A stretch of 64,000 nt of DNA from Emticicia aquatilis (GTDB lineage Bacteria; Bacteroidota; Bacteroidia; Cytophagales; Spirosomataceae): positions 248,001 through 312,000 of the forward strand of contig NZ_BMKK01000005.1 in the NCBI RefSeq assembly GCF_014644295.1, written 5' to 3'. This document shows positions 1 to 64,000 of this stretch, piece by piece (within the stretch, counting starts at the first letter, position 1; each line of letters starts with the position of its first letter). Both the position numbers and the translations under genes were made by a program. A model generated the notes under the pieces. It was given only the letters and a program-made list of their open reading frames with translations. It had not been told where the DNA came from and did not search any database.

Positions 1-2354
1 TTACTTTTATCAATTTCAACTGGTCCAAAACCATTAGTACTTGACACAGCTGTTAAGTCTGAAACATAAACCTGAGCACTACCCCCAGAATTAGCTTTAG
101 CTACAAAATCAATCTTTGAGCTTGGCGTAGCATTATTTCCTAAGTCAATGGCTTTTACATAACATTCAAAAGATTGATTTAAGATGCTTGTCTGAGAAGT
201 GTATTGATAAGAAAGCGTTTGAGCATTTACAATAGCTTTGGATACTCCATTGACAAATATCTCATAAGAGTTAATACCAGTATTATCAGAAACACTATTC
301 CATGATAAATTGAATGAGTTATTTGTAATATTATATACTTTAATTAATGGCTCATCGGGCGGAGTAATATCACTTGGATTACAGTTAGGATAAATGTCTT
401 TTATGGAGGTCGTTGAAAGTCCATAAGAGTCTGTTACTCTTAACGTAACTCTGTAAAAATACAAGTGTCCATCACACGGTACAATTTCAAGATTCACCTG
501 CGAGGTTTGTCTTGTTACATCTAAAGCAGGGTGTGAGTGGTCGTCGTGATATAAACGGACTGTCCAACGATAAGTAAGTTGACTACTGGCTTCTTCGTTG
601 TCAGAAACTTGTGCAGAAAGGGCAATAATATCAGTGCCATTGTTATTGAAGAAATTAATAGCATCAACACTGGTAGAGTTTATAACTGGAGGTGTATTAT
701 TGAGCGAGATAATAGTAGAGGTTGTATCTGTCAGCCCACCTTCATCAGTAACAGTAAGCAAAACCTTAAAAGCCTGTGGATTTGACGAACCATTATCAAA
801 TGTATGAGAAGGGTTCACTCCACTTCCAGTCTGTCCATCACCAAAATCCCATGTGTATGTGAGAGTACCTGTATTTTCAGGGTCAGTAGAGGCCGAAGCA
901 TCGAAAGTAACATTTAAAGGCGAAGTTCCATTTTTAGTACTTGGTGTAAATTTTGCCGTTGGAGCAATATTAGTACCTAAAGTATAGTAAATTCTACGAA
1001 TTTCCTGTGGGTCTCCTTCATTGAAACCTAATTTCACATAATAAAGTGCTTGGTCAGCTGGGTTATAAGCCAAAGTTACAGCTCCAAGAGCGATTGTATT
1101 CAAATCTCTAAATGATGTTGGGTTCTCGTTATTATCAAACGAAAAGCTCTTAATCCAACCAGGAGTAAAGTCAGCAAAAATATAAGAGTTACGGTATTCT
1201 TCTGGAAACGCCGTACCTGTGTACCAAACTCCTCCGATAGAACACGTACCTGTAAAGTTACTGCCAGGAAATTCGTCAGAACCAATCGTATGAGCCATAT
1301 CATTAATGATTACTCGAGCAGAAATGTCTTCTTGAGAGCCTTCGTGTATCCATTCTACGGTTGGTTTTTTGTAAGTTGCAGGTGTATAAGTCGGATTTGA
1401 CCACAACGTCGGTCTATCATTTCCTTCATAAATCGGCCACCCAAAATTTTGCCCTCCTTGGGTAATGATATTTAATTCTTCACGGTTATTCCAACCAACT
1501 TCTCCGATATACACTATCCCAGGTGAGCCAGAGTTAGGTCTTACTGAAAGTCTGAAAGGATTTCGGAATCCTAACGCCCAAACACGAGATTGAGCCGAGC
1601 GAGGAGCATTTGAATCATAAAACGGATTTCCTCCTACTCCATCACCAGTGTTAGGGTCAATTCTAAGAATTTTCCCATTAAGAGAGTTTATCATCTGACA
1701 ACGATATACCCTATCTTCGACATTTTCAGCCTCTGATAAAATCCCATCAGCCAATGCTTCGCCATCATAATCAATACCGAGACCACCATCACCACTACCA
1801 ATAAACAATGTTCCATCATTACCAAAAGCCATACCTCCACCAGCATGATTTGTGCCTGTAATTGGAATACCTGTCGATTTTGTTTCACCCAAAAGTACTA
1901 ACCTTGAACCATAATCAACCGTAGTTGGGGTTTGCGGAGTAGGTGTTGTATATCTTGTTACACGAGCAATAGTTGCTCCTTCAAGCGAGGTATTAGGGTC
2001 GTATCCCTCAGTGCCATAGTTTAGTAAATAATGCCTATCAACAACATAATATAAATAAACATGACCATTATTGATAAAATTGGGGTCTAATGCAAAACCT
2101 AAAATACCATAATCTCCATATATGGCAACTTCTTCCGAAATATCAATAAATAAAGTTTTTACATTATTTTCAACTACATATACTTTCCCATCTTTCTCCC
2201 AAACATACATTTTACCATTAGCATCGAATGTCAATCCTGTTGGGTTTTGCCAATTATTAGAGTGTAGTTGGTCAACAAAGCCATTTGGAACTTGAGCTTT
2301 GCTTACAAAAGTTGTGAATATTGAAATAATAATTATTTGTAAGAGTTTCCTCAT
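1..2354 (-). CDS. Secreted glucose/sorbosone dehydrogenase-like protein with PKD, FN3 and NPCBM domains (3' end missing)
   Basis: The reading frame is open from ATG at 2354 to the left edge, so the C-terminus is missing. A signal peptide (about residues 1-20, ending SKA) leads into a GSDH-type six-bladed propeller to about residue 450, with NHAGGGMAFGNDG, IGSGDGG and FRNPFRLS motifs typical of PQQ-dependent soluble sugar dehydrogenases. A PKD domain (about 462-545, with YTWDFGDGQ), a further Ig-like segment, an FN3-like segment (NLSWNSVSDN) and the start of an NPCBM domain (YVSDLTAVSSTNGFGP) follow. The family oxidises sugars in the periplasm or outside the cell; substrate and PQQ use are inferred. 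The added domains suggest carbohydrate binding. A type IX sorting tail may lie beyond the edge but cannot be seen. Confidence 0.85.
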   Translation of the reverse strand, partial: MRKLLQIIIISIFTTFVSKAQVPNGFVDQLHSNNWQNPTGLTFDANGKMYVWEKDGKVYVVENNVKTLFIDISEEVAIYGDYGILGFALDPNFINNGHVYLYYVVDRHYLLNYGTEGYDPNTSLEGATIARVTRYTTPTPQTPTTVDYGSRLVLLGETKSTGIPITGTNHAGGGMAFGNDGTLFIGSGDGGLGIDYDGEALADGILSEAENVEDRVYRCQMINSLNGKILRIDPNTGDGVGGNPFYDSNAPRSAQSRVWALGFRNPFRLSVRPNSGSPGIVYIGEVGWNNREELNIITQGGQNFGWPIYEGNDRPTLWSNPTYTPATYKKPTVEWIHEGSQEDISARVIINDMAHTIGSDEFPGSNFTGTCSIGGVWYTGTAFPEEYRNSYIFADFTPGWIKSFSFDNNENPTSFRDLNTIALGAVTLAYNPADQALYYVKLGFNEGDPQEIRRIYYTLGTNIAPTAKFTPSTKNGTSPLNVTFDASASTDPENTGTLTYTWDFGDGQTGSGVNPSHTFDNGSSNPQAFKVLLTVTDEGGLTDTTSTIISLNNTPPVINSTSVDAINFFNNNGTDIIALSAQVSDNEEASSQLTYRWTVRLYHDDHSHPALDVTRQTSQVNLEIVPCDGHLYFYRVTLRVTDSYGLSTTSIKDIYPNCNPSDITPPDEPLIKVYNITNNSFNLSWNSVSDNTGINSYEIFVNGVSKAIVNAQTLSYQYTSQTSILNQSFECYVKAIDLGNNATPSSKIDFVAKANSGGSAQVYVSDLTAVSSTNGFGPVEIDKS

Positions 2355-2429
2355 AATATTATGCACAGGTTAATGTATATTCTATTCAAGTTGTAGGACG
2401 GATTTTTCTAAAATTAAGTTGCTTCATTA

Positions 2430-3212
2430 CTATTTACCTTTAAAGTTTGGCTTTCTTTTCTGTAAAAATGCCATTACTCCCTCCGCAAAATCATGGGTTT
2501 TACCTAAAATATATTGATTCTCAGCTTCTTGCTCAAGTATTTCCGCTATTGTGCTGCTGTAAGATTGATTCAGTACTTTTTTCATCAAACCAATAGATTT
2601 TGTTGGAGCGGTTTTATAATATTCTACCAATTCGCCTACGGTTTCGTCTAAGTTCTCATAGGCTACCGCTTTTGTTACTAATCCTAAGGTCAACGCTTCA
2701 TCCATATAAACTTTCCGACCAGTACTACACAATTCAAATGCCTTTTGCATCCCGATGATTCTTGGCAAAAAATACATCGAACCAGCGTCAGGCATCAAGC
2801 CAATTCCGACAAAAAGCTCACTCATGTAAGCTTCTTTATTAGCAATAATCAAATCACATGCCAATGCCAACGACATCCCTGCTCCTGCTGCAATACCATT
2901 CATTCGACAGATAACAGGCTTTTCAGCATTTCTTATAGCTGCTATCATTGGATTATAATTTTTGCGAAGCGAATCTCCTAACGAAGCCATTCCTTCGTCC
3001 ATACCTGCTTTCAAATCTGCCCCCGAACAAAACGCCTTATCACCTATTCCTGTAAGTACGATTACACGCACCGAATTATCGGTTGAAGATACCTCTACAG
3101 CCTTCGTAATTTCTTTGATGAGGCCCGTGCTAAGGGCATTATATACCTGTGGACGGTTGAGTGTAATGGTAGAAACACCATCAGAGATTTCCAAGAGTAT
3201 GTTTTCGTACAT
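2430..3212 (-). CDS. Enoyl-CoA hydratase/isomerase family protein (PaaG-like)
   Basis: This 260-residue crotonase-fold protein has normal family length. The oxyanion-hole segments are SGADLKAG (63-70) and GIAAGAGMS (106-114). Asp142 in GLMPDAG sits where PaaG-type 2-(1,2-epoxyphenyl)acetyl-CoA isomerases carry their catalytic Asp, and the second Glu of classical hydratases is not obvious, so an isomerase or a hydratase of an unusual acyl-CoA is more likely than a standard beta-oxidation hydratase. The C-terminal helix ends FLQKRKPNFKGK, as usual in the family. It is transcribed away from kup across a 190-bp divergent gap. No other phenylacetate or fatty-acid genes lie beside it, so the pathway is unresolved. 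Confidence 0.85.
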   Translation of the reverse strand: MYENILLEISDGVSTITLNRPQVYNALSTGLIKEITKAVEVSSTDNSVRVIVLTGIGDKAFCSGADLKAGMDEGMASLGDSLRKNYNPMIAAIRNAEKPVICRMNGIAAGAGMSLALACDLIIANKEAYMSELFVGIGLMPDAGSMYFLPRIIGMQKAFELCSTGRKVYMDEALTLGLVTKAVAYENLDETVGELVEYYKTAPTKSIGLMKKVLNQSYSSTIAEILEQEAENQYILGKTHDFAEGVMAFLQKRKPNFKGK

Positions 3213-3342
3213 AATTGACTATCAATTATTTGGTTTTGTTGTAAATTGTAATTTTTGAAGCGTACATCTGCATATACGGCAAATTAACATACAAAGTTGG
3301 GAAGGAAAGTGACTTAATAAAACATTTTCATTTAAAATTTCT

Positions 3343-3370
3343 TTGAATTGCTTCCGAAACTCTATATTTG
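3343..3370 (+). promoter_or_regulatory. Bacteroidota-type promoter of kup
   Basis: TTG at 3343-3345 is followed after 17 nt by TATATTTG (3363-3370), which fits the TTG/TAnnTTTG promoter of Bacteroidota. Transcription would begin near 3376. This rules out the in-frame TTG at 3368 as the kup start, because it lies inside the -7 element. Confidence 0.65.
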
Positions 3371-3403
3371 CAAACTTTTTTTACAAATAATCAGAAAATT
3401 AAA

Positions 3404-5431
3404 GTGAGTCTAACTGGAAATGAGCAAGGTAGTGGCAACCATAGTAACGGGCATCACCACCATAATCTCGACAAAGTATCTGCTGCTGGACTGTTAATTG
3501 CAATGGGAATTATTTATGGTGATATTGGCACTTCACCATTGTATGTTCTAAAAGCCATTGCAGGAACTGAAGTTATTAATGAAGCAATAATACTGGGGGC
3601 ATTATCATGTGTTTTTTGGACGCTAACAATGCAAACAACTCTAAAGTATGTAATCCTAACGTTAAGAGCCGATAACCGTGGCGAAGGTGGTATTTTGGCT
3701 CTCTTTGCATTAGTCCGTCGTCATGCCAGATGGTTGACAGTACCCGCAATAATAGGAGCAAGTGCATTGCTCGCCGACGGTATCATTACTCCCCCTATTT
3801 CAGTAGCCTCAGCCATCGAAGGATTACGCATCAAATTTCCTGATATTCAGCAAGATACTATCGTAAAAATTGTAATTGCGATTATATCTATCTTATTTAT
3901 AGTACAGATTTTTGGAACAAAAAAAGTAGGATACTTATTTGGTCCTTTTATGCTTGCATGGTTTTCTATGTTAGCCATTTTGGGGGGTGCTTGGATAGCC
4001 AAAGATTTTACGGTGCTAAAAGCTGTAAATCCTTACTATGCTTACCAATTATTAGTAAAGCATCCTGGAGGATTTTGGATTTTGGGTTCTGTTTTTCTAT
4101 GTACAACAGGGGCCGAGGCTTTATACTCTGATTTGGGTCACTGCGGGCGTGGCAATATCCGTATCAGTTGGGTCTTCGTGAAGATTTGTTTATTGCTCAA
4201 TTATTTCGGACAAGGTGTGTATGTGATGAGTCTAAATGGACAAATGCTGGGCGATAAAAACCCTTTTTATAACCTAATGCCAGAATGGTTTTTACCTTTC
4301 GGGATTTTCATTGCTACTTCTGCTGCTATCATTGCAAGCCAAGCCTTGATAAGCGGTTCATTTACACTTATTTCGGAAGCTATTCGCTTAAATTTTTGGC
4401 CAAAAATAAAGGTTAATTATCCATCTGACCAAAAAGGACAAATTTATGTTCCAAGCATTAATATTTTGCTTTGGATTGGTTGTGTAGGCGTAGTTCTCTA
4501 CTTCCGTGAATCGTCTGCGATGGAAGCTGCTTATGGTTTGTCGATAACCATGACAATGCTCATGACTACAACACTAATGGCTTATTATTTATATGCCAAG
4601 AAATACAACATTTGGGGCATAATTGCCTTTATTTTCATCTATTTCTGTATAGAAGTTGCTTTTCTTATTGCCAACCTCCAAAAATTCCCTCATGGTGGTT
4701 ATGTATCCTTAATCATTGCGGGTATAATTGCCTTGGTAATGTACATTTGGATTCGTGCATTCAAAATCAAAGCAAGATTAACAGAATATGAGAAATTGGA
4801 TAAATATACCGAATCATTAAAAGAATTGAGTTCGGATATTACCGTTCCAAAATACGCTACTCACTTAGTATTTTTGAGCAACGCAGGCCGTGCTTCGGAA
4901 ATTGAAAACAAGATTATCTATTCTATTTTTCAGAAACGCCCCAAACGTGCCGATGTATATTGGTTCGTACACGTTGATACCGTTGATGACCCTTACACAA
5001 TGGAATACAAGGTAATGACCGTAGCCGATGATGATGTTTATAAGGTCAATTTCCGTTTGGGATTCCGTGTTCCGCATAAAATAAATCTTTATTTCAGAAG
5101 AGTACTCGAAGACATGGTTAAAAATGGCGAAGTAGATATTCGTAGCCGATACGAATCTCTAAACCGACATAATGTAATCGGTGACTTTAGATTTGTTGTT
5201 CTTGAAAGGTTCCTTTCTTATGAAAACGAACTACCATTTTGGGAAGGATTAGTTATGAGGGCCTACTTTTTCATCAAACAATATACGCCTTCCGAAGATA
5301 AATGGTTCGGACTTGACAGTAGTGCTGTGAAAGTCGAAAAAGTACCATTTATCATTAAAGCCATTGATAATATCAACCTCAAGCGTATTCCGTGGGCAAC
5401 TAATGGTTCGGGACAAACAAACGGGCATTAA
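3404..5431 (+). CDS. kup: KUP-family potassium uptake protein
   Basis: A potassium/proton symporter of the inner membrane. The hallmark GIIYGDIGTSPLY motif of the first membrane helix is present, followed by about 12 hydrophobic segments and a hydrophilic cytoplasmic domain of roughly 200 residues. The frame can be read from TTG at 3368, but that codon is part of the promoter -7 box; the first start codon downstream of the predicted transcript start is GTG at 3404, giving about 675 residues. The N-terminus has a His-rich stretch (GNHSNGHHHHNL) before the first helix, not a general family feature. The nucleotidyltransferase gene starts 3 nt after the stop, so the two are probably cotranscribed. 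Confidence 0.93.
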   Translation: MSLTGNEQGSGNHSNGHHHHNLDKVSAAGLLIAMGIIYGDIGTSPLYVLKAIAGTEVINEAIILGALSCVFWTLTMQTTLKYVILTLRADNRGEGGILALFALVRRHARWLTVPAIIGASALLADGIITPPISVASAIEGLRIKFPDIQQDTIVKIVIAIISILFIVQIFGTKKVGYLFGPFMLAWFSMLAILGGAWIAKDFTVLKAVNPYYAYQLLVKHPGGFWILGSVFLCTTGAEALYSDLGHCGRGNIRISWVFVKICLLLNYFGQGVYVMSLNGQMLGDKNPFYNLMPEWFLPFGIFIATSAAIIASQALISGSFTLISEAIRLNFWPKIKVNYPSDQKGQIYVPSINILLWIGCVGVVLYFRESSAMEAAYGLSITMTMLMTTTLMAYYLYAKKYNIWGIIAFIFIYFCIEVAFLIANLQKFPHGGYVSLIIAGIIALVMYIWIRAFKIKARLTEYEKLDKYTESLKELSSDITVPKYATHLVFLSNAGRASEIENKIIYSIFQKRPKRADVYWFVHVDTVDDPYTMEYKVMTVADDDVYKVNFRLGFRVPHKINLYFRRVLEDMVKNGEVDIRSRYESLNRHNVIGDFRFVVLERFLSYENELPFWEGLVMRAYFFIKQYTPSEDKWFGLDSSAVKVEKVPFIIKAIDNINLKRIPWATNGSGQTNGH

Positions 5432-5434
5432 TAG

Positions 5435-5938
5435 ATGAATGTACAATTTGATGAACGTGGCAACCTTTCTCCAAAAAACGAAGAAAAATTCAGCTTACAA
5501 TTGTTGAAGCAATGCTTCGTTAATGAATTTCAAGAAAGCCAAACAAGGGAATTAATTTATGAAGGCTTAGTGAGGTTTTTAACTAACTTTTATAACTTTA
5601 CTAAAACTTCTTTTGAAATTTGGATAGATGGCAGTTTTGTTACAAAAAAAGTCAATCCCAATGACATTGATATTGTTTTGATTATAGATGCTCATATTCT
5701 AAAACAGAAAGGAGCGGAAATTGAGAATTTATTCAAGTCAAAAGAAGCAAAATTAAGTTATAAAGTTGATGCTTATACCATTGCTGAATATGATATTGAT
5801 AGTCCACAATATCCACTTTTTCAAATAGAAAGAGCTTATTGGGCAAACTGGTTTGGCTACACTCGAAGAAATCGCCAAGGAAAACGTTTTCCAAAAGGTT
5901 TCACAAAACTAACTTTCAATGGATATGAATATCAATGA
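5435..5938 (+). CDS. Minimal nucleotidyltransferase-like protein (DUF6932 type)
   Basis: This 167-residue protein carries a pol-beta-type nucleotidyltransferase signature: Gly66-Ser67 in IDGSFVT, then nine residues, then Asp77-x-Asp79 in NPNDIDIV. Asp112 (KVDAYTI) could be the third metal-binding acid. No other domain is visible. The arrangement is like MNT/DUF6932 proteins, some relatives of which act as antitoxins or toxins by modifying RNA or protein; whether this one is active in that way is not known. It starts 3 nt after kup and overlaps the next gene by 20 nt, a layout usual for coupled pairs. Function assignment beyond the fold is inference. Confidence 0.75.
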   Translation: MNVQFDERGNLSPKNEEKFSLQLLKQCFVNEFQESQTRELIYEGLVRFLTNFYNFTKTSFEIWIDGSFVTKKVNPNDIDIVLIIDAHILKQKGAEIENLFKSKEAKLSYKVDAYTIAEYDIDSPQYPLFQIERAYWANWFGYTRRNRQGKRFPKGFTKLTFNGYEYQ

Positions 5939-6137
5939 TGATAAATTAGCTCGAATAACTGACCTTTTGGAACAAATCCAAGAAACTGAGTCGATTATTC
6001 TATCTCATAAAAAACTCAACGGAATTCAAACTCAAATAGACCAATACGAAACTATTCGCGAAAACTTAGTGAATGAGCTTTCTGAACTAATGAATGAATT
6101 TCACTTCAAAATACAGTATCAAAAAGAGGCTGCATAG
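5919..6137 (+). CDS. Small coiled-coil protein paired with the nucleotidyltransferase
   Basis: A 72-residue, almost entirely helical protein with heptad-like spacing (LLEQIQETESI, IRENLVNELSELMNEF). It has no Cys, no membrane segment and no signal peptide. Its ATG (5919, or 5925 as an alternative) lies inside the end of the preceding nucleotidyltransferase gene, which implies translational coupling and makes a physical partnership likely. I do not recognise the family. A small helical partner next to a minimal nucleotidyltransferase is the general layout of MNT-type toxin-antitoxin pairs, but the usual HEPN RxxxxH motif is absent here. Confidence 0.65.
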   Translation: MDMNINDDKLARITDLLEQIQETESIILSHKKLNGIQTQIDQYETIRENLVNELSELMNEFHFKIQYQKEAA

Positions 6138-6165
6138 TCTTATCAACCAATAAAATTTAAGAAAT

Positions 6166-6181
6166 TTTTCCTTCAGGAAAA
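6166..6181 (+). repeat. Short stem-loop just upstream of the epimerase gene
   Basis: TTTTCC, loop TTCA, GGAAAA: a perfect 6-bp stem ending 10 nt before the ATG at 6192. It resembles the other small CC-NNNN-GG hairpins in this window (13.1-13.4 kb, 48.6-48.8 kb, 53.4 kb). It may be a repeat remnant or may affect translation start. Confidence 0.4.
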
Positions 6182-6191
6182 CCAATAGTTT

Positions 6192-7256
6192 ATGAAAATA
6201 CTCATCACAGGCGGAGCAGGATTTGTGGGTTCGGCCTTAGCACTTTCGTTGAAAGCAAATTATCCATCTTATGAAATTTATTGTCTCGATAATCTTCGCC
6301 GTAAAGGTTCAGAATTAAATGTATCTCGCCTCGGTAAAGCTGGCATCACATTCGTACACGGAGATATTCGCAGCAAAGAAGATTTCGATGCTCTCCCAAT
6401 TGTTGACACCGTAATTGAGGCTTCGGCCGAACCTTCAGTTTTGGCTGGAATCAATGGCGGAACGCCCGATTATTTGATTAATACCAACCTTTTCGGAACG
6501 GTTAATTGCTTAAATTATGCCGTAAAATGCAACGCAAAGTTCATTTTCCTTTCTACGAGCCGAGTTTATCCAATCAAAACCATCGAAACCTTAGATTTTG
6601 AAGAAAAAGAAACTCGTTTTGTATTGACTGATAATCAACCAGTTAAAGGAGTTTCATCCAAAGGAATTGCTGAAGATTTTCCTTTGGATGGCGTTCGTTC
6701 ACTTTATGGAACAACCAAACTGGCTTCTGAATTAATCATTCAAGAATATAACGAATTTTATAAACTTCAGACCGTTATCAACCGTTGTGGCGTGCTTACT
6801 GGCCCGTGGCAAATGGGTAAAGTTGACCAAGGAGTAATGGTGCTTTGGATTGCCAAACACTTCTTTGAGCAGCAACTTGCCTACATCGGTTACGGTGGCG
6901 AAGGAAAACAAACCCGTGATATTCTGCACGTGGCCGACCTTTATCGCTTGATTGACTGGCAATTACATAATTTTGAGAAAGTAAACGGCGAAATTCTAAA
7001 CGCTGGTGGAGGTGTTGATGTAAGTGTTTCATTGCAAGAATTGACTGAGATTTGCCAACGAGTAACAGGCAAAACGATTCCGATTAAGAAAATTAAAGAA
7101 AACCGCCCTGCGGATATTCGTTTGTACGTAACCGATAACTCGAAAGTAACTGCCCTGACGGGTTGGAAACCAGAAATTGGTGTAGAAGAAATAGTAAAAG
7201 ATATTACGCAATGGTTATCAGATAATCGTGCTGATTTAGAGCCGATTTTGAAATAA
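6192..7256 (+). CDS. NAD-dependent epimerase/dehydratase, CDP-paratose 2-epimerase-like
   Basis: A 354-residue extended short-chain dehydrogenase. It has the Rossmann motif TGGAGFVG at residues 6-13, the catalytic pair Tyr172 and Lys176 (YGTTK), and a Ser/Thr-rich LSTSRVYP segment as the third catalytic element. DNLRRKGSELN and NRCGVLTGPWQMGKVDQGV are typical of CDP-paratose (tyvelose) 2-epimerases, which act on nucleotide sugars for surface polysaccharides. No other CDP-dideoxysugar genes are nearby, so the true substrate may be a different nucleotide sugar. It lies 54 nt after the coiled-coil gene and ends before a strong terminator. Confidence 0.8.
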   Translation: MKILITGGAGFVGSALALSLKANYPSYEIYCLDNLRRKGSELNVSRLGKAGITFVHGDIRSKEDFDALPIVDTVIEASAEPSVLAGINGGTPDYLINTNLFGTVNCLNYAVKCNAKFIFLSTSRVYPIKTIETLDFEEKETRFVLTDNQPVKGVSSKGIAEDFPLDGVRSLYGTTKLASELIIQEYNEFYKLQTVINRCGVLTGPWQMGKVDQGVMVLWIAKHFFEQQLAYIGYGGEGKQTRDILHVADLYRLIDWQLHNFEKVNGEILNAGGGVDVSVSLQELTEICQRVTGKTIPIKKIKENRPADIRLYVTDNSKVTALTGWKPEIGVEEIVKDITQWLSDNRADLEPILK

Positions 7257-7292
7257 AAAAGTTTCCGTGGCACACTGTGCGTGTCACGGATA

Positions 7293-7443
7293 GTGGTTTC
7301 GACTCCGCTCAACCACCAAAAAAAGCAAATGTGGCACACCTGTTTATCGCTGATAACAAGGTGTGCCACATCTTTTTTTTACGCTGCCCGAGTGAAGTCG
7401 AGGACAACTCTACTCAATGGTGTCTGAGCGAAGTAGAAGACAC
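7293..7443. repeat. Cluster of three GAGCGNAGTCGA-type palindromic repeats
   Basis: Three related units: 7293-7316 (core TTCGACTCCGCTCAA, with perfect GTGGTT/AACCAC arms), 7386-7405 (CCGAGTGAAGTCGAGG) and 7420-7443 (GTGTCTGAGCGAAGTAGAAG plus CAC). All share a (T/C)GAGCGNAGTCGA-like core on one strand or the other. Such cores are dispersed in Bacteroidota genomes (recalled, not searched). They lie between convergent genes. Confidence 0.55.
7330..7380 (+). terminator. Rho-independent terminator after the epimerase gene
   Basis: A perfect 12-bp stem (TGTGGCACACCT at 7330-7341, its complement at 7359-7370) with a loop that is itself nearly self-complementary, followed by eight T residues (7373-7380). 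It lies between convergent genes and could stop transcripts from both sides. Confidence 0.8.
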
Positions 7444-7449
7444 ACTCAT

Positions 7450-9807
7450 CTACTTCAACCTTTCCTCAAATAACTTCAAAATACGCTTGTATTCATCCAT
7501 CCAAGAAGTTGGTTCTACAAAGCCGTGGTCTTCCATCGGATAGCTGGCCATTTCCCAATTTTCTTTTTTCAATTCAATAAGGCGTTGAACCAAACGATAT
7601 GAATCTTGAATGTGCACATTCACATCAACCATGCCATGACAAATCAATAAATGTCCTTTCAAACCAGCTGCGTGGTAAATTGGCGAACTTTTGCGATAAG
7701 CCAAACTATCAGTTTGTGGTTCGTTCAAGATATTTGCCGTGTATCCATGATTATAAGCTGCCCAATCAGTCACGGGGCGGAGTGCCGCACCTGCCGCAAA
7801 AACATCGGGCGTTGTAAACATGGCCATTAAAGTAATAAAACCACCATAAGAGCCACCATAAACACCTATTTTCTTAGGGTCAATGCCATATTTTGAAACC
7901 AACAATTTTGCTCCATCAACATTATCTTCTAAATCTTTTCCGCCCATAAAACGGTAGATTCCTGTGCGGTGGTCACGACCGTAGCCCGCACTTGCACGGT
8001 AATCAATATCCAAAACTGTATAACCTTTATCGACCAATAAATTATGAAACATATACTCTCTCGAATACTGACTCCACCATTTATGAGCATTTTGTAAATA
8101 GCCCGCACCGTGTACAAATATGACCGCTTTTTTATTCTTCAATTTGGCAGTTGGTTCATAAATTCTAGCAAAAACCTCTACACCATCACGAGCTGTAAAT
8201 GAAATTACTTTTGCATCTTTCCAAGCATAGGCTTTAAATTCATCAGTTAACGAATTGGTCAATTGCTCGGCTTTGGCATTTGGCTTGTTTTCTTGCAAAA
8301 ACAACTCCCATGGCTTATTGATGTATGAATAACGAATCGCCAAAGTTGATTCATCGGGCGAAAGCGTTACATCATTTGCCCCAACCATGCTTGTCAATTT
8401 TACACGCTCGCCACCTTCAACTGACATTTTATAGAAATGCTGTTCGCCTGGATGAACCTCGTTGGTAGTCAAGTAAAACGATTTTTTATCTCTTGAAAGT
8501 TGAGTTTGCTGCACCTCAAATTTACCTTTCGTAAGTTGTTTTTTCTCGCCAGTTACTAAGTTTACGGTGTAAAGATGCGAGTATCCATCGGCTTCTGACT
8601 GAAAATAAAGCGTTTGAGAATCGACCCAACCTAAACCTCCACCACCGAAATTAAAACCAATTCCTGGACCACCAACCCATGCTTCGTCGTGTTGGCGGTC
8701 GAGTAATTTTAGCTTGCCAGTAGCAGGGTCAAGTTGCATAATCCAACGGTCTTTGTTATCAACCGAACGAATATTTACAACCGCATACGAGCCGCTTGGC
8801 GACCAAATTGGACCTAAAACTATTACTTTACGAGCCGTTGCCTTCTTCTTTGTTGTATCTTTCTTGGCATAATCTTTCAAGAATTCTGGTTGGTCCATAA
8901 TCCCTGGAATATCTTTCGTAACTATTTGATAAACAGTATCTTTCTTTATATCATAGACAAAATTTTCGTAGGTAGCCAATGGCGAACCGACTTTTGTACG
9001 AGCGGCAATATCTTCTGTAAAACCAGATTCGGTTACATAACTTGGTACAATCGTAGTTTTGGCGTTTTTAGGCTGTATCGAAAGTCGATAAGTGATGTAG
9101 CGTAAATCAGGGCTGATTTGTGATTGCTCTAAAGTTTTATCTTCGGTGTAAATTTCTTTCGGGCGTTTGGCTTGGTCGAGTTTAGCCAATTTCTCGGCTT
9201 CGTCTTTCTTTTCTTTGCGTTCTTTCAAGACATCAAACATGGCTAATTGGTCGGCTTTTAGCCATTTTTCTTCATCGTTGGCAGGCTTTGCTTCTGCTCT
9301 TTTGCTACCCGTCAAGAAATTGGATAATTGCGTAACCGAGCCATCTTCTAAACTCATGCTAAATAAGTTATTACTTCTTCCGAAAATAATCTTAGTTTCA
9401 TCTCCACTAAAATATGGGTTCGATTCACGCTCAATAGTGTTGGTTAATTGCTTGATTTTTAAGGTTTTAGTGTAAAGCAAATACAGTTCTCCTTGCTTTT
9501 CGTAAACCTTCATTGAGCGGCTCGGGCTGTAAGTACCCGACTGAGCAGGTAAAGCTCGGCGTTCTTTGGGCGTAACTTTTACAGGTGTGCGGTCGGGTAA
9601 AACAAATTTATAGAGCGAATCACCTTTGTTTTTATCGGGATTCCACGAAAAATAGAGTGTTTTGCCATCTTCCGACCAAAAAATATTACTTGGTGAGGTG
9701 CCAATCCATTTTGATTGGTCTTGCATGATTTTTTCGACCGTAAGGGCTTGACCGAAAGTAAATTGAGCGAAAAAAATACTAATAAATAGTAGTAATGCTT
9801 TTTTCAT
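7450..9807 (-). CDS. S9 family (prolyl oligopeptidase-type) exported peptidase
   Basis: A 785-residue exported serine peptidase of the dipeptidyl-peptidase IV/acylaminoacyl-peptidase type. ATG at 9807 begins a clear signal peptide (MKKALLLFISIFFAQFTFG); a 22-residue upstream extension is possible in frame but would run into the terminator at 9841-9877. An N-terminal beta-propeller (WD40-like, PD40 repeats) is followed by the alpha/beta-hydrolase domain with nucleophile motif GGSYGGF (Ser near residue 652), Asp in GMVDVNVH and His in MEDHGF. A Lys/Glu-rich stretch (KERKEKKDEAEKLAK, near 190-225) is inserted in the propeller. It probably releases peptides from the N-terminus of oligopeptides in the periplasm. 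Confidence 0.9.
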   Translation of the reverse strand: MKKALLLFISIFFAQFTFGQALTVEKIMQDQSKWIGTSPSNIFWSEDGKTLYFSWNPDKNKGDSLYKFVLPDRTPVKVTPKERRALPAQSGTYSPSRSMKVYEKQGELYLLYTKTLKIKQLTNTIERESNPYFSGDETKIIFGRSNNLFSMSLEDGSVTQLSNFLTGSKRAEAKPANDEEKWLKADQLAMFDVLKERKEKKDEAEKLAKLDQAKRPKEIYTEDKTLEQSQISPDLRYITYRLSIQPKNAKTTIVPSYVTESGFTEDIAARTKVGSPLATYENFVYDIKKDTVYQIVTKDIPGIMDQPEFLKDYAKKDTTKKKATARKVIVLGPIWSPSGSYAVVNIRSVDNKDRWIMQLDPATGKLKLLDRQHDEAWVGGPGIGFNFGGGGLGWVDSQTLYFQSEADGYSHLYTVNLVTGEKKQLTKGKFEVQQTQLSRDKKSFYLTTNEVHPGEQHFYKMSVEGGERVKLTSMVGANDVTLSPDESTLAIRYSYINKPWELFLQENKPNAKAEQLTNSLTDEFKAYAWKDAKVISFTARDGVEVFARIYEPTAKLKNKKAVIFVHGAGYLQNAHKWWSQYSREYMFHNLLVDKGYTVLDIDYRASAGYGRDHRTGIYRFMGGKDLEDNVDGAKLLVSKYGIDPKKIGVYGGSYGGFITLMAMFTTPDVFAAGAALRPVTDWAAYNHGYTANILNEPQTDSLAYRKSSPIYHAAGLKGHLLICHGMVDVNVHIQDSYRLVQRLIELKKENWEMASYPMEDHGFVEPTSWMDEYKRILKLFEERLK

Positions 9808-9840
9808 TGACGAAGTTTGGATAGGGTTTGATATAAAAGA

Positions 9841-9877
9841 AAAAGTGCAATCTTTGCTGTTCAAAGATTGCACTTTT
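9841..9877 (-). terminator. Bidirectional terminator downstream of the Lon-N gene
   Basis: A perfect 16-bp inverted repeat (AAAAGTGCAATCTTTG, loop CTGTT, complement) with A/T tracts on both sides. It lies 2 nt past the stop of the Lon-N gene on the minus strand and upstream of the S9 peptidase start, which separates the two transcription units. Confidence 0.8.
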
Positions 9878-9879
9878 TC

Positions 9880-10509
9880 CTAAAAATTCAAAGGGTCGAG
9901 TTCTTTAAAGTGACCATTCATAGCGATTCGCTCTTTAGTTCGTTCGACTTCGGTCACGACTGGGATAATTCTTTCAAGGTGGTCAGCCAAAATTTCTTGT
10001 CTGACTTTTTCGCTGGAAGTTGTCAAAATTTCGTATTCTTCTTGCATTGAAATGCCAATTTTATGAGCAATTCGGTAGCTAAAAGGCATATATTCTGGTT
10101 TTTCGTAATCAACTTTTACTTTCAAAAGTCGATACAATTTTTCGACCAAACTCAATAAATATGGATTGATAACTTCGCTCAAATCTTCATTTTCGATAAA
10201 AACTACGTCTCCTCCTGCATATAATTTACCCTTAGTTGGATTCTGAAAATCAACAATTCTGAAAATACGTAAGCCCTTGGTTTTAATGTCCATTCGACCA
10301 TCACCATAGCGTTTTGATAGTTGTTTTACTTCTACTTCTGTGCCGTAGCCGAGGAGTTTACTATTCACAAACGAAGGTATTCCGAAAGTTTTTTTTTCGT
10401 CGAGACATTCATTTATCAACTGACGATAACGAGGCTCGAATATATGTAGATTGAGGTCTTCGTGCGGAAAGACCACTAAATTTAGCGGAAAAAGAGGTAA
10501 AAAAGACAT
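9880..10509 (-). CDS. LON substrate-binding (N-terminal) domain protein
   Basis: A 209-residue protein that corresponds to the N-terminal substrate-binding domain of Lon protease without ATPase or peptidase parts. The start has the characteristic FPLNLVVFPHEDLNLHIFEPRYRQL; the core has the GTEVEV and DGRMDIKTKGLRIFRI strands, then a helical C-terminal part. Stand-alone LON-domain proteins are common in bacteria; their role is unclear, with protein quality control or substrate binding suggested. It lies 105 nt downstream of gldH on the same strand and is followed at once by a strong terminator, so it is probably the last gene of the ricT-gldH run. Confidence 0.85.
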   Translation of the reverse strand: MSFLPLFPLNLVVFPHEDLNLHIFEPRYRQLINECLDEKKTFGIPSFVNSKLLGYGTEVEVKQLSKRYGDGRMDIKTKGLRIFRIVDFQNPTKGKLYAGGDVVFIENEDLSEVINPYLLSLVEKLYRLLKVKVDYEKPEYMPFSYRIAHKIGISMQEEYEILTTSSEKVRQEILADHLERIIPVVTEVERTKERIAMNGHFKELDPLNF

Positions 10510-10614
10510 AAAATTCAGAGTTCTTAGTTTTTGACAGGCATTCCTGTTAGATGCTGAGTTATCTGATTTAAAACTTATAACTCAGGTTTAAAACTTCAAA
10601 CTTCAAATAATAGA

Positions 10615-11133
10615 TTATTGTTTTGGCGGTAGAGGTTTTTCAACGCTTACACCAACCGACATTACATAAGGGAGCGGGTCTTGACGCATATACTGCTTCA
10701 ATTTGATAGTATATTTCCCTTTTTTCGGAAACATATAATTGCGAGTTGAAAGCACTTTATGGTCCCAAATATCGCCGAGTCCTTCACCCAATGGCTTCCC
10801 AGTTTTCGGGTCAAAAAGCGTCACTTCTTCGAGGCGATTGCTAATTTGTTTACCATCTGGCCCATAAATGTAGCGAGTTACATAAAGGTTATTGTAAGGA
10901 TACTGAGAAGCATTACGAATCAAGAGATAGATATTATAAGGCACAGTTTCGTCTTTGACTTCAAACGTAAACGAAGGAATATTTTTTACGTACCAATTGG
11001 TCTCTTTTAAATCTTCGTAAGATTTAAAAATGGCATTACTATCGCACGATAAAACCCACACCGAAAGCACGAGCATGGAGCTAATAGTCAATGATTTTTT
11101 TAAGAATTTCACCAATTTTTGTTTATTATTCAT
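10615..11133 (-). CDS. gldH: Gliding motility lipoprotein GldH
   Basis: A 172-residue lipoprotein with a lipoprotein signal peptide and lipobox ending VLSC (Cys30). The body (YNIYLLIRNASQYPYNNLYV, then a GEGLGDIWDHK segment) matches the GldH family, required for gliding motility and linked to type IX secretion in Bacteroidota. It lies directly downstream of the RicT-like gene, a gene order I recall from other Bacteroidota. A hairpin lies between the two genes. With porT at 51.5 kb this indicates a type IX secretion/gliding apparatus in the organism, although actual motility cannot be read from this window. Confidence 0.9.
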   Translation of the reverse strand: MNNKQKLVKFLKKSLTISSMLVLSVWVLSCDSNAIFKSYEDLKETNWYVKNIPSFTFEVKDETVPYNIYLLIRNASQYPYNNLYVTRYIYGPDGKQISNRLEEVTLFDPKTGKPLGEGLGDIWDHKVLSTRNYMFPKKGKYTIKLKQYMRQDPLPYVMSVGVSVEKPLPPKQ

Positions 11134-11168
11134 CTATCTAATCTAATTTTTCGGCTGTACATATTTTG

Positions 11169-11209
11169 AAACGGACGTGATACACATTTTATGTTTATCA
11201 CGTCCGTTT
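11169..11209. terminator. Hairpin between ricT-like gene and gldH
   Basis: AAACGGACGTGATA and its perfect complement (14-bp stem, loop of 13 nt) lie 9 nt past the stop of the RicT-like gene. The better T-tract is on the plus strand, so on the minus strand it may reduce rather than stop read-through into gldH. Confidence 0.55.
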
Positions 11210-11217
11210 TTATTTAA

Positions 11218-13086
11218 TTATTGCTGCTCAGTGTTTGGTTTATTGGGCGGAGTTGGATTTGGTTTTTCGCCGCCTTGCTTATTCTGAGGGTTATTGTTTG
11301 GCCCACTACCTTTTTTGTGCTGAGGATGCTGCGGTTTCCCCTGGCTTCCTCCTTGGTTATTCGGGCGATTCTGATTCTGCTGCGGGTTTGGTTTCCCTCC
11401 TTGCTGCGAAGCCTGAGGATTATTTGGTTGTTTTCCTCCTTGTGGTTGTCCACCGCCCTGCGGAGAGCCGCCCTGCGGATTTCCTTGTTTGTTAGGGTTT
11501 TGTCCGCCTTGTTGCTGTGGCCTTGGCTGCTGATTCGGATTTCCGCCTTGTTTATTATTAGGTTGATTCTTAGGCTGATTTCCTTGATTTTGCGGAGAAC
11601 CTCCTTGCTGAGAGCCGCCCTGCTGTGGCTTTTGTCCACCCTGTTGAGGGCCACCCTGTTGCGGATTATTTGCTTGAACCGCATTATTACGATTCTGATT
11701 ATTTGCTCCTTGTTGATTATTTTTTTGCGGATTATTCCCCTGTTTTTGCGGAGCACCTCCCTGCTGATTACCTTGTGGTTTTCCACCCTGCGGAGAGCTA
11801 CCCTGCGGTTGTCCGCCTTTGTTTTGTGGTTGGTTATTATTTTTTGGAGCAACAGCTTCTTGCTTAGCAGCTTCTGGATTATTATTTCCACGATTTTGCT
11901 GCGGCTGATTTGGGCGATTTTGCTGATTTTTATTGCCCGAATTTTGCTGTGGCTTTTTGCCTTTATCAGTATATTTTTTATCCAGACGGTCTAAGTCAGA
12001 GTTTCTTGGAGCGTTTTTATCAACTACAATCGAATCAATCAGATTCAAGTCTTCCAACGAGTTTGGCAAAATACCTTTTTCGTTCATCTTCATGATTTCT
12101 ACCACTTGATGAATCGGTAATGAATGCCAGTTGATGTCGTTGTTGTAGCTAAACCACATGATACGACGGAAAATGTCGGTTTTTTGTAAAACGGCAATTC
12201 CTTTCTCAGTTTTCAATGGTTTTTCTACGGTTGGAATGTCACTCAAAGCATCGAGATAGGTCTCTAACTCATAGTTTAAACAACATTTCAAACGCCCGCA
12301 CTGACCCGAAAGTTTGGCAGGATTGAGCGAAAGATTCTGATAACGAGCCGCCGAAGTCGGAATCGCACGGAAATCGGTAAGCCATGTTGAGCAGCATAGT
12401 TCACGACCACACGAGCCAATACCACCCACACGAGCTGCTTCTTGACGCAAACTGATTTGCTTCATTTCGACCCTGATTTTGAATTCAGAAGCCAAAAGTT
12501 TAATCATTTCACGAAAATCGACACGGTCGTCGGCTGAATAATAGAATGTCGCTTTGGTATTATCGGACTGAAATTCTACATCCGACATCTTCATTTGTAA
12601 CTTCAATTCTTTAGCAATCTCACGCACACGATACATCGTTGGCATATCACGAGCGATGGCCTGCTGATGCTTTTCGAGGTCTCGCTCGGTGCTTACTCGT
12701 AGAATTTTTCGGAGTTCGTCGTTGTCTTTGAGGCCTTTTTTAATCATTTGCAGACGAACCAATTCGCCTTGCAAAGAAACACTACCGATATGATAGCCCG
12801 AAGCCATTTCGCAAACCACGAAATCGCCCGTGTAAAGGTCAAGATTATTGGCATTACGGAAATATTCTTTTCGTCCGCCTTTAAATTTTACTTCAACTAC
12901 ATCATAACGCATCGAGCGTGGTACGTCCATATTAGACAACCAGTCGTAAGCGTTCATTTTATTGCATCCACCCGATGAGCAGCCTCCAGAAGAGCATCCT
13001 GCTACGGTTTTATGATTTGATTTTTCGGTTTGGCCTATTGCTTTAACTGCTCCACAACCTCCCGATGAACATTGTCCACAGCCCAT
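11218..13086 (-). CDS. RicT-like PSP1-domain protein with long N/Q/G/P-rich C-terminal tail
   Basis: A 622-residue protein. Residues 1-45 are Cys/Gly/Ser-rich (MGCGQCSSGGCG, CSSGGCSSGGCNKMN), a feature of Bacteroidota members. Residues 50-290 form the PSP1/RicT domain with GGIGSCGRELCC and CGRLKCCLNYE motifs; B. subtilis RicT (YaaT) forms an iron-sulfur complex with RicA and RicF that acts in mRNA processing. From about residue 374 to the end the chain is almost only Asn, Gln, Gly, Pro, Lys and Ser, with repeats of PQQGG, NPQ and QNQ types. The tail is about 250 residues and looks like a disordered, prion-like region; it is much longer than needed for the domain. gldH follows. Confidence 0.88.
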   Translation of the reverse strand: MGCGQCSSGGCGAVKAIGQTEKSNHKTVAGCSSGGCSSGGCNKMNAYDWLSNMDVPRSMRYDVVEVKFKGGRKEYFRNANNLDLYTGDFVVCEMASGYHIGSVSLQGELVRLQMIKKGLKDNDELRKILRVSTERDLEKHQQAIARDMPTMYRVREIAKELKLQMKMSDVEFQSDNTKATFYYSADDRVDFREMIKLLASEFKIRVEMKQISLRQEAARVGGIGSCGRELCCSTWLTDFRAIPTSAARYQNLSLNPAKLSGQCGRLKCCLNYELETYLDALSDIPTVEKPLKTEKGIAVLQKTDIFRRIMWFSYNNDINWHSLPIHQVVEIMKMNEKGILPNSLEDLNLIDSIVVDKNAPRNSDLDRLDKKYTDKGKKPQQNSGNKNQQNRPNQPQQNRGNNNPEAAKQEAVAPKNNNQPQNKGGQPQGSSPQGGKPQGNQQGGAPQKQGNNPQKNNQQGANNQNRNNAVQANNPQQGGPQQGGQKPQQGGSQQGGSPQNQGNQPKNQPNNKQGGNPNQQPRPQQQGGQNPNKQGNPQGGSPQGGGQPQGGKQPNNPQASQQGGKPNPQQNQNRPNNQGGSQGKPQHPQHKKGSGPNNNPQNKQGGEKPNPTPPNKPNTEQQ

Positions 13087-13421
13087 TTTTGTATGTATAT
13101 ATATAGTTCAACCCACGAATGGGTTTAATGAAAACTTAGGCTTTAAGCCTATCAATTGTTTGTTATTTCATTAAAAATAACAAATCTGTATAAATATTCC
13201 GTTAGGAATTAAATATTGGTAAAATAATAGAAGAACATTATTTTCATGCCATAGGTATGAAACATCAGTCATCTTTGAAATTTCAATACTACGTCTGAAC
13301 GTGAGAATGAAATTATTTTACCGTAGCGACAAACGCCGATTCATAATCCCAAATGGGATTTGATTTTTTAATATTTCAGATGAAATATTAGTCACTTATT
13401 CTGACAGGATTCACGCCCATC
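13087..13421. repeat. Intergenic array of small variable-stem hairpins
   Basis: No gene is visible in these 335 bp. They hold six short stem-loops: AACCCA/TGGGTT at 13110-13125 (loop CGAA), TAGGCTT/AAGCCTA at 13137-13151, ATTCC/GGAAT at 13196-13209 (loop GTTA), TTTCATGCC/GGTATGAAA at 13242-13262 (loop ATA, one G-T pair), AATCCC/GGGATT at 13345-13360 (loop AAAT), AATATTTC/GAAATATT at 13370-13389 (loop AGAT). The stems differ, but most have 3-4-nt loops, several have CC/GG at the loop, and they are separated by AT-rich spacers such as TTAAATATTGGTAAAATAA. This looks like a degenerate repeat array, possibly left by a mobile palindrome family. Confidence 0.6.
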
Positions 13422-14714
13422 TTACGATTCCAGATACTTCAATAAATCTTTCCCGATGTCGTTTCGGAAGTATTTTCCGTCAAATATAATCTTTTTTGCC
13501 ATTGCCTGCGACTTTTTACGTGCAGAATTTAGCGTACGTGCCATTCCAGTTGTTACGATTACTCGACCGCCGTTAGTTTGTACTGAACCATCAGTAGCGA
13601 TTTTTGTGCCAGCATGGAAAATGATGGTATCTTTTTCGGCTTCTGGAATCGTCATTACATCGCCTTTGCGATAATCTTCGGGATAACCCTTTGCTACCGA
13701 AACTGTTGCGATAGCCGCTTTTGGGTTAACCGTAAGTTTGATTTTATCCAGTTTACCGTCGGCAGTTGCTTTCATCAATTTTACCATATCAGTCTTGATT
13801 CTTGGCAAAACTACCTCAGTTTCGGGGTCGCCCATGCGAGCGTTGTACTCAATCACATAAGGCTCTCCATCGACGTTCATTAGTCCAACGAAAATAAATC
13901 CTACATATTTGATACCTTCGGCTTGTAAACCTTCGAGTGTTGGTTTTACTACTCTTTCTTCAACTTTACCCAAAAACTCAGCATCAGCAAATGGCACTGG
14001 AGAAACTGCTCCCATTCCACCTGTATTTAAGCCTTTATCGTTTACGCCGATACGCTTATAATCTTTGGCTTCGGGTAAAATTTTGTAGTTTTTACCATCG
14101 GTTAAGACAAATACAGAAAGCTCGATTCCAGAAAGGTATTGTTCGATAAGTACTTTGCTGCTGGCATCACCAAATTTGGCTTCGGCGAGCATTTCATGAA
14201 GAGCCGTTTTGGCATCGGCCATTGATTCTGCAATGATTACGCCTTTTCCTGCGGCTAAACCATCGGCTTTCAATACAATTGGTAAAGATTGAGTTTCGAG
14301 ATAAGCTAAACCTTCTTGTAGCGTGTCTTTCGTGAAAGTTTGTGAAGCACCTGCTGGAATGTTGTATTTCTGCATGAAGCCTTTCGAGAAGTCTTTACTT
14401 CCTTCGAGTCTTGCCCCAGAAGCATCTGGTCCAACGATTTTTATTTTTTTAAGAGCTTTGTCTTTTCTAAAGTAATCTACAACTCCACGCACCAAAGGCT
14501 CTTCGGGGCCTACGATTACCATTTCGATTTTATTTTCCTTTACGGCATTGCCGATGGCTTCAAAATCATTTACACCGATTGGCAAATTAGTTGCAATTTG
14601 TGCGGTTCCTGCATTGCCAGGGGCAACAAAAAGATTTGTACAGTTTTTTGATTGTGCAATTTTCCAAGCAAAAGTATGCTCACGTCCACCCGAACCAAGT
14701 ATTAGAATATTCAT
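13422..14714 (-). CDS. purD: Phosphoribosylamine-glycine ligase (GAR synthetase)
   Basis: A 430-residue ATP-grasp enzyme of normal length that joins glycine to 5-phosphoribosylamine in step two of purine synthesis. The N-terminus MNILILGSGGREHTFAWKI is the family signature; VLKADGLAAGKGV is the ATP-binding loop; GFIFVGLM and EYNARMGDPETEVVLPR carry the metal-binding Glu and Asn. The start follows from the N-terminal motif. It stands alone, divergent from the quinoprotein dehydrogenase, with no other purine genes in the window, and its cytosolic role is well established. Confidence 0.97.
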   Translation of the reverse strand: MNILILGSGGREHTFAWKIAQSKNCTNLFVAPGNAGTAQIATNLPIGVNDFEAIGNAVKENKIEMVIVGPEEPLVRGVVDYFRKDKALKKIKIVGPDASGARLEGSKDFSKGFMQKYNIPAGASQTFTKDTLQEGLAYLETQSLPIVLKADGLAAGKGVIIAESMADAKTALHEMLAEAKFGDASSKVLIEQYLSGIELSVFVLTDGKNYKILPEAKDYKRIGVNDKGLNTGGMGAVSPVPFADAEFLGKVEERVVKPTLEGLQAEGIKYVGFIFVGLMNVDGEPYVIEYNARMGDPETEVVLPRIKTDMVKLMKATADGKLDKIKLTVNPKAAIATVSVAKGYPEDYRKGDVMTIPEAEKDTIIFHAGTKIATDGSVQTNGGRVIVTTGMARTLNSARKKSQAMAKKIIFDGKYFRNDIGKDLLKYLES

Positions 14715-14932
14715 TGAAATTAGAATCTTTGTATTTTGAACTTGTAAAGTTCGTCAAGTTTTTTGTAAAATAATATTTTTCTATGCCAATCCTACACTTT
14801 AAAAAGACATATTAGCATATAAACAACTAATATTCAATTATTTACAACTCTTATAAAGTTTCATTTTGAATATATTAACACATTTGTTTTAACTATTTAT
14901 AGTTTGTAATATTGGTATTATTTTTCAGAAAA

Positions 14933-17083
14933 ATGCCCCATTATTCTTCAACAATGCAAAAACTATTCAGAAAACTATACTTGAAATCTATTCGGGTCTT
15001 ATTAGTTTTTTTTGTATCATTTTTCCTTTTCTCAAATACAGAAAACATTGGCATAAATGATTGGCCAAGTTATAATGGTGGCGATAACTGTAATCATTAC
15101 TCAGCACTCACACAAATTACACCTGAGAATATTTCGTCCTTGAAATTGGCTTGGGTTTACAGTTCGGGTGGAGCCGATACTATAAAAAATACTACTCAAA
15201 TCCAATGTAATCCATTAATTATCAAAGGTATTCTTTATGGTGTTTCGGCTGGCTCACAAGCATTTGCCATAGATGCTGCATCGGGTAAAGAAATATGGAA
15301 AACCGACTTGAAAGATAATACTTTCAGTATGACCAGCCGAGGTGTTAGCTACTGGACTGATGGGCGTGATGAAAGAATATTCTTTGGTTACGGAGCTTTT
15401 CTCTACGCCTTGAATGCCAAAAATGGGCAGCCGATTTTATCGTTTGGTGCGAAGGGAAAAATCCATCTAATTGACGGAATTAAACGCCCAGGTGCCGACG
15501 AATACGTAGTTTTGAATACACCACCCGCAATCTATAAAAATACGTTGATTGTAGGCATGAGAGTGTCGGAGAGTGCAACTGCTTTACTCGGAGATATTAG
15601 GGCTTTTGATGCACGAACAGGAAAAAAACTTTGGACATTTCATACGATTCCACGCCCCAATGAGTTTGGTTACAAGACATGGGAGAAAGATAATTATAAA
15701 AATTTAGGCGGAGCTAATAACTGGATGGGAATGGCTATCGACCAAAAACGGGGTATTGTATATGCTCCAACTGGCTCGGCAGCGTTTGATTTTTACGGTG
15801 GTAATAGAAAAGGTGATAATCTTTTTGCTAATTGTTTGTTGGCTTTAGATGCCAATACTGGCAAAAGACTTTGGCATTTTCAGACGGTACATCACGACAT
15901 CTGGGACAGAGATATTCCTGCTCCACCAAATTTATTTACAATCACACAAAATGGAAAAAAAGTTGATGTTGTGTCGGTGCTAAGTAAGCAAGGGTTCACT
16001 TTTGTATTTGACCGAGTAAGTGGTAAACCTATTTTTCCTATCGAAGAGCGTGTGGTTGTAGCCTCTACTATCAAAGGAGAGCACACATCTCCTACACAAC
16101 CGTTTCCAGTTTTACCCGAACCGTTTACCCGACAAAGCTTTACTGTCAATGATATAAACCCATTTGCATCGAACAAAGAACAAATAGTTGCACAAGTGAA
16201 AGAGGCATCTACGGGTCAAGCATTTATTCCATTAGGTAAAAATCGAACTATTTTCTTTCCTGGAACCGATGGCGGAGCTCAATGGGGTGGTGCAGCGGTT
16301 GATGAAAATGGTATCATGTATGTTCCTGCTAAAGAAAACCCTGTGTACAGTTCATTAGTCGATGTACCTCCAACTAATAATAGCCAATCAAATTCTTCTG
16401 GCAAAAAACTCTATCAAACGCATTGTATGGCTTGTCATGGAGTCAATCGTGAAGGCAACGAAGATGGAACATTTCCTTCACTCCAAAACATTGAAACAAA
16501 ATATAATGAAACGGCCATACTACAACTCATATCAAAAGGCCGTGGACGTATGCCTGCCCTAACTCATATCAAAGCCGAAGAAAGCAAGGCAATTATCCAG
16601 TTTTTATTCGGCAAAGATGCCTACATAAAAACAGTCAATAAGTCGAACCTTTCAGAAAGTCCATATAAAATTACAGGTTATAATCGCTGGTACGATAGTA
16701 ACGGTTATCCTATAAGTACGCCACCTTGGGGAACACTCACAGCCATCAATATGAACAATGGTAAGCGTATTTGGCAAATTCCACTGGGAGAATATCCAGA
16801 ACTCACAGCGAAGGGGATTCCTGTAACTGGCACAGATAACTACGGAGGGCCAGCCGTTACGGCAGGAGGCATGCTATTCATTGCAGCTACAAAAGACCAT
16901 CAATTTAGGGCTATTGATCGAAAAACAGGTAAAATACTTTGGCAAGTAACACTACCAGCGGCGGGCTATGCTTCGCCAAGTGTTTATGCCGTTGGAGGAA
17001 AGCAATATGTGGTAATTGCATGTGGCGGTGGTAAATTGAAGACCCAATCAGGTGATAAATATTTGGCTTTTGCATTACCTTAA
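14933..17083 (+). CDS. PQQ-dependent dehydrogenase with internal cytochrome c domain
   Basis: A quinoprotein of about 716 residues with an eight-bladed propeller. A signal/anchor segment near the N-terminus (IRVLLVFFVSFFLF) directs it to the periplasm. Propeller repeats end in the usual Gly-Lys-x-x-W pattern (GKEIWK, GKKLW, GKRLWHF, GKILWQV). A c-type cytochrome domain with CMACHG (near residue 500) is inserted between propeller repeats, so electrons can pass to haem inside one chain. This arrangement is known in Bacteroidota PQQ dehydrogenases of the glucose/quinate/alcohol class; the substrate is not certain. I chose ATG 14933; ATG 14954 is equally good, and an in-frame TTG at 14912 is less likely. 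The CcmF gene downstream would supply haem attachment. No PQQ synthesis genes are visible. Confidence 0.88.
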   Translation: MPHYSSTMQKLFRKLYLKSIRVLLVFFVSFFLFSNTENIGINDWPSYNGGDNCNHYSALTQITPENISSLKLAWVYSSGGADTIKNTTQIQCNPLIIKGILYGVSAGSQAFAIDAASGKEIWKTDLKDNTFSMTSRGVSYWTDGRDERIFFGYGAFLYALNAKNGQPILSFGAKGKIHLIDGIKRPGADEYVVLNTPPAIYKNTLIVGMRVSESATALLGDIRAFDARTGKKLWTFHTIPRPNEFGYKTWEKDNYKNLGGANNWMGMAIDQKRGIVYAPTGSAAFDFYGGNRKGDNLFANCLLALDANTGKRLWHFQTVHHDIWDRDIPAPPNLFTITQNGKKVDVVSVLSKQGFTFVFDRVSGKPIFPIEERVVVASTIKGEHTSPTQPFPVLPEPFTRQSFTVNDINPFASNKEQIVAQVKEASTGQAFIPLGKNRTIFFPGTDGGAQWGGAAVDENGIMYVPAKENPVYSSLVDVPPTNNSQSNSSGKKLYQTHCMACHGVNREGNEDGTFPSLQNIETKYNETAILQLISKGRGRMPALTHIKAEESKAIIQFLFGKDAYIKTVNKSNLSESPYKITGYNRWYDSNGYPISTPPWGTLTAINMNNGKRIWQIPLGEYPELTAKGIPVTGTDNYGGPAVTAGGMLFIAATKDHQFRAIDRKTGKILWQVTLPAAGYASPSVYAVGGKQYVVIACGGGKLKTQSGDKYLAFALP

Positions 17084-17818
17084 TCAAAACTCAAACTTTC
17101 CGTCTTTTGCAGTTTTGTTGATGATTCTGAAAATTTCCTTTTTACCTTTCAGAGAAATTCTGCGGGAAACTTCAACGGCTGAAGTAAAGTAGGCGATTTT
17201 AGTAAAAAGTTCGCCCTGCCCGAAAAAGTCTTTTTGGGTGTTTAGTTCGTTCAGTGGAATCGGAACTGGACTTAAATAACTTAGTTCGGTTCGATAATCA
17301 ATGTAGCGTTGGATAGAATCTTGGCTACTCACGAAACGATAATCAAGCATCAGAGCCAAACCTTCATCAAACCAAGTCGGAATTTCTTGCTTGGTTTTCC
17401 ACCAACCCAGTTTGGTCATTAGTTCGTCGTGACACATTTCGTGAGCAATTACATCAACATTCAGGCCATCTTGATTCAGAATTATCCACGAACCAAGAGG
17501 TGTTCCGATACTAAAACCCGCACCTTCGGTGGTTTTGGCGTATTTTTGGTAGGTATTTAAGTTTTTACAGAAAATAATTTTTGCTTGTCCGTTTTTACTT
17601 CCCCAGAAGGTTTTTAGACGTTTTTCGGCACTTTCTACATATTTTAATAATGAATCTTGCTGTTTTTTAGTAGTCTTTTCTTCGACAAAAATATTAGGTT
17701 TTATTTCTTGAAAACTATCGTATTCTACGAAGAAACACCGCAAGAACTGTGGAAAAAGCCATGCGAACAAAAATACAAATACAATTATTAGATATATGGT
17801 TAGTTTAAATATCTTCAT
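17084..17818 (-). CDS. Putative membrane-anchored zincin (HExxH peptidase-like)
   Basis: About 244 residues. ATG 17818 begins MKIFKL and an N-terminal membrane segment (IYLIIVFVFLFAWLF). A soluble domain follows with HEMCH (near residues 124-128), fitting a gluzincin HExxH site, and WFDEGLA about 25 residues later, which could give the third zinc ligand; this resembles the peptidase MA-like group. The mention of an exact family is uncertain. The stop codon abuts the stop of the convergent quinoprotein gene with no gap, so the two mRNAs overlap at their 3' ends. An in-frame upstream extension of 14 residues is possible but lacks a signal-like start. Confidence 0.7.
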   Translation of the reverse strand: MKIFKLTIYLIIVFVFLFAWLFPQFLRCFFVEYDSFQEIKPNIFVEEKTTKKQQDSLLKYVESAEKRLKTFWGSKNGQAKIIFCKNLNTYQKYAKTTEGAGFSIGTPLGSWIILNQDGLNVDVIAHEMCHDELMTKLGWWKTKQEIPTWFDEGLALMLDYRFVSSQDSIQRYIDYRTELSYLSPVPIPLNELNTQKDFFGQGELFTKIAYFTSAVEVSRRISLKGKKEIFRIINKTAKDGKFEF

Positions 17819-17881
17819 TTCGTTTTCTCTTTTTTCCAGCGAACAGGATGTTCGCCCCACAGATGTAACAAAACCTGTATC

Positions 17882-17922
17882 TGCGAAGTTATGTTATTCA
17901 GCGTTTATAACGTAACTTCGCA
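17882..17922. promoter_or_regulatory. 15-bp inverted repeat in a divergent promoter region
   Basis: TGCGAAGTTATGTTA (17882-17896) and TAACGTAACTTCGCA (17908-17922) form an inverted repeat with one G-T pair and an 11-nt spacer. It lies between the zincin gene and the small membrane protein gene, 40 nt before the latter's ATG. It could be an operator or a 5'-leader hairpin; a terminator is also possible because T-rich DNA follows. Confidence 0.45.
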
Positions 17923-17962
17923 CAAAATTTTTAATCACCTTACTTTTAGATAAACAACAAAT

Positions 17963-18400
17963 ATGTACTCAATCATCCAACCAATTCACTCATATTTAGC
18001 TTTTGCAGCACTTGCGTTATTGGCAGCAGCTACTATCAACGGAATTATCGGCTCAACAAGCGAGAAAAGTTTTGAAGGTTCGCACCTCAAAATCAATAAG
18101 TTTGCTTTGATAGCCACGCATACAATGTTTTTGTTGGGCTTAATCTTATTATTTGTCTCACCTGGAGCTCAAGCTGCCTTTTCTGACATGAAATTGACAA
18201 TGAAAGATAGTATTTTGAGAAAAGCCTACATTGAGCATCCTACAACTAATATTATTGCGGTAGCTTTGGTTACAATCGGAAATGCTCGTGTGAAACGTGC
18301 CGTAGGTAATGGTCGCAAATTTAAGCAAACAGCTATTTTCTTTGGTTTAGCTTTAGTTTTGATTCTTAGTCGTATTCCTTGGTCAACTTGGTTAGGTTGA
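17963..18400 (+). CDS. Four-helix membrane protein, conserved Bacteroidota family
   Basis: A 145-residue protein with about four membrane helices (near residues 10-28, 45-66, 93-112, 122-140). Conserved features include His at IQPIHSY, His at IATHTMF and EHPTTNIIAV, which places a His near each helix end and is suggestive of haem or quinone binding; such proteins are sometimes labelled cytochrome B-like in databases (recalled, not checked). It has no CxxCH. The gene lies 144 nt upstream of ccmF on the same strand, which supports a role in respiratory membrane function. The exact role is unknown. Confidence 0.75.
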   Translation: MYSIIQPIHSYLAFAALALLAAATINGIIGSTSEKSFEGSHLKINKFALIATHTMFLLGLILLFVSPGAQAAFSDMKLTMKDSILRKAYIEHPTTNIIAVALVTIGNARVKRAVGNGRKFKQTAIFFGLALVLILSRIPWSTWLG

Positions 18401-18544
18401 TACTTTTTTAGTCCACGGTTTACAGTCGATAGTCCACAGTGGGGACTTCAGAGTTTTGGGTGTTTACTATCTTCAGTACAAACTAAACATAATTAATTTT
18501 CGGGGTAAAGTCACTTTGATTTTATACCCGATACAATATTTATC

Positions 18545-21085
18545 ATGTTAAGACCATACGTTGGAAATATCGGACATATTTCCGTGATTATATCTTTTGT
18601 AGCTGCCATCGTTTCGACTTATGCTTACTGGCAAGCTACTCGTCCACAAATTTTAAAAGATAAGCAAGTAACCGACCAATGGCTCAAATTTGCTCGTGGA
18701 GCATTTTATGTACATACTTTAGCCATTTTTGCTATTTGTGCTTCTTTATTAAGCATTATTTTCAATCATTATTTTGAGTATCACTACGCTTGGGACAACT
18801 CTTCGTGGAGTTTGCCTTTTGGTTATGCCATTTCGTGTTTTTGGCAAGACCAAGAAGGTAGCTTTTTGCTATGGATGTTCTGGAATGTTGTTTTGGGTGT
18901 TTTGTTAATCAATACTACGCTTCGCAAAACTCGTAATGCAGGAATTGAAGCTCCAACAATGACGATTTTTGCGTTAGTACAAGTTTTCTTGGCCTCGATG
19001 ATTTTGGGTGTGGTACTTTGGGGCGATTTTAAGATTGGAAGTTCGCCGTTTTTGACTTTGAAAGAATCAATGCCGAATATTCCGATTTGGAAAACCAATC
19101 CAAGTTTCGTTCCGAAAGATGGTAACGGCCTAAATCCTTTACTCCAAAACTATTGGATGGTTATTCACCCTCCTACCCTATTTTTGGGTTTTGCGATGAC
19201 ACTCGTACCTTTTGCGTTTTGTATTGCAGGACTTTGGAAAAAACAATATACTGAGTGGATTAAGCCCTCATTGCCGTGGACTTTGACAGCAGCGGTTGTA
19301 TTGGGAACAGGAATCATGATGGGTGGAATTTGGGCTTACGAAACGCTCAACTTTGGTGGATATTGGAACTGGGACCCCGTTGAAAACGCAGTTTACGTGC
19401 CGTGGTTGGTATTGGTGGGAAGTTTTCATACGATGCTTTTGGCTCGTAAGAGTAGTACGGCTTTGAAATACACCATTATTTTGGTAATTGCTCAGTTTAT
19501 TCTGATTATCTACTCGACCTTCTTGGCTCGCAGTGGTATTCTTGGAAATGCGTCGGTACACTCATTTACTGACTTGGGACTTTCGGGGCAATTATTGATT
19601 TACTTACTGACTTTCATTGTTGTTTCGATTGTACTTTCGGCTATTCGTTGGAAGTTCTTACCACAAGACAACGAAGAGGTTTCTACATTTTCACGTGAGT
19701 TTTGGGTATTTTCGGGTGTGCTAATGCTATGTTTGGCGGCTTTTCAAGTGATTGTTACGACTTCGATTCCTGTGTATAATAAAGTAGGTGAAATCTTTGG
19801 TGCAAAACTCAACATGGCCTTGCCAACCAATCAGGTAGAACACTTTACGCAGTTTCAGATGTGGTTCTTTGTGCTGATTACTGCACTTACGGGCGTTGCA
19901 CAGTTTTTCTGGTGGAAGCGTGTGCAAAAAGACAGCCTCAACAAATTAATCAACCCACTCGTTATCAGCCTTTTAGCTTCGGCTTTGATTATAACATTTG
20001 GCAAAGTTAATAACTGGAAATATATCATATTACTAACAGCAGCCGTATTTAGTGTTGCAGCCAATGGCAGTATTTTGTTGGATATTCTGAAAGGAAAATT
20101 TAAAGTTGCTGGTGGAGCAATAACGCACATTGGTTTGGCCGTAATGCTTATCGGCATCATGTTTTCATCGGGCTACTCAAAAGTAGTTTCATTGAATTTT
20201 TCGGGAGCAAAAATCTTTAAAAACGAAAGCGATAACAAAGAAAATGCTTTGTTGTGGCTAAACCGTCCAACCGAATTGAGCGACTTTTCGTTTACATATA
20301 AAGGTCAGTTTGTTGATGTACGTAATGCCCCAGGTTATATCGAGAAAAAATACGTTTGGCCAGTGCCAGGCAGTAATTACAAGGGAATTGCTCGTGCTGA
20401 TGTAGTTGATGGCGATAAAACGTATTTTAAACGTGGCGATACGCTCGAATACGAAGCAGAAAACACCTACTTCCAGATTGAGTATTCTGACAAAGACGGC
20501 AAGAAGTTTAATCTTTACCCACGTGTGCAAGACAACGAAAAAATGGGTACGGTGCTTTCGCCAGATATTAAGAAATTTTGGAACAAAGACATTTATGCGT
20601 TCGTTTCTGGCCCACCAGTTGCCGAAGATGAGCGTGATTGGAGTCGCCCAGAAGAATTTGCGGTAGCCGTTGGTGATACTTTCTTCATCAATGATTACGT
20701 AGCAATTCTTGAAAATGTAGAAGGAATCAGAGAAGTTGATGGTATGCAATTGGCCGAAGGCGATGCAGCGGCCCGTGCAACGGTAAAGATTCTCGACCGA
20801 AACGTAGCCATTACGATGCGTCCAGTTTTTGCGATTCGTAATCGTGAAGTTTGGAGCAAGCCCGAAGTAAATAACGAAATGGGGCTTCGCCTACAATTAT
20901 CAAAAATTGACCCTGTTTCGGGTAAATTTGCCTTTACTGCGAGCCGTGGTCAGCGAGAATTTATCGTACTGAAAGCCACCGAAAAACCTCATATCAATTT
21001 ACTTTGGATAGGATTTTTCATGATTATCGTGGGTATCACGCTGGCAGCCATACGCCGTTTTCAGATTGTAGATGCCGAAGGTTAA
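18545..21085 (+). CDS. ccmF: Cytochrome c biogenesis haem lyase (CcmF/CcsA type)
   Basis: An 846-residue polytopic protein of the haem-handling family. The WWD-type tryptophan-rich segment is GGYWNWDPVENAVYVPW (near residues 274-290), with conserved His nearby (HPPTLFLGF and HTMLLA) that bind haem in CcmF. About 14 membrane helices are split by a large periplasmic C-terminal domain (near residues 560-810) before the last helix. It attaches haem to apocytochromes c in the periplasm, fitting the cytochrome c domain of the quinoprotein upstream. Length is greater than E. coli CcmF, as usual for Bacteroidota forms. A strong terminator follows, so ccmF is the end of its transcript. Confidence 0.92.
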   Translation: MLRPYVGNIGHISVIISFVAAIVSTYAYWQATRPQILKDKQVTDQWLKFARGAFYVHTLAIFAICASLLSIIFNHYFEYHYAWDNSSWSLPFGYAISCFWQDQEGSFLLWMFWNVVLGVLLINTTLRKTRNAGIEAPTMTIFALVQVFLASMILGVVLWGDFKIGSSPFLTLKESMPNIPIWKTNPSFVPKDGNGLNPLLQNYWMVIHPPTLFLGFAMTLVPFAFCIAGLWKKQYTEWIKPSLPWTLTAAVVLGTGIMMGGIWAYETLNFGGYWNWDPVENAVYVPWLVLVGSFHTMLLARKSSTALKYTIILVIAQFILIIYSTFLARSGILGNASVHSFTDLGLSGQLLIYLLTFIVVSIVLSAIRWKFLPQDNEEVSTFSREFWVFSGVLMLCLAAFQVIVTTSIPVYNKVGEIFGAKLNMALPTNQVEHFTQFQMWFFVLITALTGVAQFFWWKRVQKDSLNKLINPLVISLLASALIITFGKVNNWKYIILLTAAVFSVAANGSILLDILKGKFKVAGGAITHIGLAVMLIGIMFSSGYSKVVSLNFSGAKIFKNESDNKENALLWLNRPTELSDFSFTYKGQFVDVRNAPGYIEKKYVWPVPGSNYKGIARADVVDGDKTYFKRGDTLEYEAENTYFQIEYSDKDGKKFNLYPRVQDNEKMGTVLSPDIKKFWNKDIYAFVSGPPVAEDERDWSRPEEFAVAVGDTFFINDYVAILENVEGIREVDGMQLAEGDAAARATVKILDRNVAITMRPVFAIRNREVWSKPEVNNEMGLRLQLSKIDPVSGKFAFTASRGQREFIVLKATEKPHINLLWIGFFMIIVGITLAAIRRFQIVDAEG

Positions 21086-21147
21086 ATTAGTGTATTGGTT
21101 ATTAGTTACTGGAAAATTTGGACATAAATAACCTTTAATATTTTGAT

Positions 21148-21189
21148 AAAAAGTCTCTTTTTGCTCTGTGCAGAAAGAGACTTTTTTTT
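21148..21189 (+). terminator. Rho-independent terminator after ccmF
   Basis: AAAAAGTCTCTTT pairs with AAAGAGACTTTTT across a loop of about 13 nt, and the right arm runs into eight T residues. It lies about 65 nt past the ccmF stop. Confidence 0.85.
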
Positions 21190-21350
21190 GTGGGACTCAT
21201 TCTTTCAAAAACTCTTCAAAAGACCTTATTTTGTACTTTTCTACGATTCGATTATATTTTTATTTTAATTCAAATTAAATTCTCCGCACTCGGCATTGTG
21301 GCATACTTTTTGGAAAAGGCTATACAGAAAATGATTAAGCGGAGACATTT

Positions 21351-22769
21351 ATGAATCTTTACATCAAAACACGTAACATCCTGATTCCATTCAACGCCAT
21401 AAAAAAGTTGATTTTATTGGCCTTCCTATGCTTTACCACGCAAGTTTTTGCTCAAGGTGAACGAGGAATAGATTTTATTAGAGGAACTTTTGAAAATGCC
21501 CAAAAACTTGCCAAGCAGCAAGGAAAGTTGGTATTTATTTCATACGAAAACTACGGCGGTAATAGTCGTTGGATGAATCAAAACGTTTTTCCAACCTCTG
21601 AAGTGGGTATTTTCTTTGCCGAAAATTTTGTGAGTCTGAAAATCAATTCAGAGTCGCTCAGAGATAAATCTGCTAATAGTGATTTCAAATATTATGGAGC
21701 ATCATCGGCTTATTTTTTCTTTACGGCCGATGGGGAGCTTATCTATAAATCTCATTTTGCATCAAATCCCAAAGATTTACTTTCTGACGCAAATCGTGCG
21801 ATTAGGGTGAGCGAAAACTTTCTTTCGTTAGATAAATTAGATAAGATGTTTCGCAAAGGCGAACAAAGTCCCGAAATGTTTTATCTCTACTCATTGAGAC
21901 GTTTGCAGGCTGTGAATGTGGGAAGCAACAAAGAACGTGAGAAAAACATCAAAGAACTCGACAAGGCAATCAGAGGCTATATTTTGGGTTTGGATAAGAA
22001 ATCATTGGCATCAGAACAAAACATGTTGCTTTTGTGCGAGTACCTCTACGAAACCAATAAAACTGCTGATGACGAATTGTTTAAGATAATGGTAGCGAAT
22101 TCGGAAAGTCTCAAAGGTTTCAACGAAGAAAATGCCATCGGGCTGCGTCAACGAGTGAGTCGTATTATTGACCGTTCATTTAATCAAGCAGTTCTAAACA
22201 AAAACGAAGAACTTATGAATAATGCCGTAGCTGCAATCTCGCCTTTTTGGTATGAGAGAAGCACACCACTCTACAATAAGGAAATGGTAATGGCCAGCTA
22301 CAAGATTGATTTCTATGAAGTTACCAAAAACTGGGACAGCTATAGCAGAGAAATAACTTCGTACCTCAATCGTATTGATGCCATTGACACAGAAGCATTG
22401 ACGAATCAGTCGGTAGCCGAATACAAAAAGTATGAAGATAAATTAAAGTTTACACCCGAAGAATGGACGATGCTTCGTGATGATATTTTTAATGGATATA
22501 ATGAAGAAGTTGCGTATCAATTACGCCTCTACGGCTGGAGATTTGCTCAAAATATCACCGACAAAGAACAACTTAAATTGCCTTTGAAGTGGTTGAGTAA
22601 ATCGCTCAGAATATCTGAAAACCCGATTGCGATGAAAACTTACTCGCAATTATTATACAAAGTTGGTCGTGAGCAAGAAGCAAAGAAATACGCTGAAGAT
22701 GCAGTGAAGGTAGCTAAAGGACAAGTAATAGCACGAGATTTTAGGGAGGAGGACTCGAAGAATAAGTGA
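21351..22769 (+). CDS. Exported thioredoxin-fold protein lacking the CxxC motif
   Basis: A 472-residue exported protein. The N-terminus holds a signal peptide (KLILLAFLCFTTQVFAQ, cleavage near residue 35). Residues 36-150 follow the pattern of a thioredoxin_7/DUF255-type domain (AQKLAKQQGKLVFIS, then NVFPTSEVGIFFAENFVSLKIN, and the strand GELIYKSHF), but the position of the redox CxxC reads YGGNSRW, so no disulfide chemistry is expected. Residues 150-472 are helical and end in TPR-like segments (LLYKVGREQEAKKYAEDAVK). It may be a periplasmic scaffold or chaperone. No neighbour reveals its partner; ccmF upstream is separated by a terminator. Confidence 0.7.
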   Translation: MNLYIKTRNILIPFNAIKKLILLAFLCFTTQVFAQGERGIDFIRGTFENAQKLAKQQGKLVFISYENYGGNSRWMNQNVFPTSEVGIFFAENFVSLKINSESLRDKSANSDFKYYGASSAYFFFTADGELIYKSHFASNPKDLLSDANRAIRVSENFLSLDKLDKMFRKGEQSPEMFYLYSLRRLQAVNVGSNKEREKNIKELDKAIRGYILGLDKKSLASEQNMLLLCEYLYETNKTADDELFKIMVANSESLKGFNEENAIGLRQRVSRIIDRSFNQAVLNKNEELMNNAVAAISPFWYERSTPLYNKEMVMASYKIDFYEVTKNWDSYSREITSYLNRIDAIDTEALTNQSVAEYKKYEDKLKFTPEEWTMLRDDIFNGYNEEVAYQLRLYGWRFAQNITDKEQLKLPLKWLSKSLRISENPIAMKTYSQLLYKVGREQEAKKYAEDAVKVAKGQVIARDFREEDSKNK

Positions 22770-22785
22770 TTTAAAGTAAAAGTGA

Positions 22786-22819
22786 AATTCTCCAATTTTT
22801 GATTAAAAATTGGAGAATT
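22786..22819. terminator. Bidirectional terminator between convergent genes
   Basis: A perfect 15-bp stem (AATTCTCCAATTTTT and complement) with loop GATT lies between the thioredoxin-fold gene and the RDD gene. A/T-rich arms serve both directions. Confidence 0.75.
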
Positions 22820-22853
22820 GTATATTAATCCTTCGGCTTGAGATTGAATTCTT

Positions 22854-23318
22854 TCATACCCTTTCAACAATAGTTTTAGCTAATCTATCCCCTAATCGTT
22901 GTGTTTTCTCCGAAATAATTGCTGAAATTATTGCAGCTAAACCTAATGTACAAACAAAATCCAATACTCCCCCAGTCCAACGAAGAAAAGCTTCTTTTGG
23001 CGTAATATCTAATCCAAGAAACTTTCTCACCTTAATACGACAAATAAATTTACCAACTGTAAATCCCTTGGTGATACTTTCCATTATTGGAACATATAAC
23101 ATACAAATAGGTAGGTAGTACCCCATTTCCTGAATACCATTGAAAAGACGGTCATAGGCCATTGAATTATTGCGATTTATCCAACTGTAAAATAAGCCAA
23201 AACCCCAATATAATAGTATTAAGTCTATCAAGCGTGCGAGGCTTCGTAGGAGTATCAAAAGGGGTTTATCTGTAGAATAACTTAACATTTTATTATAAAT
23301 AGTTACCGTTTTTTTCAA
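22854..23318 (-). CDS. RDD family membrane protein
   Basis: A 154-residue membrane protein. The Arg and Asp residues that name the family are in LARLIDLILL near the first helix; further helices lie near residues 68-85 (YLPICMLYVPIMES) and 120-140 (TGGVLDFVCTLGLAAI), and the family ending RLGDRLAKTIVV-like is present as RLGDRLAKTIVERV. RDD proteins are small inner-membrane proteins, some proposed as ion exchangers; the substrate is unknown. Its first ATG (23318) overlaps the WG-repeat gene by 26 nt; ATG 23288 just past that gene's stop is an alternative. It is the last gene of a three-gene minus-strand run. Confidence 0.85.
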   Translation of the reverse strand: MKKTVTIYNKMLSYSTDKPLLILLRSLARLIDLILLYWGFGLFYSWINRNNSMAYDRLFNGIQEMGYYLPICMLYVPIMESITKGFTVGKFICRIKVRKFLGLDITPKEAFLRWTGGVLDFVCTLGLAAIISAIISEKTQRLGDRLAKTIVERV

Positions 23319-24300
23319 AATATATTTGTTTTATACCTTGTTTACCTATAAATGTTCCGTCTTCACAAACTTTAATAGTATTAAATTTCAAGGGAACGAG
23401 TTCGTTTCCTATTTTATCTATCACACCCCATTTATCATTTATACAGACAGTAGCCAAACCATTTTTGAAGCAACTTACATAATCATAATATAGCGGAATA
23501 ACCTCTACACTCTGCTTATTAATAAATCCCCAATTTTTTGTCATACTTACAACAGCTAATCCTTCCGAAAAGTCTTCTACTATATCATAACATGCTGGCA
23601 CTACTAACTGAAATGCATCATTTATAAAACCATATTTTCCATTCAATTTTACTTTTGCCATTCCCTCACAAAAATGGTAAATATTGTGATAAATAAAAGG
23701 TAACACTTGCTTACCCACAGAGCTAAAAATGCCATAATACTTATCTTTCAAGATAGCTATTGATATTTGGTCTAAAGCTCTGATATTATCATATTCTATT
23801 GGTAAAATTACCTGATTATCATGGTTTAAAATACCCCATTTACTATTATTTCTAACAGCGTATAAAGCATTTGTCAGTTTTATGATTTCATCAAATTCTA
23901 TCGGTATTATTGTATCACCTAACTTATTAATGCAACCATACTGAATATTAAGCTTAACTATAGCCAAACCATTCTCAAACGATTCTACTTCATCGTAAAT
24001 AAGAGGAATTATCTCTTTTCCTTTAGCATCAATAAATCCCCATTTACCTAAATTCGAATCTGAATAACTATTTGATTGTGTTTGAATATGGTTCAAAGAA
24101 AAAATTGTCTTTTTCTTCTCTTTATACCCAATATTCACTGCCGCTAATCCTTCTGAGAAATCATAGGCATTTTCATAAATAGCTTCAGTAATATTATTTT
24201 CTTTGATGTCGATAAATCCCCACTTACCTTTTTCTTTTATAAGTGCAAAGCCATCTGAAATGCTACCTTTAAAATCCTCTACTTTTACCATATTTATCAA
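23293..24300 (-). CDS. WG-repeat protein
   Basis: A 335-residue protein made of about eight WG repeats of roughly 37 residues, each of the form KWGFID..G..IIP..YD....F..GLAVV. No signal peptide or enzyme motif is visible. WG repeats (KWG family) form beta-rich arrays that are common in Bacteroidota, often in proteins of unknown role; ligand or protein binding is likely. Repeat 3 (QYGCINKLG) has lost the Trp and repeat 5 reads YYGIFSSVG. It sits between the Sel1-type gene (20 nt upstream) and the RDD gene (overlapping), which suggests one operon. Confidence 0.85.
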   Translation of the reverse strand: MINMVKVEDFKGSISDGFALIKEKGKWGFIDIKENNITEAIYENAYDFSEGLAAVNIGYKEKKKTIFSLNHIQTQSNSYSDSNLGKWGFIDAKGKEIIPLIYDEVESFENGLAIVKLNIQYGCINKLGDTIIPIEFDEIIKLTNALYAVRNNSKWGILNHDNQVILPIEYDNIRALDQISIAILKDKYYGIFSSVGKQVLPFIYHNIYHFCEGMAKVKLNGKYGFINDAFQLVVPACYDIVEDFSEGLAVVSMTKNWGFINKQSVEVIPLYYDYVSCFKNGLATVCINDKWGVIDKIGNELVPLKFNTIKVCEDGTFIGKQGIKQIYFEKNGNYL

Positions 24301-24320
24301 AAAATAATTCCACGTTAATT

Positions 24321-24791
24321 CTACATTTTTTTCAAATCGGCTATAGCAGCAGGATGTTTTTGTTTAGCTGCCTTATTCAACCATTTTTGTGCAAGTTTTA
24401 AATTATTATGATGCCAAAAATACCACCCTAAACGATACAAGGCATCCGATTCGCCTTTATGAGCCGAACGACTCCACCAATCAAGAGCAACATTGATGTT
24501 TTCTTTAACTCCTAAACCGTGGTAATAGATTTCTCCCAAAAATAACATAGAACGAGGGTCGCCTCTATAGGCCTCTAATTCACTAATTTTCAAGTCATTT
24601 TCACTATTAATACCGCCAATTTCTTCGTGCCATGCCCCCGCACCTCTCCATAATTCACTGGCTTTTATGAAATCTATATCGGTATCCCACCCCCAAAAAT
24701 AGGCTTTGCCGAGCTCATAAATACAACCAGTATTGTATCCACCAGCTTTATTAATGGCTTCTTTGATAGAAAAATTTTTAGGAGGCAACAT
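24321..24791 (-). CDS. Sel1-like repeat protein
   Basis: A 156-residue protein with Sel1-like/TPR-type helical repeats: ELGKAYFWGWDTDIDFIKAS, MLFLGEIYYHGLGVKENINV, ALYRLGWYFWHHNNLKLAQ and AQKWLNKAAKQKHPAAIA. There is no signal peptide, so it is probably cytosolic. Sel1 repeats mediate protein-protein contacts. It is the first gene of the run that continues with the WG-repeat and RDD genes; three repeat/membrane proteins in a row suggest an assembly, but no function is known. Confidence 0.75.
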   Translation of the reverse strand: MLPPKNFSIKEAINKAGGYNTGCIYELGKAYFWGWDTDIDFIKASELWRGAGAWHEEIGGINSENDLKISELEAYRGDPRSMLFLGEIYYHGLGVKENINVALDWWSRSAHKGESDALYRLGWYFWHHNNLKLAQKWLNKAAKQKHPAAIADLKKM

Positions 24792-25083
24792 AACGTAAAT
24801 ATATTGAAAGAATGTTATTTTCTAATTCGATATTATCTTTCGATACTATGAATTTTGATTTGTCACTTCGAAGTTTTTCGTATATTTTTAAAAATTTCTC
24901 TTCACCCTAATTTGCTTTATAATCTCACTGTTAGCTTTTGTCGTTGTACACTATTTAATACATATATGAATGATTATCCTTTGATACCTGATACACTTGA
25001 ATCAAGGACTTAAGCTTCGTTTTGAATCGAACTGGAGAAATATTTGGTAAGCGATATTAAAAGCAAGAGTTATCTAATAAATT

Positions 25084-25626
25084 TTAACTGATTGAGCCAA
25101 ACTCTTTCACCATTATCCATACATCAGAATTCTTATCAATATTCTCAGGGGCATGAATGGGTAGTTGACAGATTTTCTCAAAACCATAGTTTGATAATAC
25201 TTTTGTTCTTTCTCCACTACAAAAGCAATAATCTACACCTTCATTTGTAAGATATTGAAGACGTAGTTTATCTAAAACTTTAGCTAAACCCATATTCTGG
25301 TGTTGAGGATGTACTACATTTCTTGAAATTAGTCCAATTTTCGTAAAAATTTGATATTTAGTGTTATTGAAATATTTAGACAATGATAACTCATTAACCG
25401 AAGGTAGAATATTAACCCTCGCTGCTGCAATTACATTATCTTGGTTATCGAAAATGGCATAATGGATAGCTGATATATCTAATTTATCCTTCCACCCGTT
25501 TGGAAACTTTTCAACTATCTGTTTATCTCGTTTTTGCCAACAAACAAGCCGTAGTTTATAGATTTCTTCGAGTATTTCTGCATTCTCTCCCGCTGAAAGC
25601 TTTACAGTTCTGTATATAGACTCCAC
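25084..25626 (-). CDS. GNAT-family N-acyltransferase
   Basis: A 180-residue GNAT protein. EILEEIYKLRLVCW is the N-terminal helix; DNVIAAARVNIL is the central strand; LISRNVVHPQHQNMGLAKVLDKL holds strand 4 and the acyl-CoA pyrophosphate loop (QNMGLA, a Q-x-x-G-x-A form), followed by LTNEGVDYCFCSGE and YGFE. The N-terminal and strand pattern is also reminiscent of acyl-homoserine-lactone/FeeM-like synthases, so a long-chain acyl donor is possible, though this is only a suggestion. It is the last gene of a four-gene operon with gaps of 7-11 nt. Confidence 0.75.
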   Translation of the reverse strand: MESIYRTVKLSAGENAEILEEIYKLRLVCWQKRDKQIVEKFPNGWKDKLDISAIHYAIFDNQDNVIAAARVNILPSVNELSLSKYFNNTKYQIFTKIGLISRNVVHPQHQNMGLAKVLDKLRLQYLTNEGVDYCFCSGERTKVLSNYGFEKICQLPIHAPENIDKNSDVWIMVKEFGSIS

Positions 25627-25637
25627 TGGCTTCTTTA

Positions 25638-26339
25638 TTAAGAAATAATTTCAAAAGGAATAAGTCTTGCTTTTAGTTCTTCTATTCTCTCATGGCTTGG
25701 CACACTACACATTATGAGTAACCTGTCACCTTCTTCTTCTCTTATTCCTAATTGCTCAAGTATTGTCACGTCATATTTTTTTGCAAATTCATTAATTCTT
25801 AAATTCTCTGCCTTGGAATATCGTGCCTTAGCAATACCTTTTAAAATAAAAGGGTGGTTTTCATTGTACTTACTATATCCTTTAAGAGTCTTTATTTTTT
25901 CAATATTAATCTTGTCAAGCAAGTCATATTTCCCCTGCAAGGTTGGTTTCACATTGTCCCAAATTTTAGGGAGTGTAAATAAAACAATCGGTGATGCCGT
26001 AGTACCGTAAAGTATGGATTTACTGTTATTTTTAGTTCTATATGAATCAATTGTAAATAAAGTATACAACACAGTAGCAATGCCTTTGATATTTTCATCT
26101 GAACAACTTAGACCAAGATAGGTGTATGAAACATTCTCATTCCAAATATTTGAATTAACCATAAAAAAAGCAGCCATCTTGCCATCAACTTTGGCAAGGT
26201 AAACTTCATTATTATTATTTAACTCTTCTAAAACTATTTGGGTAGAATCAATGTAATAGGGAGCTGCCATTTTAAACATTTCAACCTTTTCTATTTCAGA
26301 AAGCTCGATAATTTTCTTTTTTTCAAATATAGGTTTCAT
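25638..26339 (-). CDS. GNAT-like protein of unknown specificity
   Basis: A 233-residue protein that I recognise only by layout. The middle portion has the order NNNEVYLAKVDGKMAAFFMV (central strand pair), YTYLGLSCSDENIKGIATVLY (a strand and a degenerate CoA-loop region, NIKGIA) and then a C-terminal half without a clear match. This resembles a diverged GNAT fold. It lies 11 nt before the 180-residue GNAT gene and 7 nt after the methyltransferase gene on the same transcript. Two acyltransferase-like proteins next to each other suggest successive steps on one substrate, or a heterodimer. Low certainty on activity. Confidence 0.6.
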   Translation of the reverse strand: MKPIFEKKKIIELSEIEKVEMFKMAAPYYIDSTQIVLEELNNNNEVYLAKVDGKMAAFFMVNSNIWNENVSYTYLGLSCSDENIKGIATVLYTLFTIDSYRTKNNSKSILYGTTASPIVLFTLPKIWDNVKPTLQGKYDLLDKINIEKIKTLKGYSKYNENHPFILKGIAKARYSKAENLRINEFAKKYDVTILEQLGIREEEGDRLLIMCSVPSHERIEELKARLIPFEIIS

Positions 26340-26346
26340 AGACAGA

Positions 26347-27153
26347 TTATTCTTTTTGAGCCTTGACGATAAACATTTTTACATGAGCTAAAAATATGCC
26401 TTCTTTTTGTCTAATTTCCATTTCTTCAAGCCATTCTCTAAAATAAGCACTATTAGATATTTCGTTAACAGAAAGCTTTCGGCTAATACCCAAAGCTTTA
26501 TCTGCAATTCTTAAATCTGTAAATTTTATTTCATAACTGTATGATTCTATATTTTTGAATAACGCTTGCTCGCATAGAAATTGTAATTGACTACCAATGC
26601 TTTTATTTGGAATGCAGTGCGTTAAGAAATTAGTTATTCTTCTTGTTTGAGCTTGATTATCAGAATCTATACTTAAAGTTTCCCAGTCTGGTTCACATAA
26701 AACAATTATTCCATCTCTATTAATAATCCTTTTTACTTCATCTAAGGCATTAGTTAGATTTTCCAAATGTTGAAAAACCCTATCAACTCTAACACCATCA
26801 AAAGACTGATTTTGAAAAGGCAAATCATAAATTGTTCCATTTATAAATTCTATTGGAAAGGGCCAATTAAAACTTAATTCTTTAGCTCTTTCCAAAATAG
26901 TAATACTTGAGTCCAATCCTACAACTTTGCCACTTTTTCCCGTAATAGAAGACATTCGTTTCACATCCGAGCCAATCCCGCAACCTACATCAAGAATTTG
27001 TTGACCTGACTGAATACGTAAAAGTTGATACGATTTACTTTTGTATTCAATAAAATCACTCAATTCATTTAATTGTTCTAAATACTCTGCAATTTCTATT
27101 GGGTTAATTGAGCTATCCACAGAAGTCCAATTGTAAAATTCGCTGTTTGCCAT
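26347..27153 (-). CDS. Class I SAM-dependent methyltransferase
   Basis: A 268-residue methyltransferase. Motif I is ILDVGCGIGSDV (near residues 73-84), the acidic post-I residue is in KVVGLDSSITILERAKE, and DGVRVDRVFQHLEN and DGIIVLCEPDWETL give motifs II and III. This is a Methyltransf_11/25-type small-molecule enzyme, with UbiE-like features. It lies 9 nt after the first GNAT gene and 7 nt before the GNAT-like gene. The location suggests that it methylates the same compound that the acyltransferases modify. The substrate cannot be read from sequence. Confidence 0.85.
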   Translation of the reverse strand: MANSEFYNWTSVDSSINPIEIAEYLEQLNELSDFIEYKSKSYQLLRIQSGQQILDVGCGIGSDVKRMSSITGKSGKVVGLDSSITILERAKELSFNWPFPIEFINGTIYDLPFQNQSFDGVRVDRVFQHLENLTNALDEVKRIINRDGIIVLCEPDWETLSIDSDNQAQTRRITNFLTHCIPNKSIGSQLQFLCEQALFKNIESYSYEIKFTDLRIADKALGISRKLSVNEISNSAYFREWLEEMEIRQKEGIFLAHVKMFIVKAQKE

Positions 27154-27162
27154 AATAAGTTT

Positions 27163-27705
27163 TTAAAAGTCTTTATCAAGGTCAAAAACGATGTACCATC
27201 TTTCATCATCTTCCCAAACAATTGTTGAATTTTTAAATGAAGTGTTATAGGAATATCCTACATTATTAGACTTTGTGATTGAACCAAAAAGTAGTTTATA
27301 TCTTTTTTGAGCTAATTTGCAGATTTCAATAAAAAGTTTTTTTCCAATTCCTAAACTTCTATATTCATTAGATACACAGGCTTGGTTTCCGGTCAAGACT
27401 TTGTAGGTATTTAATGATTTATCATTATAAACACATTTTTTCATTGCAAGCCTTAGATATTCAGTTGCAGGGTCGGATTCATCAATGCCAGACATAAGAT
27501 AATATCCAATTAGTAGATTCTCTTCTAATGCTACTACAGCTAAGTTATTTAAAATAATAGTTTCAATTTTTTCTTTAGATAAATTAACCCTCACAAAACC
27601 CTTTCCAAAATTTTCACTGCTAATATTTTGAAGTAGATTAGTTTGTTGTAATTGAAATACATAATCAACATCTCTTAACTCCGCTTTCCTTATGGTAATA
27701 TTCAT
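27163..27705 (-). CDS. GNAT-family N-acetyltransferase
   Basis: A 180-residue GNAT from ATG 27705 (MNITIRKAELRDVDYVFQLQ, a typical GNAT start); an upstream in-frame ATG at 27744 would add 13 hydrophobic residues and looks less natural. The acetyl-CoA loop is RSLGIGKKL after NQACVSNEY, and LLIGYYLMSG forms the central strand. It is the first gene of the four-gene run GNAT, methyltransferase, GNAT-like, GNAT, with gaps of 9, 7 and 11 nt. Such tight spacing points to one transcript and a common pathway. Confidence 0.8.
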   Translation of the reverse strand: MNITIRKAELRDVDYVFQLQQTNLLQNISSENFGKGFVRVNLSKEKIETIILNNLAVVALEENLLIGYYLMSGIDESDPATEYLRLAMKKCVYNDKSLNTYKVLTGNQACVSNEYRSLGIGKKLFIEICKLAQKRYKLLFGSITKSNNVGYSYNTSFKNSTIVWEDDERWYIVFDLDKDF

Positions 27706-27855
27706 ATAAATGTTAAAATATAGATAGCTAAAACTTTTTTTCAAATACAGGCTTTGCTACTTGGTATACAGAAATAATCTATTGATATTATTCTTGTTTT
27801 GGCTATGCATTAATTCATCTCCATATAAGTTGTCAAAGCGATTCGTAAAATCATA

Positions 27856-28320
27856 TTATTTTGTTGTATCTGAGTCATTATTATCGCTTATGTCTAAATT
27901 TTGAGCATCAAAAAAACCGATTTCAAAATATTTATTTTCAAAATCTTTACAAAGCTTTCTATATTTCAAAGCTACATCGAAGGTTGAGGTTTCTGTCAAT
28001 TCTAATAAATCATAAAGTTTACGCAATTCAATTTCATAAATACTATTACGCCATGCTCTTTTTGCAAAATCAAAAGTTCGACTTATTATAATGATTAGCC
28101 CGGGAACACCCGCAATTACAGCCAAATTGAGTTGCTCAACTATTTCATTCTTTTTTTCATATGAGATTAATATTGATGAAATAAAACTGGCTAAAACAGA
28201 AACCCAAACAAATACATGAGCAAGTGTATGGTCTGCAAAACCCAACCAATAAGTTTTAGTTATTTTCCTTCGTATTTCGGCTTTTAGATTATTTCTGTCT
28301 TCACTATAGTTTGAGTTCAT
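27856..28320 (-). CDS. Two-helix membrane protein, SLATT/DUF4231-like
   Basis: A 154-residue protein. A short charged N-terminus (KAEIRRKITKTYW) precedes two membrane helices (near residues 35-52 and 66-82), then a cytosolic helical part (FAKRAWRNSIYEIELRKLYDLLE) and an acidic end. This order is like SLATT-type 2TM effector proteins and DUF4231, which are predicted pore-forming effectors in nucleotide-signalling defence systems. No cyclase or SLOG gene is adjacent, so it would be an orphan. The assignment rests on topology and the helix after the second membrane segment, not on a clear motif. It lies 150 nt upstream of the acyltransferase operon. Confidence 0.55.
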   Translation of the reverse strand: MNSNYSEDRNNLKAEIRRKITKTYWLGFADHTLAHVFVWVSVLASFISSILISYEKKNEIVEQLNLAVIAGVPGLIIIISRTFDFAKRAWRNSIYEIELRKLYDLLELTETSTFDVALKYRKLCKDFENKYFEIGFFDAQNLDISDNNDSDTTK

Positions 28321-28667
28321 GGCTATATTATTTTATCAAAATTATACGTTTGTTATTCTTTTGTCTCGTGAGAAATGTGCACTATTTTTTCGATTGTTTT
28401 TTGTATGTTTTTGTAGGATAAACTTCTAACAAAGTTGCGAATTGAAAATTTTTCAGGCAATCCCCCTTTCGGGGTATTTTATCTACTGTTTAAATAGTAT
28501 ATTTTTGGATTGTTTTATGATTAAAGTTTATGGAAGTCATACATTCTGAGACGAAAGATGGGAGTTTATCTGAGTTTTAGCTGAGAATTTGGGCTAATAT
28601 GAATATAACGATAAGTGATAAAAAGGTAATTTTTGTTTTGAATAATTAGACCACTACAAACAATTAT
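28321..28667. other. Intergenic region, no gene seen
   Basis: This AT-rich gap separates divergent genes. It holds one small hairpin, CCCC-TTTC-GGGG near 28462-28474, like the CCCCTTTAGGGG elements at 48.6-48.8 kb, and one TAnnTTTG match (TATTTTTG, 28500-28507) without a suitable TTG upstream. I see no open reading frame of note and no RNA gene. Confidence 0.5.
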
Positions 28668-30551
28668 ATGCTTAATAAGTCCATTATACTAACTTTATTA
28701 TGCTTATTTGGGATTATTTCACCCCCTACTTTGTCGCAAGGACCTTCTATACCCGACAGTTTATATAACAAGGTTGTATCACTAAAAAAGCAACTGCCTT
28801 CAGATAAACGCAATAAGCAAATACTAACTCTTTTTTTTGAATTAATCATTCACTATCACCCAACTATGAAGGGCCACTGGCGTGATTCACTATATATCTA
28901 TTCCAAGAGTTTTAAATCTGAATATGGAAAAAATCTGAGTGGGCTTGCCAAAGCAGAAAGACTATACCAAGAAGGAAATATCAAGGAAGGCTCCGAAATA
29001 TTTCTTGAATCAATATCAAACCTTGAAAAAACTAATAATTATGCTCAAGCATCTTTTGGTTTATTACGTCTTGGTTCTGCAAAAGAAAGTATGGTTCAAA
29101 ATAGTCATGATAAAACCTATCCAATTTACTATTCTAAGGCATTAACGTTAGCAACTAAATCTGAACAAGCAGCATATTTGGTTTTAGCGTGGGGCTACAT
29201 TGCTGACTGGCACTTAGAAAAACAACAATTCAATGAAGTGGTAAAGACAAGCTTTAAAATGCTTGATATAATTGCAGAGGATAAGACTTATTCTGCAACA
29301 CAGTATTTGGGTGCTGCCTATAAATATTTAGGGTTTGGATACTTAGGTTTAAAAAATATAAGTAAAGCGGAAAAGTATCTGAATTTGGCAAGAATATGGA
29401 CACGAAGTCCAGGTAGAAGTTTATATTTAGATTATTCCATTCGTAAGAGCCTTGCCGAATATTATTATAAATATAAACACCATAGAAAAGCATTGGCTCA
29501 GATTGATAGTGCCATAGTAACTTTATCTAATTGGAAAGCTAACACAAAACTTGTTGATGCAGATAAATATCTAAGTAACGTTTACGAACTAAAGTATAAA
29601 TGCTTAAAAGATTTAGGGCAAACAGACTCCGCTTTGATATACTTAGAAAAACTTAATACTCAGACAAATTTGAATATAAAGAATGAATTAGATAAAAGCT
29701 ATCAAGAGTTTCATGAAAAATATAGCCTAAAAGAAAAAGAAGTTAAAATAATTGAACTAAACAATAAGTCATTAAAACAAGAAAACCATATTCGTAATTT
29801 ACTGATTTTTTTCCTATCTTCAGTGCTACTACTTTCTATTATCTTAGCTATTGTACTGCATCGTTCATTAAAATTAAGGCAAAAAAATATTGAGTTTTCT
29901 TTGGAATTGGCTCAAACTCAAAACCAAATGATAAAAAAGGAAATCCAAACTCAGGAAACCGAACGCCAACGCCTTGCCAAAGACCTACACGATGATTTGG
30001 GGGGTACACTTTCGGTCATTAAAGGAAAAATAGCCAACGAAAAAGTCAGTCAAGAAGCAATTAATTTGGTGGAACAGGCCATTGAGGATTTAAGGTATAT
30101 CTCTCGCAACCTCTCTCCCCCAGAACTCGAAAACGATGGACTCATAATTTCAATAAAAAACACCATTGATAGAGTTCAAAATGTGTCAAATATAAAATTT
30201 GCTTTTATTACTTTCGGCGAAAAACAAAAATTAAATCAAGATATTAAACTAAATATTTATCGAATAATCACTGAATTAATCAATAACATCCTAAAACATT
30301 CTAAAGCTCAAAATGCTATCATTCAGTTAATCTATTATCAAGAATCTCTACAGATTTTGGTCGAAGATGATGGAATCGGTATAAAATCTGATAAAAATAA
30401 TTGGGGAATTGGACTAAAGAATATAAATTCAAGGGTCGAATTTTTGGGGGCAAAACTTGATATTGATTCGGGTGCCAAGGGAACGACTGTAATTATAGAA
30501 TTACCCTTAAAAGTAAAAAATAATGAAGCCCAGACTGCTAATAGCAGATGA
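28668..30551 (+). CDS. TPR-containing sensor histidine kinase (HisKA_3/NarL type)
   Basis: A 627-residue sensor. A signal peptide (ILTLLCLFGIISPPTLSQ) is followed by a periplasmic domain of TPR-like helices (about 30-340), a coiled segment, one membrane helix (about 375-397) and a cytosolic kinase. The phospho-acceptor is His441 in LAKDLHDDLGGTLSV, typical of the HisKA_3 dimerisation domain, and the ATPase has ELINNILKHSKA (N-box), VEDDGIGI (G1) and NWGIGLKNI (G2). Such kinases pair with LuxR-type regulators, and the next gene overlaps by 29 nt and is one. The ligand is unknown; TPR sensors are frequent in Bacteroidota. Confidence 0.92.
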   Translation: MLNKSIILTLLCLFGIISPPTLSQGPSIPDSLYNKVVSLKKQLPSDKRNKQILTLFFELIIHYHPTMKGHWRDSLYIYSKSFKSEYGKNLSGLAKAERLYQEGNIKEGSEIFLESISNLEKTNNYAQASFGLLRLGSAKESMVQNSHDKTYPIYYSKALTLATKSEQAAYLVLAWGYIADWHLEKQQFNEVVKTSFKMLDIIAEDKTYSATQYLGAAYKYLGFGYLGLKNISKAEKYLNLARIWTRSPGRSLYLDYSIRKSLAEYYYKYKHHRKALAQIDSAIVTLSNWKANTKLVDADKYLSNVYELKYKCLKDLGQTDSALIYLEKLNTQTNLNIKNELDKSYQEFHEKYSLKEKEVKIIELNNKSLKQENHIRNLLIFFLSSVLLLSIILAIVLHRSLKLRQKNIEFSLELAQTQNQMIKKEIQTQETERQRLAKDLHDDLGGTLSVIKGKIANEKVSQEAINLVEQAIEDLRYISRNLSPPELENDGLIISIKNTIDRVQNVSNIKFAFITFGEKQKLNQDIKLNIYRIITELINNILKHSKAQNAIIQLIYYQESLQILVEDDGIGIKSDKNNWGIGLKNINSRVEFLGAKLDIDSGAKGTTVIIELPLKVKNNEAQTANSR

Positions 30552-31143
30552 CCATACACTATTTAATGAAGGTGTAAAACAACTTATCTCTGACCATTAC
30601 AACATAGTCGGGCAAGTATTCGATGGAAAAGATGTATTGATAATGGCTATGGTCACAAGGCCCGATGTGATTTTACTGGATATAAATTTACCATCAATCA
30701 ATGGTTTTGATTTGGCAATAGAGCTAAGAAAATCATTTGAAACTATCAAGATTATTTTTGTTTCTATGTACACCGAACCACGATTTATTGAACAGTCGAA
30801 ACAATTAAAAGTAGATGGCTATTTACTAAAAAACTCAACTAAAGAAGAATTGATTCTTGGTATTGATAATGTATTGAATGGTGGAAATTATTATGACCCA
30901 AAACTAAATCAGCTTCGACCAAACCTCCATCATGATGATTTTTTTGTAAAACAATTCTCGTTGACTCCACGAGAAGTCGAGATAATCAGAATGATTAAAA
31001 ATGGTATGAATACTGGAGAAATTGCCGAAAAACTGTTTCTGGGTCTTGAAACCGTCAAAACGCATCGAAAAAATATCTATTACAAACTTTCGATTACCAA
31101 ATCGACTGAACTTATCAAATTCGCTTTAGAAAATAATATTTGA
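30523..31143 (+). CDS. NarL/FixJ-type response regulator
   Basis: A 206-residue regulator with an N-terminal receiver (LLIADDHTLF; phospho-acceptor Asp53 in LLDINLP; Lys in YLLKNS) and a C-terminal LuxR-type helix-turn-helix (LTPREVEIIRMIKNGMNTGE, IAEKLFLGLETVKTHRKNI). It overlaps the end of the sensor kinase gene by 29 nt, so the two are translated together and form one two-component system. Targets are unknown; the genes near it do not show an obvious regulon. A hairpin terminator follows. Confidence 0.93.
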   Translation: MKPRLLIADDHTLFNEGVKQLISDHYNIVGQVFDGKDVLIMAMVTRPDVILLDINLPSINGFDLAIELRKSFETIKIIFVSMYTEPRFIEQSKQLKVDGYLLKNSTKEELILGIDNVLNGGNYYDPKLNQLRPNLHHDDFFVKQFSLTPREVEIIRMIKNGMNTGEIAEKLFLGLETVKTHRKNIYYKLSITKSTELIKFALENNI

Positions 31144-31156
31144 ATATATTGAAAAA

Positions 31157-31196
31157 AGCCACGCTACTCTTACGGGTAACATGGCTGATAGTTTTT
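31157..31196 (+). terminator. Terminator after the response regulator gene
   Basis: AGCCA at 31157-31161 pairs with TGGCT at 31182-31186, with an inner TACTC/GGGTA-type stem (one wobble pair) and a T-run at 31192-31196. It lies 14 nt past the stop codon. Confidence 0.6.
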
Positions 31197-31272
31197 GGTA
31201 TTTAGTTTTTTAGATGGTGTTTCGGAAACAAAGTAAAAGCTGGTGGACTTAGCCTATCTATTCAACCTTAAA

Positions 31273-32379
31273 TTAACTTGACACTTTTGAAAGTTTCAGG
31301 TATGTTTTTGATTTTTTGAGCATGTGAGGAGCAAGTCCTAAGCCCGTAAAAATCAACCCTGTAATTAATAATGTGCTCGTATGAGCAAAAAACTGACCCG
31401 AAGCTAAAATACCCATTACCAAAATCGTTGAAAGTGGCAATGAAAAAGCCAAAATCAGTACCGCTAAGTTCATATCAAAAGTTTTTCTTTCTTTCGCATA
31501 GTTTTTGTCCTCTTCTTTGATATTTATCGCCGAAATATGAGCAAAAGGCCAAAAACTACAAGAACTCAACGGTACTACGACTGCAAGTAAAATTAGGTTA
31601 GGGGTGTTGATGTTAAAGATATTGATAATCAGAACACTGAAGAGTATCGTTATACCCGCTCTGAATAATAAAATCGAACTTACGAGTTTGATTTTCCCTT
31701 CTTTGAATTGTACTGCCAAACCGATGTAAATCAATACGAGTGGTGTCATCAGACTACTGGCACGATTGAACAATTCGGAGATTGCCGTTGGCAATGATTT
31801 CATATTAATGCCTACCGAAAGAAAAATAATAGCCAAAAGCATAATGATATTGATTGGCTCTTTAACTAAACTCAATAACAAACTTTTTACTTTTCCTTTA
31901 TCTTCTACTTCCTCAGCTTTGTTATTTTTAAGATACATTTTCATGGCTACAAAATAGAGGAAATTCAAAGCAAAAAATTTATTTCCGACATCTCCCATAG
32001 CGGCCAACGCCAAAGACTCATCGCCCAAAAACTCGTTGATGAACGGAAAGCTTGATAGCCCAGGTGCGAGTGAGGGCAGCAGCATAGTGAGCGTACGCCC
32101 AGCCGAGCTATCTTTTTCGATGCCAAAAATTGGCAAAAAATAAGGTGCTGATAGGAAAATAAAAAAGTTAAACGCAATAACAAGCACGGGGTAAATAAGT
32201 AACGATGCACTAATTTTAATCCCCATCAATGCAATAAAAACCGTCGAAGGCAATGCTATTGACAAGATAATTTCTTTGACACCATTTATTTCGGTTTTGT
32301 TTTTTATTTTACTCCTCAGAGCCAATCCCAGTCCAATAAGTAGGAGGAGGATAAGCGTTTTTTGTACAGCCTCAACCAT
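31273..32379 (-). CDS. AEC-like membrane permease
   Basis: A 368-residue integral membrane protein with about ten hydrophobic helices in two halves, of the auxin-efflux-carrier/bile-acid-like transporter group. Features: IILSIALPSTVFIALMGIK in the first half and APGLSSFPFINEF before a DVGNKFFALNF segment, and a second half with PLVLIYIGLAVQ and VVVPLSSCSFWPFAH. The central cytoplasmic loop (KNNKAEEVEDKGK) is typical. Substrates of such carriers are organic anions or amino acids; here it is unknown. It is separated from the aminotransferase gene by a hairpin terminator, so it is probably a separate transcript. Confidence 0.75.
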   Translation of the reverse strand: MVEAVQKTLILLLLIGLGLALRSKIKNKTEINGVKEIILSIALPSTVFIALMGIKISASLLIYPVLVIAFNFFIFLSAPYFLPIFGIEKDSSAGRTLTMLLPSLAPGLSSFPFINEFLGDESLALAAMGDVGNKFFALNFLYFVAMKMYLKNNKAEEVEDKGKVKSLLLSLVKEPINIIMLLAIIFLSVGINMKSLPTAISELFNRASSLMTPLVLIYIGLAVQFKEGKIKLVSSILLFRAGITILFSVLIINIFNINTPNLILLAVVVPLSSCSFWPFAHISAINIKEEDKNYAKERKTFDMNLAVLILAFSLPLSTILVMGILASGQFFAHTSTLLITGLIFTGLGLAPHMLKKSKTYLKLSKVSS

Positions 32380-32499
32380 AATTTTAATTAATAATGAAGA
32401 ATGTAGAACGGTTCGCCGTAGCGATTAAGAATTCAGGGTCGTGTGAACGACACAGTTTTATTATAAACCCCTAATTATCAATTGTTTATAATAATGAAA

Positions 32500-32528
32500 A
32501 TTTGGAGAAGTCAACAACTTCCCCAAAT
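32500..32528 (-). terminator. Terminator after the aminotransferase gene
   Basis: ATTTGGAGAAGT pairs with AACTTCCCCAAAT (one mismatch), loop of four, with a TTTTC tract after it on the minus strand. It lies 23 nt past the stop codon at 32552. Confidence 0.65.
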
Positions 32529-32551
32529 CACTCTAACCTATGACAAAAAAA

Positions 32552-33739
32552 CTAAGATAATTCGCCGAGAGCCTTTACAAATTGTTTCATTTCGTCCATT
32601 GTTCCCATACTAACACGGCACCAAGGCTTATTCTGAATATCAAACGCACGCACTAAGATGCCTTTGGCAGTCATCTTAGCTAAGAAGTCTTTACCATTCA
32701 TATTGATTGGGAAAATCACAAAATTGGTATAAGACGGGATGTATTTATAACCCATTTTTGTAAGATTTTCGTACAAGTATTCCTTACAAGCAGTGTTTTG
32801 TTTTTTGGTCATTGCTTGGAATTCGGTATCTTCAAAGCTGGCAATAGCACCCAAAACCGAAGTATGCGAAATACCCATACCACCTCTCGTGATTTTCTGA
32901 ATTTTATCTAAAAACTCTGGTTGAGCTACGGCATAACCTACACGCAAACCAGCCATACCCATGATTTTTGAGAATGTACGGGCAATGATTACGTTTTTCT
33001 TTTGAGCCAACAACGAAACCATACTTTCAGTACCAGTTCCTTCGGCTAATTCGAGGTATGCTTCATCAACAAAAATTGGCACTTTTTCAGATACTCTCGA
33101 ACAGAAATCTAAGAGGTCTTTTCCTGCCGTAATACTACCAACTGGGTTGTTCGGATTACAGATATAAACCATTTTAGTATCTTTATCAATGGCAGCTTCC
33201 ATCGCTTTCAAGTCATGCGACCAGTCTGCTTTGCACGGAATTGCCTTCCAAGTAGCACCAACTGCTTCAGCTACACGAATCAACGACATATAAGTTGGGT
33301 CAGCCGAAACAATATTTCCACCATTCATAAACAATACTAAAGCAACTTTTTCAAGTAAATCAGAAGAGCCTGGCCCCATCATAATGTGCTTGTCAGTTAC
33401 GCCTTCTTTCTTAGCCAATTTGTCAACCAAGGTTGCTAATTCTTTCCAAGAATAACGATTTCCGCCTGAAACTGCCTCAGCAACAGCCTTTTTAGCACTT
33501 TCTGGTGGCCCATAAGGGTTTTCGTTGGCGTTCAAACGAGCAGCCATTGCCATTACGTCTGGTCTTTCATCTAAGAAATGTTCTCTCAAAAGCGGGCTGT
33601 AATAAAGTCTGCTTTTCTCGTCGAGAGTGTAAGAAGCCCCCGAAAATGCACCCATTGAAATATGCGGAGCAAGTGCCATTCCGCCGATTGTCATTAAACC
33701 TGTCTTTAAAAGACTACGTCTGTTAATCATGTTGCTCAT
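32552..33739 (-). CDS. Tat-exported HisC-like aminotransferase
   Basis: A 395-residue PLP-dependent class I/II aminotransferase. It starts with a Tat signal (INRRSLLKTGLMTIGGMALA), so it is likely folded with PLP in the cytosol and then exported. The fold contains RLNANENPYGPPESA, CNPNNPVGS and the PLP Lys in ARTFSKIMGMAGLRVGYA (near residue 257), which resembles histidinol-phosphate aminotransferase. Exported HisC-like enzymes are frequent in Bacteroidota but their substrate is unknown; a role in histidine synthesis is unlikely because of the export signal. It lies downstream of the SusCD-lipoprotein run, separated by a 115-nt gap with AT-rich imperfect repeats. Confidence 0.85.
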   Translation of the reverse strand: MSNMINRRSLLKTGLMTIGGMALAPHISMGAFSGASYTLDEKSRLYYSPLLREHFLDERPDVMAMAARLNANENPYGPPESAKKAVAEAVSGGNRYSWKELATLVDKLAKKEGVTDKHIMMGPGSSDLLEKVALVLFMNGGNIVSADPTYMSLIRVAEAVGATWKAIPCKADWSHDLKAMEAAIDKDTKMVYICNPNNPVGSITAGKDLLDFCSRVSEKVPIFVDEAYLELAEGTGTESMVSLLAQKKNVIIARTFSKIMGMAGLRVGYAVAQPEFLDKIQKITRGGMGISHTSVLGAIASFEDTEFQAMTKKQNTACKEYLYENLTKMGYKYIPSYTNFVIFPINMNGKDFLAKMTAKGILVRAFDIQNKPWCRVSMGTMDEMKQFVKALGELS

Positions 33740-33853
33740 TGTATTCTTAGTTTTTTTGTTATTTGAATAGAGAATTTTTTGAATTGAGAATTGAAAATGG
33801 ATAATTGAGAATTTGTTAAAATAAATTTTCCATTCTCAACTTTTAATTTTCCA

Positions 33854-34324
33854 TTACTTTGTTGCTGTCAATCTGAAATACTTTGTAAATGACACATCTT
33901 TGTAAGTTGCCGAACAGGCTAACTGCACCGATGAACCAACGGATGGCGTAGCTATCCCAAGAGATTTCCAAGCGATTTTTAGTGTCGAACGACCAGTACC
34001 ATCGGTTGTTACATCTGAAATTTTTGTTCCATTTCTGAGTTTGAATGTTACGGGAACAGCGGTAGCTGGAATGCTATCAATCCCTACTTTATAATCAAGC
34101 AAGCCATCTTTGTTTAGTTCTAACAAGCGTACTGTGATTGAAGCATCAGCAGATGCTGAAGAAACCACTGAAGGCTCGGTTGTTAGTCCGTTCGACTTAC
34201 CCGCTGGGTCTTCAAAAATCACTAAAACAGGGGCTGCAATTCTATCTACAAATGGGTCATCAACTTTACATGATGCAGCTACAAATCCTAAAAATATGGT
34301 GCTAAAAAATAGTATTTTCTTCAT
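33854..34324 (-). CDS. Small lipoprotein of a SusCD locus
   Basis: A 156-residue lipoprotein; the signal ends AASC with Cys19 as the lipid site. The rest is beta-rich with no Cys pair and no known catalytic motif (LVIFEDPAGKSNG, SITVRLLELNKDG). An Ig-like fold is possible. It is the third gene after SusC and SusD on the same strand, 110 nt after the SusD stop, and likely acts as an accessory surface protein in capture of the same ligand. The family is not recognised. Confidence 0.7.
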   Translation of the reverse strand: MKKILFFSTIFLGFVAASCKVDDPFVDRIAAPVLVIFEDPAGKSNGLTTEPSVVSSASADASITVRLLELNKDGLLDYKVGIDSIPATAVPVTFKLRNGTKISDVTTDGTGRSTLKIAWKSLGIATPSVGSSVQLACSATYKDVSFTKYFRLTATK

Positions 34325-34433
34325 GATGAAATTCGTTTATGTTTAACTTGAATTAGCTTTTTGAATTGATTATGAAGTTTTTTCTATTCACTCACAATTC
34401 AATTCTATTGTGGCTCTCATTCAATCATTGATT

Positions 34434-35900
34434 TTACTCCGTCCACCAAAGTTTGGTTTTCATGTTATCGGCTCCGTTGATTTTGATACCTTCGTCGAGT
34501 TTTACTTTATTTAAAGAATATTCAGTAGTAGGGTACGGTAAGCGAGTCGGTACAACGCCATCGTTTTCAAATACCGCTCTGGCATCACGTGGAGAGAATT
34601 TTGGGAAACCCGTACGACGGAATTCTGTCCAAGCCTCCACTCCTTGTCCGAAAAGAGCAATCCATTTTTGTTCGATGATTTTTTCTTTAGAAATCGCTCC
34701 AACTGTTGTCAAATAAGTAGTAGGAGTAGTAATACCAAACTGAGCAAATGAAGCATCAATGCCCTTTTTGAAATAATCATCAGCTTTGCCATCAATATCT
34801 CCATCAAAAGCAGCTTCTGCCAAAATAAAGTTTAATTCGCTGAATGTCATGATTACACTTGGTGCACTTGCCTTCGTGAAATAATCAGTCAGTACTGAAG
34901 CCGAACTCAAGTAAGTAGTTGCAATCGCATCTGGTAAGCCATTCGGGATTCCTTCATAGCCACCAGCTTTATTTTTTGTAGCAAAAACACCTAATCGAGT
35001 ATCGCCTAAAGCTGTAAGTTTATCAACCACCGTTTTGCTGATACTCCAGTCAGTACGGCTACCAACAATCATTACTTCGTTCCACTCATTATTGCTTGGG
35101 CGAGTATTGGTATTGGCCAAAAGTGCATTATCAGCATTGCTCATGAAGATTGGATATTTGGCTGCATCAGAAAGGATTTCTTTCATAATTGCCTTAGATT
35201 CTGCCGATTTTTTTGCAGCTTGACGATTAGCCAAACGTAAACGAAGCGAGTTGGCAAATTTCTTCCACTTCAAAATATCTCCACCATAAATAATATCACC
35301 AGAAATAGCGGGGCCACCAACTGTCAATTTTTCGTTAGCGAGTTTCAAATCAGCTAAAATTCCTGCGTAAACCTTATCCATAGAGTCATAGGCAGGCGTA
35401 TAGATTGGCGTTGCGTCTGTGCCTTTGATAGATTCGGTGTAAGGAATGGCTCCGTACAAATCTGTCAAGAGCGAAAATGTCCACGAACGCATAACTAAGG
35501 CAGCACCTTCATAATTTTTATTCGGGCTTTTGCCTTTTTCGCCTGTTTCGGTAATAATTCTTTGAAAATTTAGTAAGCCATCATTATAAAGCGATTTCCA
35601 CGTATTATTATAAAATGTGGGCGTGATTCCGTAGTTATCGCCTTCGTTTGAATAAATATTACGTGCTAAATACTGTACCCAAAGCATCGCACCATCAAGG
35701 TTTAGACGCTCGAAACGAACGTTTCCACCCCAATATCTATCAACTGCTTTTTCTACTGCATACGGAAACAAATATTGAGCTCCGATAGCCGTTGGGTTAT
35801 TTGGGTCGGTATTCATTTCATCGAAGTCTTTCGTACAAGAACTAACCGATGAAAGCAATCCAATAAATGCGAATGAATATATAATTTTATTGAGTTTCAT
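34434..35900 (-). CDS. SusD/RagB-family outer-membrane lipoprotein
   Basis: A lipoprotein of about 488 residues from ATG 35900 (MKLNKIIYSFAFIGLLSSVS, lipobox SSC). The SCTKDFDEMNTDPNNPT start is characteristic of the SusD-like_2 group, and the body is helical with TPR-like regions (FSELNFILAEAAFDGD; KEKIIEQKWIALFGQGVEAW). SusD proteins bind ligand on the cell surface and hand it to the SusC transporter. No glycoside hydrolase or regulator flanks the pair, so the nutrient cannot be inferred; the SusD-like_2 group is often not in polysaccharide loci. An in-frame upstream ATG (35954) is judged wrong because it precedes the signal peptide. Confidence 0.93.
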   Translation of the reverse strand: MKLNKIIYSFAFIGLLSSVSSCTKDFDEMNTDPNNPTAIGAQYLFPYAVEKAVDRYWGGNVRFERLNLDGAMLWVQYLARNIYSNEGDNYGITPTFYNNTWKSLYNDGLLNFQRIITETGEKGKSPNKNYEGAALVMRSWTFSLLTDLYGAIPYTESIKGTDATPIYTPAYDSMDKVYAGILADLKLANEKLTVGGPAISGDIIYGGDILKWKKFANSLRLRLANRQAAKKSAESKAIMKEILSDAAKYPIFMSNADNALLANTNTRPSNNEWNEVMIVGSRTDWSISKTVVDKLTALGDTRLGVFATKNKAGGYEGIPNGLPDAIATTYLSSASVLTDYFTKASAPSVIMTFSELNFILAEAAFDGDIDGKADDYFKKGIDASFAQFGITTPTTYLTTVGAISKEKIIEQKWIALFGQGVEAWTEFRRTGFPKFSPRDARAVFENDGVVPTRLPYPTTEYSLNKVKLDEGIKINGADNMKTKLWWTE

Positions 35901-35936
35901 ATTTGTCAAAATTTTAGGTAGATAATAAAGCTGTTG

Positions 35937-36009
35937 GCGATTAGCTTTTAGCATTTAGCTTAATTATTTCTTTTAAAAAGCTAAAGACTGATTGCTAACA
36001 GCTAATCGC
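35937..36009 (-). repeat. Nested inverted repeats between SusC and SusD genes
   Basis: GCGATTAGCT (35937-35946) pairs with AGCTAATCGC (36000-36009); inside are TTTAGCTT/AAGCTAAA and other TTAGC repeats. The resulting stem-loop begins just past the SusC stop and may protect or limit read-through so that SusC and SusD are made at different levels. Confidence 0.55.
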
Positions 36010-36016
36010 TTTTCAC

Positions 36017-39000
36017 TTAAAAACTTATCGAAAGATTTGCACCTACACTTCTTGAATTTGGTAATTCGCCGTAAGCAAAACCTTGTTGGTTTGCACCGAA
36101 GCGGTCAACTTCTGGGTCGATGTGTGGCGTATTTTTGAATAAAATAGCCAAGTTGCGTCCCACAATCGAAAGTTTTGCATTTTGCAAACGTAACTTCGAC
36201 AATACCGATTTAGGAATATTATAACCAAATGAAACTTCACGTAATTTGACATAAGAAGCATCAAAAATTGCTGCTTCGTGGTAGCGACGAGGGTTATTAT
36301 AGCCAATCAGTTGGTTGGTTGCCACAATCACATCATTTGGTACATATTGAGGGTTTTCGGTGGTTCCGATATTCATCACACCTTTACCAATGATACCTTC
36401 TTCACGACCAACGGCTGTTTCAGCATATTGACCAGTCCAACGAGCAGTTCCTGTACCTTCATCGAAAATATCACCACCAATTTTAGCATCAATTAAGGCA
36501 GTAAGTGTAAACTTCTTGTAAGAAAAAGTATTCGAGATACCTCCCATCCACTTTGGTTGGATATTACCCAAAATTCTTGGCGTTGTTTCTACCACTGGTA
36601 AGCCGTTGGCATAAACAATCTGACCATCAGGAGCATGTTTGAAGCCGATACCAAACAATGCACCGTAAGGCATCCCGACCTGAGCGATTGAGGTCAAACC
36701 ACGACGCTCTTGGAGGGTGTAAGTTGTAAGACCTTCAGCCAACTCAATTACTTTATTGCGGTTACGAGAATAATTTACCGACACATCCCACTTGAAACTA
36801 TTAGCTTCGATTACTTTCCCAGAGAGCATAATCTCGATACCTTGATTAGTGATTTGTCCAGCATTTAAGATACGCTTGTCATAACCACTGGCTTTCGAGA
36901 TTTCTACTCCGAGAATTTGGTTTTTAGTTGACTGATTATAGTAAGTGAAGTCTAATCCGAAACGATTTTTCATGAATTTCAAATCAAGACCTAATTCGAT
37001 ACCTGTCGTAATTTCAGGTTTCAAGGTAGCGTTTGAAATCGTTAGGTTTTCATAATATTCTGGTAATGAACTATTCCACGAACCACCCGCACGGAATGTT
37101 TGAGCTAATTGATACGGGTCAGCATCGTTTCCTACTTGAGCCCAGCTTGCTCTTACTTTTCCGTAAGAAAGAATATCTTTTGGATAATTGATGAGGTCAG
37201 TGATAACACCACTCAACGAAACCGAAGGATAAAAATACGAACGAGCATTTGATGGAAGCGTACTCGACCAATCATTACGAGCGGTTGCATCTAAGAATAG
37301 AGCGTTCAAATAACCCAACTGTAATGAGCCATAAACACTTTGTACTTCGGCTTTTTCAATGCGGCTTTCGATTGCATTTTGGCTTGGGTTTGAATTGGCC
37401 AAGTTATAAACACCATCCACAACCAACTCTCCAACGTAAGCGTAGTTACGTTTGTAATAATTTGTGCGTTGTGCTGCACCAGCCGAAGCCACTAAATGAA
37501 AATCTTTTGAAATTGATTTTTCGTAAGATAATAAGGCATCGTGATTGGTTTCTTGACGACGTAATACTTCTTCCGAATAACGTCCTGGAGTTTGGTTACC
37601 ATTACGCACTCTTTCAAAGTTTACGATATTGACACGGGTATCTGACCACATATCCGTACCGCTTCTGAGCATCAACTTCAATTCTGGCGAAATTGTGAAG
37701 TTTAAAGCAATATTACCCACTAAACGGTCTTTTTCGTTGGTATATGGTAGTTTTTCGCTCAAAAAAATCGGATTCGTGAAGAATGTATGTTGCCAGTTTG
37801 CTGGGTCATTATCTGGTAATTTTCCAGCTACTTCTCTTTGGATGTGTACACTCGAATAATCTCTCCAATTAGCCAATTGGTCCCACGAAACGTGGCGATG
37901 CGACCAAATAAATTGGTCACCGTTTTGGTAAGTACGATTACCGCCAGATTTCACGTATTCACCCGAAACCACTGCCGAAATGAACTTTGAAACCTTATAA
38001 TTTGAGTTGATTTTAAAGTTATTTCTGTAGAAATCGTTGAATGCCATCAAACCTTTTTGGTCAAGGCGACCAACGCTCAATCTGAAACTACCTTTATCGT
38101 TTCCACCCGAAAGAGCCAAGTTATTGGTCAAAGTAGTACCTGTTTGCCAATATTCATCCCAGTTATTAGGTTGTGGCGTAAGCGGAGCTACATCTTTTCC
38201 TGTAAACCATTGTCTTACTAAACGACCATCCATTGGAGCACCCCAGCTTTCGTCAGTACCTTCAGTACCAGTAGTAGAGCCTGGTTTAACCGAACCGTAA
38301 GCGGCTTTGTATTGGTCATAAGCATCAGGAGTAATCACGCCACTCCAACCATCAGAATACCATGTTGTATAACCCGAACCACCACCATAAGTGTTTTGGA
38401 AATTCGGTTTAACCAATGGGCGTTCGGCCGTGAAATTTGAGTTATATTCGATACCCAGTCCTTTTGTGCCAGCACCGTCTTTGGTTGTAATCAAGATTAC
38501 ACCATTAGCAGCACGAGAACCATAAAGAGCAGCAGCATTAGGTCCTTTCAAAACCGAAATCTCTTTGATGTTATCGGGGCTAACCTCCGAAATACCACCA
38601 CCAAATTGCTTGTCGAATTGTTGTTGAATCGGCACACCATCAACTACAATAAGAGGTTGGTTATTGCCAGAAACCGAAGAAGCACCACGAATCTGGATAG
38701 TTGAACCACTACCCGGCCCACCATTGGCACTGATACGAACACCCGCCATTTTACCCGAAAGAGAATTAGCGATGTTATTTGAGCGAGCCTCAACTAAGCC
38801 TTCGCCTTTGAGTTCTTGTTGAGAGTAACCGAGAGATTTTTTCTCTCTCGAAATACCAAGAGCCGTCACAACAACCTCATTTAAAGTTCTTGTGTCGGGC
38901 TGTAATGTTATATCATAAACGCTTTTATTTTCAATTTTCACATCAGTTGTAGCATATCCAATCGCACTAAAAGTAAGAAATGTACCACCTGCTGGCACTT

Positions 39001-39181
39001 TCAACGAAAACTTTCCATTGGCATCAGTAACAGTTCCAAAGTTTGTACCCTTTACAGTAACCGAAGTTCCGGGCAGAACGCCCTCACTTTCAGAGTTCAC
39101 TACACCCGTAATGACCTTTTCTTGTGCCATTATCGCAGACGATAATAGCAGACATACTAATAGGTAGAAATTCTTCATCAT
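36017..39181 (-). CDS. SusC/RagA-family TonB-dependent outer-membrane transporter
   Basis: A 1054-residue protein. A signal peptide (LLVCLLLSSAIMAQ) leads into a CarboxypepD_reg-like domain (about 20-105, GVVNSESEGVLPGTSVTVKG), the plug (GISREKKSLGYSQQEL; ANSLSGKMAGVRI; GSGSTIQIRGASSVSGNNQP; GPNAAALYGSRAANGVILIT) and a beta-barrel that ends in LSISF. It imports a bound ligand through the outer membrane with TonB energy. SusD follows after 116 nt. A long AT-rich upstream region with a leader hairpin may control it. It appears intact, and the nearby signals give no clue to the substrate. Confidence 0.96.
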   Translation of the reverse strand: MMKNFYLLVCLLLSSAIMAQEKVITGVVNSESEGVLPGTSVTVKGTNFGTVTDANGKFSLKVPAGGTFLTFSAIGYATTDVKIENKSVYDITLQPDTRTLNEVVVTALGISREKKSLGYSQQELKGEGLVEARSNNIANSLSGKMAGVRISANGGPGSGSTIQIRGASSVSGNNQPLIVVDGVPIQQQFDKQFGGGISEVSPDNIKEISVLKGPNAAALYGSRAANGVILITTKDGAGTKGLGIEYNSNFTAERPLVKPNFQNTYGGGSGYTTWYSDGWSGVITPDAYDQYKAAYGSVKPGSTTGTEGTDESWGAPMDGRLVRQWFTGKDVAPLTPQPNNWDEYWQTGTTLTNNLALSGGNDKGSFRLSVGRLDQKGLMAFNDFYRNNFKINSNYKVSKFISAVVSGEYVKSGGNRTYQNGDQFIWSHRHVSWDQLANWRDYSSVHIQREVAGKLPDNDPANWQHTFFTNPIFLSEKLPYTNEKDRLVGNIALNFTISPELKLMLRSGTDMWSDTRVNIVNFERVRNGNQTPGRYSEEVLRRQETNHDALLSYEKSISKDFHLVASAGAAQRTNYYKRNYAYVGELVVDGVYNLANSNPSQNAIESRIEKAEVQSVYGSLQLGYLNALFLDATARNDWSSTLPSNARSYFYPSVSLSGVITDLINYPKDILSYGKVRASWAQVGNDADPYQLAQTFRAGGSWNSSLPEYYENLTISNATLKPEITTGIELGLDLKFMKNRFGLDFTYYNQSTKNQILGVEISKASGYDKRILNAGQITNQGIEIMLSGKVIEANSFKWDVSVNYSRNRNKVIELAEGLTTYTLQERRGLTSIAQVGMPYGALFGIGFKHAPDGQIVYANGLPVVETTPRILGNIQPKWMGGISNTFSYKKFTLTALIDAKIGGDIFDEGTGTARWTGQYAETAVGREEGIIGKGVMNIGTTENPQYVPNDVIVATNQLIGYNNPRRYHEAAIFDASYVKLREVSFGYNIPKSVLSKLRLQNAKLSIVGRNLAILFKNTPHIDPEVDRFGANQQGFAYGELPNSRSVGANLSISF

Positions 39182-39211
39182 AAAATTCTTGGTTTAGTTA
39201 GTTTGTTGGCA

Positions 39212-39275
39212 CCCTTTTCGGTCGAATCATTACGAAACTCCGACCGCTCGGCTTCGTAACAATCGACCTAAAGGG
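39212..39275 (-). promoter_or_regulatory. Leader inverted repeat upstream of the SusC gene
   Basis: CCCTTTTCGGTCGAATCATT with the following bases (39212-39237) is partly complementary to CTTCGTAACAATCGACCTAA and the following bases (39252-39275). In the minus-strand transcript this would form a long, slightly imperfect hairpin 31 nt before the SusC ATG. It could be a leader that controls translation or a repeat remnant. Confidence 0.5.
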
Positions 39276-39892
39276 AAATTATTATAGGGTCCAGTTTGGA
39301 TAAAGTGTATCTTCTGAGTCGAAAATTCTGAGTGTCGAAAATTCAACTTTTAATCTAAAATAGGTTTTCTGTTTTCAGTGGTTTCCATCCACCAGTTTAA
39401 TTTTGGAGTGCTTTACGTACACACTCAATTCCGCATTTTAAGCGTAGTATTTTTATGATTCAGATACCTCTCATATTGCGGTCGGAAGTAGAAGTATCTG
39501 TTGAAGAATTGTTGTACTTATCTAAGATTTAATGATTAAAAGTAGTATGTGTATTTTTAATAAAAAAGTATTTTTCAAAAAAAATTAAATAAAGATTAAA
39601 AATAATTGATTTTTTTAAATAAATAATTTGAAAAATGCAATTAATAGACACTTTTTTATAAAATATCAGAAATACGCTTAATACTTTGTTAAAATTATTG
39701 ATGTTTCATTTTTTGTAATTTTTTATTAAAAAATGAATTTTTCTTCAAATATATGTTTTCAAAAATAATATATACCAATAAAAAAGTTTAAAATTACTAA
39801 AAATACGTATTTTATATTTATTTAAAATAATTCTACATAATTGTAATATTCTAATTTTGAGTAGTTTTACCTATAAGTATTAATCTCATAAA
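39276..39892. other. AT-rich intergenic region upstream of SusC, no gene seen
   Basis: About 620 bp without a convincing open reading frame. The part from 39530 to 39890 is very rich in A and T with poly-A/T tracts. Probable promoter region of the SusCD operon on the minus strand; a possible -7 element is the complement of CAAATATA near 39747, but no TTG is found at the right spacing. Confidence 0.5.
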
Positions 39893-39924
39893 AAAACACC
39901 CAAACAACAAAGCTTGGGTGTTTT
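39893..39924 (-). terminator. Terminator of the tail-fibre module cassette
   Basis: AAAACACCCAA and TTGGGTGTTTT form a perfect 11-bp stem with A/T tracts on both sides. On the minus strand it ends the transcript of the cassette that finishes at 40103. Confidence 0.7.
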
Positions 39925-39969
39925 AGACTATCTGAAGATATTAAGATTAAATTCTATCGAATTAGTGTA

Positions 39970-40071
39970 TTATTTATTTACTATTAAGTATTCATGAATA
40001 GCCTTATTTGTAATTGTAGCCTCATTGGTTTTGCTATCTGATTTGATGGCCGATATATAAATATTATTCAC
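39970..40071 (-). other. Possible 33-codon ORF or gene remnant
   Basis: GTG at 40071 opens a 33-residue frame (NNIYISAIKSDSKTNEATIT, then NKAIHEYLIVNK). The codon use looks like coding DNA, with an in-frame stop seven codons upstream of the GTG. It has no partner or recognised family. It may be the end of a lost gene, and could be chance. Confidence 0.2.
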
Positions 40072-40102
40072 CTCAATAAGTAAGATTTATGCAAAAGAAG
40101 CA

Positions 40103-41254
40103 TCAATTATTTCCTAAAACACGCCAAACTTGGTCAGTACCATCATAGATTAGCATACAACCGCTATTGGGCTTTACATTTACTGATAAATCAAGTATCC
40201 AGCCCCCATTTTCGGCAAATACAATTCTATCGGAGGCAGCTACATTGGCAAGCGGATAATTACCCCAAATTTTAAGGGTTGTAGTGCTATTAGTCATAAC
40301 AGTTAGTATGAGTCCATCGACACCACCCGAAATACCATTCAAATTTACTGTACCATTGCCTCGAAACATGATTACTGACTTTCCATTTCGATTTAAAGCA
40401 TTAAAAGAAACCTCATTTGAAGAGTAATTTTTGGTTTCGATGCCTAATTGCAAATCACCCATTACCGATAATTTAGACTGTGGGTTTGCATCGCCAATTC
40501 CAACATTTCCGTTTCCTTGAATAACCATTTTTTGAGTAGCAGTACTTGTACCACTTTGTGTGGTATAAAACTGCATATCGGCTCCTGTGGCAGTTGTTGT
40601 CCAGTTTTGGTTAGCTACCATATCAATTCTGGCTCGTGCGGTCGTATAATCGACTGAGTTATGCCCTTTTCCACCAAAACGAGCCAATATATTACCTGAA
40701 GTGGTAGGATAAGGCAAGATATTTGACCCATTCGCACTAATACCAAAAATTGATGGAGCGTCACCAGCATACCGATATACCCCAATACCTTTATCACTAT
40801 CTGATGGTTGTTGTACTTCAAGCTGATGGTCAGGTTCGGTGACAAGATAATTTCCTATTCCTACTTTTCCATTATGATTTATAAACAATCGACTCGATGT
40901 CAATGTGGTGTTATTTTGAGTCACATAGATTTCAGCCCGTGTTCCTTGGTTATTTGCATTCCAATTTTGAGTAGCGGTAAATCGCAAAGCAGCATTGAGT
41001 GCTGTAAAACTTCCACCAGCATACCCCCTACCTTCAACACTCAGAAGCGTGTTACCGTCTTGTGTTGCCGAAGGGTTGGCATGAGTGCCATTGATGCGAA
41101 TTCCTACGATATTAGGAATAGCTGTACTTCGCAAAAACACGTTTTCATAATTGGTATAATCTGCATCTATTTTATTGGGGCGAATCGTGATATTTTGGGC
41201 ATTGACCTGCCAAGCTGCAAAAGAGATAATACAAACTTTAAGAAATCGATACAT
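40103..41254 (-). CDS. Secreted tail-fibre-like module protein (two modules)
   Basis: About 383 residues from ATG 41254 (MYRFLKVCIISFAAWQVNAQ signal peptide); an in-frame upstream ATG lies inside the previous gene and is less likely. It has two copies of a module of about 115 residues with pattern PTA....LL...GRGYAGG.F...A..R....NW......G....F....N......RL.INHNGKVGIG, the second ending KMVIQGNGNVGIG. A C-terminal beta-strand part ends GCMLIYDGTDQVWRVLG. These NGNVGIG motifs occur in phage tail fibres and Bacteroidota surface proteins. The S74 chaperone domain of the first gene is absent here. It is the last of three tandem paralogues. Confidence 0.8.
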   Translation of the reverse strand: MYRFLKVCIISFAAWQVNAQNITIRPNKIDADYTNYENVFLRSTAIPNIVGIRINGTHANPSATQDGNTLLSVEGRGYAGGSFTALNAALRFTATQNWNANNQGTRAEIYVTQNNTTLTSSRLFINHNGKVGIGNYLVTEPDHQLEVQQPSDSDKGIGVYRYAGDAPSIFGISANGSNILPYPTTSGNILARFGGKGHNSVDYTTARARIDMVANQNWTTTATGADMQFYTTQSGTSTATQKMVIQGNGNVGIGDANPQSKLSVMGDLQLGIETKNYSSNEVSFNALNRNGKSVIMFRGNGTVNLNGISGGVDGLILTVMTNSTTTLKIWGNYPLANVAASDRIVFAENGGWILDLSVNVKPNSGCMLIYDGTDQVWRVLGNN

Positions 41255-41268
41255 ACGGATATTGTTAT

Positions 41269-42417
41269 TTATTTTTGTAGGCCGATAACTCTCCATCTCT
41301 GAAAAATATGGTCGTAGATTAAGGTACACCCTCCACGACCTGATATTTGAATATTAGGCGATGCAAATGGCTCGCCTGTAATAATTCTTTGACCTGCGTT
41401 AACATCTGGCGACTCATTCTGGATTTCGAGATTAGAGTCAAATTCATTGTGCCAAATTATATGTAATACGAGTCCCTCTTTTCCGTCAGTTATACCTTTG
41501 ATAAATCTACTTGCATTGTCTGTCAATAAAATTACTGACCTATCATTTCTATCTAATAAACCAGTACCTCCTGGCGGTGTTGAGAAATTATCCTGCATAT
41601 CAAAAGAAAAATCACCAGCCAATCTCAATTTAGTAATTGGCGAATCGGTGCCAATACCTACATTTCCATTACCATTAATTGTCATTTTTACTGTTGGGGT
41701 GGTGGTTGCACTTTCGGTGGTATAAAACTGCATTTTGGCACTTGTAGCCGTACTTGTCCAGTTTCCGTTGGCAACCATATCAATTCTGGCTCGGGCAGTT
41801 GTAAAAGAAGTGCCATCATAACCTTTTCCGCCAAATCGGGCTAAAATGTCATTATCTAATGTAGCAGTAGGTAATAAATAATTGCCTCTTGCACTTAGTC
41901 CAAAACAAGCTGGTGCATCACCACCGTAACGATAAATTCCCATACCTTTATCATCGTCAGTTGCTTGCTGAACTTCAAATTGATGGTCGGGGACAACGTT
42001 TAATGAATGATAATATTCCCCCACACCGATTTTCCCATTGTGATTGATATAAAGCCTGCTTCTGAAAGATGTTTCTCCATTTTTATTAGTAAAAAACTCC
42101 ATTCGTGAGCCTTGACTACCAGCATTCCAGTTTTGCGTAGAATACATCCGAACACCCGCACGCATGGTTGTAAATCCAGCTCCTCCGTATCCTCTTCCTT
42201 CGATACTCAACAATATTTGGTTTTCATTTACGGCTGTTGGCGAAGCATGAGTTCCATTCAATTTCATTCCGATGATATTTGGGAAATCGGTGTTTCTAAT
42301 GAAAATATTTTCATTCGTGTTATAATCAGTTTCAATTCGGTTTGGGCGAATTGTGATTCCCTGCGAAAATCCTTCTAAAGAAATTCCTAAGCTAATAATG
42401 CAGAGTAGTTTTTTCAT
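41269..42417 (-). CDS. Secreted tail-fibre-like module protein (two modules)
   Basis: A 382-residue paralogue of the next gene. Signal peptide MKKLLCIISLGISLEGFSQ. Two modules of the same repeat (GRGYGGAGFTTMRAGVRMYS, ending LYINHNGKIGVG; then FGGKGYDGTSFTTARARID, ending MTINGNGNVGIG) and the same final strand (GCTLIYDHIFQRWRVIG). It overlaps the stop of the gene before it by 4 nt (ATGA), so it is coupled to it. The role is probably an extracellular or surface fibre; no enzyme motif is visible. Confidence 0.8.
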   Translation of the reverse strand: MKKLLCIISLGISLEGFSQGITIRPNRIETDYNTNENIFIRNTDFPNIIGMKLNGTHASPTAVNENQILLSIEGRGYGGAGFTTMRAGVRMYSTQNWNAGSQGSRMEFFTNKNGETSFRSRLYINHNGKIGVGEYYHSLNVVPDHQFEVQQATDDDKGMGIYRYGGDAPACFGLSARGNYLLPTATLDNDILARFGGKGYDGTSFTTARARIDMVANGNWTSTATSAKMQFYTTESATTTPTVKMTINGNGNVGIGTDSPITKLRLAGDFSFDMQDNFSTPPGGTGLLDRNDRSVILLTDNASRFIKGITDGKEGLVLHIIWHNEFDSNLEIQNESPDVNAGQRIITGEPFASPNIQISGRGGCTLIYDHIFQRWRVIGLQK

Positions 42418-43946
42418 GGCATTTTATCCGTTTTAATTTTATTATTTGCCTCAACACCAGATAGCCTATTTTTGAGTAATTCAATTTCTCTTTTTTGCTC
42501 ATCAATCAGTTCTTTCAAAGCTTTGATTGACTCTACAAACATTGGGTCGTAATCTCCATAAGCAGTCATCAAATATCCATTCGGGTCTTCTTTGATTTTT
42601 GTAGGAAAAACTTCTTTTATTTCTTGAGCAATGAATCCATATTGGATACCTGTGGGACGCTTAGTACCTGTTTTCGTATCGTTCCATTCATAAGTAACTC
42701 CTTTGAGATTCAGCACTTTTTGTAGCATTTCTTGGCTATTTAGATACAAAATATTCGTTTTTAGACGTCTGTCTGAATGCGACGACCAGTTTCCTGCTGT
42801 ATTTTTGGCAGCATCGCCCTCTACTTCAAGTCTAAAACCAGCCGTTGGAAGCCTTCCGATACCTAAATTACCGGGGGCAGAGAGTGTCATTTGCACTTGC
42901 GGAGTTGTTGTTGATGCAGGAGTAGTCGAAAAGTCAATGGCAGTAGGTGTATTTGTACTTGTCCAATTATTAGCAACCCTAAAATCAATTCTGGCTTTTG
43001 CATTTGTGAAACCAGCTCCATCATGTCCTTTTCCACCTAAACGCATTAAAATTTGGTCATTCAGAGAAGCACTTGGTATATTGCTATTTCCGCCAGCTTC
43101 AACTCCAAAAATAGTTGGGATTCCAGAGAATCTTTTCACAGCAATTCCATCATCATTATCTGCCAAAACTTCCAAGTAATGAGCTGGAGCAGTATTATTA
43201 ATACCAATATTACCATTTTCGGCAATCGTCATTCTTCTCAATGGTGTATCGCCGTTGATTGGAGCTGTATAAAAGTTGATTTCAGAGCCATTTTCGGCAC
43301 TTTGCCAGTTTTCTTTTGCTCTGATTTCAATTCTGGCACCTTCTTCAAAATAGCTTCCATTATGCCCATGACCTTCAAATCTTGCCAAAATTTGGTCATT
43401 AGTTGAGGCCGTTGGAGTAGTCTGGCTTCCGCTTGCTTTAGCTCCAAAAATATGAGAGTTGAAAGAATTACCATTTCCAAAGCTTTTTACCCCAAAACCT
43501 CCATTGCCGACGACCTCTAATTCGACTTGCGGAGAACTGGTTCCAATTCCTACTTTCCCGTCATGATTGATTACCATTCGTTCAGTGTTCGATAAAGTCC
43601 CGTTTGCTGTTGTATAAAAGTAAATAGCTGTTCCAGTGGTAGTGGTAGTCCAGTTTTCTGTACTTTGAAACCGCAAAGTAGCCCCTGACACAAAATTACT
43701 TCCGTCGAATCCTTGAGCTCTCAAGTCTAATAAAGTATTATCATTTATAACAGCCGTAGGAGTATCGAAAGAACCATTATACCGAACCCCGCTAAGATTT
43801 GGGTTTTGAGAGGTTTTTATTGTTAAATCATCTACACCACTTTTATTGACAGAAATGTTTGATGGTGTAAGGGAAATACTTTGAGCAAAACTCGTTAAAC
43901 TCAAATATTGTCCTAAAACAATGAGGTAAATTCTTATATTTTTCAT
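42414..43946 (-). CDS. Tail-fibre-like protein with C-terminal S74 chaperone domain
   Basis: A 510-residue secreted protein with signal peptide IRIYLIVLGQYLSLTSFAQ. Three copies of the module are followed by a C-terminal Peptidase_S74 (intramolecular chaperone of endosialidase) domain: WSSHSDRRLKTNILYL, the Ser-Asp site HSDRRLK and GFIAQEIKEVFP, and a final coiled coil (LIDEQKREIELLKNRL). In phage fibres this domain helps three chains fold and then cuts itself off, so a trimeric fibre is likely. It is the first of three paralogues and may supply the trimerisation seed, while the others lack the domain. It lies 40 nt after the LytTR gene. Confidence 0.9.
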   Translation of the reverse strand: MKNIRIYLIVLGQYLSLTSFAQSISLTPSNISVNKSGVDDLTIKTSQNPNLSGVRYNGSFDTPTAVINDNTLLDLRAQGFDGSNFVSGATLRFQSTENWTTTTTGTAIYFYTTANGTLSNTERMVINHDGKVGIGTSSPQVELEVVGNGGFGVKSFGNGNSFNSHIFGAKASGSQTTPTASTNDQILARFEGHGHNGSYFEEGARIEIRAKENWQSAENGSEINFYTAPINGDTPLRRMTIAENGNIGINNTAPAHYLEVLADNDDGIAVKRFSGIPTIFGVEAGGNSNIPSASLNDQILMRLGGKGHDGAGFTNAKARIDFRVANNWTSTNTPTAIDFSTTPASTTTPQVQMTLSAPGNLGIGRLPTAGFRLEVEGDAAKNTAGNWSSHSDRRLKTNILYLNSQEMLQKVLNLKGVTYEWNDTKTGTKRPTGIQYGFIAQEIKEVFPTKIKEDPNGYLMTAYGDYDPMFVESIKALKELIDEQKREIELLKNRLSGVEANNKIKTDKMP

Positions 43947-43986
43947 CGGAATAAAGTTTAGAAGATAGATAAATTATAGTTTATAA

Positions 43987-44316
43987 TTATTGCCTAAAGT
44001 TTGAAATTGCATTAGCTACTTTATACAATCTCCTTCTCGAAACCACCGTTTCGAAACCATCCATGAACCGAATATGTGACTCATGAACAGTGAAAAAATT
44101 TTCTAAAAAATGTATATTTACCATACATGATTTATTGACTCTCACAAAGGGTATGCTGAGGTCTTTTTCATAGGCTTTGAGTGTCCGGGCAAGGATTAGC
44201 TTGTCGCCAGAAGTTAAAACAAGGTGGCTGTAATTAATGTCAGCTTCTATCCGAATGATTTCTTCGAGGTTTACCTTGTTTTTAGAGTTTGGATGAAGAC
44301 TTTTAAATGTTTTCAT
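43987..44316 (-). CDS. Stand-alone LytTR DNA-binding regulator
   Basis: A 109-residue protein consisting of a LytTR domain only: EEIIRIEADINYSHLVLTSG, RTLKAYEKDL, FVRVNKSCMVNIHFLENF and VVSRRRLYKV. It has no receiver and no membrane part. It is the first gene of the tail-fibre cassette (40 nt before the 510-residue gene), so it probably controls this cassette and itself. It is divergent from the second two-component pair across 165 nt, and a regulatory link between the two is plausible. Effector sensing is not obvious. Confidence 0.88.
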   Translation of the reverse strand: MKTFKSLHPNSKNKVNLEEIIRIEADINYSHLVLTSGDKLILARTLKAYEKDLSIPFVRVNKSCMVNIHFLENFFTVHESHIRFMDGFETVVSRRRLYKVANAISNFRQ

Positions 44317-44481
44317 GTTTCTGCTATTTATTTAATACAAATCTCAGAAATAGCAATAAACCAAAACATCGTGTAAATAAGGAGATTTTGCCGTTTAATA
44401 AATTTTTTGGTACTTCAAGCCTCCAATACTGCCTAAAGTCAGCCATTATTTATATTTTTCATCAAATTCAAATTCTCAGAA

Positions 44482-45132
44482 ATGATAAAACTGTGCTTAG
44501 TCGATGACCACGAATTATTATTGAAAGGATTGGCCACTATCATTGATACTCAGGAAGATTTTTCGGTAATAAAAACTTGTCTGTCGGGTAATGAATTACT
44601 TGATTGGCTGGCACAAACCACCGAAATCGACGCTTTGATTTTGGATGTAAACCTACCAGATTTTGATGCCGAGGAATTATTGATTAAAATCCGAAAAATT
44701 AACCCGAAAGTACCCATTCTTTATCTAACTATTCTGCGAGGCTCTCGGATGTTTCATAAGCTTCGGAAACACTCTTTTCAAGGGTATTTATTGAAAGACA
44801 CTTCTTATGATATTCTTTTTGATGCCATTCGGACGATAAGCAGCGGTGGTTTTTATTATTCGGATGATATTGATTTGAATTTCTCGAAAGATGAATCAAT
44901 CCACGAAAGTTCGTATATCAATAAGAGTTCGGCGGTGGTGTTGAGTAATCGAGAAAAACAAATTTTAAAACTTATTTGTGAAGAATACAGCAGCTCGCAG
45001 ATTGCAGAAAAGCTTTTTGTGAGTGTCAGCACCGTAGATACACACCGACAAAACATGATGATAAAACTCGGTGTAAGCAATACTGTTGGCTTAGTAAAGT
45101 ACGCTTTTACGTATGATTTAATCCCCAAATAA
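44482..45132 (+). CDS. NarL/FixJ-type response regulator
   Basis: A 216-residue regulator: receiver with LVDDHELLLKG and phospho-acceptor Asp55 in ALILDVNLPD, Lys in YLLKDTSYD, and a LuxR-type helix-turn-helix (LSNREKQILKLICEEYSSSQ, IAEKLFVSVSTVDTHRQNMM). The kinase gene starts 7 nt downstream, so they form a pair. It is divergent from the LytTR/tail-fibre cassette and could act on the same promoter region. The next kinase is of the HisKA type, which is less usual for NarL regulators, and this makes the pair slightly atypical. Confidence 0.92.
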   Translation: MIKLCLVDDHELLLKGLATIIDTQEDFSVIKTCLSGNELLDWLAQTTEIDALILDVNLPDFDAEELLIKIRKINPKVPILYLTILRGSRMFHKLRKHSFQGYLLKDTSYDILFDAIRTISSGGFYYSDDIDLNFSKDESIHESSYINKSSAVVLSNREKQILKLICEEYSSSQIAEKLFVSVSTVDTHRQNMMIKLGVSNTVGLVKYAFTYDLIPK

Positions 45133-45139
45133 ACAGCCC

Positions 45140-47026
45140 ATGAAATCAAAAATCTATTTCATTTTTTTGGTTTTTCTTACTTTTCAGCTAAAAGCTCAAG
45201 ACAAACTCGATAGTCTTCAAAAAGAGATTCCAAAAGCTAAACATGATTCTATTCGACTGAAAATCTACACACAAATCATCAAATCCGCCTTATATTCAAA
45301 TCCTCCTCTTTCTAAAACTTACGCCATCAAATTTGATTCAACCGCCACTTTGCTCAATAAACCAGAAGACATCGCCTTCGGCAAAAATTATCTGGGCATG
45401 GTTCATTACGTGGGTAACGAGCATCTTACGGCTATCAACTATTATTTAGATGCTATCAAACGCTTCGAGCAACTCAATAATCAATATCGGGTTGGAATTG
45501 CCCTCAACAATATTGCGGCCTGTTATCAGTTTCGTGAAAAACCACTCCAAACGATTGAATACTACAATAAAGCTTTGGTGATTTTCAATAAACTCAACGA
45601 AACCACTTGGATTGGTAATGTTTCGCACAATATTGCCAACGAATACCATAAACTGGCAAGCAAAGAAGTTGATAAAAAACTCAAGGAAAAATATTTGGCC
45701 GAAGGGCTTAAAAATGAGCAAGTTGCGATAAGGAGTTTTGAGAAAAACAAAGACACATACTCTATCGGGTTGTCGAATATTACTTTTGGAAATTTGGAAT
45801 TTGTAAAAGCAAACTTTCAAAAAGCCATCGAATACTATAAAAATGCCGAAAAGCTGATTCCTGCCCAAGATGACCCCGAATCGCTTGGCATGGTCTTTCA
45901 AAACATTGGTAATGCTTTATATGAAACAAAAAAATACGATGAGTCGATTGATTACTTAAAAAAAGCCACTAAAATATTTGATGAGATTAAGTCTTTGCCT
46001 TCTAAAAAAATCACTTTAGATATTCTTCTACGAGATTATTACGAGAAAAAAGACTACAAAAATGCCTTTGAAACTCAGCGAGACTTTATCGAATTGAGCG
46101 ATAGTCTTTTCAATCAAGAAAAAGATGCCGCCATGATTGATGTACTGAAAAAATACGAATCTGATAAAAAAGAACAAGAAAATAAACTACTCAATCAACA
46201 ACTCGAACAGCAAAAACAACGGCAATTAGCCTACCTAATTGGCTTGGTGGGTTTGGTACTTTTTTCGAGTATTATCATCTATTTTTGGTATAAAAACCGC
46301 CAAAAAGGTATTTTAATTGAAAGTCAAAATCAAAAACTATCCGATTTGAACAAAGAAAAGAATAATCTGATTAGTATGGTTTCGCACGATTTGAGTACGC
46401 CATTCTTGACGATTAAAACATGGAATAATATATTGAAAATGAGCTTAAAAGATAATCCAAAGGCTTTAGAAGCCACCGAGGTAATTCAACAAAGCTCTGA
46501 AAGCGGTATTACGCTCATCAAAAAAATATTGGATGTCGAAAAAGCCGAAACCAATCAGCATGAGTTAGCCCTTGAATCTTTTGATTTGACCGATTCGGTA
46601 AAACAAGTGAAGGCAGAGTTTGAAGAAATTGCCAAAACCAAAAACATAGCTATTTTCAGCGTTTCAAGCCCTAAGAACATACAAATTTTATCTGATAAAC
46701 ATCTGATAAACAGAGTTTTAGAAAACCTAATTTCCAATGCCCTTAAATACTCAAATCCTAACTCAAAAGTCTGGATAACCACCGAAGAACTAAGCAATAG
46801 AGTATTATTGAAAGTAAAAGATGAAGGCATTGGGATATCTGAAGATGATATACCTAAACTATTTACAAAATATGGTGTTTCCACCTCCAAACCCACCGCA
46901 GGTGAGTCGTCAACTGGCTTAGGGCTAAATATTGTGAAACGGATTTTAGATGAAATTGGCGGAGAAATAAGCTGCGAAAGTCAACTTGGGGTAGGAACAG
47001 AATTTACAGTTTCGATTAAAAAATAA
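45140..47026 (+). CDS. TPR-containing sensor histidine kinase (HisKA type)
   Basis: A 628-residue sensor with a signal peptide (FLVFLTFQLKAQ), a periplasmic TPR array (about 60-330: IALNNIAACYQFREKPLQTI; MVFQNIGNALYETKKYDESI), a coiled region rich in Lys/Glu/Gln, a membrane helix (near 365-390) and a cytosolic kinase. His416 in MVSHDLSTPFLTIK is the phospho-acceptor; NLISNALKYSN, VKDEGIGI and STGLGLNIVKRI are the N, G1 and G2 boxes. It pairs with the upstream regulator. The TPR input probably senses a periplasmic protein. A terminator shared with the convergent gene follows. Confidence 0.93.
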   Translation: MKSKIYFIFLVFLTFQLKAQDKLDSLQKEIPKAKHDSIRLKIYTQIIKSALYSNPPLSKTYAIKFDSTATLLNKPEDIAFGKNYLGMVHYVGNEHLTAINYYLDAIKRFEQLNNQYRVGIALNNIAACYQFREKPLQTIEYYNKALVIFNKLNETTWIGNVSHNIANEYHKLASKEVDKKLKEKYLAEGLKNEQVAIRSFEKNKDTYSIGLSNITFGNLEFVKANFQKAIEYYKNAEKLIPAQDDPESLGMVFQNIGNALYETKKYDESIDYLKKATKIFDEIKSLPSKKITLDILLRDYYEKKDYKNAFETQRDFIELSDSLFNQEKDAAMIDVLKKYESDKKEQENKLLNQQLEQQKQRQLAYLIGLVGLVLFSSIIIYFWYKNRQKGILIESQNQKLSDLNKEKNNLISMVSHDLSTPFLTIKTWNNILKMSLKDNPKALEATEVIQQSSESGITLIKKILDVEKAETNQHELALESFDLTDSVKQVKAEFEEIAKTKNIAIFSVSSPKNIQILSDKHLINRVLENLISNALKYSNPNSKVWITTEELSNRVLLKVKDEGIGISEDDIPKLFTKYGVSTSKPTAGESSTGLGLNIVKRILDEIGGEISCESQLGVGTEFTVSIKK

Positions 47027-47030
47027 AAGA

Positions 47031-47066
47031 GAATATCTGTATGCTCATAAAAACATACAGATATTC
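47031..47066. terminator. Bidirectional terminator between convergent genes
   Basis: GAATATCTGTATG and its perfect complement (13-bp stem, 10-nt loop) lie 4 nt after the kinase stop and 9 nt before the stop of the convergent 543-residue gene. Confidence 0.75.
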
Positions 47067-47075
47067 AACCTCCTA

Positions 47076-48707
47076 TTAAATCACATTCGCATCAAAAACG
47101 CCAGTCAGAATTTTGCCCTCACGCTTTACTTGTAACCAAACACGGTAATGCCCAGCCTTCGGAAAAACATACGGAAACGTTACCTGTCCACCATGATGCC
47201 CATTAACTTCGTGTGTCATATTTCCCATCAATAATTTATCTCGTTCGGCTTCGGTCATGGTCTGAAGTTTTGCCAAAACATTATCGACACTATCTCTAAA
47301 TTTCTTTGCATTATTTAAGTTCGGACGTTTATTGCTTGTCTCGCCAATGCGTTTTTGCAAAACTTGCACAGCTGTTGAAGAGTACGTGCCATTGGGGTGC
47401 AAATGAATATAGACACTTGCATCATCTTTGATAACGGCAGCATGGCCCATCATACCCAAATAAGTTTGTAATTCGGCAGGTTTTCCGTCAGGGGCAAGCA
47501 CCGAAAATTTCAAATCATATACCTTTCCAGCTACAAGTTTCTGGTTTGGTTTTTCCTCCCAAACAATGCTTGAACCATCTTGCAGCTTGGTTTTAACACC
47601 TGGGCTGCCACAAATCGTGATGCTTTCATCAACTGTCGAATTAGCACTTTTATTAAGTGCATTCGTCACCACAAAAGTATCGTCCGAGTCACCCGTGAGG
47701 GTTGGCATTACATTTACTTTTGGTGTTTGTGGAATCTCCACAGTATCAGTAATCGTATTTTGCAAGCTATGATAACGCAATACATCGGCAAAAATCAAGT
47801 ACTTTCCTGCTGGCATATTAGGCAAAGGAGCTTCAAATTTTAATGTATCTTTGCGAGAAGGATGCAAATGAGCAAATACTTCCATCGAGCCTTCTTTTAC
47901 CAAAAACATGTGCATTAGTTTCCCATGGTCAGGAATAATAAAACTTGTCGAACGGCCATTAACCGAAGCTGAATCTATCTTGAAATTCAATATTCGCTGC
48001 CCAGCTCTAAGACTAATACTTGATGTGGCAGTATATGGCCGATAAATATTTCGTTGATAATCTGCCGTTTCGGCATTCCACCACATATTTCCTCCAAACA
48101 ACAACAATCCACAAAACGAAGCTCCAATCGTTGAGCCAACAATGCGTCTTTTCTTAGTCGAATTGTTTTCACTCTCTCCTACTTTTAGCAAGCTATCGCC
48201 CGTACTTGCTCCAATAATTGTAGTCATGATTCCGACCAAAAGTAAAGCTAACCCTGCCAAAATCCAACCTAACGAACTTGGTAGTTGGCGTTGAGCCGTA
48301 GAAAGTGCCGCAATCGGAATCAATACTTCCCCTTTCCCTCTTGCCCCTTCAATAACTACTCTTACGCTGGCCGCACCATTTTCCATGAGCCAAATTTTTC
48401 CTTCATATTTTCCTGCTTCGGTCATAATACCTTCGTCCGAACGAGGTGAACCTTCATCGCCAGTCCAATAATAAATCGGACTCATTTTTACACTTTTTAT
48501 ATCGTTTCCATCAACCATCACCGACACTTTGGCCGTTCCTGGAATCACATCGGGTGGCTCTACATATACTTGTACACTGTATTTGCCCGCTTTACCTTCA
48601 TGCACAACACCTGCACTGCCAATGTGAGCAAACAAACGCCCCCCCGCCCCTAAAGGGGAGTTGAGGAGAAGGATTAAAATGTATTTTAATATATTTATCT
48701 TTTTCAT
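47076..48707 (-). CDS. Membrane-anchored periplasmic protein of unknown function, YtkA/FixH-like domains
   Basis: A 543-residue protein. An N-terminal signal (ILKYILILLLN), then SPLGAGGR, encoded by a DNA repeat, then a beta-rich domain (residues 30-150: KYSVQVYVEPPDVIPGTAKV) like YtkA/FixH. Two membrane helices (about 157-180 and 207-228) are followed by a large periplasmic domain with His-containing strands: HMFLVKEGSMEVFAHLHPSR, MMGHAAVIKDDASVYIHLHP and HGGQVTFPYVFPKAGHYRVW. The Gly-His-Ala and His-Leu-His patterns suggest metal, perhaps copper, binding (inference). It is the second gene after a membrane protein gene and its start is inside the loop of a 21-bp inverted repeat. Confidence 0.7.
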   Translation of the reverse strand: MKKINILKYILILLLNSPLGAGGRLFAHIGSAGVVHEGKAGKYSVQVYVEPPDVIPGTAKVSVMVDGNDIKSVKMSPIYYWTGDEGSPRSDEGIMTEAGKYEGKIWLMENGAASVRVVIEGARGKGEVLIPIAALSTAQRQLPSSLGWILAGLALLLVGIMTTIIGASTGDSLLKVGESENNSTKKRRIVGSTIGASFCGLLLFGGNMWWNAETADYQRNIYRPYTATSSISLRAGQRILNFKIDSASVNGRSTSFIIPDHGKLMHMFLVKEGSMEVFAHLHPSRKDTLKFEAPLPNMPAGKYLIFADVLRYHSLQNTITDTVEIPQTPKVNVMPTLTGDSDDTFVVTNALNKSANSTVDESITICGSPGVKTKLQDGSSIVWEEKPNQKLVAGKVYDLKFSVLAPDGKPAELQTYLGMMGHAAVIKDDASVYIHLHPNGTYSSTAVQVLQKRIGETSNKRPNLNNAKKFRDSVDNVLAKLQTMTEAERDKLLMGNMTHEVNGHHGGQVTFPYVFPKAGHYRVWLQVKREGKILTGVFDANVI

Positions 48708-48776
48708 TTGATTAAATTTCTGTTTTGTAGAGGGACACTTCAGAGAATTTGTTAGCTCCCCTTTAGGGGCGGGGGG
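48640..48776 (-). repeat. Perfect 21-bp inverted repeat spanning the gene junction and signal-peptide codons
   Basis: The 21 bases at 48640-48660 and at 48756-48776 are exact reverse complements, each with core CCCCTTTAGGGG or its complement. The first arm lies inside the signal-peptide codons (residues 16-23) of the 543-residue protein; the second ends one base before the stop codon (48777-48779) of the upstream membrane protein gene. In the transcript, the 95-nt loop contains the start codon (48705-48707). Similar CCCCTTTAGGGG repeats are dispersed in Bacteroidota (recalled), and a degenerate copy is at 53443. Confidence 0.75.
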
Positions 48777-50000
48777 TTACCTCTGCACTTGTTTCATCCA
48801 ATTTCCCCAAGCAAGTCCGATGCGAGAAGAAATGATACTGTAAACAACCGCAAGCAAAATACCAGTCAACCAAGCCGAAAGCGGTTTATCATTCCAAGGT
48901 CCAAACTTAAAGCGATATTCCCAGTCGGCATCATTCTGAAACGACCAAGAATTGCTTCCAAAAAACCAATTTCGTGCAAGCGGAGATTCGTGCAAAAACG
49001 TACCAAACGGATAATGCGACACCAACAAAACCACTGTATAGATTACGCCCAACATCAAAGCCATTGTCCAATCATTTTTGGCAGACAACTTATCACGAAG
49101 CCAGTCAATTGCAAAGGCAGGAATAAATAAAAGCAATGGAAAGCCAAGCGTTTGATAAGTTGTAATTTGATTATGAATCGGCCCAAGCAGTGGCTCAACT
49201 GGCAAAAGTCTCAAAACAGCATTGACGACCCAATGGAAGAATAAGAAAATAAAACATATATAGGTAGTTCCCCATTTTTTTCCAGAAGCTCGTCCTGTTG
49301 CAAGCAAGAAAATTGGAAATGCCGCACTCGCTACTTGATAAAATGATGGGCTGTGCATAGCCCAGCGTCCCAACGATTCTGAAAGGAATGTAAAAATAGA
49401 GGTGATTAGAAAAGCTGCCGTAAAAATAAACATCCACTGCAAACGGTTCGTACGTTTGGTGTTTTCTTCGGCCGAAAGCGAGCTTATTTTTTCACTTCTA
49501 TTCAAAAAAGCCAAAACGGCAATCATTGCCCCCATTTGAACGCTCATTAACCCCAACAACAAGACGGTGTGCGGCGGAGAAAGAATTTGTACGTCAAGAC
49601 CATACGTATTATGCCACCAATCATCAAACGGTGCCGATGTAAGCGAAGCGATTCCACCCCAAATACAGAAAAGTCCACCCAAAGAACTGTAAAAAACGCC
49701 CCAAAACTTCACCATTTTCCCTTTTTCGAGCTGGTTTCCCCAAAACGAAGTTTTTAGAACTTGATAACCCGAAAAAATACCCGCAGCTGCTGCCCCAATA
49801 TACGTCACCACGTGCGGAGCCGAAAAGAGTCCGTCACGGCCAATGCTCATGTGCCAAGCAATGTCCCACAAGATTCCGAGAATCACGCACATAGAAGCAA
49901 TCACACTCACATATACGTAGAGCGGAATGGCCAACAAGAGTTTTGAAGATGAAGAAAAGTCTTTTTCGGTTGTAATAGACTGATTAATAGTCGTTTCCAT
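48777..50000 (-). CDS. Conserved polytopic membrane protein of unknown function
   Basis: A 407-residue protein with about ten membrane helices. Conserved-looking polar residues sit near helix ends: ILWDIAWHMSIGRDGLFSAP, PHVVTYIG and DDWWHNTYGLDVQILSPPHT, with several His residues that could bind a metal or haem. The C-terminal half has WEYRFKFGPWNDKPLSAW before a last helix. I do not recognise the family. The gene follows the alkyltransferase gene by 58 nt and is followed by the 543-residue periplasmic protein gene; a two-gene unit with shared His-rich features is likely. Its stop codon abuts a repeat. Confidence 0.75.
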   Translation of the reverse strand: METTINQSITTEKDFSSSSKLLLAIPLYVYVSVIASMCVILGILWDIAWHMSIGRDGLFSAPHVVTYIGAAAAGIFSGYQVLKTSFWGNQLEKGKMVKFWGVFYSSLGGLFCIWGGIASLTSAPFDDWWHNTYGLDVQILSPPHTVLLLGLMSVQMGAMIAVLAFLNRSEKISSLSAEENTKRTNRLQWMFIFTAAFLITSIFTFLSESLGRWAMHSPSFYQVASAAFPIFLLATGRASGKKWGTTYICFIFLFFHWVVNAVLRLLPVEPLLGPIHNQITTYQTLGFPLLLFIPAFAIDWLRDKLSAKNDWTMALMLGVIYTVVLLVSHYPFGTFLHESPLARNWFFGSNSWSFQNDADWEYRFKFGPWNDKPLSAWLTGILLAVVYSIISSRIGLAWGNWMKQVQR

Positions 50001-50058
50001 AGATTATTGATTAGTTTGTTTAATGACATTTCTATTGTTGATTACCCCTACTTAGAAG

Positions 50059-50562
50059 CTAAAATAAACCTAATTGAGCCTGATTGGGCAAACTTCCCTC
50101 GTGTCGAAGCAACCATTCTTTTCGCCAAAGGTCGCCACCGTAACCCACCAAACTACCATCCGAGCCAATGACTCGGTGGCAAGGCAGAATTATTGTCAAC
50201 GGATTATTTCCATTGGCCGTACCAACTGCTCGTATCGCTTTTTCGTTGCCGATTCTCCGAGAAAACTCAAGATACGAAATTGTTTTCCCATACGGAATCG
50301 TTTTCAGATATTCCCACACATTTCGCTGAAAATCAGTTCCTTGTGTCTGTAAAGGCAAATCAAAATCTCTAAGTTTTTTGTCGAAATAAGCCTCAAATTG
50401 CCTAATACATTCATCAATAATTACAGAGTTTTCGGGTGTTTCTTCTAACTGGCTACTTGGTTTCTTTTGGGCTTCTCGAAACAGTACGTGCGTCAGAAAA
50501 TCATCGTTTGCGATAATCTCCAAAACGCCAATCGGTGATGAATAATGCTTGATATACTGCAT
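50059..50562 (-). CDS. ogt: Methylated-DNA-protein cysteine methyltransferase
   Basis: A 167-residue DNA repair protein that transfers alkyl groups from O6-alkylguanine to its own Cys. The active Cys is Cys128 in LPCHRVIGSDG, preceded by GTANGNNPLTII; TDFQRNVWEYLKTIPYGKTI gives the helix-turn-helix, and VGYGGDLWRKEWLLRHEG is the C-terminal signature. Normal length, intact. It is possibly the first gene of a transcript with the two membrane/periplasmic genes downstream, but the 58-nt gap leaves this open. Confidence 0.95.
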   Translation of the reverse strand: MQYIKHYSSPIGVLEIIANDDFLTHVLFREAQKKPSSQLEETPENSVIIDECIRQFEAYFDKKLRDFDLPLQTQGTDFQRNVWEYLKTIPYGKTISYLEFSRRIGNEKAIRAVGTANGNNPLTIILPCHRVIGSDGSLVGYGGDLWRKEWLLRHEGSLPNQAQLGLF

Positions 50563-50647
50563 AAATTGTGTTCTTCTTCATTCGATTTCAAATATACAAA
50601 AAGTATCTCTCAAAAACTTTTCTGATAATCAATCAGTTATCAATTAG

Positions 50648-50663
50648 TAGTTTTGTAATTTTG
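50648..50663 (+). promoter_or_regulatory. Two overlapping -7 elements upstream of ubiE
   Basis: TAGTTTTG (50648-50655) and TAATTTTG (50656-50663) both match TAnnTTTG directly in tandem. A good TTG -33 box is not seen at the usual distance, so this is a weaker promoter call. The predicted transcript starts favour ATG 50715 over an in-frame TTG at 50694. Confidence 0.4.
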
Positions 50664-50714
50664 TAAACTTATTTTTAACATACACAAGCGATTTTGTTGA
50701 ATCGCTCCACGATA

Positions 50715-51440
50715 ATGGTAGTACCTTACAAAGAAAAAGACAGCAGCAAGCGTGAGCAAATTGCCGAAATGTTTGATAATGTTTCGCCTAAATATGATTT
50801 CTTGAACCATTTGCTCAGTGGTGGAATTGATTTTTGGTGGAGAAAAAAGGCTATTTCAATGTTGCGTGCCGAAAAACCACAATTAATTTTGGATATTGCA
50901 ACAGGTACGGGCGATTTGGCCGTTGAAGCCGTTAAACAACTCAAACCCGAAAAAGTAATCGGCGTTGATATTTCGGAAGGAATGTTATCGTTTGGGCGTG
51001 AAAAGATGAAAAAACTGGGTTTAGAAAACAAAATCGAACTTCAAATGGGCGATTCGGAGAAATTACAGTTTGAAAACAATACTTTTGATGCCGTTATCGT
51101 TTCTTTTGGAGTACGTAACTTTGAAAATCTCGAAAAAGGCCTAACCGATATGTGCCGAGTAACCAAGTCGGGCGGTACGTGCATGGTCATGGAATTTTCG
51201 AATCCCAAAACTCCCGTTATTAAGCAATTATACAATTTTTACAATGCAACAATCCTGCCTTTTATAGGCCGATTAGTATCGAAAGATAGTTCGGCTTATA
51301 GCTATTTACCCGAATCGGTGAAGGCATTTCCAGAAGGAGAAAACTTCTTGAGAGTGTTTGAAAAAGCAGGATTTCGTCAGACAAAATGTATTCCGCTTAC
51401 GTTTGGCGTTTGCTCAATTTACATTGGCAAAAAGCCTTGA
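50715..51440 (+). CDS. ubiE: Demethylmenaquinone/ubiquinone C-methyltransferase
   Basis: About 241 residues; class I methyltransferase of the UbiE/MenG family that performs the last step of menaquinone synthesis. Signatures: REQIAEMFDNVSPKYDFLNH at the start, ILDIATGTGDLAVEA (SAM motif I), VIGVDISEGML, DAVIVSFGVRNFENL and YSYLPESVKAFPEGENF. ATG 50715 is preferred to an in-frame TTG 21 nt upstream. In Bacteroidota, menaquinone is the expected product. porT follows after 24 nt, a gene order recalled from other members of the phylum. Confidence 0.95.
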   Translation: MVVPYKEKDSSKREQIAEMFDNVSPKYDFLNHLLSGGIDFWWRKKAISMLRAEKPQLILDIATGTGDLAVEAVKQLKPEKVIGVDISEGMLSFGREKMKKLGLENKIELQMGDSEKLQFENNTFDAVIVSFGVRNFENLEKGLTDMCRVTKSGGTCMVMEFSNPKTPVIKQLYNFYNATILPFIGRLVSKDSSAYSYLPESVKAFPEGENFLRVFEKAGFRQTKCIPLTFGVCSIYIGKKP

Positions 51441-51464
51441 TAAGTTTTACTTTTTAAATTTTTT

Positions 51465-52199
51465 ATGAAAAAAGTCCCTTTTCTTAGATTTACAATTAGT
51501 CTTTTTTTAGTAACAGTACTCGCACAAAGTGTGTTTGCTCAACAAACTCGCCGCCATTTTCAGGCCGATTACGATGCAAAATCACTGCGATTTGGCTATT
51601 TTTTGGGACTAACCAGTACTTATTACAACGTGAAGTTTAATAATTACTTTGTCAATAAAGATAATTATTACAGCATTACTTCTCCTTCTACTTTTGGGCT
51701 TAAAATGGGAGGTTTGGCTAATTTTAGACTCAACGATTATTTTGATTTTAGAGTCTTACCTACGGTATCCATTTATGGAAGAAGATTAGAATATAAATAC
51801 ATAGATACTGCACTACCAGACAGCGACCCAAATAAATTTAAAGAGAATACCGATTTACGGGAAACTGCTTGGTTTGAACTTCCTGTGATGTTTAAGTACA
51901 AATCCGAAAGACGTGGAAATGTAAGAATGTATGTTTTTGGTGGACTTCGTTATGGCGTTGAAACAAACCCTAATAGTAGAAGAAACAGGTCAAGATTCAT
52001 CACAAAAACCAGTGACTTCAGTGTTGAATATGGTACAGGGATTGAGTTTTTTAGAGAATACTTCAAGTTTTCGCCCGAAATTCATTTTTCACACGGCCTC
52101 AACAATTTAGTTGACCCAGTAAATAATAAAAATACGCCCCTTCAAGGCGTTGACCGCTTGACAACTCACACGGTTACGCTCTATATATTATTTGAATAA
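51465..52199 (+). CDS. porT: Type IX secretion/gliding outer-membrane protein PorT
   Basis: A 244-residue outer-membrane beta-barrel. The signal peptide is FTISLFLVTVLAQSVFAQ, and the rest alternates beta-strands (LRFGYFLGLTSTYYNVKF, VRMYVFGGLRYGVETN, FKFSPEIHFSHGLNN) ending in an aromatic residue-rich strand (TLYILFE). The size, the barrel pattern and location directly after ubiE match PorT, an essential type IX secretion component. Together with gldH at 11 kb this indicates a type IX secretion system. The family assignment rests partly on context, because barrels are poorly conserved. Confidence 0.85.
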   Translation: MKKVPFLRFTISLFLVTVLAQSVFAQQTRRHFQADYDAKSLRFGYFLGLTSTYYNVKFNNYFVNKDNYYSITSPSTFGLKMGGLANFRLNDYFDFRVLPTVSIYGRRLEYKYIDTALPDSDPNKFKENTDLRETAWFELPVMFKYKSERRGNVRMYVFGGLRYGVETNPNSRRNRSRFITKTSDFSVEYGTGIEFFREYFKFSPEIHFSHGLNNLVDPVNNKNTPLQGVDRLTTHTVTLYILFE

Positions 52200-52283
52200 G
52201 GAAGCCACAAGCAACCAATTTTAGACAAAAGTTGTTAGGTCTGTAAAAGCAGATTTTCACAGCTTTTGTCTATTTTTTTATCA

Positions 52284-52496
52284 ATGAAATACATCGCCAT
52301 TTTTCTTGTAAGACTCTACCAAGCAGGTATTTCGCCTTGGTTTCCGCCATCGTGTCGCTACACGCCTACTTGTTCGCAATATTCGGTTGAAGCATTTCAG
52401 AAATATGGTTTTTTCAAAGGTTTTTGGCTAACTGCCAAACGCATCGCTCGTTGCGGCCCCTGGAGCCATTCGCACGGCTACGACCCTGTTCCTTGA
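52284..52496 (+). CDS. yidD: Membrane protein insertion efficiency factor YidD
   Basis: About 70 residues, starting at ATG 52284 ([20 protein letters not shown]). The family signature is [19 protein letters not shown] with its two Cys, followed by [18 protein letters not shown] with the third. YidD is a small membrane-associated helper of YidC. An in-frame upstream TTG adds six residues and is unlikely. It follows porT by 84 nt and may be on the same transcript; the heptamer tandem repeat lies directly after. Confidence 0.95.
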
Positions 52497-52500
52497 TTTG

Positions 52501-52574
52501 TTAATGGTTAATGGTTAATGGTTAATGGTTAATGGTTAATGGTTAATGGTTAATGGTTAATGGTTAATGGTTAA
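52501..52574. repeat. Heptanucleotide tandem repeat (TTAATGG), about 10.6 copies
   Basis: Ten perfect TTAATGG units plus a partial TTAA, without a mismatch, in the gap after yidD. Perfect identity suggests recent slippage; length is expected to vary between strains. It is not inside a gene and does not lie within a promoter that I can recognise. Confidence 0.95.
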
Positions 52575-52654
52575 TCATAACAATTCCTCCAATACTCAGT
52601 TCCATGATAATGAGTAAATAATAAAAATTTATCGAGCGTAATTTTACCCATCGC

Positions 52655-52745
52655 CTATAACCAATTTCCCGACAACTAGTTTTCCAATAACTAATAACCA
52701 GTTTACCAATTCCCCAATAACTAATCACAAATAACTAATTATCAC
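52655..52745. repeat. Degenerate AT-rich repeat tract
   Basis: Several imperfect copies of an AATAACTAAT-like unit alternate with CCAATT/CCAGTT segments (for example CCAATAACTAATAACCAG and CCAATAACTAATCAC). It resembles a decayed tandem repeat like the neighbouring heptamer array. I see no gene between yidD and the DinB gene. Confidence 0.5.
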
Positions 52746-52828
52746 AAAATTTTCTATTGTTTTTAGGACTATTCAAAGAACTTTCTTAAATATTTGTTTA
52801 TTTCTATAAAATCAGTAGTCTTTCTAAC

Positions 52829-52857
52829 TTGTTGTTCTAAAATAGTCCGTAAATTTG
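52829..52857 (+). promoter_or_regulatory. Bacteroidota-type promoter of the DinB-family gene
   Basis: TTG at 52829-52831, an 18-nt spacer and TAAATTTG at 52850-52857, a full consensus match. Transcript start would be near 52864, so the open frame upstream of that is not translated; the ATG at 52884 or 52896 is used. Confidence 0.7.
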
Positions 52858-52883
52858 GATTTACAACAAAATCATTCTTGTCA

Positions 52884-53417
52884 ATGACTTCGGTAATGAC
52901 ACTCGAACAACGCCAATTTCCTATCGGAAAATGGTCTCCTAAGAAAAGTTATTCGGCCAAAGAAATCGAACGCAACATCGGTATCATTGAGAAGTATCCT
53001 GCTAAGTATAAACGACTTACCAAGAAACTTTCCGACGAAGATTTGGCCAAAGCTTACCGTGAAGGAGCATGGAATGTACGTCAATTATTGACCCACATTT
53101 CTGATATGCACATCATGCACTACGCCCGTTTCAAGCAAGCTCTTTCCGACGAAAATCCAGTTGGATTTGTAGCCAATATCAATGCTTGGAACGCCACTGC
53201 CGAAATATCCAGTACGCCACCAGCCGATGCTTTATTATTATTGGAAGCTACGCACAAAAGATGGGCATTCCTGATGAGGAATATGTCGGAAAGCGATTTC
53301 AACAAAACCTTTTTTCACGCATTACGTCAGATAAATCTCACTTTAGCACAGGCCCTAAGCATGGCTGCTTGGCACACTAAACATCATTTTGAGCATATCA
53401 GAATAGCGTTACAGTAA
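52884..53417 (+). CDS. YfiT-like DinB-family protein (putative bacillithiol-type transferase)
   Basis: About 177 residues, a four-helix DinB fold. The pattern RQFPIGKWSPKKSYSAKEIE at the start, YREGAWNVRQLLTHISDMHI, ARFKQALSDENP and AAWHTKHHFEHI match the YfiT family; the His in LLTHISD and the two in AWHTKHH are the likely metal ligands. B. subtilis YfiT-type proteins are linked to thiol transfer; role here is inferred. The promoter at 52829-52857 excludes the longer frame that begins at 52794. ATG 52896 is an alternative start. serBA follows after 46 nt. Confidence 0.85.
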   Translation: MTSVMTLEQRQFPIGKWSPKKSYSAKEIERNIGIIEKYPAKYKRLTKKLSDEDLAKAYREGAWNVRQLLTHISDMHIMHYARFKQALSDENPVGFVANINAWNATAEISSTPPADALLLLEATHKRWAFLMRNMSESDFNKTFFHALRQINLTLAQALSMAAWHTKHHFEHIRIALQ

Positions 53418-53442
53418 AATATTATTTCATTTAAAAATAGCT

Positions 53443-53454
53443 TCCCTTTAGGGA
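53443..53454. repeat. Degenerate copy of the CCCCTTTAGGGG palindrome
   Basis: TCCCTTTAGGGA followed by CTGGGTT resembles the repeat at 48.6-48.8 kb. It ends 9 nt before the ATG of the SerB-SerA fusion gene and may affect its translation. Confidence 0.5.
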
Positions 53455-53463
53455 CTGGGTTTC

Positions 53464-55353
53464 ATGAACAATACCTATTATATCATAGATTTCGATAGCA
53501 CTTTTACGAAAGTAGAAGGCCTTGACGAACTCGCCAATATTGCTTTGGCAGGAAGTGCCAATCAGGAAAAAGTTGTTGCTCAAATCAGAAGTCTGACCGA
53601 GCAAGGCATGAATGGCGAAATCACTTTTTCGGAAGCACTCAGTCGCCGAATAGAACTATTGAAGGCCAATCGTTCGCACATCAATCAATTGGTTGATTTT
53701 CTCTATACACAAGTTTCGGAGTCATTCCAACGCAACGAAAAATTCTTACGTGAATTTTCTGACCATATCTTAATCGTTTCGGGTGGTTTCAAAGAATTTA
53801 TCGTGCCAATCGTAACGTCGATGGGTTTGAAAGAAGAAAACGTATATGCCAATACTTTCGTTTTCGATGCCGAAGATAATATTATTGGCGTTGACCAAGA
53901 TAATGTTTTAGCTCACGAAAAAGGCAAAGTAAAACTTCTCAGTTCATTGAAACTTGATGGCGATGTGTATGCCATTGGCGATGGCTATACCGACTACGAA
54001 CTTCGTGCTTCTGGACTGGCCAATCGTTTCTATGCTTTCACGGAAAACGTTAAGCGTGAGAAAGTTACGGCCAATGCCGACCACATTGTACCATCGCTGG
54101 ATGAGTTTTTGTATCTGAATAAATTGCCTCGCAGCCAATCATATCCGAAAAGCCGCATTAAAGTCTTATTGCTCGAAAACGTTCACTCGGTTGCTATCGA
54201 GGCATTCAAACGTGAAGGTTTTGATGTAGAAACGCACAAAGGTGCAATGGACGAGGAAGAATTGTCAGAAAAAATCAAAGGAGTTTCGATTTTGGGACTT
54301 CGTTCAAAAACCAATTTGACGAAAAAAGTCCTCGAAAATGCCGATAAACTCATCACAGTTGGAGCGTTTTGTATCGGAACAAACCAAATCGACCTTAAAA
54401 CTTGTACCGAAAAAGGCATTGCAGTTTTCAATGCACCATATAGCAATACTCGCTCAGTAGTTGAACTGGCGATTGGCGAAATGATTTTGTTGATTCGTAA
54501 TGTGTTTACGAAAAGCAACCAAATGCACGCTGGTAAATGGGATAAATCGGCCAATAATAGCTTCGAGGTTCGTGGCAAAAAATTAGGTTTGATTGGTTAC
54601 GGACACATCGGAACGCAACTTTCAGTTATCGGTGAAGCACTCGGTATGGAGGTTTATTTCTACGATATTGTAGATAAAATGCCCATCGGAAATGCCAAGA
54701 AATGCCGCTCTTTGGAAGAAGTTTTACGAGTATCGGATGTGGTAAGTATGCACATTGATGGCCGTAAAGAAAATACCAATGTTTTTGGCAAACGTGAGTT
54801 TGAAATGATGAAAGATGGCGTGATTTTCATGAATCTCGCCCGTGGACATGTAGTCGAAGTGCCAGCTTTGGTAGAAGCCATCAAATCGGGTAAGGTAGCG
54901 GGTGCGGGTGTTGACGTTTTCCCGTACGAACCAAAAACCAACAGCGAACCATTTGAGAACGAATTGCGTGGTTTACCAAACGTAATTCTTACGCCACACA
55001 TCGGCGGAAGCACCGAAGAAGCTCAAGAGGGTATCGGACTTTATGTACCTGAGCGTTTGCTCGAATACATGAATAATGGTAGCACAACAGGCAGCGTAAA
55101 CTTCCCAGAAGTACAATTACCATTGTTGCGTGATTCGCACCGTTTATTACATATTCACCAAAACGTACCAGGCATTTTGGCCAAAATCAATAATATTTTT
55201 GCGAAACACCACATCAATATCATTGGTCAGTATCTAAAAACCAACGAAACGATTGGCTACGTAATTATGGATATTAGCAAAGGTTATACCAACGAGTTCA
55301 TTCAAGAAATCAAAGACATCGACGAGACTATTCGTTTCAGAATGTTATATTAA
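53464..55353 (+). CDS. Fused phosphoserine phosphatase-like and 3-phosphoglycerate dehydrogenase
   Basis: A 629-residue fusion. Residues 1-215 are a HAD phosphatase of the SerB type: IIDFDSTFTK (Asp9 and Asp11), VSGGFKEF (motif II) and GDGYTDYE (motif IV). Residues about 230-540 are 3-phosphoglycerate dehydrogenase: GLIGYGHIGTQLSVIG (NAD binding), catalytic Arg460 (NLARGH), Glu489 (DVFPYEP) and His512 (TPHIGGST). A C-terminal ACT domain (about 555-629, HQNVPGILAKINNIF) probably gives serine feedback. One chain therefore could hold steps one and three of serine synthesis; SerC would be elsewhere. The gene is intact. Confidence 0.93.
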   Translation: MNNTYYIIDFDSTFTKVEGLDELANIALAGSANQEKVVAQIRSLTEQGMNGEITFSEALSRRIELLKANRSHINQLVDFLYTQVSESFQRNEKFLREFSDHILIVSGGFKEFIVPIVTSMGLKEENVYANTFVFDAEDNIIGVDQDNVLAHEKGKVKLLSSLKLDGDVYAIGDGYTDYELRASGLANRFYAFTENVKREKVTANADHIVPSLDEFLYLNKLPRSQSYPKSRIKVLLLENVHSVAIEAFKREGFDVETHKGAMDEEELSEKIKGVSILGLRSKTNLTKKVLENADKLITVGAFCIGTNQIDLKTCTEKGIAVFNAPYSNTRSVVELAIGEMILLIRNVFTKSNQMHAGKWDKSANNSFEVRGKKLGLIGYGHIGTQLSVIGEALGMEVYFYDIVDKMPIGNAKKCRSLEEVLRVSDVVSMHIDGRKENTNVFGKREFEMMKDGVIFMNLARGHVVEVPALVEAIKSGKVAGAGVDVFPYEPKTNSEPFENELRGLPNVILTPHIGGSTEEAQEGIGLYVPERLLEYMNNGSTTGSVNFPEVQLPLLRDSHRLLHIHQNVPGILAKINNIFAKHHINIIGQYLKTNETIGYVIMDISKGYTNEFIQEIKDIDETIRFRMLY

Positions 55354-55362
55354 AAATAGTTA

Positions 55363-55416
55363 TAGCACAATTTTCCAAAATGTTACGATAAAGAAACAAT
55401 TTAGAAAATTGTGCTA
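55363..55416. terminator. Terminator between serine gene and tolC-like gene
   Basis: TAGCACAATTTTC (55363-55375) and its complement (55404-55416) form a perfect 13-bp stem with a 28-nt loop, followed by a CTTTTCTC tract. It lies between convergent genes and may work both ways. Confidence 0.65.
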
Positions 55417-55422
55417 CTTTTC

Positions 55423-56727
55423 TCACCAAAACTTCACTCCCGATAATCTACTGATTTCGAGTTTGGCCAAAAGTGCCTGATAATCGTATTGCAATAAATT
55501 AAATTTTGCTTCTTCTAAACCTGTCTCGGCCGACTGTATTTCGAGCGGTGTACTTACGCCATTGGCCAATCTATTTTTAGCCAGTTTCAAACTATACTCA
55601 GCTTGATAAATATTACTTGCAGCCAATTCCTTTTTCTGATTCGCTACTTTTATATCGTTATAAGCATTTTCGAGGTCACGATTAATTTGTATTTTCTGAG
55701 ATTCGGTCACTTGCTTTGCTGCATCAAGATTTATTTTAGCAATTTGAGTGTTGTATGCTCCACGTTTTCCTGTGTAAATCGGAATCGAAAGCTTTACCCC
55801 TACCAACGAATTGGGTCTTAAAATAGATATATCAGGCAAATAACCATTACGCACACCCACCGAGGCATTAGCCGCCAAAGTAGGCAAACTACTCATACCC
55901 GAAATTTTCACTTCTTGAGCCAAAACACTTTCTTTTGTAAGTAAACCTTTCAAATCAACATTATTCTGAATCGCCTCATTATAAGCACTTTGCAAATCAG
56001 TTTTACCATAAGCAAATTGTAGTTCAGCATTCGCTGGAATTAATTTTCTTGCATCAGAACCAATCAACGAACTCAAGAAAATATATTGTCTTTCGAGTTG
56101 GCCTTGTAGGTCTATCACTCGCATTTCGGCATTTTTGTAGCGTACTTGTACTTGCACAGCATCATAATCAAGAGCATCGCCACTTTTTATGCGGTCGGCA
56201 ATGATTTTGCCGTTTTCCTGTACTAATTTTACTTGGTCTTGCTGCACGACAATGGCTTTTTGCAAGTAAATAATACTATAATATAACTGCGAAACTTGGT
56301 AAGCCAAAGTATGTTTCAGCGTCTCGATTCCTCCAGTTTGTTGCTGAATTTCGAGAACCGTTTTCTTTACACCCTCCTTAAATCTTCCCCAATCATAAAT
56401 CACATACGTGGCTCCAACACTGGCATTATAATTATTATGTGGCTGAAATTGTATGGTTCGAGGTTCGCCATTAACGGGCAAAGTTGCCTTGGCAATTGGG
56501 TCAACTCTTGAGTAGCTCACATCGCCACTTACTTGTGGTTTAAGACCCGTTTCTTGAACTTTGATGCGGTAATCGCCAGTGCTAAGTAACTGCTGTTGCT
56601 CTTTTACTCTTGGCGAATATTCGAGGGCTTGATTAATAAGTTTAGAAAGTACTTGCTCGCTACTCTGAGCAAGCACTTCGTTACCTAAAAACAAGCAAAC
56701 AATGATTAATAATTTATTGATTTTCAT
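55423..56727 (-). CDS. TolC-family outer-membrane efflux protein
   Basis: About 434 residues from ATG 56727 (MKINKLLIIVCLFLGNEVLAQ, signal peptide). It has the two TolC/OEP repeats of long helices: SKLINQALEYSPRVKEQQQL, TLAYQVSQLYYSIIYLQKAI, and the second half with ILRPNSLVGVKLSIPIYTG and AKNRLANGVSTPLEIQSAET. TolC-type proteins form the outer duct of tripartite pumps. It is the last gene of the EmrA-EmrB-TolC-like operon (start 75 nt past the EmrB stop), so it completes this pump. An in-frame upstream ATG (56781) precedes the signal and is rejected. Confidence 0.92.
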   Translation of the reverse strand: MKINKLLIIVCLFLGNEVLAQSSEQVLSKLINQALEYSPRVKEQQQLLSTGDYRIKVQETGLKPQVSGDVSYSRVDPIAKATLPVNGEPRTIQFQPHNNYNASVGATYVIYDWGRFKEGVKKTVLEIQQQTGGIETLKHTLAYQVSQLYYSIIYLQKAIVVQQDQVKLVQENGKIIADRIKSGDALDYDAVQVQVRYKNAEMRVIDLQGQLERQYIFLSSLIGSDARKLIPANAELQFAYGKTDLQSAYNEAIQNNVDLKGLLTKESVLAQEVKISGMSSLPTLAANASVGVRNGYLPDISILRPNSLVGVKLSIPIYTGKRGAYNTQIAKINLDAAKQVTESQKIQINRDLENAYNDIKVANQKKELAASNIYQAEYSLKLAKNRLANGVSTPLEIQSAETGLEEAKFNLLQYDYQALLAKLEISRLSGVKFW

Positions 56728-56802
56728 TTTTTTAGTTTCGATATTTAAGACAAAAACTTGAGATAAAATACTCATAATCAATGCCTAAAATTGATAATTA
56801 TA

Positions 56803-58404
56803 TTAGTGTGATTCGGCGGCAGCTTTGGCGGCAGCGGCAATTTCTTCGGGCGATTTTTTCTTGGTTTTTAATAATACCACCAATGGCAAGACACACAAGA
56901 AAAATATGGCCACAATTCTGAAAGTATCTAAGTATGCCAAATAGTACGATTGGCGGTCGAGCATCAACTCCAACTGTCTGTACGCTTGCGTTGAAGCCTG
57001 TGCGATATCGCCTGAGCGAGACAAAAATCCCATCTTGATAGCATTGAATTTTTCGAGAAACAACGGATTATTGGGCGTGTAATTTGCCACCAAGTCAGAG
57101 CGGTGTTGGGCGTATTGAATAGCCACGTAATTATTGGCCAATGCAATACCAAATGCTCCTCCAAGCTGACGAATCATGTTGGTCAACGAAATACCCGACC
57201 CAAATTCGTTTGGTTTCAAACCAGCCACCGAGGCATTGATGAGCGGTAATTGCAACATAACCGTACCTAAACCACGCAAAACCTGTATCGGATAAAAATC
57301 CCAACGTCCCATATCGGCAGTTGCGGTTCCGCTATAAAAACCGAAGAAAGCAAAAATCAAGATTCCCGCAATTACAAACGGAATTGGCGATGCCCCAGCC
57401 GACATTCGTCTGCCCAAAATCGGAAAGAGTGGCAAAATTGTCAATGTCGGGAAGAATAAAGACAAACCTGTTTCATAAGGCGTAAAACCATTGATACGCT
57501 GCACCATTACTGGATAAACAAAAACCGATGTAAACAATCCAACCCCCGAAACAAGTACGAAAATCGAAGAAAACGCAAAATTCCGATTAGCGAAAACCCT
57601 TAAATTTACTACTGGATGGTCGGTGTTTAGCTCTCTACTGATAAACCCTACGATTCCGAGTGCGGCAATCAAGGCCATTACCGAAATCTCTCTCGACTGA
57701 AACCAGTCTTTAGACTCTCCTTTTTCGAGAATATACTGTAACGAACCAATTCCGATAATCAACAATATGATTCCGAAGTAATCAATCTTAATATTGGCCT
57801 TGTTTTTTCCTTCTCCTTCTTTTCGTGGAATATATAAAATTGTAAGTACCGTAGCAATAATACAAATCGGAACGTTTATAAAGAAAATATCGCCCCAAGT
57901 ATAATTATCTACTATATAACCACCCAAACTTGGCCCGAGTGTTGGCCCCAACACGATTCCCATTCCGAAAAGCCCCGAAGCCATGCCTCGTTCTTTTCCT
58001 GGGAAAGCATCAAACAAAATGGCTTGTGAAGTAGAAAGTAAAGCACCTCCGCCAATTCCTTGAATAAATCTCCAAAAAACCAATTCCCACAAAGAATCTG
58101 AATTTCCGCACAAATAAGATGCAATACCAAACAATACCATTGATGCCAAATAATAGTTTTTTCGACCAAAATATTCGGCCAAAAAGCCCGTCATCGGAAT
58201 CACGATTACGTTGGCAATGGCATACGACGTAATCACCCAAGCTATATCTTCAATTGTTGCCCCCAACGAACCCGCAATCTGATTAAGAGCCACATTGACA
58301 ATCGTTGTGTCGAGTAGCTCCATCACGGCGGCCGTTACGGTTGTCAGTACAATGATGAATCGTGCTGCACCAATGGGCTTTTTTGTATTTTCTGTATTTT
58401 CCAT
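56803..58404 (-). CDS. emrB: EmrB/QacA-type MFS drug efflux permease
   Basis: About 533 residues with 14 membrane helices (DHA2 family). Motifs: MELLDTTIVNVALNQIAGSL (first helix), GFLAEYFGRKNY (motif A) and GMGIVLGPTLGPSLGG (motif C), which are the antiporter signatures. It exports drugs or metabolites using proton flow, together with the HlyD-type adaptor (upstream) and TolC (downstream). The start MENTENTKK (58404) is preferred over one three residues earlier. A hairpin lies between this gene and the HlyD-type gene. Confidence 0.93.
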   Translation of the reverse strand: MENTENTKKPIGAARFIIVLTTVTAAVMELLDTTIVNVALNQIAGSLGATIEDIAWVITSYAIANVIVIPMTGFLAEYFGRKNYYLASMVLFGIASYLCGNSDSLWELVFWRFIQGIGGGALLSTSQAILFDAFPGKERGMASGLFGMGIVLGPTLGPSLGGYIVDNYTWGDIFFINVPICIIATVLTILYIPRKEGEGKNKANIKIDYFGIILLIIGIGSLQYILEKGESKDWFQSREISVMALIAALGIVGFISRELNTDHPVVNLRVFANRNFAFSSIFVLVSGVGLFTSVFVYPVMVQRINGFTPYETGLSLFFPTLTILPLFPILGRRMSAGASPIPFVIAGILIFAFFGFYSGTATADMGRWDFYPIQVLRGLGTVMLQLPLINASVAGLKPNEFGSGISLTNMIRQLGGAFGIALANNYVAIQYAQHRSDLVANYTPNNPLFLEKFNAIKMGFLSRSGDIAQASTQAYRQLELMLDRQSYYLAYLDTFRIVAIFFLCVLPLVVLLKTKKKSPEEIAAAAKAAAESH

Positions 58405-58431
58405 AAATATCAAGCCTGCAATTTCCCGCAG

Positions 58432-58457
58432 CTAAGGGTTTGTTTTAGAAACCCTTA
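58432..58457 (-). repeat. Intercistronic hairpin in the efflux operon
   Basis: TAAGGGTTT and AAACCCTTA (9-bp perfect stem, 8-nt loop) lie between the HlyD-type gene stop and the emrB start. It may tune relative expression; no T-run follows on the minus strand, so it is not a clear terminator. Confidence 0.5.
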
Positions 58458-58459
58458 CA

Positions 58460-59503
58460 TTATTTAATTTTTACTTCAACCTCTAAACTCATACCCGCAC
58501 GGAGCTTGTCACGCAATTTTTCAACGCCTTCAATCGCAATCTTTACTGGAATTTTCTGCGTAACTTTCACAAAGTTTCCACTTGCATTATCTGGTGGAAG
58601 AAGAGCATATTTGGCACCTGTCGCATCCGAAAAGTCAGCAATTTTTCCTTTCAATTCCATATCAGGAAAAGCATCTAATTTAAGATTTACTTCTTGCCCA
58701 ACTGCCAAACGACTGATTTGAGTTTCTTTGAAATTGGCTACAACCCAATAAAGTGAATCTTGCACGATTGTGGCCAAAGTTTGCCCTGGTTGAATAAACT
58801 GCCCTGGCTCAACGCTCTTACGACCAATTTTACCATTTTCAGAAGCGTACACTTTCGAATACGTTAGTTTCAGTTTTTGTTGTTCGATTTTTGCTCTTTG
58901 CACCGCCAAGGCCGCTTCAGCCTTGTGCAAATTTGAAGAAAGTACATCAATACGAGATTTTGAGGCCGTCCAATCTTGTTTTTGGCTATCGTACTGGGCA
59001 TTCAACACTTCCAAATTAGATTTACTATCATCAACCTGACGCTTCGTAATGGCATTATCAGCAAATAATTTAGCATCACGCTCAGCATCTTTTTGAGCTT
59101 TTTCTTTGCGTAAAGCCGTTGTTTTAAGACCAGATTCGGCAGCACTGATAGTCATATTAGCATTTTTGATGCTTGCTTTGGCACTTTCTACATCAGTGAG
59201 CATTTGTTGATACATGGCTTCCATTTCGACCAATGCCAAGCGTTGTTCGCTATCATCAATATCAACCAACAATTGACCTTTCTTTACTTGCTCAAAATCT
59301 TTCATGTTTACGGCATTTACATACCCCCCCACTCTTGGCACAACTGGCACTGTGTAGGTTTCGATTTGGGCATTATCAGTAGTTTCGTAGCTTTGATTGT
59401 ATTTATATTTCTGATAAGCATAAGTAGCAGCTCCAATCACAATCAATAAAAGTATGATGCGTGGAATGTAGTTTTTAAACGATTTTTTAGAAGTATTTTC
59501 CAT
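58460..59503 (-). CDS. emrA: EmrA/HlyD-family efflux adaptor
   Basis: A 347-residue membrane fusion protein. One N-terminal membrane helix (about 12-30, IPRIILLLIVIGAATYAYQ), then the lipoyl half (VPRVGGYVNAVNMKDFEQVK), a long helical hairpin (about 80-215, ALVEMEAMYQQMLTDVES) and the second lipoyl/beta-barrel portion (SVEPGQFIQPGQTLATIVQ, VVANFKETQISRLAVG). It bridges EmrB to TolC in the periplasm. It is the first gene of the operon and faces marR, with operators in the gap. Size is normal for EmrA. Confidence 0.92.
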   Translation of the reverse strand: MENTSKKSFKNYIPRIILLLIVIGAATYAYQKYKYNQSYETTDNAQIETYTVPVVPRVGGYVNAVNMKDFEQVKKGQLLVDIDDSEQRLALVEMEAMYQQMLTDVESAKASIKNANMTISAAESGLKTTALRKEKAQKDAERDAKLFADNAITKRQVDDSKSNLEVLNAQYDSQKQDWTASKSRIDVLSSNLHKAEAALAVQRAKIEQQKLKLTYSKVYASENGKIGRKSVEPGQFIQPGQTLATIVQDSLYWVVANFKETQISRLAVGQEVNLKLDAFPDMELKGKIADFSDATGAKYALLPPDNASGNFVKVTQKIPVKIAIEGVEKLRDKLRAGMSLEVEVKIK

Positions 59504-59577
59504 TTTAGTATTCAGTTTCTTGCGTTTGTTTTAGTTTTTAGTTTCTCTTTGGTTCGATTAATTTTAATTTGATGGCA

Positions 59578-59608
59578 CAAAGTAAACTAAGTTTACTAAA
59601 TTAGTCAA
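59578..59608 (-). promoter_or_regulatory. Predicted emrAB-tolC promoter carrying a MarR-type palindrome
   Basis: On the minus strand TTG (complement of 59606-59608), 20 nt, then TTACTTTG (complement of 59578-59585; one mismatch to TAnnTTTG). The palindrome at 59581-59597 lies in the -7 and spacer region, so a bound repressor would block this promoter. Confidence 0.6.
59581..59597. promoter_or_regulatory. MarR-type operator palindrome 1
   Basis: AGTAAAC-TAA-GTTTACT, a perfect 7-bp inverted repeat in the divergent gap between emrA and marR. Size and location fit a MarR dimer site. It covers the -7 region of the predicted emr promoter. Confidence 0.65.
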
Positions 59609-59618
59609 GTAAGTTGAC
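59604..59618. promoter_or_regulatory. MarR-type operator palindrome 2
   Basis: GTCAA-GTAAG-TTGAC, a perfect 5-bp inverted repeat. Its right half contains the TTG of the predicted marR promoter and its left half the TTG of the emr promoter on the other strand, so one site could control both directions. Confidence 0.55.
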
Positions 59619-59643
59619 AATTATTTTTTTTGTATTACCTTTG
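59614..59643 (+). promoter_or_regulatory. Bacteroidota-type promoter of marR
   Basis: TTG at 59614-59616, 19 nt, TACCTTTG at 59636-59643: a full consensus. The transcript would start near 59650, about 65 nt before the ATG of the MarR gene. Confidence 0.7.
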
Positions 59644-59714
59644 TAGTATATTTATCTTTTAATCAGAATTTAATGTAGAGAGTTAGGCCTACCTAATTCA
59701 TCTCACAATTAGCA

Positions 59715-60251
59715 ATGAACGAAGAATTACTGGCAGAAGTAGCCAAAATGAAAGCCAATAAAGCACGGTTGTTTGGTAAGCTTCTCAACCGAACCTACCG
59801 CTACATGAGCGATTTGGCAGGCGATTATCTGAAAGGTATCGGTTACGAAAACTTTCGAGTGGGGCATATCGTGGCTTTAGTGCATATCGAAGTGGAAGGC
59901 ACCAGCATTAATACTTTAGCAGCAGGTGCAAGCATGACCAAACAAGGCATGAGCAAACTCGTAAAAGAATTGCAAGAGCAAGGTTTTGTGATGGTTGAAA
60001 AAGACCCTACAGATGCCCGTGCTTTGATAGTAAAATATACTGAAAAGGGTCTGCGTGCTATGATTGACTGGCGAAACTGCACCAATTATATAAATCAGAA
60101 GTTTGGAGAAGTGCTTGGCGAAAACAAACTCGAAACGCTCAAAGACCTTTTGGGCGAATTGGTGCATGAATACGAAAACAATTATGTAAGTAGCTCAAAA
60201 AATCCATTGAATCACCCAATGATGCAAGCCAATTGGATGACGGTCAAATAA
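59715..60251 (+). CDS. MarR-family transcriptional regulator
   Basis: A 178-residue winged-helix regulator: GYENFRVGHIVALVHIEVEG, the recognition region AAGASMTKQGMSKLVKELQEQ followed by GFVMVEKDPTDARALIVKYT (wing), and a C-terminal dimerisation helix. It faces the emrA-emrB-tolC-like operon and probably represses it and itself through the palindromes at 59581-59618, with a small-molecule ligand relieving repression. It is somewhat longer than usual at the C-terminus (NPLNHPMMQANWMTVK). Confidence 0.92.
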   Translation: MNEELLAEVAKMKANKARLFGKLLNRTYRYMSDLAGDYLKGIGYENFRVGHIVALVHIEVEGTSINTLAAGASMTKQGMSKLVKELQEQGFVMVEKDPTDARALIVKYTEKGLRAMIDWRNCTNYINQKFGEVLGENKLETLKDLLGELVHEYENNYVSSSKNPLNHPMMQANWMTVK

Positions 60252-60319
60252 TTATTGACTTGTGCTGGGTGCATCGCTAAAAATTGATAAATTCGCATTG
60301 TCATAAAAACGATGTGCCT

Positions 60320-61156
60320 ATGTCTGTTACCGAAATCATTGTTTTAGTAATAGTGTTGTATGTCATTATTTGCGTAGTGGCCTACAAAGTACAAGAGTAT
60401 TTTATTTTTAAGCCCGAGAAGCTGTCACAAGATTTTGAGTTTCGATACGACGACCATTTTGAAGAACTGTTCTTTGATATGCCCGACGGAGCAAGAATCA
60501 ACGGACTGCTTTTTTATGATGTAGGCGAAGAAACTCGTGGCTTAGTTATTTATTTTCATGGAAACACTCGCAGCATTAAAGGCTGGGCAAAATATGCCAA
60601 AGATTTCATCTCACACGATTATGATGTGTTGATGATAGACTACCGAGGTTTCGGAAAAAGCACAGGTAAACGGCACGAAGAACGAATGTATGAAGACTCG
60701 CAAGTGGTTTATCATAAGATGCTCGCCAAAGGTTACGACGAAAAAAATATTGTGATTTACGGACGCTCGTTGGGTTCGGGTTTTGCCTGTAAATTAGCAT
60801 CAAAAAATCATCCTAAAACCTTGATTCTTGATGCCCCATATTATAGTTTTTCGCAGTTAACCAATCGTTTTTTGCCATTTCTGCCTGTTACAATGATTCT
60901 GCGGTTTTCTATCCGAACCGATAAATATATTAAGTTCGTGAAATGTCCTATTTACATCATTCATGGCACAAAAGATTTCTTGATACCGTTTCGGTCAAGT
61001 GTAAAGTTGGCAAAACTTGCTCCGCAGAAAACCCGTTTAGTACCCATTTACGGCGGCGGACACAATAATTTGCCATCGTTTCCCGAATACCATAAACATC
61101 TCGAAGAAATCTTACTCGATAGATTCGATTTGATTTTTGATAAACACCTTTTTTGA
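60320..61156 (+). CDS. Alpha/beta hydrolase with N-terminal membrane anchor
   Basis: About 278 residues from ATG 60320 (MSVTEIIVLVIVLYVIICVVAYK, a membrane anchor). Nucleophile motif GRSLGSGFAC, acid in IIHGTKDFLIP, His in YGGGHNNL, and oxyanion strand VIYFHGNTRSIKGW. This matches the serine aminopeptidase/ABHD13-like group (YqkD-type); the ester or amide substrate is unknown. The next gene is a paralogue with the same layout. A TTG upstream (60284) in frame is rejected because it precedes the anchor by 12 polar residues. Confidence 0.85.
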   Translation: MSVTEIIVLVIVLYVIICVVAYKVQEYFIFKPEKLSQDFEFRYDDHFEELFFDMPDGARINGLLFYDVGEETRGLVIYFHGNTRSIKGWAKYAKDFISHDYDVLMIDYRGFGKSTGKRHEERMYEDSQVVYHKMLAKGYDEKNIVIYGRSLGSGFACKLASKNHPKTLILDAPYYSFSQLTNRFLPFLPVTMILRFSIRTDKYIKFVKCPIYIIHGTKDFLIPFRSSVKLAKLAPQKTRLVPIYGGGHNNLPSFPEYHKHLEEILLDRFDLIFDKHLF

Positions 61157-61242
61157 TTGACGAATTACGATTTACGACGGGGTCGCCCGTGCGATAGTTT
61201 GCAGATTTTTTATTCGTAAATCGTAAATCGTAATTCGTCAAT
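61156..61242. repeat. Perfect 22-bp inverted repeat between the two hydrolase genes
   Basis: The 22 bases at 61156-61177 (beginning ATTGACGAATTACGATTTAC) are exactly complementary to 61221-61242, with a 43-nt loop. The left arm begins at the last base of the hydrolase stop codon. Variants of ATTCGTAAATCGTAAATCG repeat nearby, so it looks like a dispersed palindrome that is also able to act as a transcript-end hairpin. Confidence 0.75.
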
Positions 61243-61296
61243 CGTAAATTTCTAAACATTTTCCATTATCAATTACTCATTATCCATTAATTTTCC

Positions 61297-62100
61297 GTGT
61301 TTAAATTAAAATACCTTCAAATAGCCCTTACAATTTATGCCGTTCTGATTGCGGGATTAGTGCTTTTTCAGCGATTTATCATTCTACACCCTAAAAAACT
61401 GGCGAAAGATTATCTATATGAATTCCCGAAAGCCGAAGAGTTTTATGTAGTAGTAGCCCCCGAAGTAAAACTCAACGCACTTAGATTTGCGTCGGAAGAT
61501 AGTGTCTCAAAAGGCGTAGTGCTTTATTATCACGGGAATGCCGATAATTTAACTCGTTGGGGTGAATATGCTTCCGAATTTACGAAGCGAGGCTACGATG
61601 TAGTGATGTACGATTACCGAGGTTTTGGTAAAAGCAATGGCCGACTGGACGAGCAAAATTTCTTGTTCGATGCCCAATATATTTTCGATGATTTAAGCCG
61701 ACGTTATAACCCTGATAAAATTGTGCTTTATGGGCGTTCGTTGGGCTGTGGAGCAGCCATTAAAGTGGCTTCAAATAATGCAGTAAAGAAGTTGATTCTC
61801 GAAACGCCCTATTATAGCTTACCCGATGTAGCATTTAGTCGTTTCCCGATTTTCCCGTTTAAATATGTTTCCGAATTTAAACTAAATGCCTACGAATGGC
61901 TACCAAAAGTGCATTGCAATGTACACGTTTTTCATGGTACTGATGATGAAATCATTCCCTATAAACAAAGCATAAAGCTACTCGAATCGGCAAATAAAAA
62001 CCTTGACAAAACCCTCACTACATTGCAGGGAGGGCATCACCAAGGCCTTGATAAGTTTAAGGAGTATCAGACTAAATTAGATGAATTGTTGGCTAATTAA
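61297..62100 (+). CDS. Alpha/beta hydrolase, paralogue of the preceding gene
   Basis: 267 residues with GTG start (61297) and an N-terminal membrane anchor (IALTIYAVLIAGLVLFQRFI). Nucleophile motif GRSLGCGAAIKVAS, acid in VFHGTDDEIIP, His in LQGGHHQGL and the strand VLYYHGNADNLTRWG. Same family and order as its neighbour; divergence at many positions suggests an old duplication and different substrates. Both are probably inner-membrane-anchored enzymes facing the cytosol or periplasm; the topology is not certain. Confidence 0.85.
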   Translation: MFKLKYLQIALTIYAVLIAGLVLFQRFIILHPKKLAKDYLYEFPKAEEFYVVVAPEVKLNALRFASEDSVSKGVVLYYHGNADNLTRWGEYASEFTKRGYDVVMYDYRGFGKSNGRLDEQNFLFDAQYIFDDLSRRYNPDKIVLYGRSLGCGAAIKVASNNAVKKLILETPYYSLPDVAFSRFPIFPFKYVSEFKLNAYEWLPKVHCNVHVFHGTDDEIIPYKQSIKLLESANKNLDKTLTTLQGGHHQGLDKFKEYQTKLDELLAN

Positions 62101-62163
62101 GTCTGAAAAGTTGGTAGTCAGTTCAGTTCATATAATAGGTAACATACTTAAAACACTAATCCA

Positions 62164-63174
62164 TTATAAACTCTTTCTACGAATCGTGTAGAAAGGGTTT
62201 TTTATTTTTATTTGCTTTTTATCAAGCAAAAGAGCGGCAGCTGTTCGGCCCATTGTTTCGAAATCAGTCGTAATTACTGTGATTTCTAATAACTCTTTTA
62301 GTGTGGTTTCGTTGAACGAAATGATACCAATATCTTCCCCCAGTTTTAAGTCTGACTGACGGGTTTTCTTTACTAATTCGGCCAAATCGGTTTCTTCTAC
62401 AACCAAGTAAGCCGTTCCTGTATGTAATACTTCGTCGAGTGCGTTTTCTTTAATCTGAAATTCACGTCCGAAATTTACACAAAACTGACGAAAACCCCGC
62501 ACAATATCGCTCGGATAATTTCCGTCACTCGGAAAAACCAGCACCATTCGGTTGTATTTTTCGAGCAAATCATGAAGTTCGTCGAGAGCATCAAATATAT
62601 CTTTCTCAAAATCCTGATAAACACTCAAACATGGTTTTGTGTATTCGGGTAAATCTTTATCAAGCAAAATGAGTTCTTCCGAAGGAATTTTCTCCAGCGT
62701 TTTCAAGGCAAGCGACTTATCATTTTCGGGAAAGAAATGAGGCATAATTACGTAATAATTATACTTCCCGATATTATTGGCTATGATTTCGGCAAAAATT
62801 CGGGCATCGTAATGATGAATCTGTAAATCGACATTGGCTTTATTACCCAAAACTTTCAAGAAAGCATAATAAATTAGCTTTTTATAAGAACTTAACTTAT
62901 TGAAAACCAGCAAGATACGCATCTTATTATTATCGGTTCGGTTTACATAAAAACCCTTTCCTTGCACCGATGATATAAAGCCACGTTCTTTTAATTCACG
63001 ATACGCCTTCTCAACAGTATCACGAGCCAAGTAATATTCTTCACTCAATTCACTAATGGATGGTAGTTGTTCATCTTTTTTCAAAACCGCCCGCTCAATA
63101 TCGGCAACTATTGACTGTACAATTTGCTTGTATTTAGGGGTTTTATCGTTGGGGTTGAATTGTAGTTTATACAT
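62164..63174 (-). CDS. GntR-family regulator with periplasmic-binding-protein-like sensor
   Basis: A 336-residue regulator: N-terminal GntR winged helix (YKQIVQSIVADIERAVLKKD, LPSISELSEEYYLARDTVEK, RGFISSVQGKGFYV) and a C-terminal LacI/PBP-like ligand domain (ILLVFNKLSSYKKLIYYAFL, GEDIGIISFNETTLKELLEI). GntR proteins with this sensor domain control sugar genes in Bacteroidota. The neighbour is a rhamnose-type aldolase/dehydrogenase gene, so rhamnose control is likely but not shown. The last codons overlap a hairpin. Confidence 0.88.
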   Translation of the reverse strand: MYKLQFNPNDKTPKYKQIVQSIVADIERAVLKKDEQLPSISELSEEYYLARDTVEKAYRELKERGFISSVQGKGFYVNRTDNNKMRILLVFNKLSSYKKLIYYAFLKVLGNKANVDLQIHHYDARIFAEIIANNIGKYNYYVIMPHFFPENDKSLALKTLEKIPSEELILLDKDLPEYTKPCLSVYQDFEKDIFDALDELHDLLEKYNRMVLVFPSDGNYPSDIVRGFRQFCVNFGREFQIKENALDEVLHTGTAYLVVEETDLAELVKKTRQSDLKLGEDIGIISFNETTLKELLEITVITTDFETMGRTAAALLLDKKQIKIKNPFYTIRRKSL

Positions 63175-63324
63175 TTTTTTAATGTAGTTATTGGGGAAAC
63201 TTTCGCAATATTTTGATGTAAACTTATCTCCATCAAGTATTTCTGAAAGCCTATCGTTTTCGAATAATCATTGAGTAAATGTAATAATTATTCATCTTAC
63301 AAACTCATTGGTACTAAATATAAA

Positions 63325-63352
63325 AATGAGTGAATTAAACAATTCACTCATT
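63325..63352 (-). terminator. Terminator after the aldolase/dehydrogenase gene
   Basis: AATGAGTGAATT, loop of four, and its perfect complement (12-bp stem), with a TTTT tract after it on the minus strand. It lies 51 nt past the stop codon and separates this gene from the GntR gene. Confidence 0.75.
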
Positions 63353-63402
63353 CTGCTCTCACCTAAGTCGGCTAAATTTCTCCGACCCACTTAACCTTTC
63401 TT

Positions 63403-64000
63403 TTATCTTACAAATGCCACTGCCACACCCCCATCAACGTTCAAGATATTTCCTGTTGATTTTGATAAACTTCCATCAACAAATACTCTTACTGCTTTGG
63501 CAATATCTTCGGTCAGAATTTCTTCGTTGAGAAGCGTGCGTGACGCATACATTTTTGGTAAATCTTCTACTTTTATGCCATAAGCTTTTGCACGGCCTTC
63601 GGCCCATTCGCCTTCCCAAATCTTACTCCCACGCAAAACCGCATCTGGATTTACGGTGTTTACTCTGATTTTATCTTTACCCAATTCGGCAGCCATGAGG
63701 CGAGTCATGTGGGCTTGGGCAGCTTTTGCCGTACCGTAACCAACATTATTTGGCCCAGCAAAAAGGGCATTTTTGCTCGCAATATTCACAATATCGCCAC
63801 CAGTTGCTTGCTGACGCATGATTCTGACTGACTCTTGTGACACCAAAAACTGGCCTTTAACCAATACATCTTGTAATAAATCCCAGTCGGCAATCGTATG
63901 GTCTTCGAGGGGTTTTGAAATTGATAAACCAGCACAGTTTACGATAATATCAACCCCACCATATTGTAAAACAGCATTACGCAATGACTCGGCAATTACC
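63403..64000 (-). CDS. Bifunctional aldolase/short-chain dehydrogenase (rhamnose type), C-terminal part
   Basis: The frame is open to the right edge, so the N-terminal part (aldolase domain, if present) is missing. The seen 199 residues are a short-chain dehydrogenase: IIVNCAGLSISKPLEDHTIA, NIASKNALFAGPNNVGYGTA, the Tyr-x-x-x-Lys of YGTAKAAQAHM, then VNPDAVLRGSKIWEGEW and the ending NVDGGVAVAFVR. The NPDAVLRGSKIW segment is typical of bifunctional rhamnulose-1-phosphate aldolase/lactaldehyde dehydrogenase-type proteins. A plain dehydrogenase is the alternative, to be judged from the missing part. Confidence 0.85.
   Translation of the reverse strand, partial: VIAESLRNAVLQYGGVDIIVNCAGLSISKPLEDHTIADWDLLQDVLVKGQFLVSQESVRIMRQQATGGDIVNIASKNALFAGPNNVGYGTAKAAQAHMTRLMAAELGKDKIRVNTVNPDAVLRGSKIWEGEWAEGRAKAYGIKVEDLPKMYASRTLLNEEILTEDIAKAVRVFVDGSLSKSTGNILNVDGGVAVAFVR

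Follow-up and report, generated by a model that had tools for sequence, protein, structure and literature searches.

Genes for S74-type, phage-like fibres lie beside regulatory genes in a 64,000-nucleotide stretch of Emticicia aquatilis DNA (the window), which raises the question of whether this locus is a leftover virus or a surface-fibre system under the bacterium's own control. Three fibre genes and a stand-alone LytTR gene occupy the minus strand, and a NarL-type regulator gene and a TPR kinase gene diverge from them on the plus strand, with 165 nt between the two groups. The first gene of the operon here (43987..44316) encodes a LytTR-only DNA-binding protein of 109 aa, whose LytTR domain (49.3 bits, cut-off 22.6) spans residues 14-104. 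It is followed by P3 (42414..43946), P2 (41269..42417) and P1 (40103..41254), each called from its ORF and by alignment, with Pfam in addition for P3. Judged from the coordinates, LytTR and P3 are 40 nt apart and P3 and P2 overlap by 4 nt. The 408-aa ORF of P1 opens at a GTG (41329) within the neighbouring gene, but the ATG at 41254 is the likelier start; it yields a signal peptide (MYRFLKVC...AQ) and leaves a gap of 14 nt between P2 and P1. On the plus strand, a NarL/FixJ-type response regulator (44482..45132; Response_reg and GerE) is separated by 7 nt from a sensor kinase (45140..47026) with a signal peptide, TPR repeats, one TM segment (about 361-385), HisKA and HATPase. These profile matches (Pfam and NCBIfam) confirm the TPR sensor kinase and NarL regulator that the preliminary description had seen facing the cassette. 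All genes lie where that description placed them, and the signal peptides and short or overlapping junctions it reported are also as described, except that the start of P1 is corrected to 41254.

P3 is a secreted three-module fibre with a C-terminal S74 chaperone/protease domain and a C-terminal tail, and P2 and P1 are secreted two-module fibres that end in a cap. The module, previously put at about 115 residues in 3, 2 and 2 copies, occurs in just those numbers, measures 109-116 residues and has 10 invariant columns in the seven-row alignment. All copies are on the minus strand: modules 1, 2 and 3 of P3 at 43506..43826, 43164-43496 and 42816-43148, those of P2 at 41965-42312 and 41617-41946 (span 41617..42312), and those of P1 at 40808-41146 and 40457-40789 (span 40457..41146). 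As had been noted, S74 is confined to the first of the three fibre genes; only the 510-aa P3 passes the Pfam cut-off for Peptidase_S74 (PF13884; 63.1 bits, cut-off 22). The domain (42600..42776, minus strand) carries SDRRLK as its SDxxxK motif, which is kept in 11/11 proteins of a chosen set of aligned S74 proteins that includes all six of the own genome. Where P3 has S74, P1 and P2 (49% identical overall) have a common C-terminal region of about 100 aa, the cap, located in P2 at about 41272-41562, for which no convincing homologue was found in PDB or PHROGs. A scan of genome contigs gave no relative of P1 or P2, a weak negative, as a later genome search gave a full-length P2 relative at 47%. 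Among plasmids the sole match to P2 was weak, covering 20% of it at 39%, and came from Rhabdochlamydia. Mature P1, P2 and P3 share an initial tag, Q-[SNG]-[IV]-x-[IL]-x-P. This tag is not a general S74 trait, being present in 11/89 S74 proteins of relatives and 2/5 of the named set, and in the named set it was not significantly more frequent near LytTR (p 0.08).

The nearest solved structures of the module are fibre regions of mosaic adhesive trimer (MAT) proteins, namely 8oml first, followed by 8on4, 8ond and 8ol4, from Bd1334, Bd2133 and Bd2439; 8oml matched P3 with an E-value of 4.8e-16 and the P1/P2 profile with 1.2e-17. Members of the MAT superfamily of Bdellovibrio bacteriovorus are reported to be surface-displayed fibres, one of which binds glycans; they typically measure about 1000 aa, and their signal peptide is followed by an N-terminal domain of ~130 aa (PMC10769870). 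The window proteins resemble MATs in their signal peptides, related fibre module and diverse tips, and in that S74 members (SDxxxK) adjoin members of the non-S74 kind. In contrast to these MATs, P1-P3 are shorter (about 380-510 aa), carry the N-terminal tag instead of the ~130-aa domain, and are encoded in an operon with adjoining regulators in a Bacteroidota host. Module 1 begins at residue 39 in P3, 36 in P2 and 37 in P1 (from the ATG), about 17 residues past the signal peptide. Because this leaves no room for the conserved N-terminal domain, we regard P1-P3 as MAT-like and not as MAT members. No outer-membrane export signal was detected in P1-P3 with Pfam or NCBIfam.

Control of surface fibres by a TPR sensor kinase has a Bacteroidota precedent in FimS/FimR of Porphyromonas gingivalis (PMC11053733). 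The window kinase likewise has a TPR sensor, a TM segment, HisKA and HATPase, and its best NCBIfam model is FimS; at 202.3 bits against an equivalog cut-off of 600, however, it is not a FimS equivalog. The genes opposite the window pair also differ, encoding MAT-like fibres and a LytTR protein instead of FimA fimbriae. This arrangement extends beyond the window. A second genus (g41) has, in four genomes, a matching kinase/regulator pair that faces a three-module S74 fibre gene, then LytTR, with identities to the window of 67-68% for the response regulator, 58-59% for the C-terminal part of the kinase and 55-60% for P3; the g41 LytTR proteins are only 33-34% identical to that of the window. The position of LytTR varies as well, being first in the window, second in E. 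aquatica and last in the four g41 genomes. On position and on divergence between genera, LytTR is an exchangeable part of the cassette. That LytTR heads the cassette is true of the window but not a general rule. The fibre, LytTR and NarL/TPR-kinase set thus recurs in other genera, and the proposed search for a LytTR-fibre order in relatives recovered the gene set, though in an order that differs between genomes.

A 19-bp element, TATTTACACGATGTTTTGG (44361..44379, minus strand), is conserved along with the genes, as traced by exact and one-mismatch matches across genomes. The TTTTGG within it resembles what we take to be a -33 box, and GAGATTTG (44338..44345, minus strand) presumably corresponds to a -7 box. 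The latter lies 16 nt past the element's TTTG, and the LytTR start codon 21 nt further. The 19-mer occurs exactly at 4 places in 150 family genomes, each upstream of a LytTR-fibre operon, and with one mismatch at 3 places. Two of these, in E. aquatica and G147, again precede an operon for S74 fibres, and the third (G053) is in a locus with NarL, TPR-kinase and LytTR genes, where the regulator is only 32% identical to that of the window.

The own genome contains about 30 short LytTR genes, and for 7/9 of its fibre clusters a stand-alone LytTR lies no more than about 3 kb away, a proximity matched by at most 4 of 20,000 random placements in a permutation that assumes uniform placement and uses a 3-kb limit chosen after the data were seen. 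A module spread at random without the regulator, which would have counted against the first suggestion, is not what these clusters show. Among 20 module regions picked from the better P2 matches, LytTR was the immediate same-strand neighbour in 10, and no adjacent LytTR was present in 9. A linkage of LytTR to S74 as such was rejected on the S74 regions of ten other genomes, where LytTR was the immediate same-strand neighbour in 6/60 and divergent in 2 more, a scarcity that speaks against the reading favored below. In the S74-rich Emticicia genomes G001, G002 and G008, LytTR lay beside S74 in 4/48 regions; this survey took in 20/22 G008 clusters and left out S74 loci of the order-level genomes. 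Viewed from LytTR, an S74/module gene was the immediate neighbour in 6/32 cases in the own genome (controls, 1/75) and 0/48 in the named set (controls, 1/147). At one locus of the named set (L189) an S74 gene is two genes from LytTR. Stand-alone LytTR genes adjoin secreted genes only modestly more often than controls from the same regions (own genome, 19/32 vs 29/75, p 0.04; named loci, 18/48 vs 28/147, p 0.009), by a crude signal-peptide rule that misses real ones, e.g., that of P3. Two fibre-linked LytTR genes, at C20:5.1 kb and C1:274.9 kb, have frameshifts. In an open-access library, no paper was found on stand-alone LytTR in Bacteroidetes or Cytophagales or on LytTR with Bacteroid tail fiber, and no title on the present subject was found for LytTR-regulated Bacteroidetes adhesins.

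Other readings of the locus were weighed against this evidence. P3 shares the S74 domain and SDxxxK with phage tail fibres, the endosialidase chaperone and the MyRF ICA domain, and PHROG tail-fibre profiles match P1, P2 and P3, as would be expected of tail-fibre genes from a phage, tailocin or contractile-injection system that had decayed or been domesticated, with regulators as accidental neighbours. The S74 end also resembles phage fibres, at up to 37% over 29% of the query among the 15 of 293 records listed. However, all three fibres have signal peptides, which phage fibres are not known to have. P3 differs from its phage, endosialidase and MyRF counterparts as a secreted bacterial protein, and both the order of the genes and their promoter-like element persist from one genus to another. 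A prophage origin is rejected on the lack of phage genes around the inspected cassettes (mostly by eye), as the preliminary description had it, and of P3 relatives in viral contigs (close-relative scan), and we consider the broader phage-derived reading extremely improbable. A seeding or chaperoning role of P3 in fibres mixed from all three proteins, as had been proposed, would fit their common operon, module and tag and the co-occurrence of capped and S74 genes at L073 and L242. However, the shorter fibres end in their own common cap, not S74, which leaves seeding by the S74 protein without support. Capped genes also occur with no detected adjacent S74 gene at five loci (L045, L227, L235, L238 and L246), and non-S74 tips of MATs are reported to fold independently (PMC10769870), making mixed assembly very unlikely.

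The regulatory genes allow a further alternative, in which the operon answers directly to LytTR alone, as an autoregulated switch, while the target of the NarL/TPR-kinase pair lies elsewhere. LytTR Regulatory Systems (LRS) combine a LytTR-only regulator with an adjacent membrane inhibitor and upstream direct repeats of the form 9-(11..13)-9 (PMC6193735). The window operon also contains a LytTR-only regulator, and related operons have upstream repeats of ~21-nt period; LytTR-operon promoters are enriched in such 9-12-9-like repeats (period 20-22, 18/88 vs 64/1068 controls, p 1.5e-5), and in the own genome a NarL-type gene lies within 3 kb of only 4/9 fibre clusters, fewer than for LytTR. Unlike an LRS, however, the window combines secreted fibres with a regulator/kinase pair and has no membrane-inhibitor gene beside LytTR. 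Upstream of the window LytTR the period-21 repeat was not found (best 6 of 9), which leaves its self-regulation without support; the conserved element there is the 19-mer, and it is the NarL-type regulator and P3, not LytTR, that are strongly co-conserved between genera. Sole control by LytTR is therefore unlikely. The products might instead be mainly secreted matrix or cargo-binding proteins, since LytTR cassettes also encode beta-propeller, Fib_succ_major and GCX_COOH proteins and the export route and anchor of the fibres are unassigned. This seems quite unlikely, as the closest structurally known relatives are surface-displayed fibres, one of them shown to be glycan-binding (PMC10769870).

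We therefore favor, with a probability of roughly 0.7, an operon for MAT-like adhesins that is controlled in the manner of FimS/FimR and includes LytTR as a co-transcribed switch. Its observed basis is gene content, domain order and the conservation of neighbourhood and element; with both set and element recurring in relatives, the locus gives the impression of a genuine adhesion system under control, as opposed to a viral remnant, in keeping with the regulated, non-phage surface-fibre system first suggested. The chromosomal operon would encode modular, probably trimeric, MAT-type surface-fibre adhesins; P3 would trimerise and then cut off its own C-terminal chaperone, and P2 and P1 would be non-S74 members with an alternative tip. 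We infer trimerisation, cleavage and surface display from sequence. The kinase, its TPR repeats probably periplasmic, would sense an envelope cue and phosphorylate the NarL-type regulator, which may act at the 19-bp element in the putative -33 region to turn on LytTR-P3-P2-P1. LytTR would then be a second switch, most likely for positive feedback or cross-talk to other LytTR-linked secreted-protein cassettes of the genome. The element-binding protein, the sign of the regulation and the target that the fibre binds are likewise predictions.

More tentatively, each Spirosomataceae fibre/adhesin operon could possess its own exchangeable LytTR, and some of them a private promoter element and a TPR-sensor/NarL pair in addition. 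The TPR sensor, which diverges fast, may track how far its own fibre has been exported or folded, so that each sensor would govern the display of one phage-like adhesin. The two frameshifted LytTR genes hint that cassettes can also be turned off genetically. With this locus, phage-like modular fibres are no longer confined to a predatory bacterium but occur in regulated Bacteroidota operons, linked to a sensor, a switch protein and a promoter sequence of their own. Adhesin choice becomes directly testable, as a binding assay could be set up at once with the 19-bp element and related regulators, and the own genome, with its roughly 30 short LytTR genes, would provide a family of parallel cases.

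The preliminary description had placed the cassette genes at 40103..47026, and all of these positions were confirmed in the window, which lies at C5:248001-312000 of the 6.75-Mb genome of Emticicia aquatilis, a member of the Spirosomataceae. On the minus strand, a stand-alone LytTR gene (109 aa) precedes three tandem secreted fibre proteins, P3 (510 aa), P2 (382 aa) and P1 (a 408-aa ORF, or 383 aa from the likely ATG at 41254), while on the plus strand a NarL-type regulator (Response_reg and GerE, 216 aa) and a TPR/HisKA/HATPase kinase (628 aa) diverge from LytTR; the gene calls and signal-peptide rules of the analysis scripts are crude. The seven module copies of P1-P3 share 10 invariant columns when aligned, and the earlier claim that S74 is confined to P3 was borne out by a domain match in that protein alone. 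P1 and P2 show 49% overall identity and have a common C-terminal cap, for which no convincing relative was found in PDB or PHROGs. Since the kinase starts with what by eye is a signal sequence and has a single hydrophobic segment at about 361-385, its TPR part is placed, provisionally, in the periplasm. Another NarL-type regulator, paired with a gene that looks kinase-like by eye, lies on the plus strand at window 28668-31143, about 9 kb before the cassette, and no link between this pair and the cassette was seen.

In a sequence search, the module's best matches among solved structures were fibres of the Bdellovibrio mosaic adhesive trimers (MATs), namely 8oml and 8on4 (both Bd1334), 8ond (Bd2133) and 8ol4 (Bd2439), as assigned in PMC10769870. 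That paper describes MATs as trimeric fibres displayed at the surface, 13 with S74 and 8 without, with S74 self-cleavage demonstrated for Bd3182, independent folding of the non-S74 tips, and a domain of about 130 aa after the signal peptide in all 21. Because P1-P3, in contrast, have no room for this domain, the window fibres are, as judged from sequence, MAT-like and are kept outside MAT membership. SDxxxK was present in all 11 S74 proteins aligned, a chosen set that includes the six of the own genome. Phage tail fibres were 25-37% identical to P3 over part of its length, among the 15 of 293 records listed; a scan of viral contigs for close relatives was negative.

A counterpart of the cassette occurs in four genomes of a second genus (g41), where a TPR kinase and NarL-type regulator diverge from the gene for an S74 fibre with three modules (514 aa, or 478 aa by the gene call in draft region L232). 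LytTR follows this gene, and in three of the four genomes a small secreted protein comes ahead of it. Identity to the window's regulator is 67-68% for those of g41, then 49% for E. aquatica and 46% for Jiulongibacter, and at or below 37% for the rest of the matches listed. P3 is 55-60% identical to the four g41 fibres and 63% to the fibre of L231, a further region of genus g41. Between window and g41, the kinase is 58-59% identical in its C-terminal part and far lower in its sensor part, and LytTR is 33-34% identical.

The 165-nt intergenic region of the cassette and its g41 counterparts align in two blocks. One of these is the 19-mer TATTTACACGATGTTTTGG, which three g41 genomes carry unchanged and the fourth with a single mismatch; an independent-base estimate puts the chance of two regions sharing a 19-bp run at about 1e-6. 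Across 150 genomes of the family, the 19-mer is exact at four places (window, G050, G080 and G068), every one upstream of the LytTR-fibre operon described here, and has one mismatch at three. Those three lie upstream of the same operon as the window's (G147), directly before an operon of S74, LytTR and three secreted proteins with regulator and kinase at its opposite end (E. aquatica), and 43 nt ahead of the gene for a secreted 1012-aa protein, with NarL, TPR-kinase and LytTR genes at the same locus (G053, whose regulator is only 32% identical to the window's). A further 42 places have two mismatches; 28 were examined, of which 19 fall within ORFs longer than 120 aa (own calls); of the other nine, one precedes a stand-alone LytTR gene by 20 nt (G041). 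With at most two mismatches allowed, the pattern has 49 places and a reversed-pattern control, by our count, 22. In L118 (E. aquatica) and L228, the gene caller extended an ORF upstream of its signal-peptide start, and the element falls within this extension or at its border. Together with a kAnnTTTG-like box 16 nt on, the TTTTGG of the element resembles the Bacteroidota -33/-7 consensus. Because the element keeps its place at the fibre operon even where regulator and kinase have moved, its distribution suggests a switch belonging to the operon itself.

In the S74 regions taken from ten other genomes, 60 in all, a stand-alone LytTR was the immediate same-strand neighbour in six (L118, L119, L124, L125, L145, L155) and divergent in two (L104, L140); the presence of S74 is thus by itself no predictor of LytTR. 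A P2 query matched 34 of 150 genomes of the family, and 20 module regions were taken from the better matches by similarity and contig, not strictly as the top 20. There, LytTR was the immediate same-strand neighbour of a module gene in 10 (L228, L229, L230, L232, L235, L239, L240, L241, L245, L246), one gene off in one (L242) and not adjacent in nine (L227, L231, L233, L234, L236, L237, L238, L243, L244); of these nine, the L231 contig measures 3.5 kb, and a kinase or NarL-type gene is close by in L236, L237, L238 and L243. Lacihabitans (L189, three S74 genes upstream) and Jiulongibacter (L177, three secreted proteins, and another S74 gene that diverges from a NarL-type one) carry LytTR operons flanked by similar genes. 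L246 (G082:C10:41000-60000) holds a repeated-cassette array of three tandem units, each LytTR plus a capped one-module fibre, with NarL/HK genes between. In Emticicia and relatives, a second recurrent neighbourhood places LytTR after a gene of 853-889 aa (L170, L172-L175, L179, L180, L183, L186-L188).

In the own genome, LytTR has 61 matches, with 32 short LytTR ORFs (73-166 aa) in 34 fetched regions, and the fibre genes (S74 and/or module) group into nine clusters. A stand-alone LytTR lies within about 3 kb of seven clusters, where 20,000 random placements reached a maximum of four; the other two are C2:723.8k and C1:364-367k. The 31 GerE (NarL-type) matches come within 3 kb of four of the nine. 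Two of these four stand out. C20:4-9k shares the window's geometry, with regulator and kinase divergent from LytTR-S74, but differs in that its kinase is unmatched by the TPR profile and its LytTR gene is frameshifted. At C1:361-367k, a regulator and TPR kinase diverge from three fibre genes with no LytTR. Two fibre-linked LytTR genes (L046:5119-5379 on C20 and L069:7355-7576 on C1) have a frameshift near the C-terminus, with the conserved SRRR end in a different frame, which may reflect decay, sequencing error or phase variation.

Direct repeats of period 20-22 are enriched upstream of stand-alone LytTR operons (pooled p 1.5e-5), with 9/31 versus 18/192 controls in the own genome (p 0.005), 8/48 versus 16/412 at named loci (p 0.0016) and 1/9 versus 30/464 in S74 regions of relatives. 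They resemble the 9-12-9 sites of LytTR Regulatory Systems outlined in PMC6193735. No such repeat was found upstream of the window's own LytTR operon. Similar repeats of type TTCAAAATGAG, with a 21-nt period, precede LytTR genes of several genomes (L060, L178, L181, L182, L198 and L200), and are likely a LytTR operator.

Mature fibres of the own genome begin Q-[SNG]-[IVL]-x-[IL]-x-P in 11 of 14 S74/module proteins versus 8 of 141 other secreted proteins. This tag is rarer in relatives (11/89 versus 9/235) and reaches 2/5 versus 9/263 in the named set; its enrichment near LytTR gives p 0.017 in the own genome, 0.001 in relatives and 0.08 in the named set. The tag may serve as an anchor or form the first strand of a predicted trimer. 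After S74-LytTR of E. aquatica (L118:2515-7352) stand three tagged secreted proteins of 521-525 aa, alike at their N-termini. The one scanned matched beta-propeller SBBP repeats, and the three are possibly tip variants.

Most likely, the TPR kinase would sense a cue in the envelope, a role proposed for FimS in the control of P. gingivalis fimbriae (PMC11053733). The NarL-type regulator, as candidate reader of the 19-bp element, would then fire the operon there, and LytTR would feed back on the operon or link it to the other LytTR cassettes.

Other stand-alone LytTR genes of the own genome (L042, L048, L052, L060, L068) adjoin large secreted proteins with a GC-tail C-terminus, and the three checked (L048, L052, L060) end in a GCX_COOH domain. 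LytTR beside GCX_COOH proteins suggests a wider LytTR-adhesin family.
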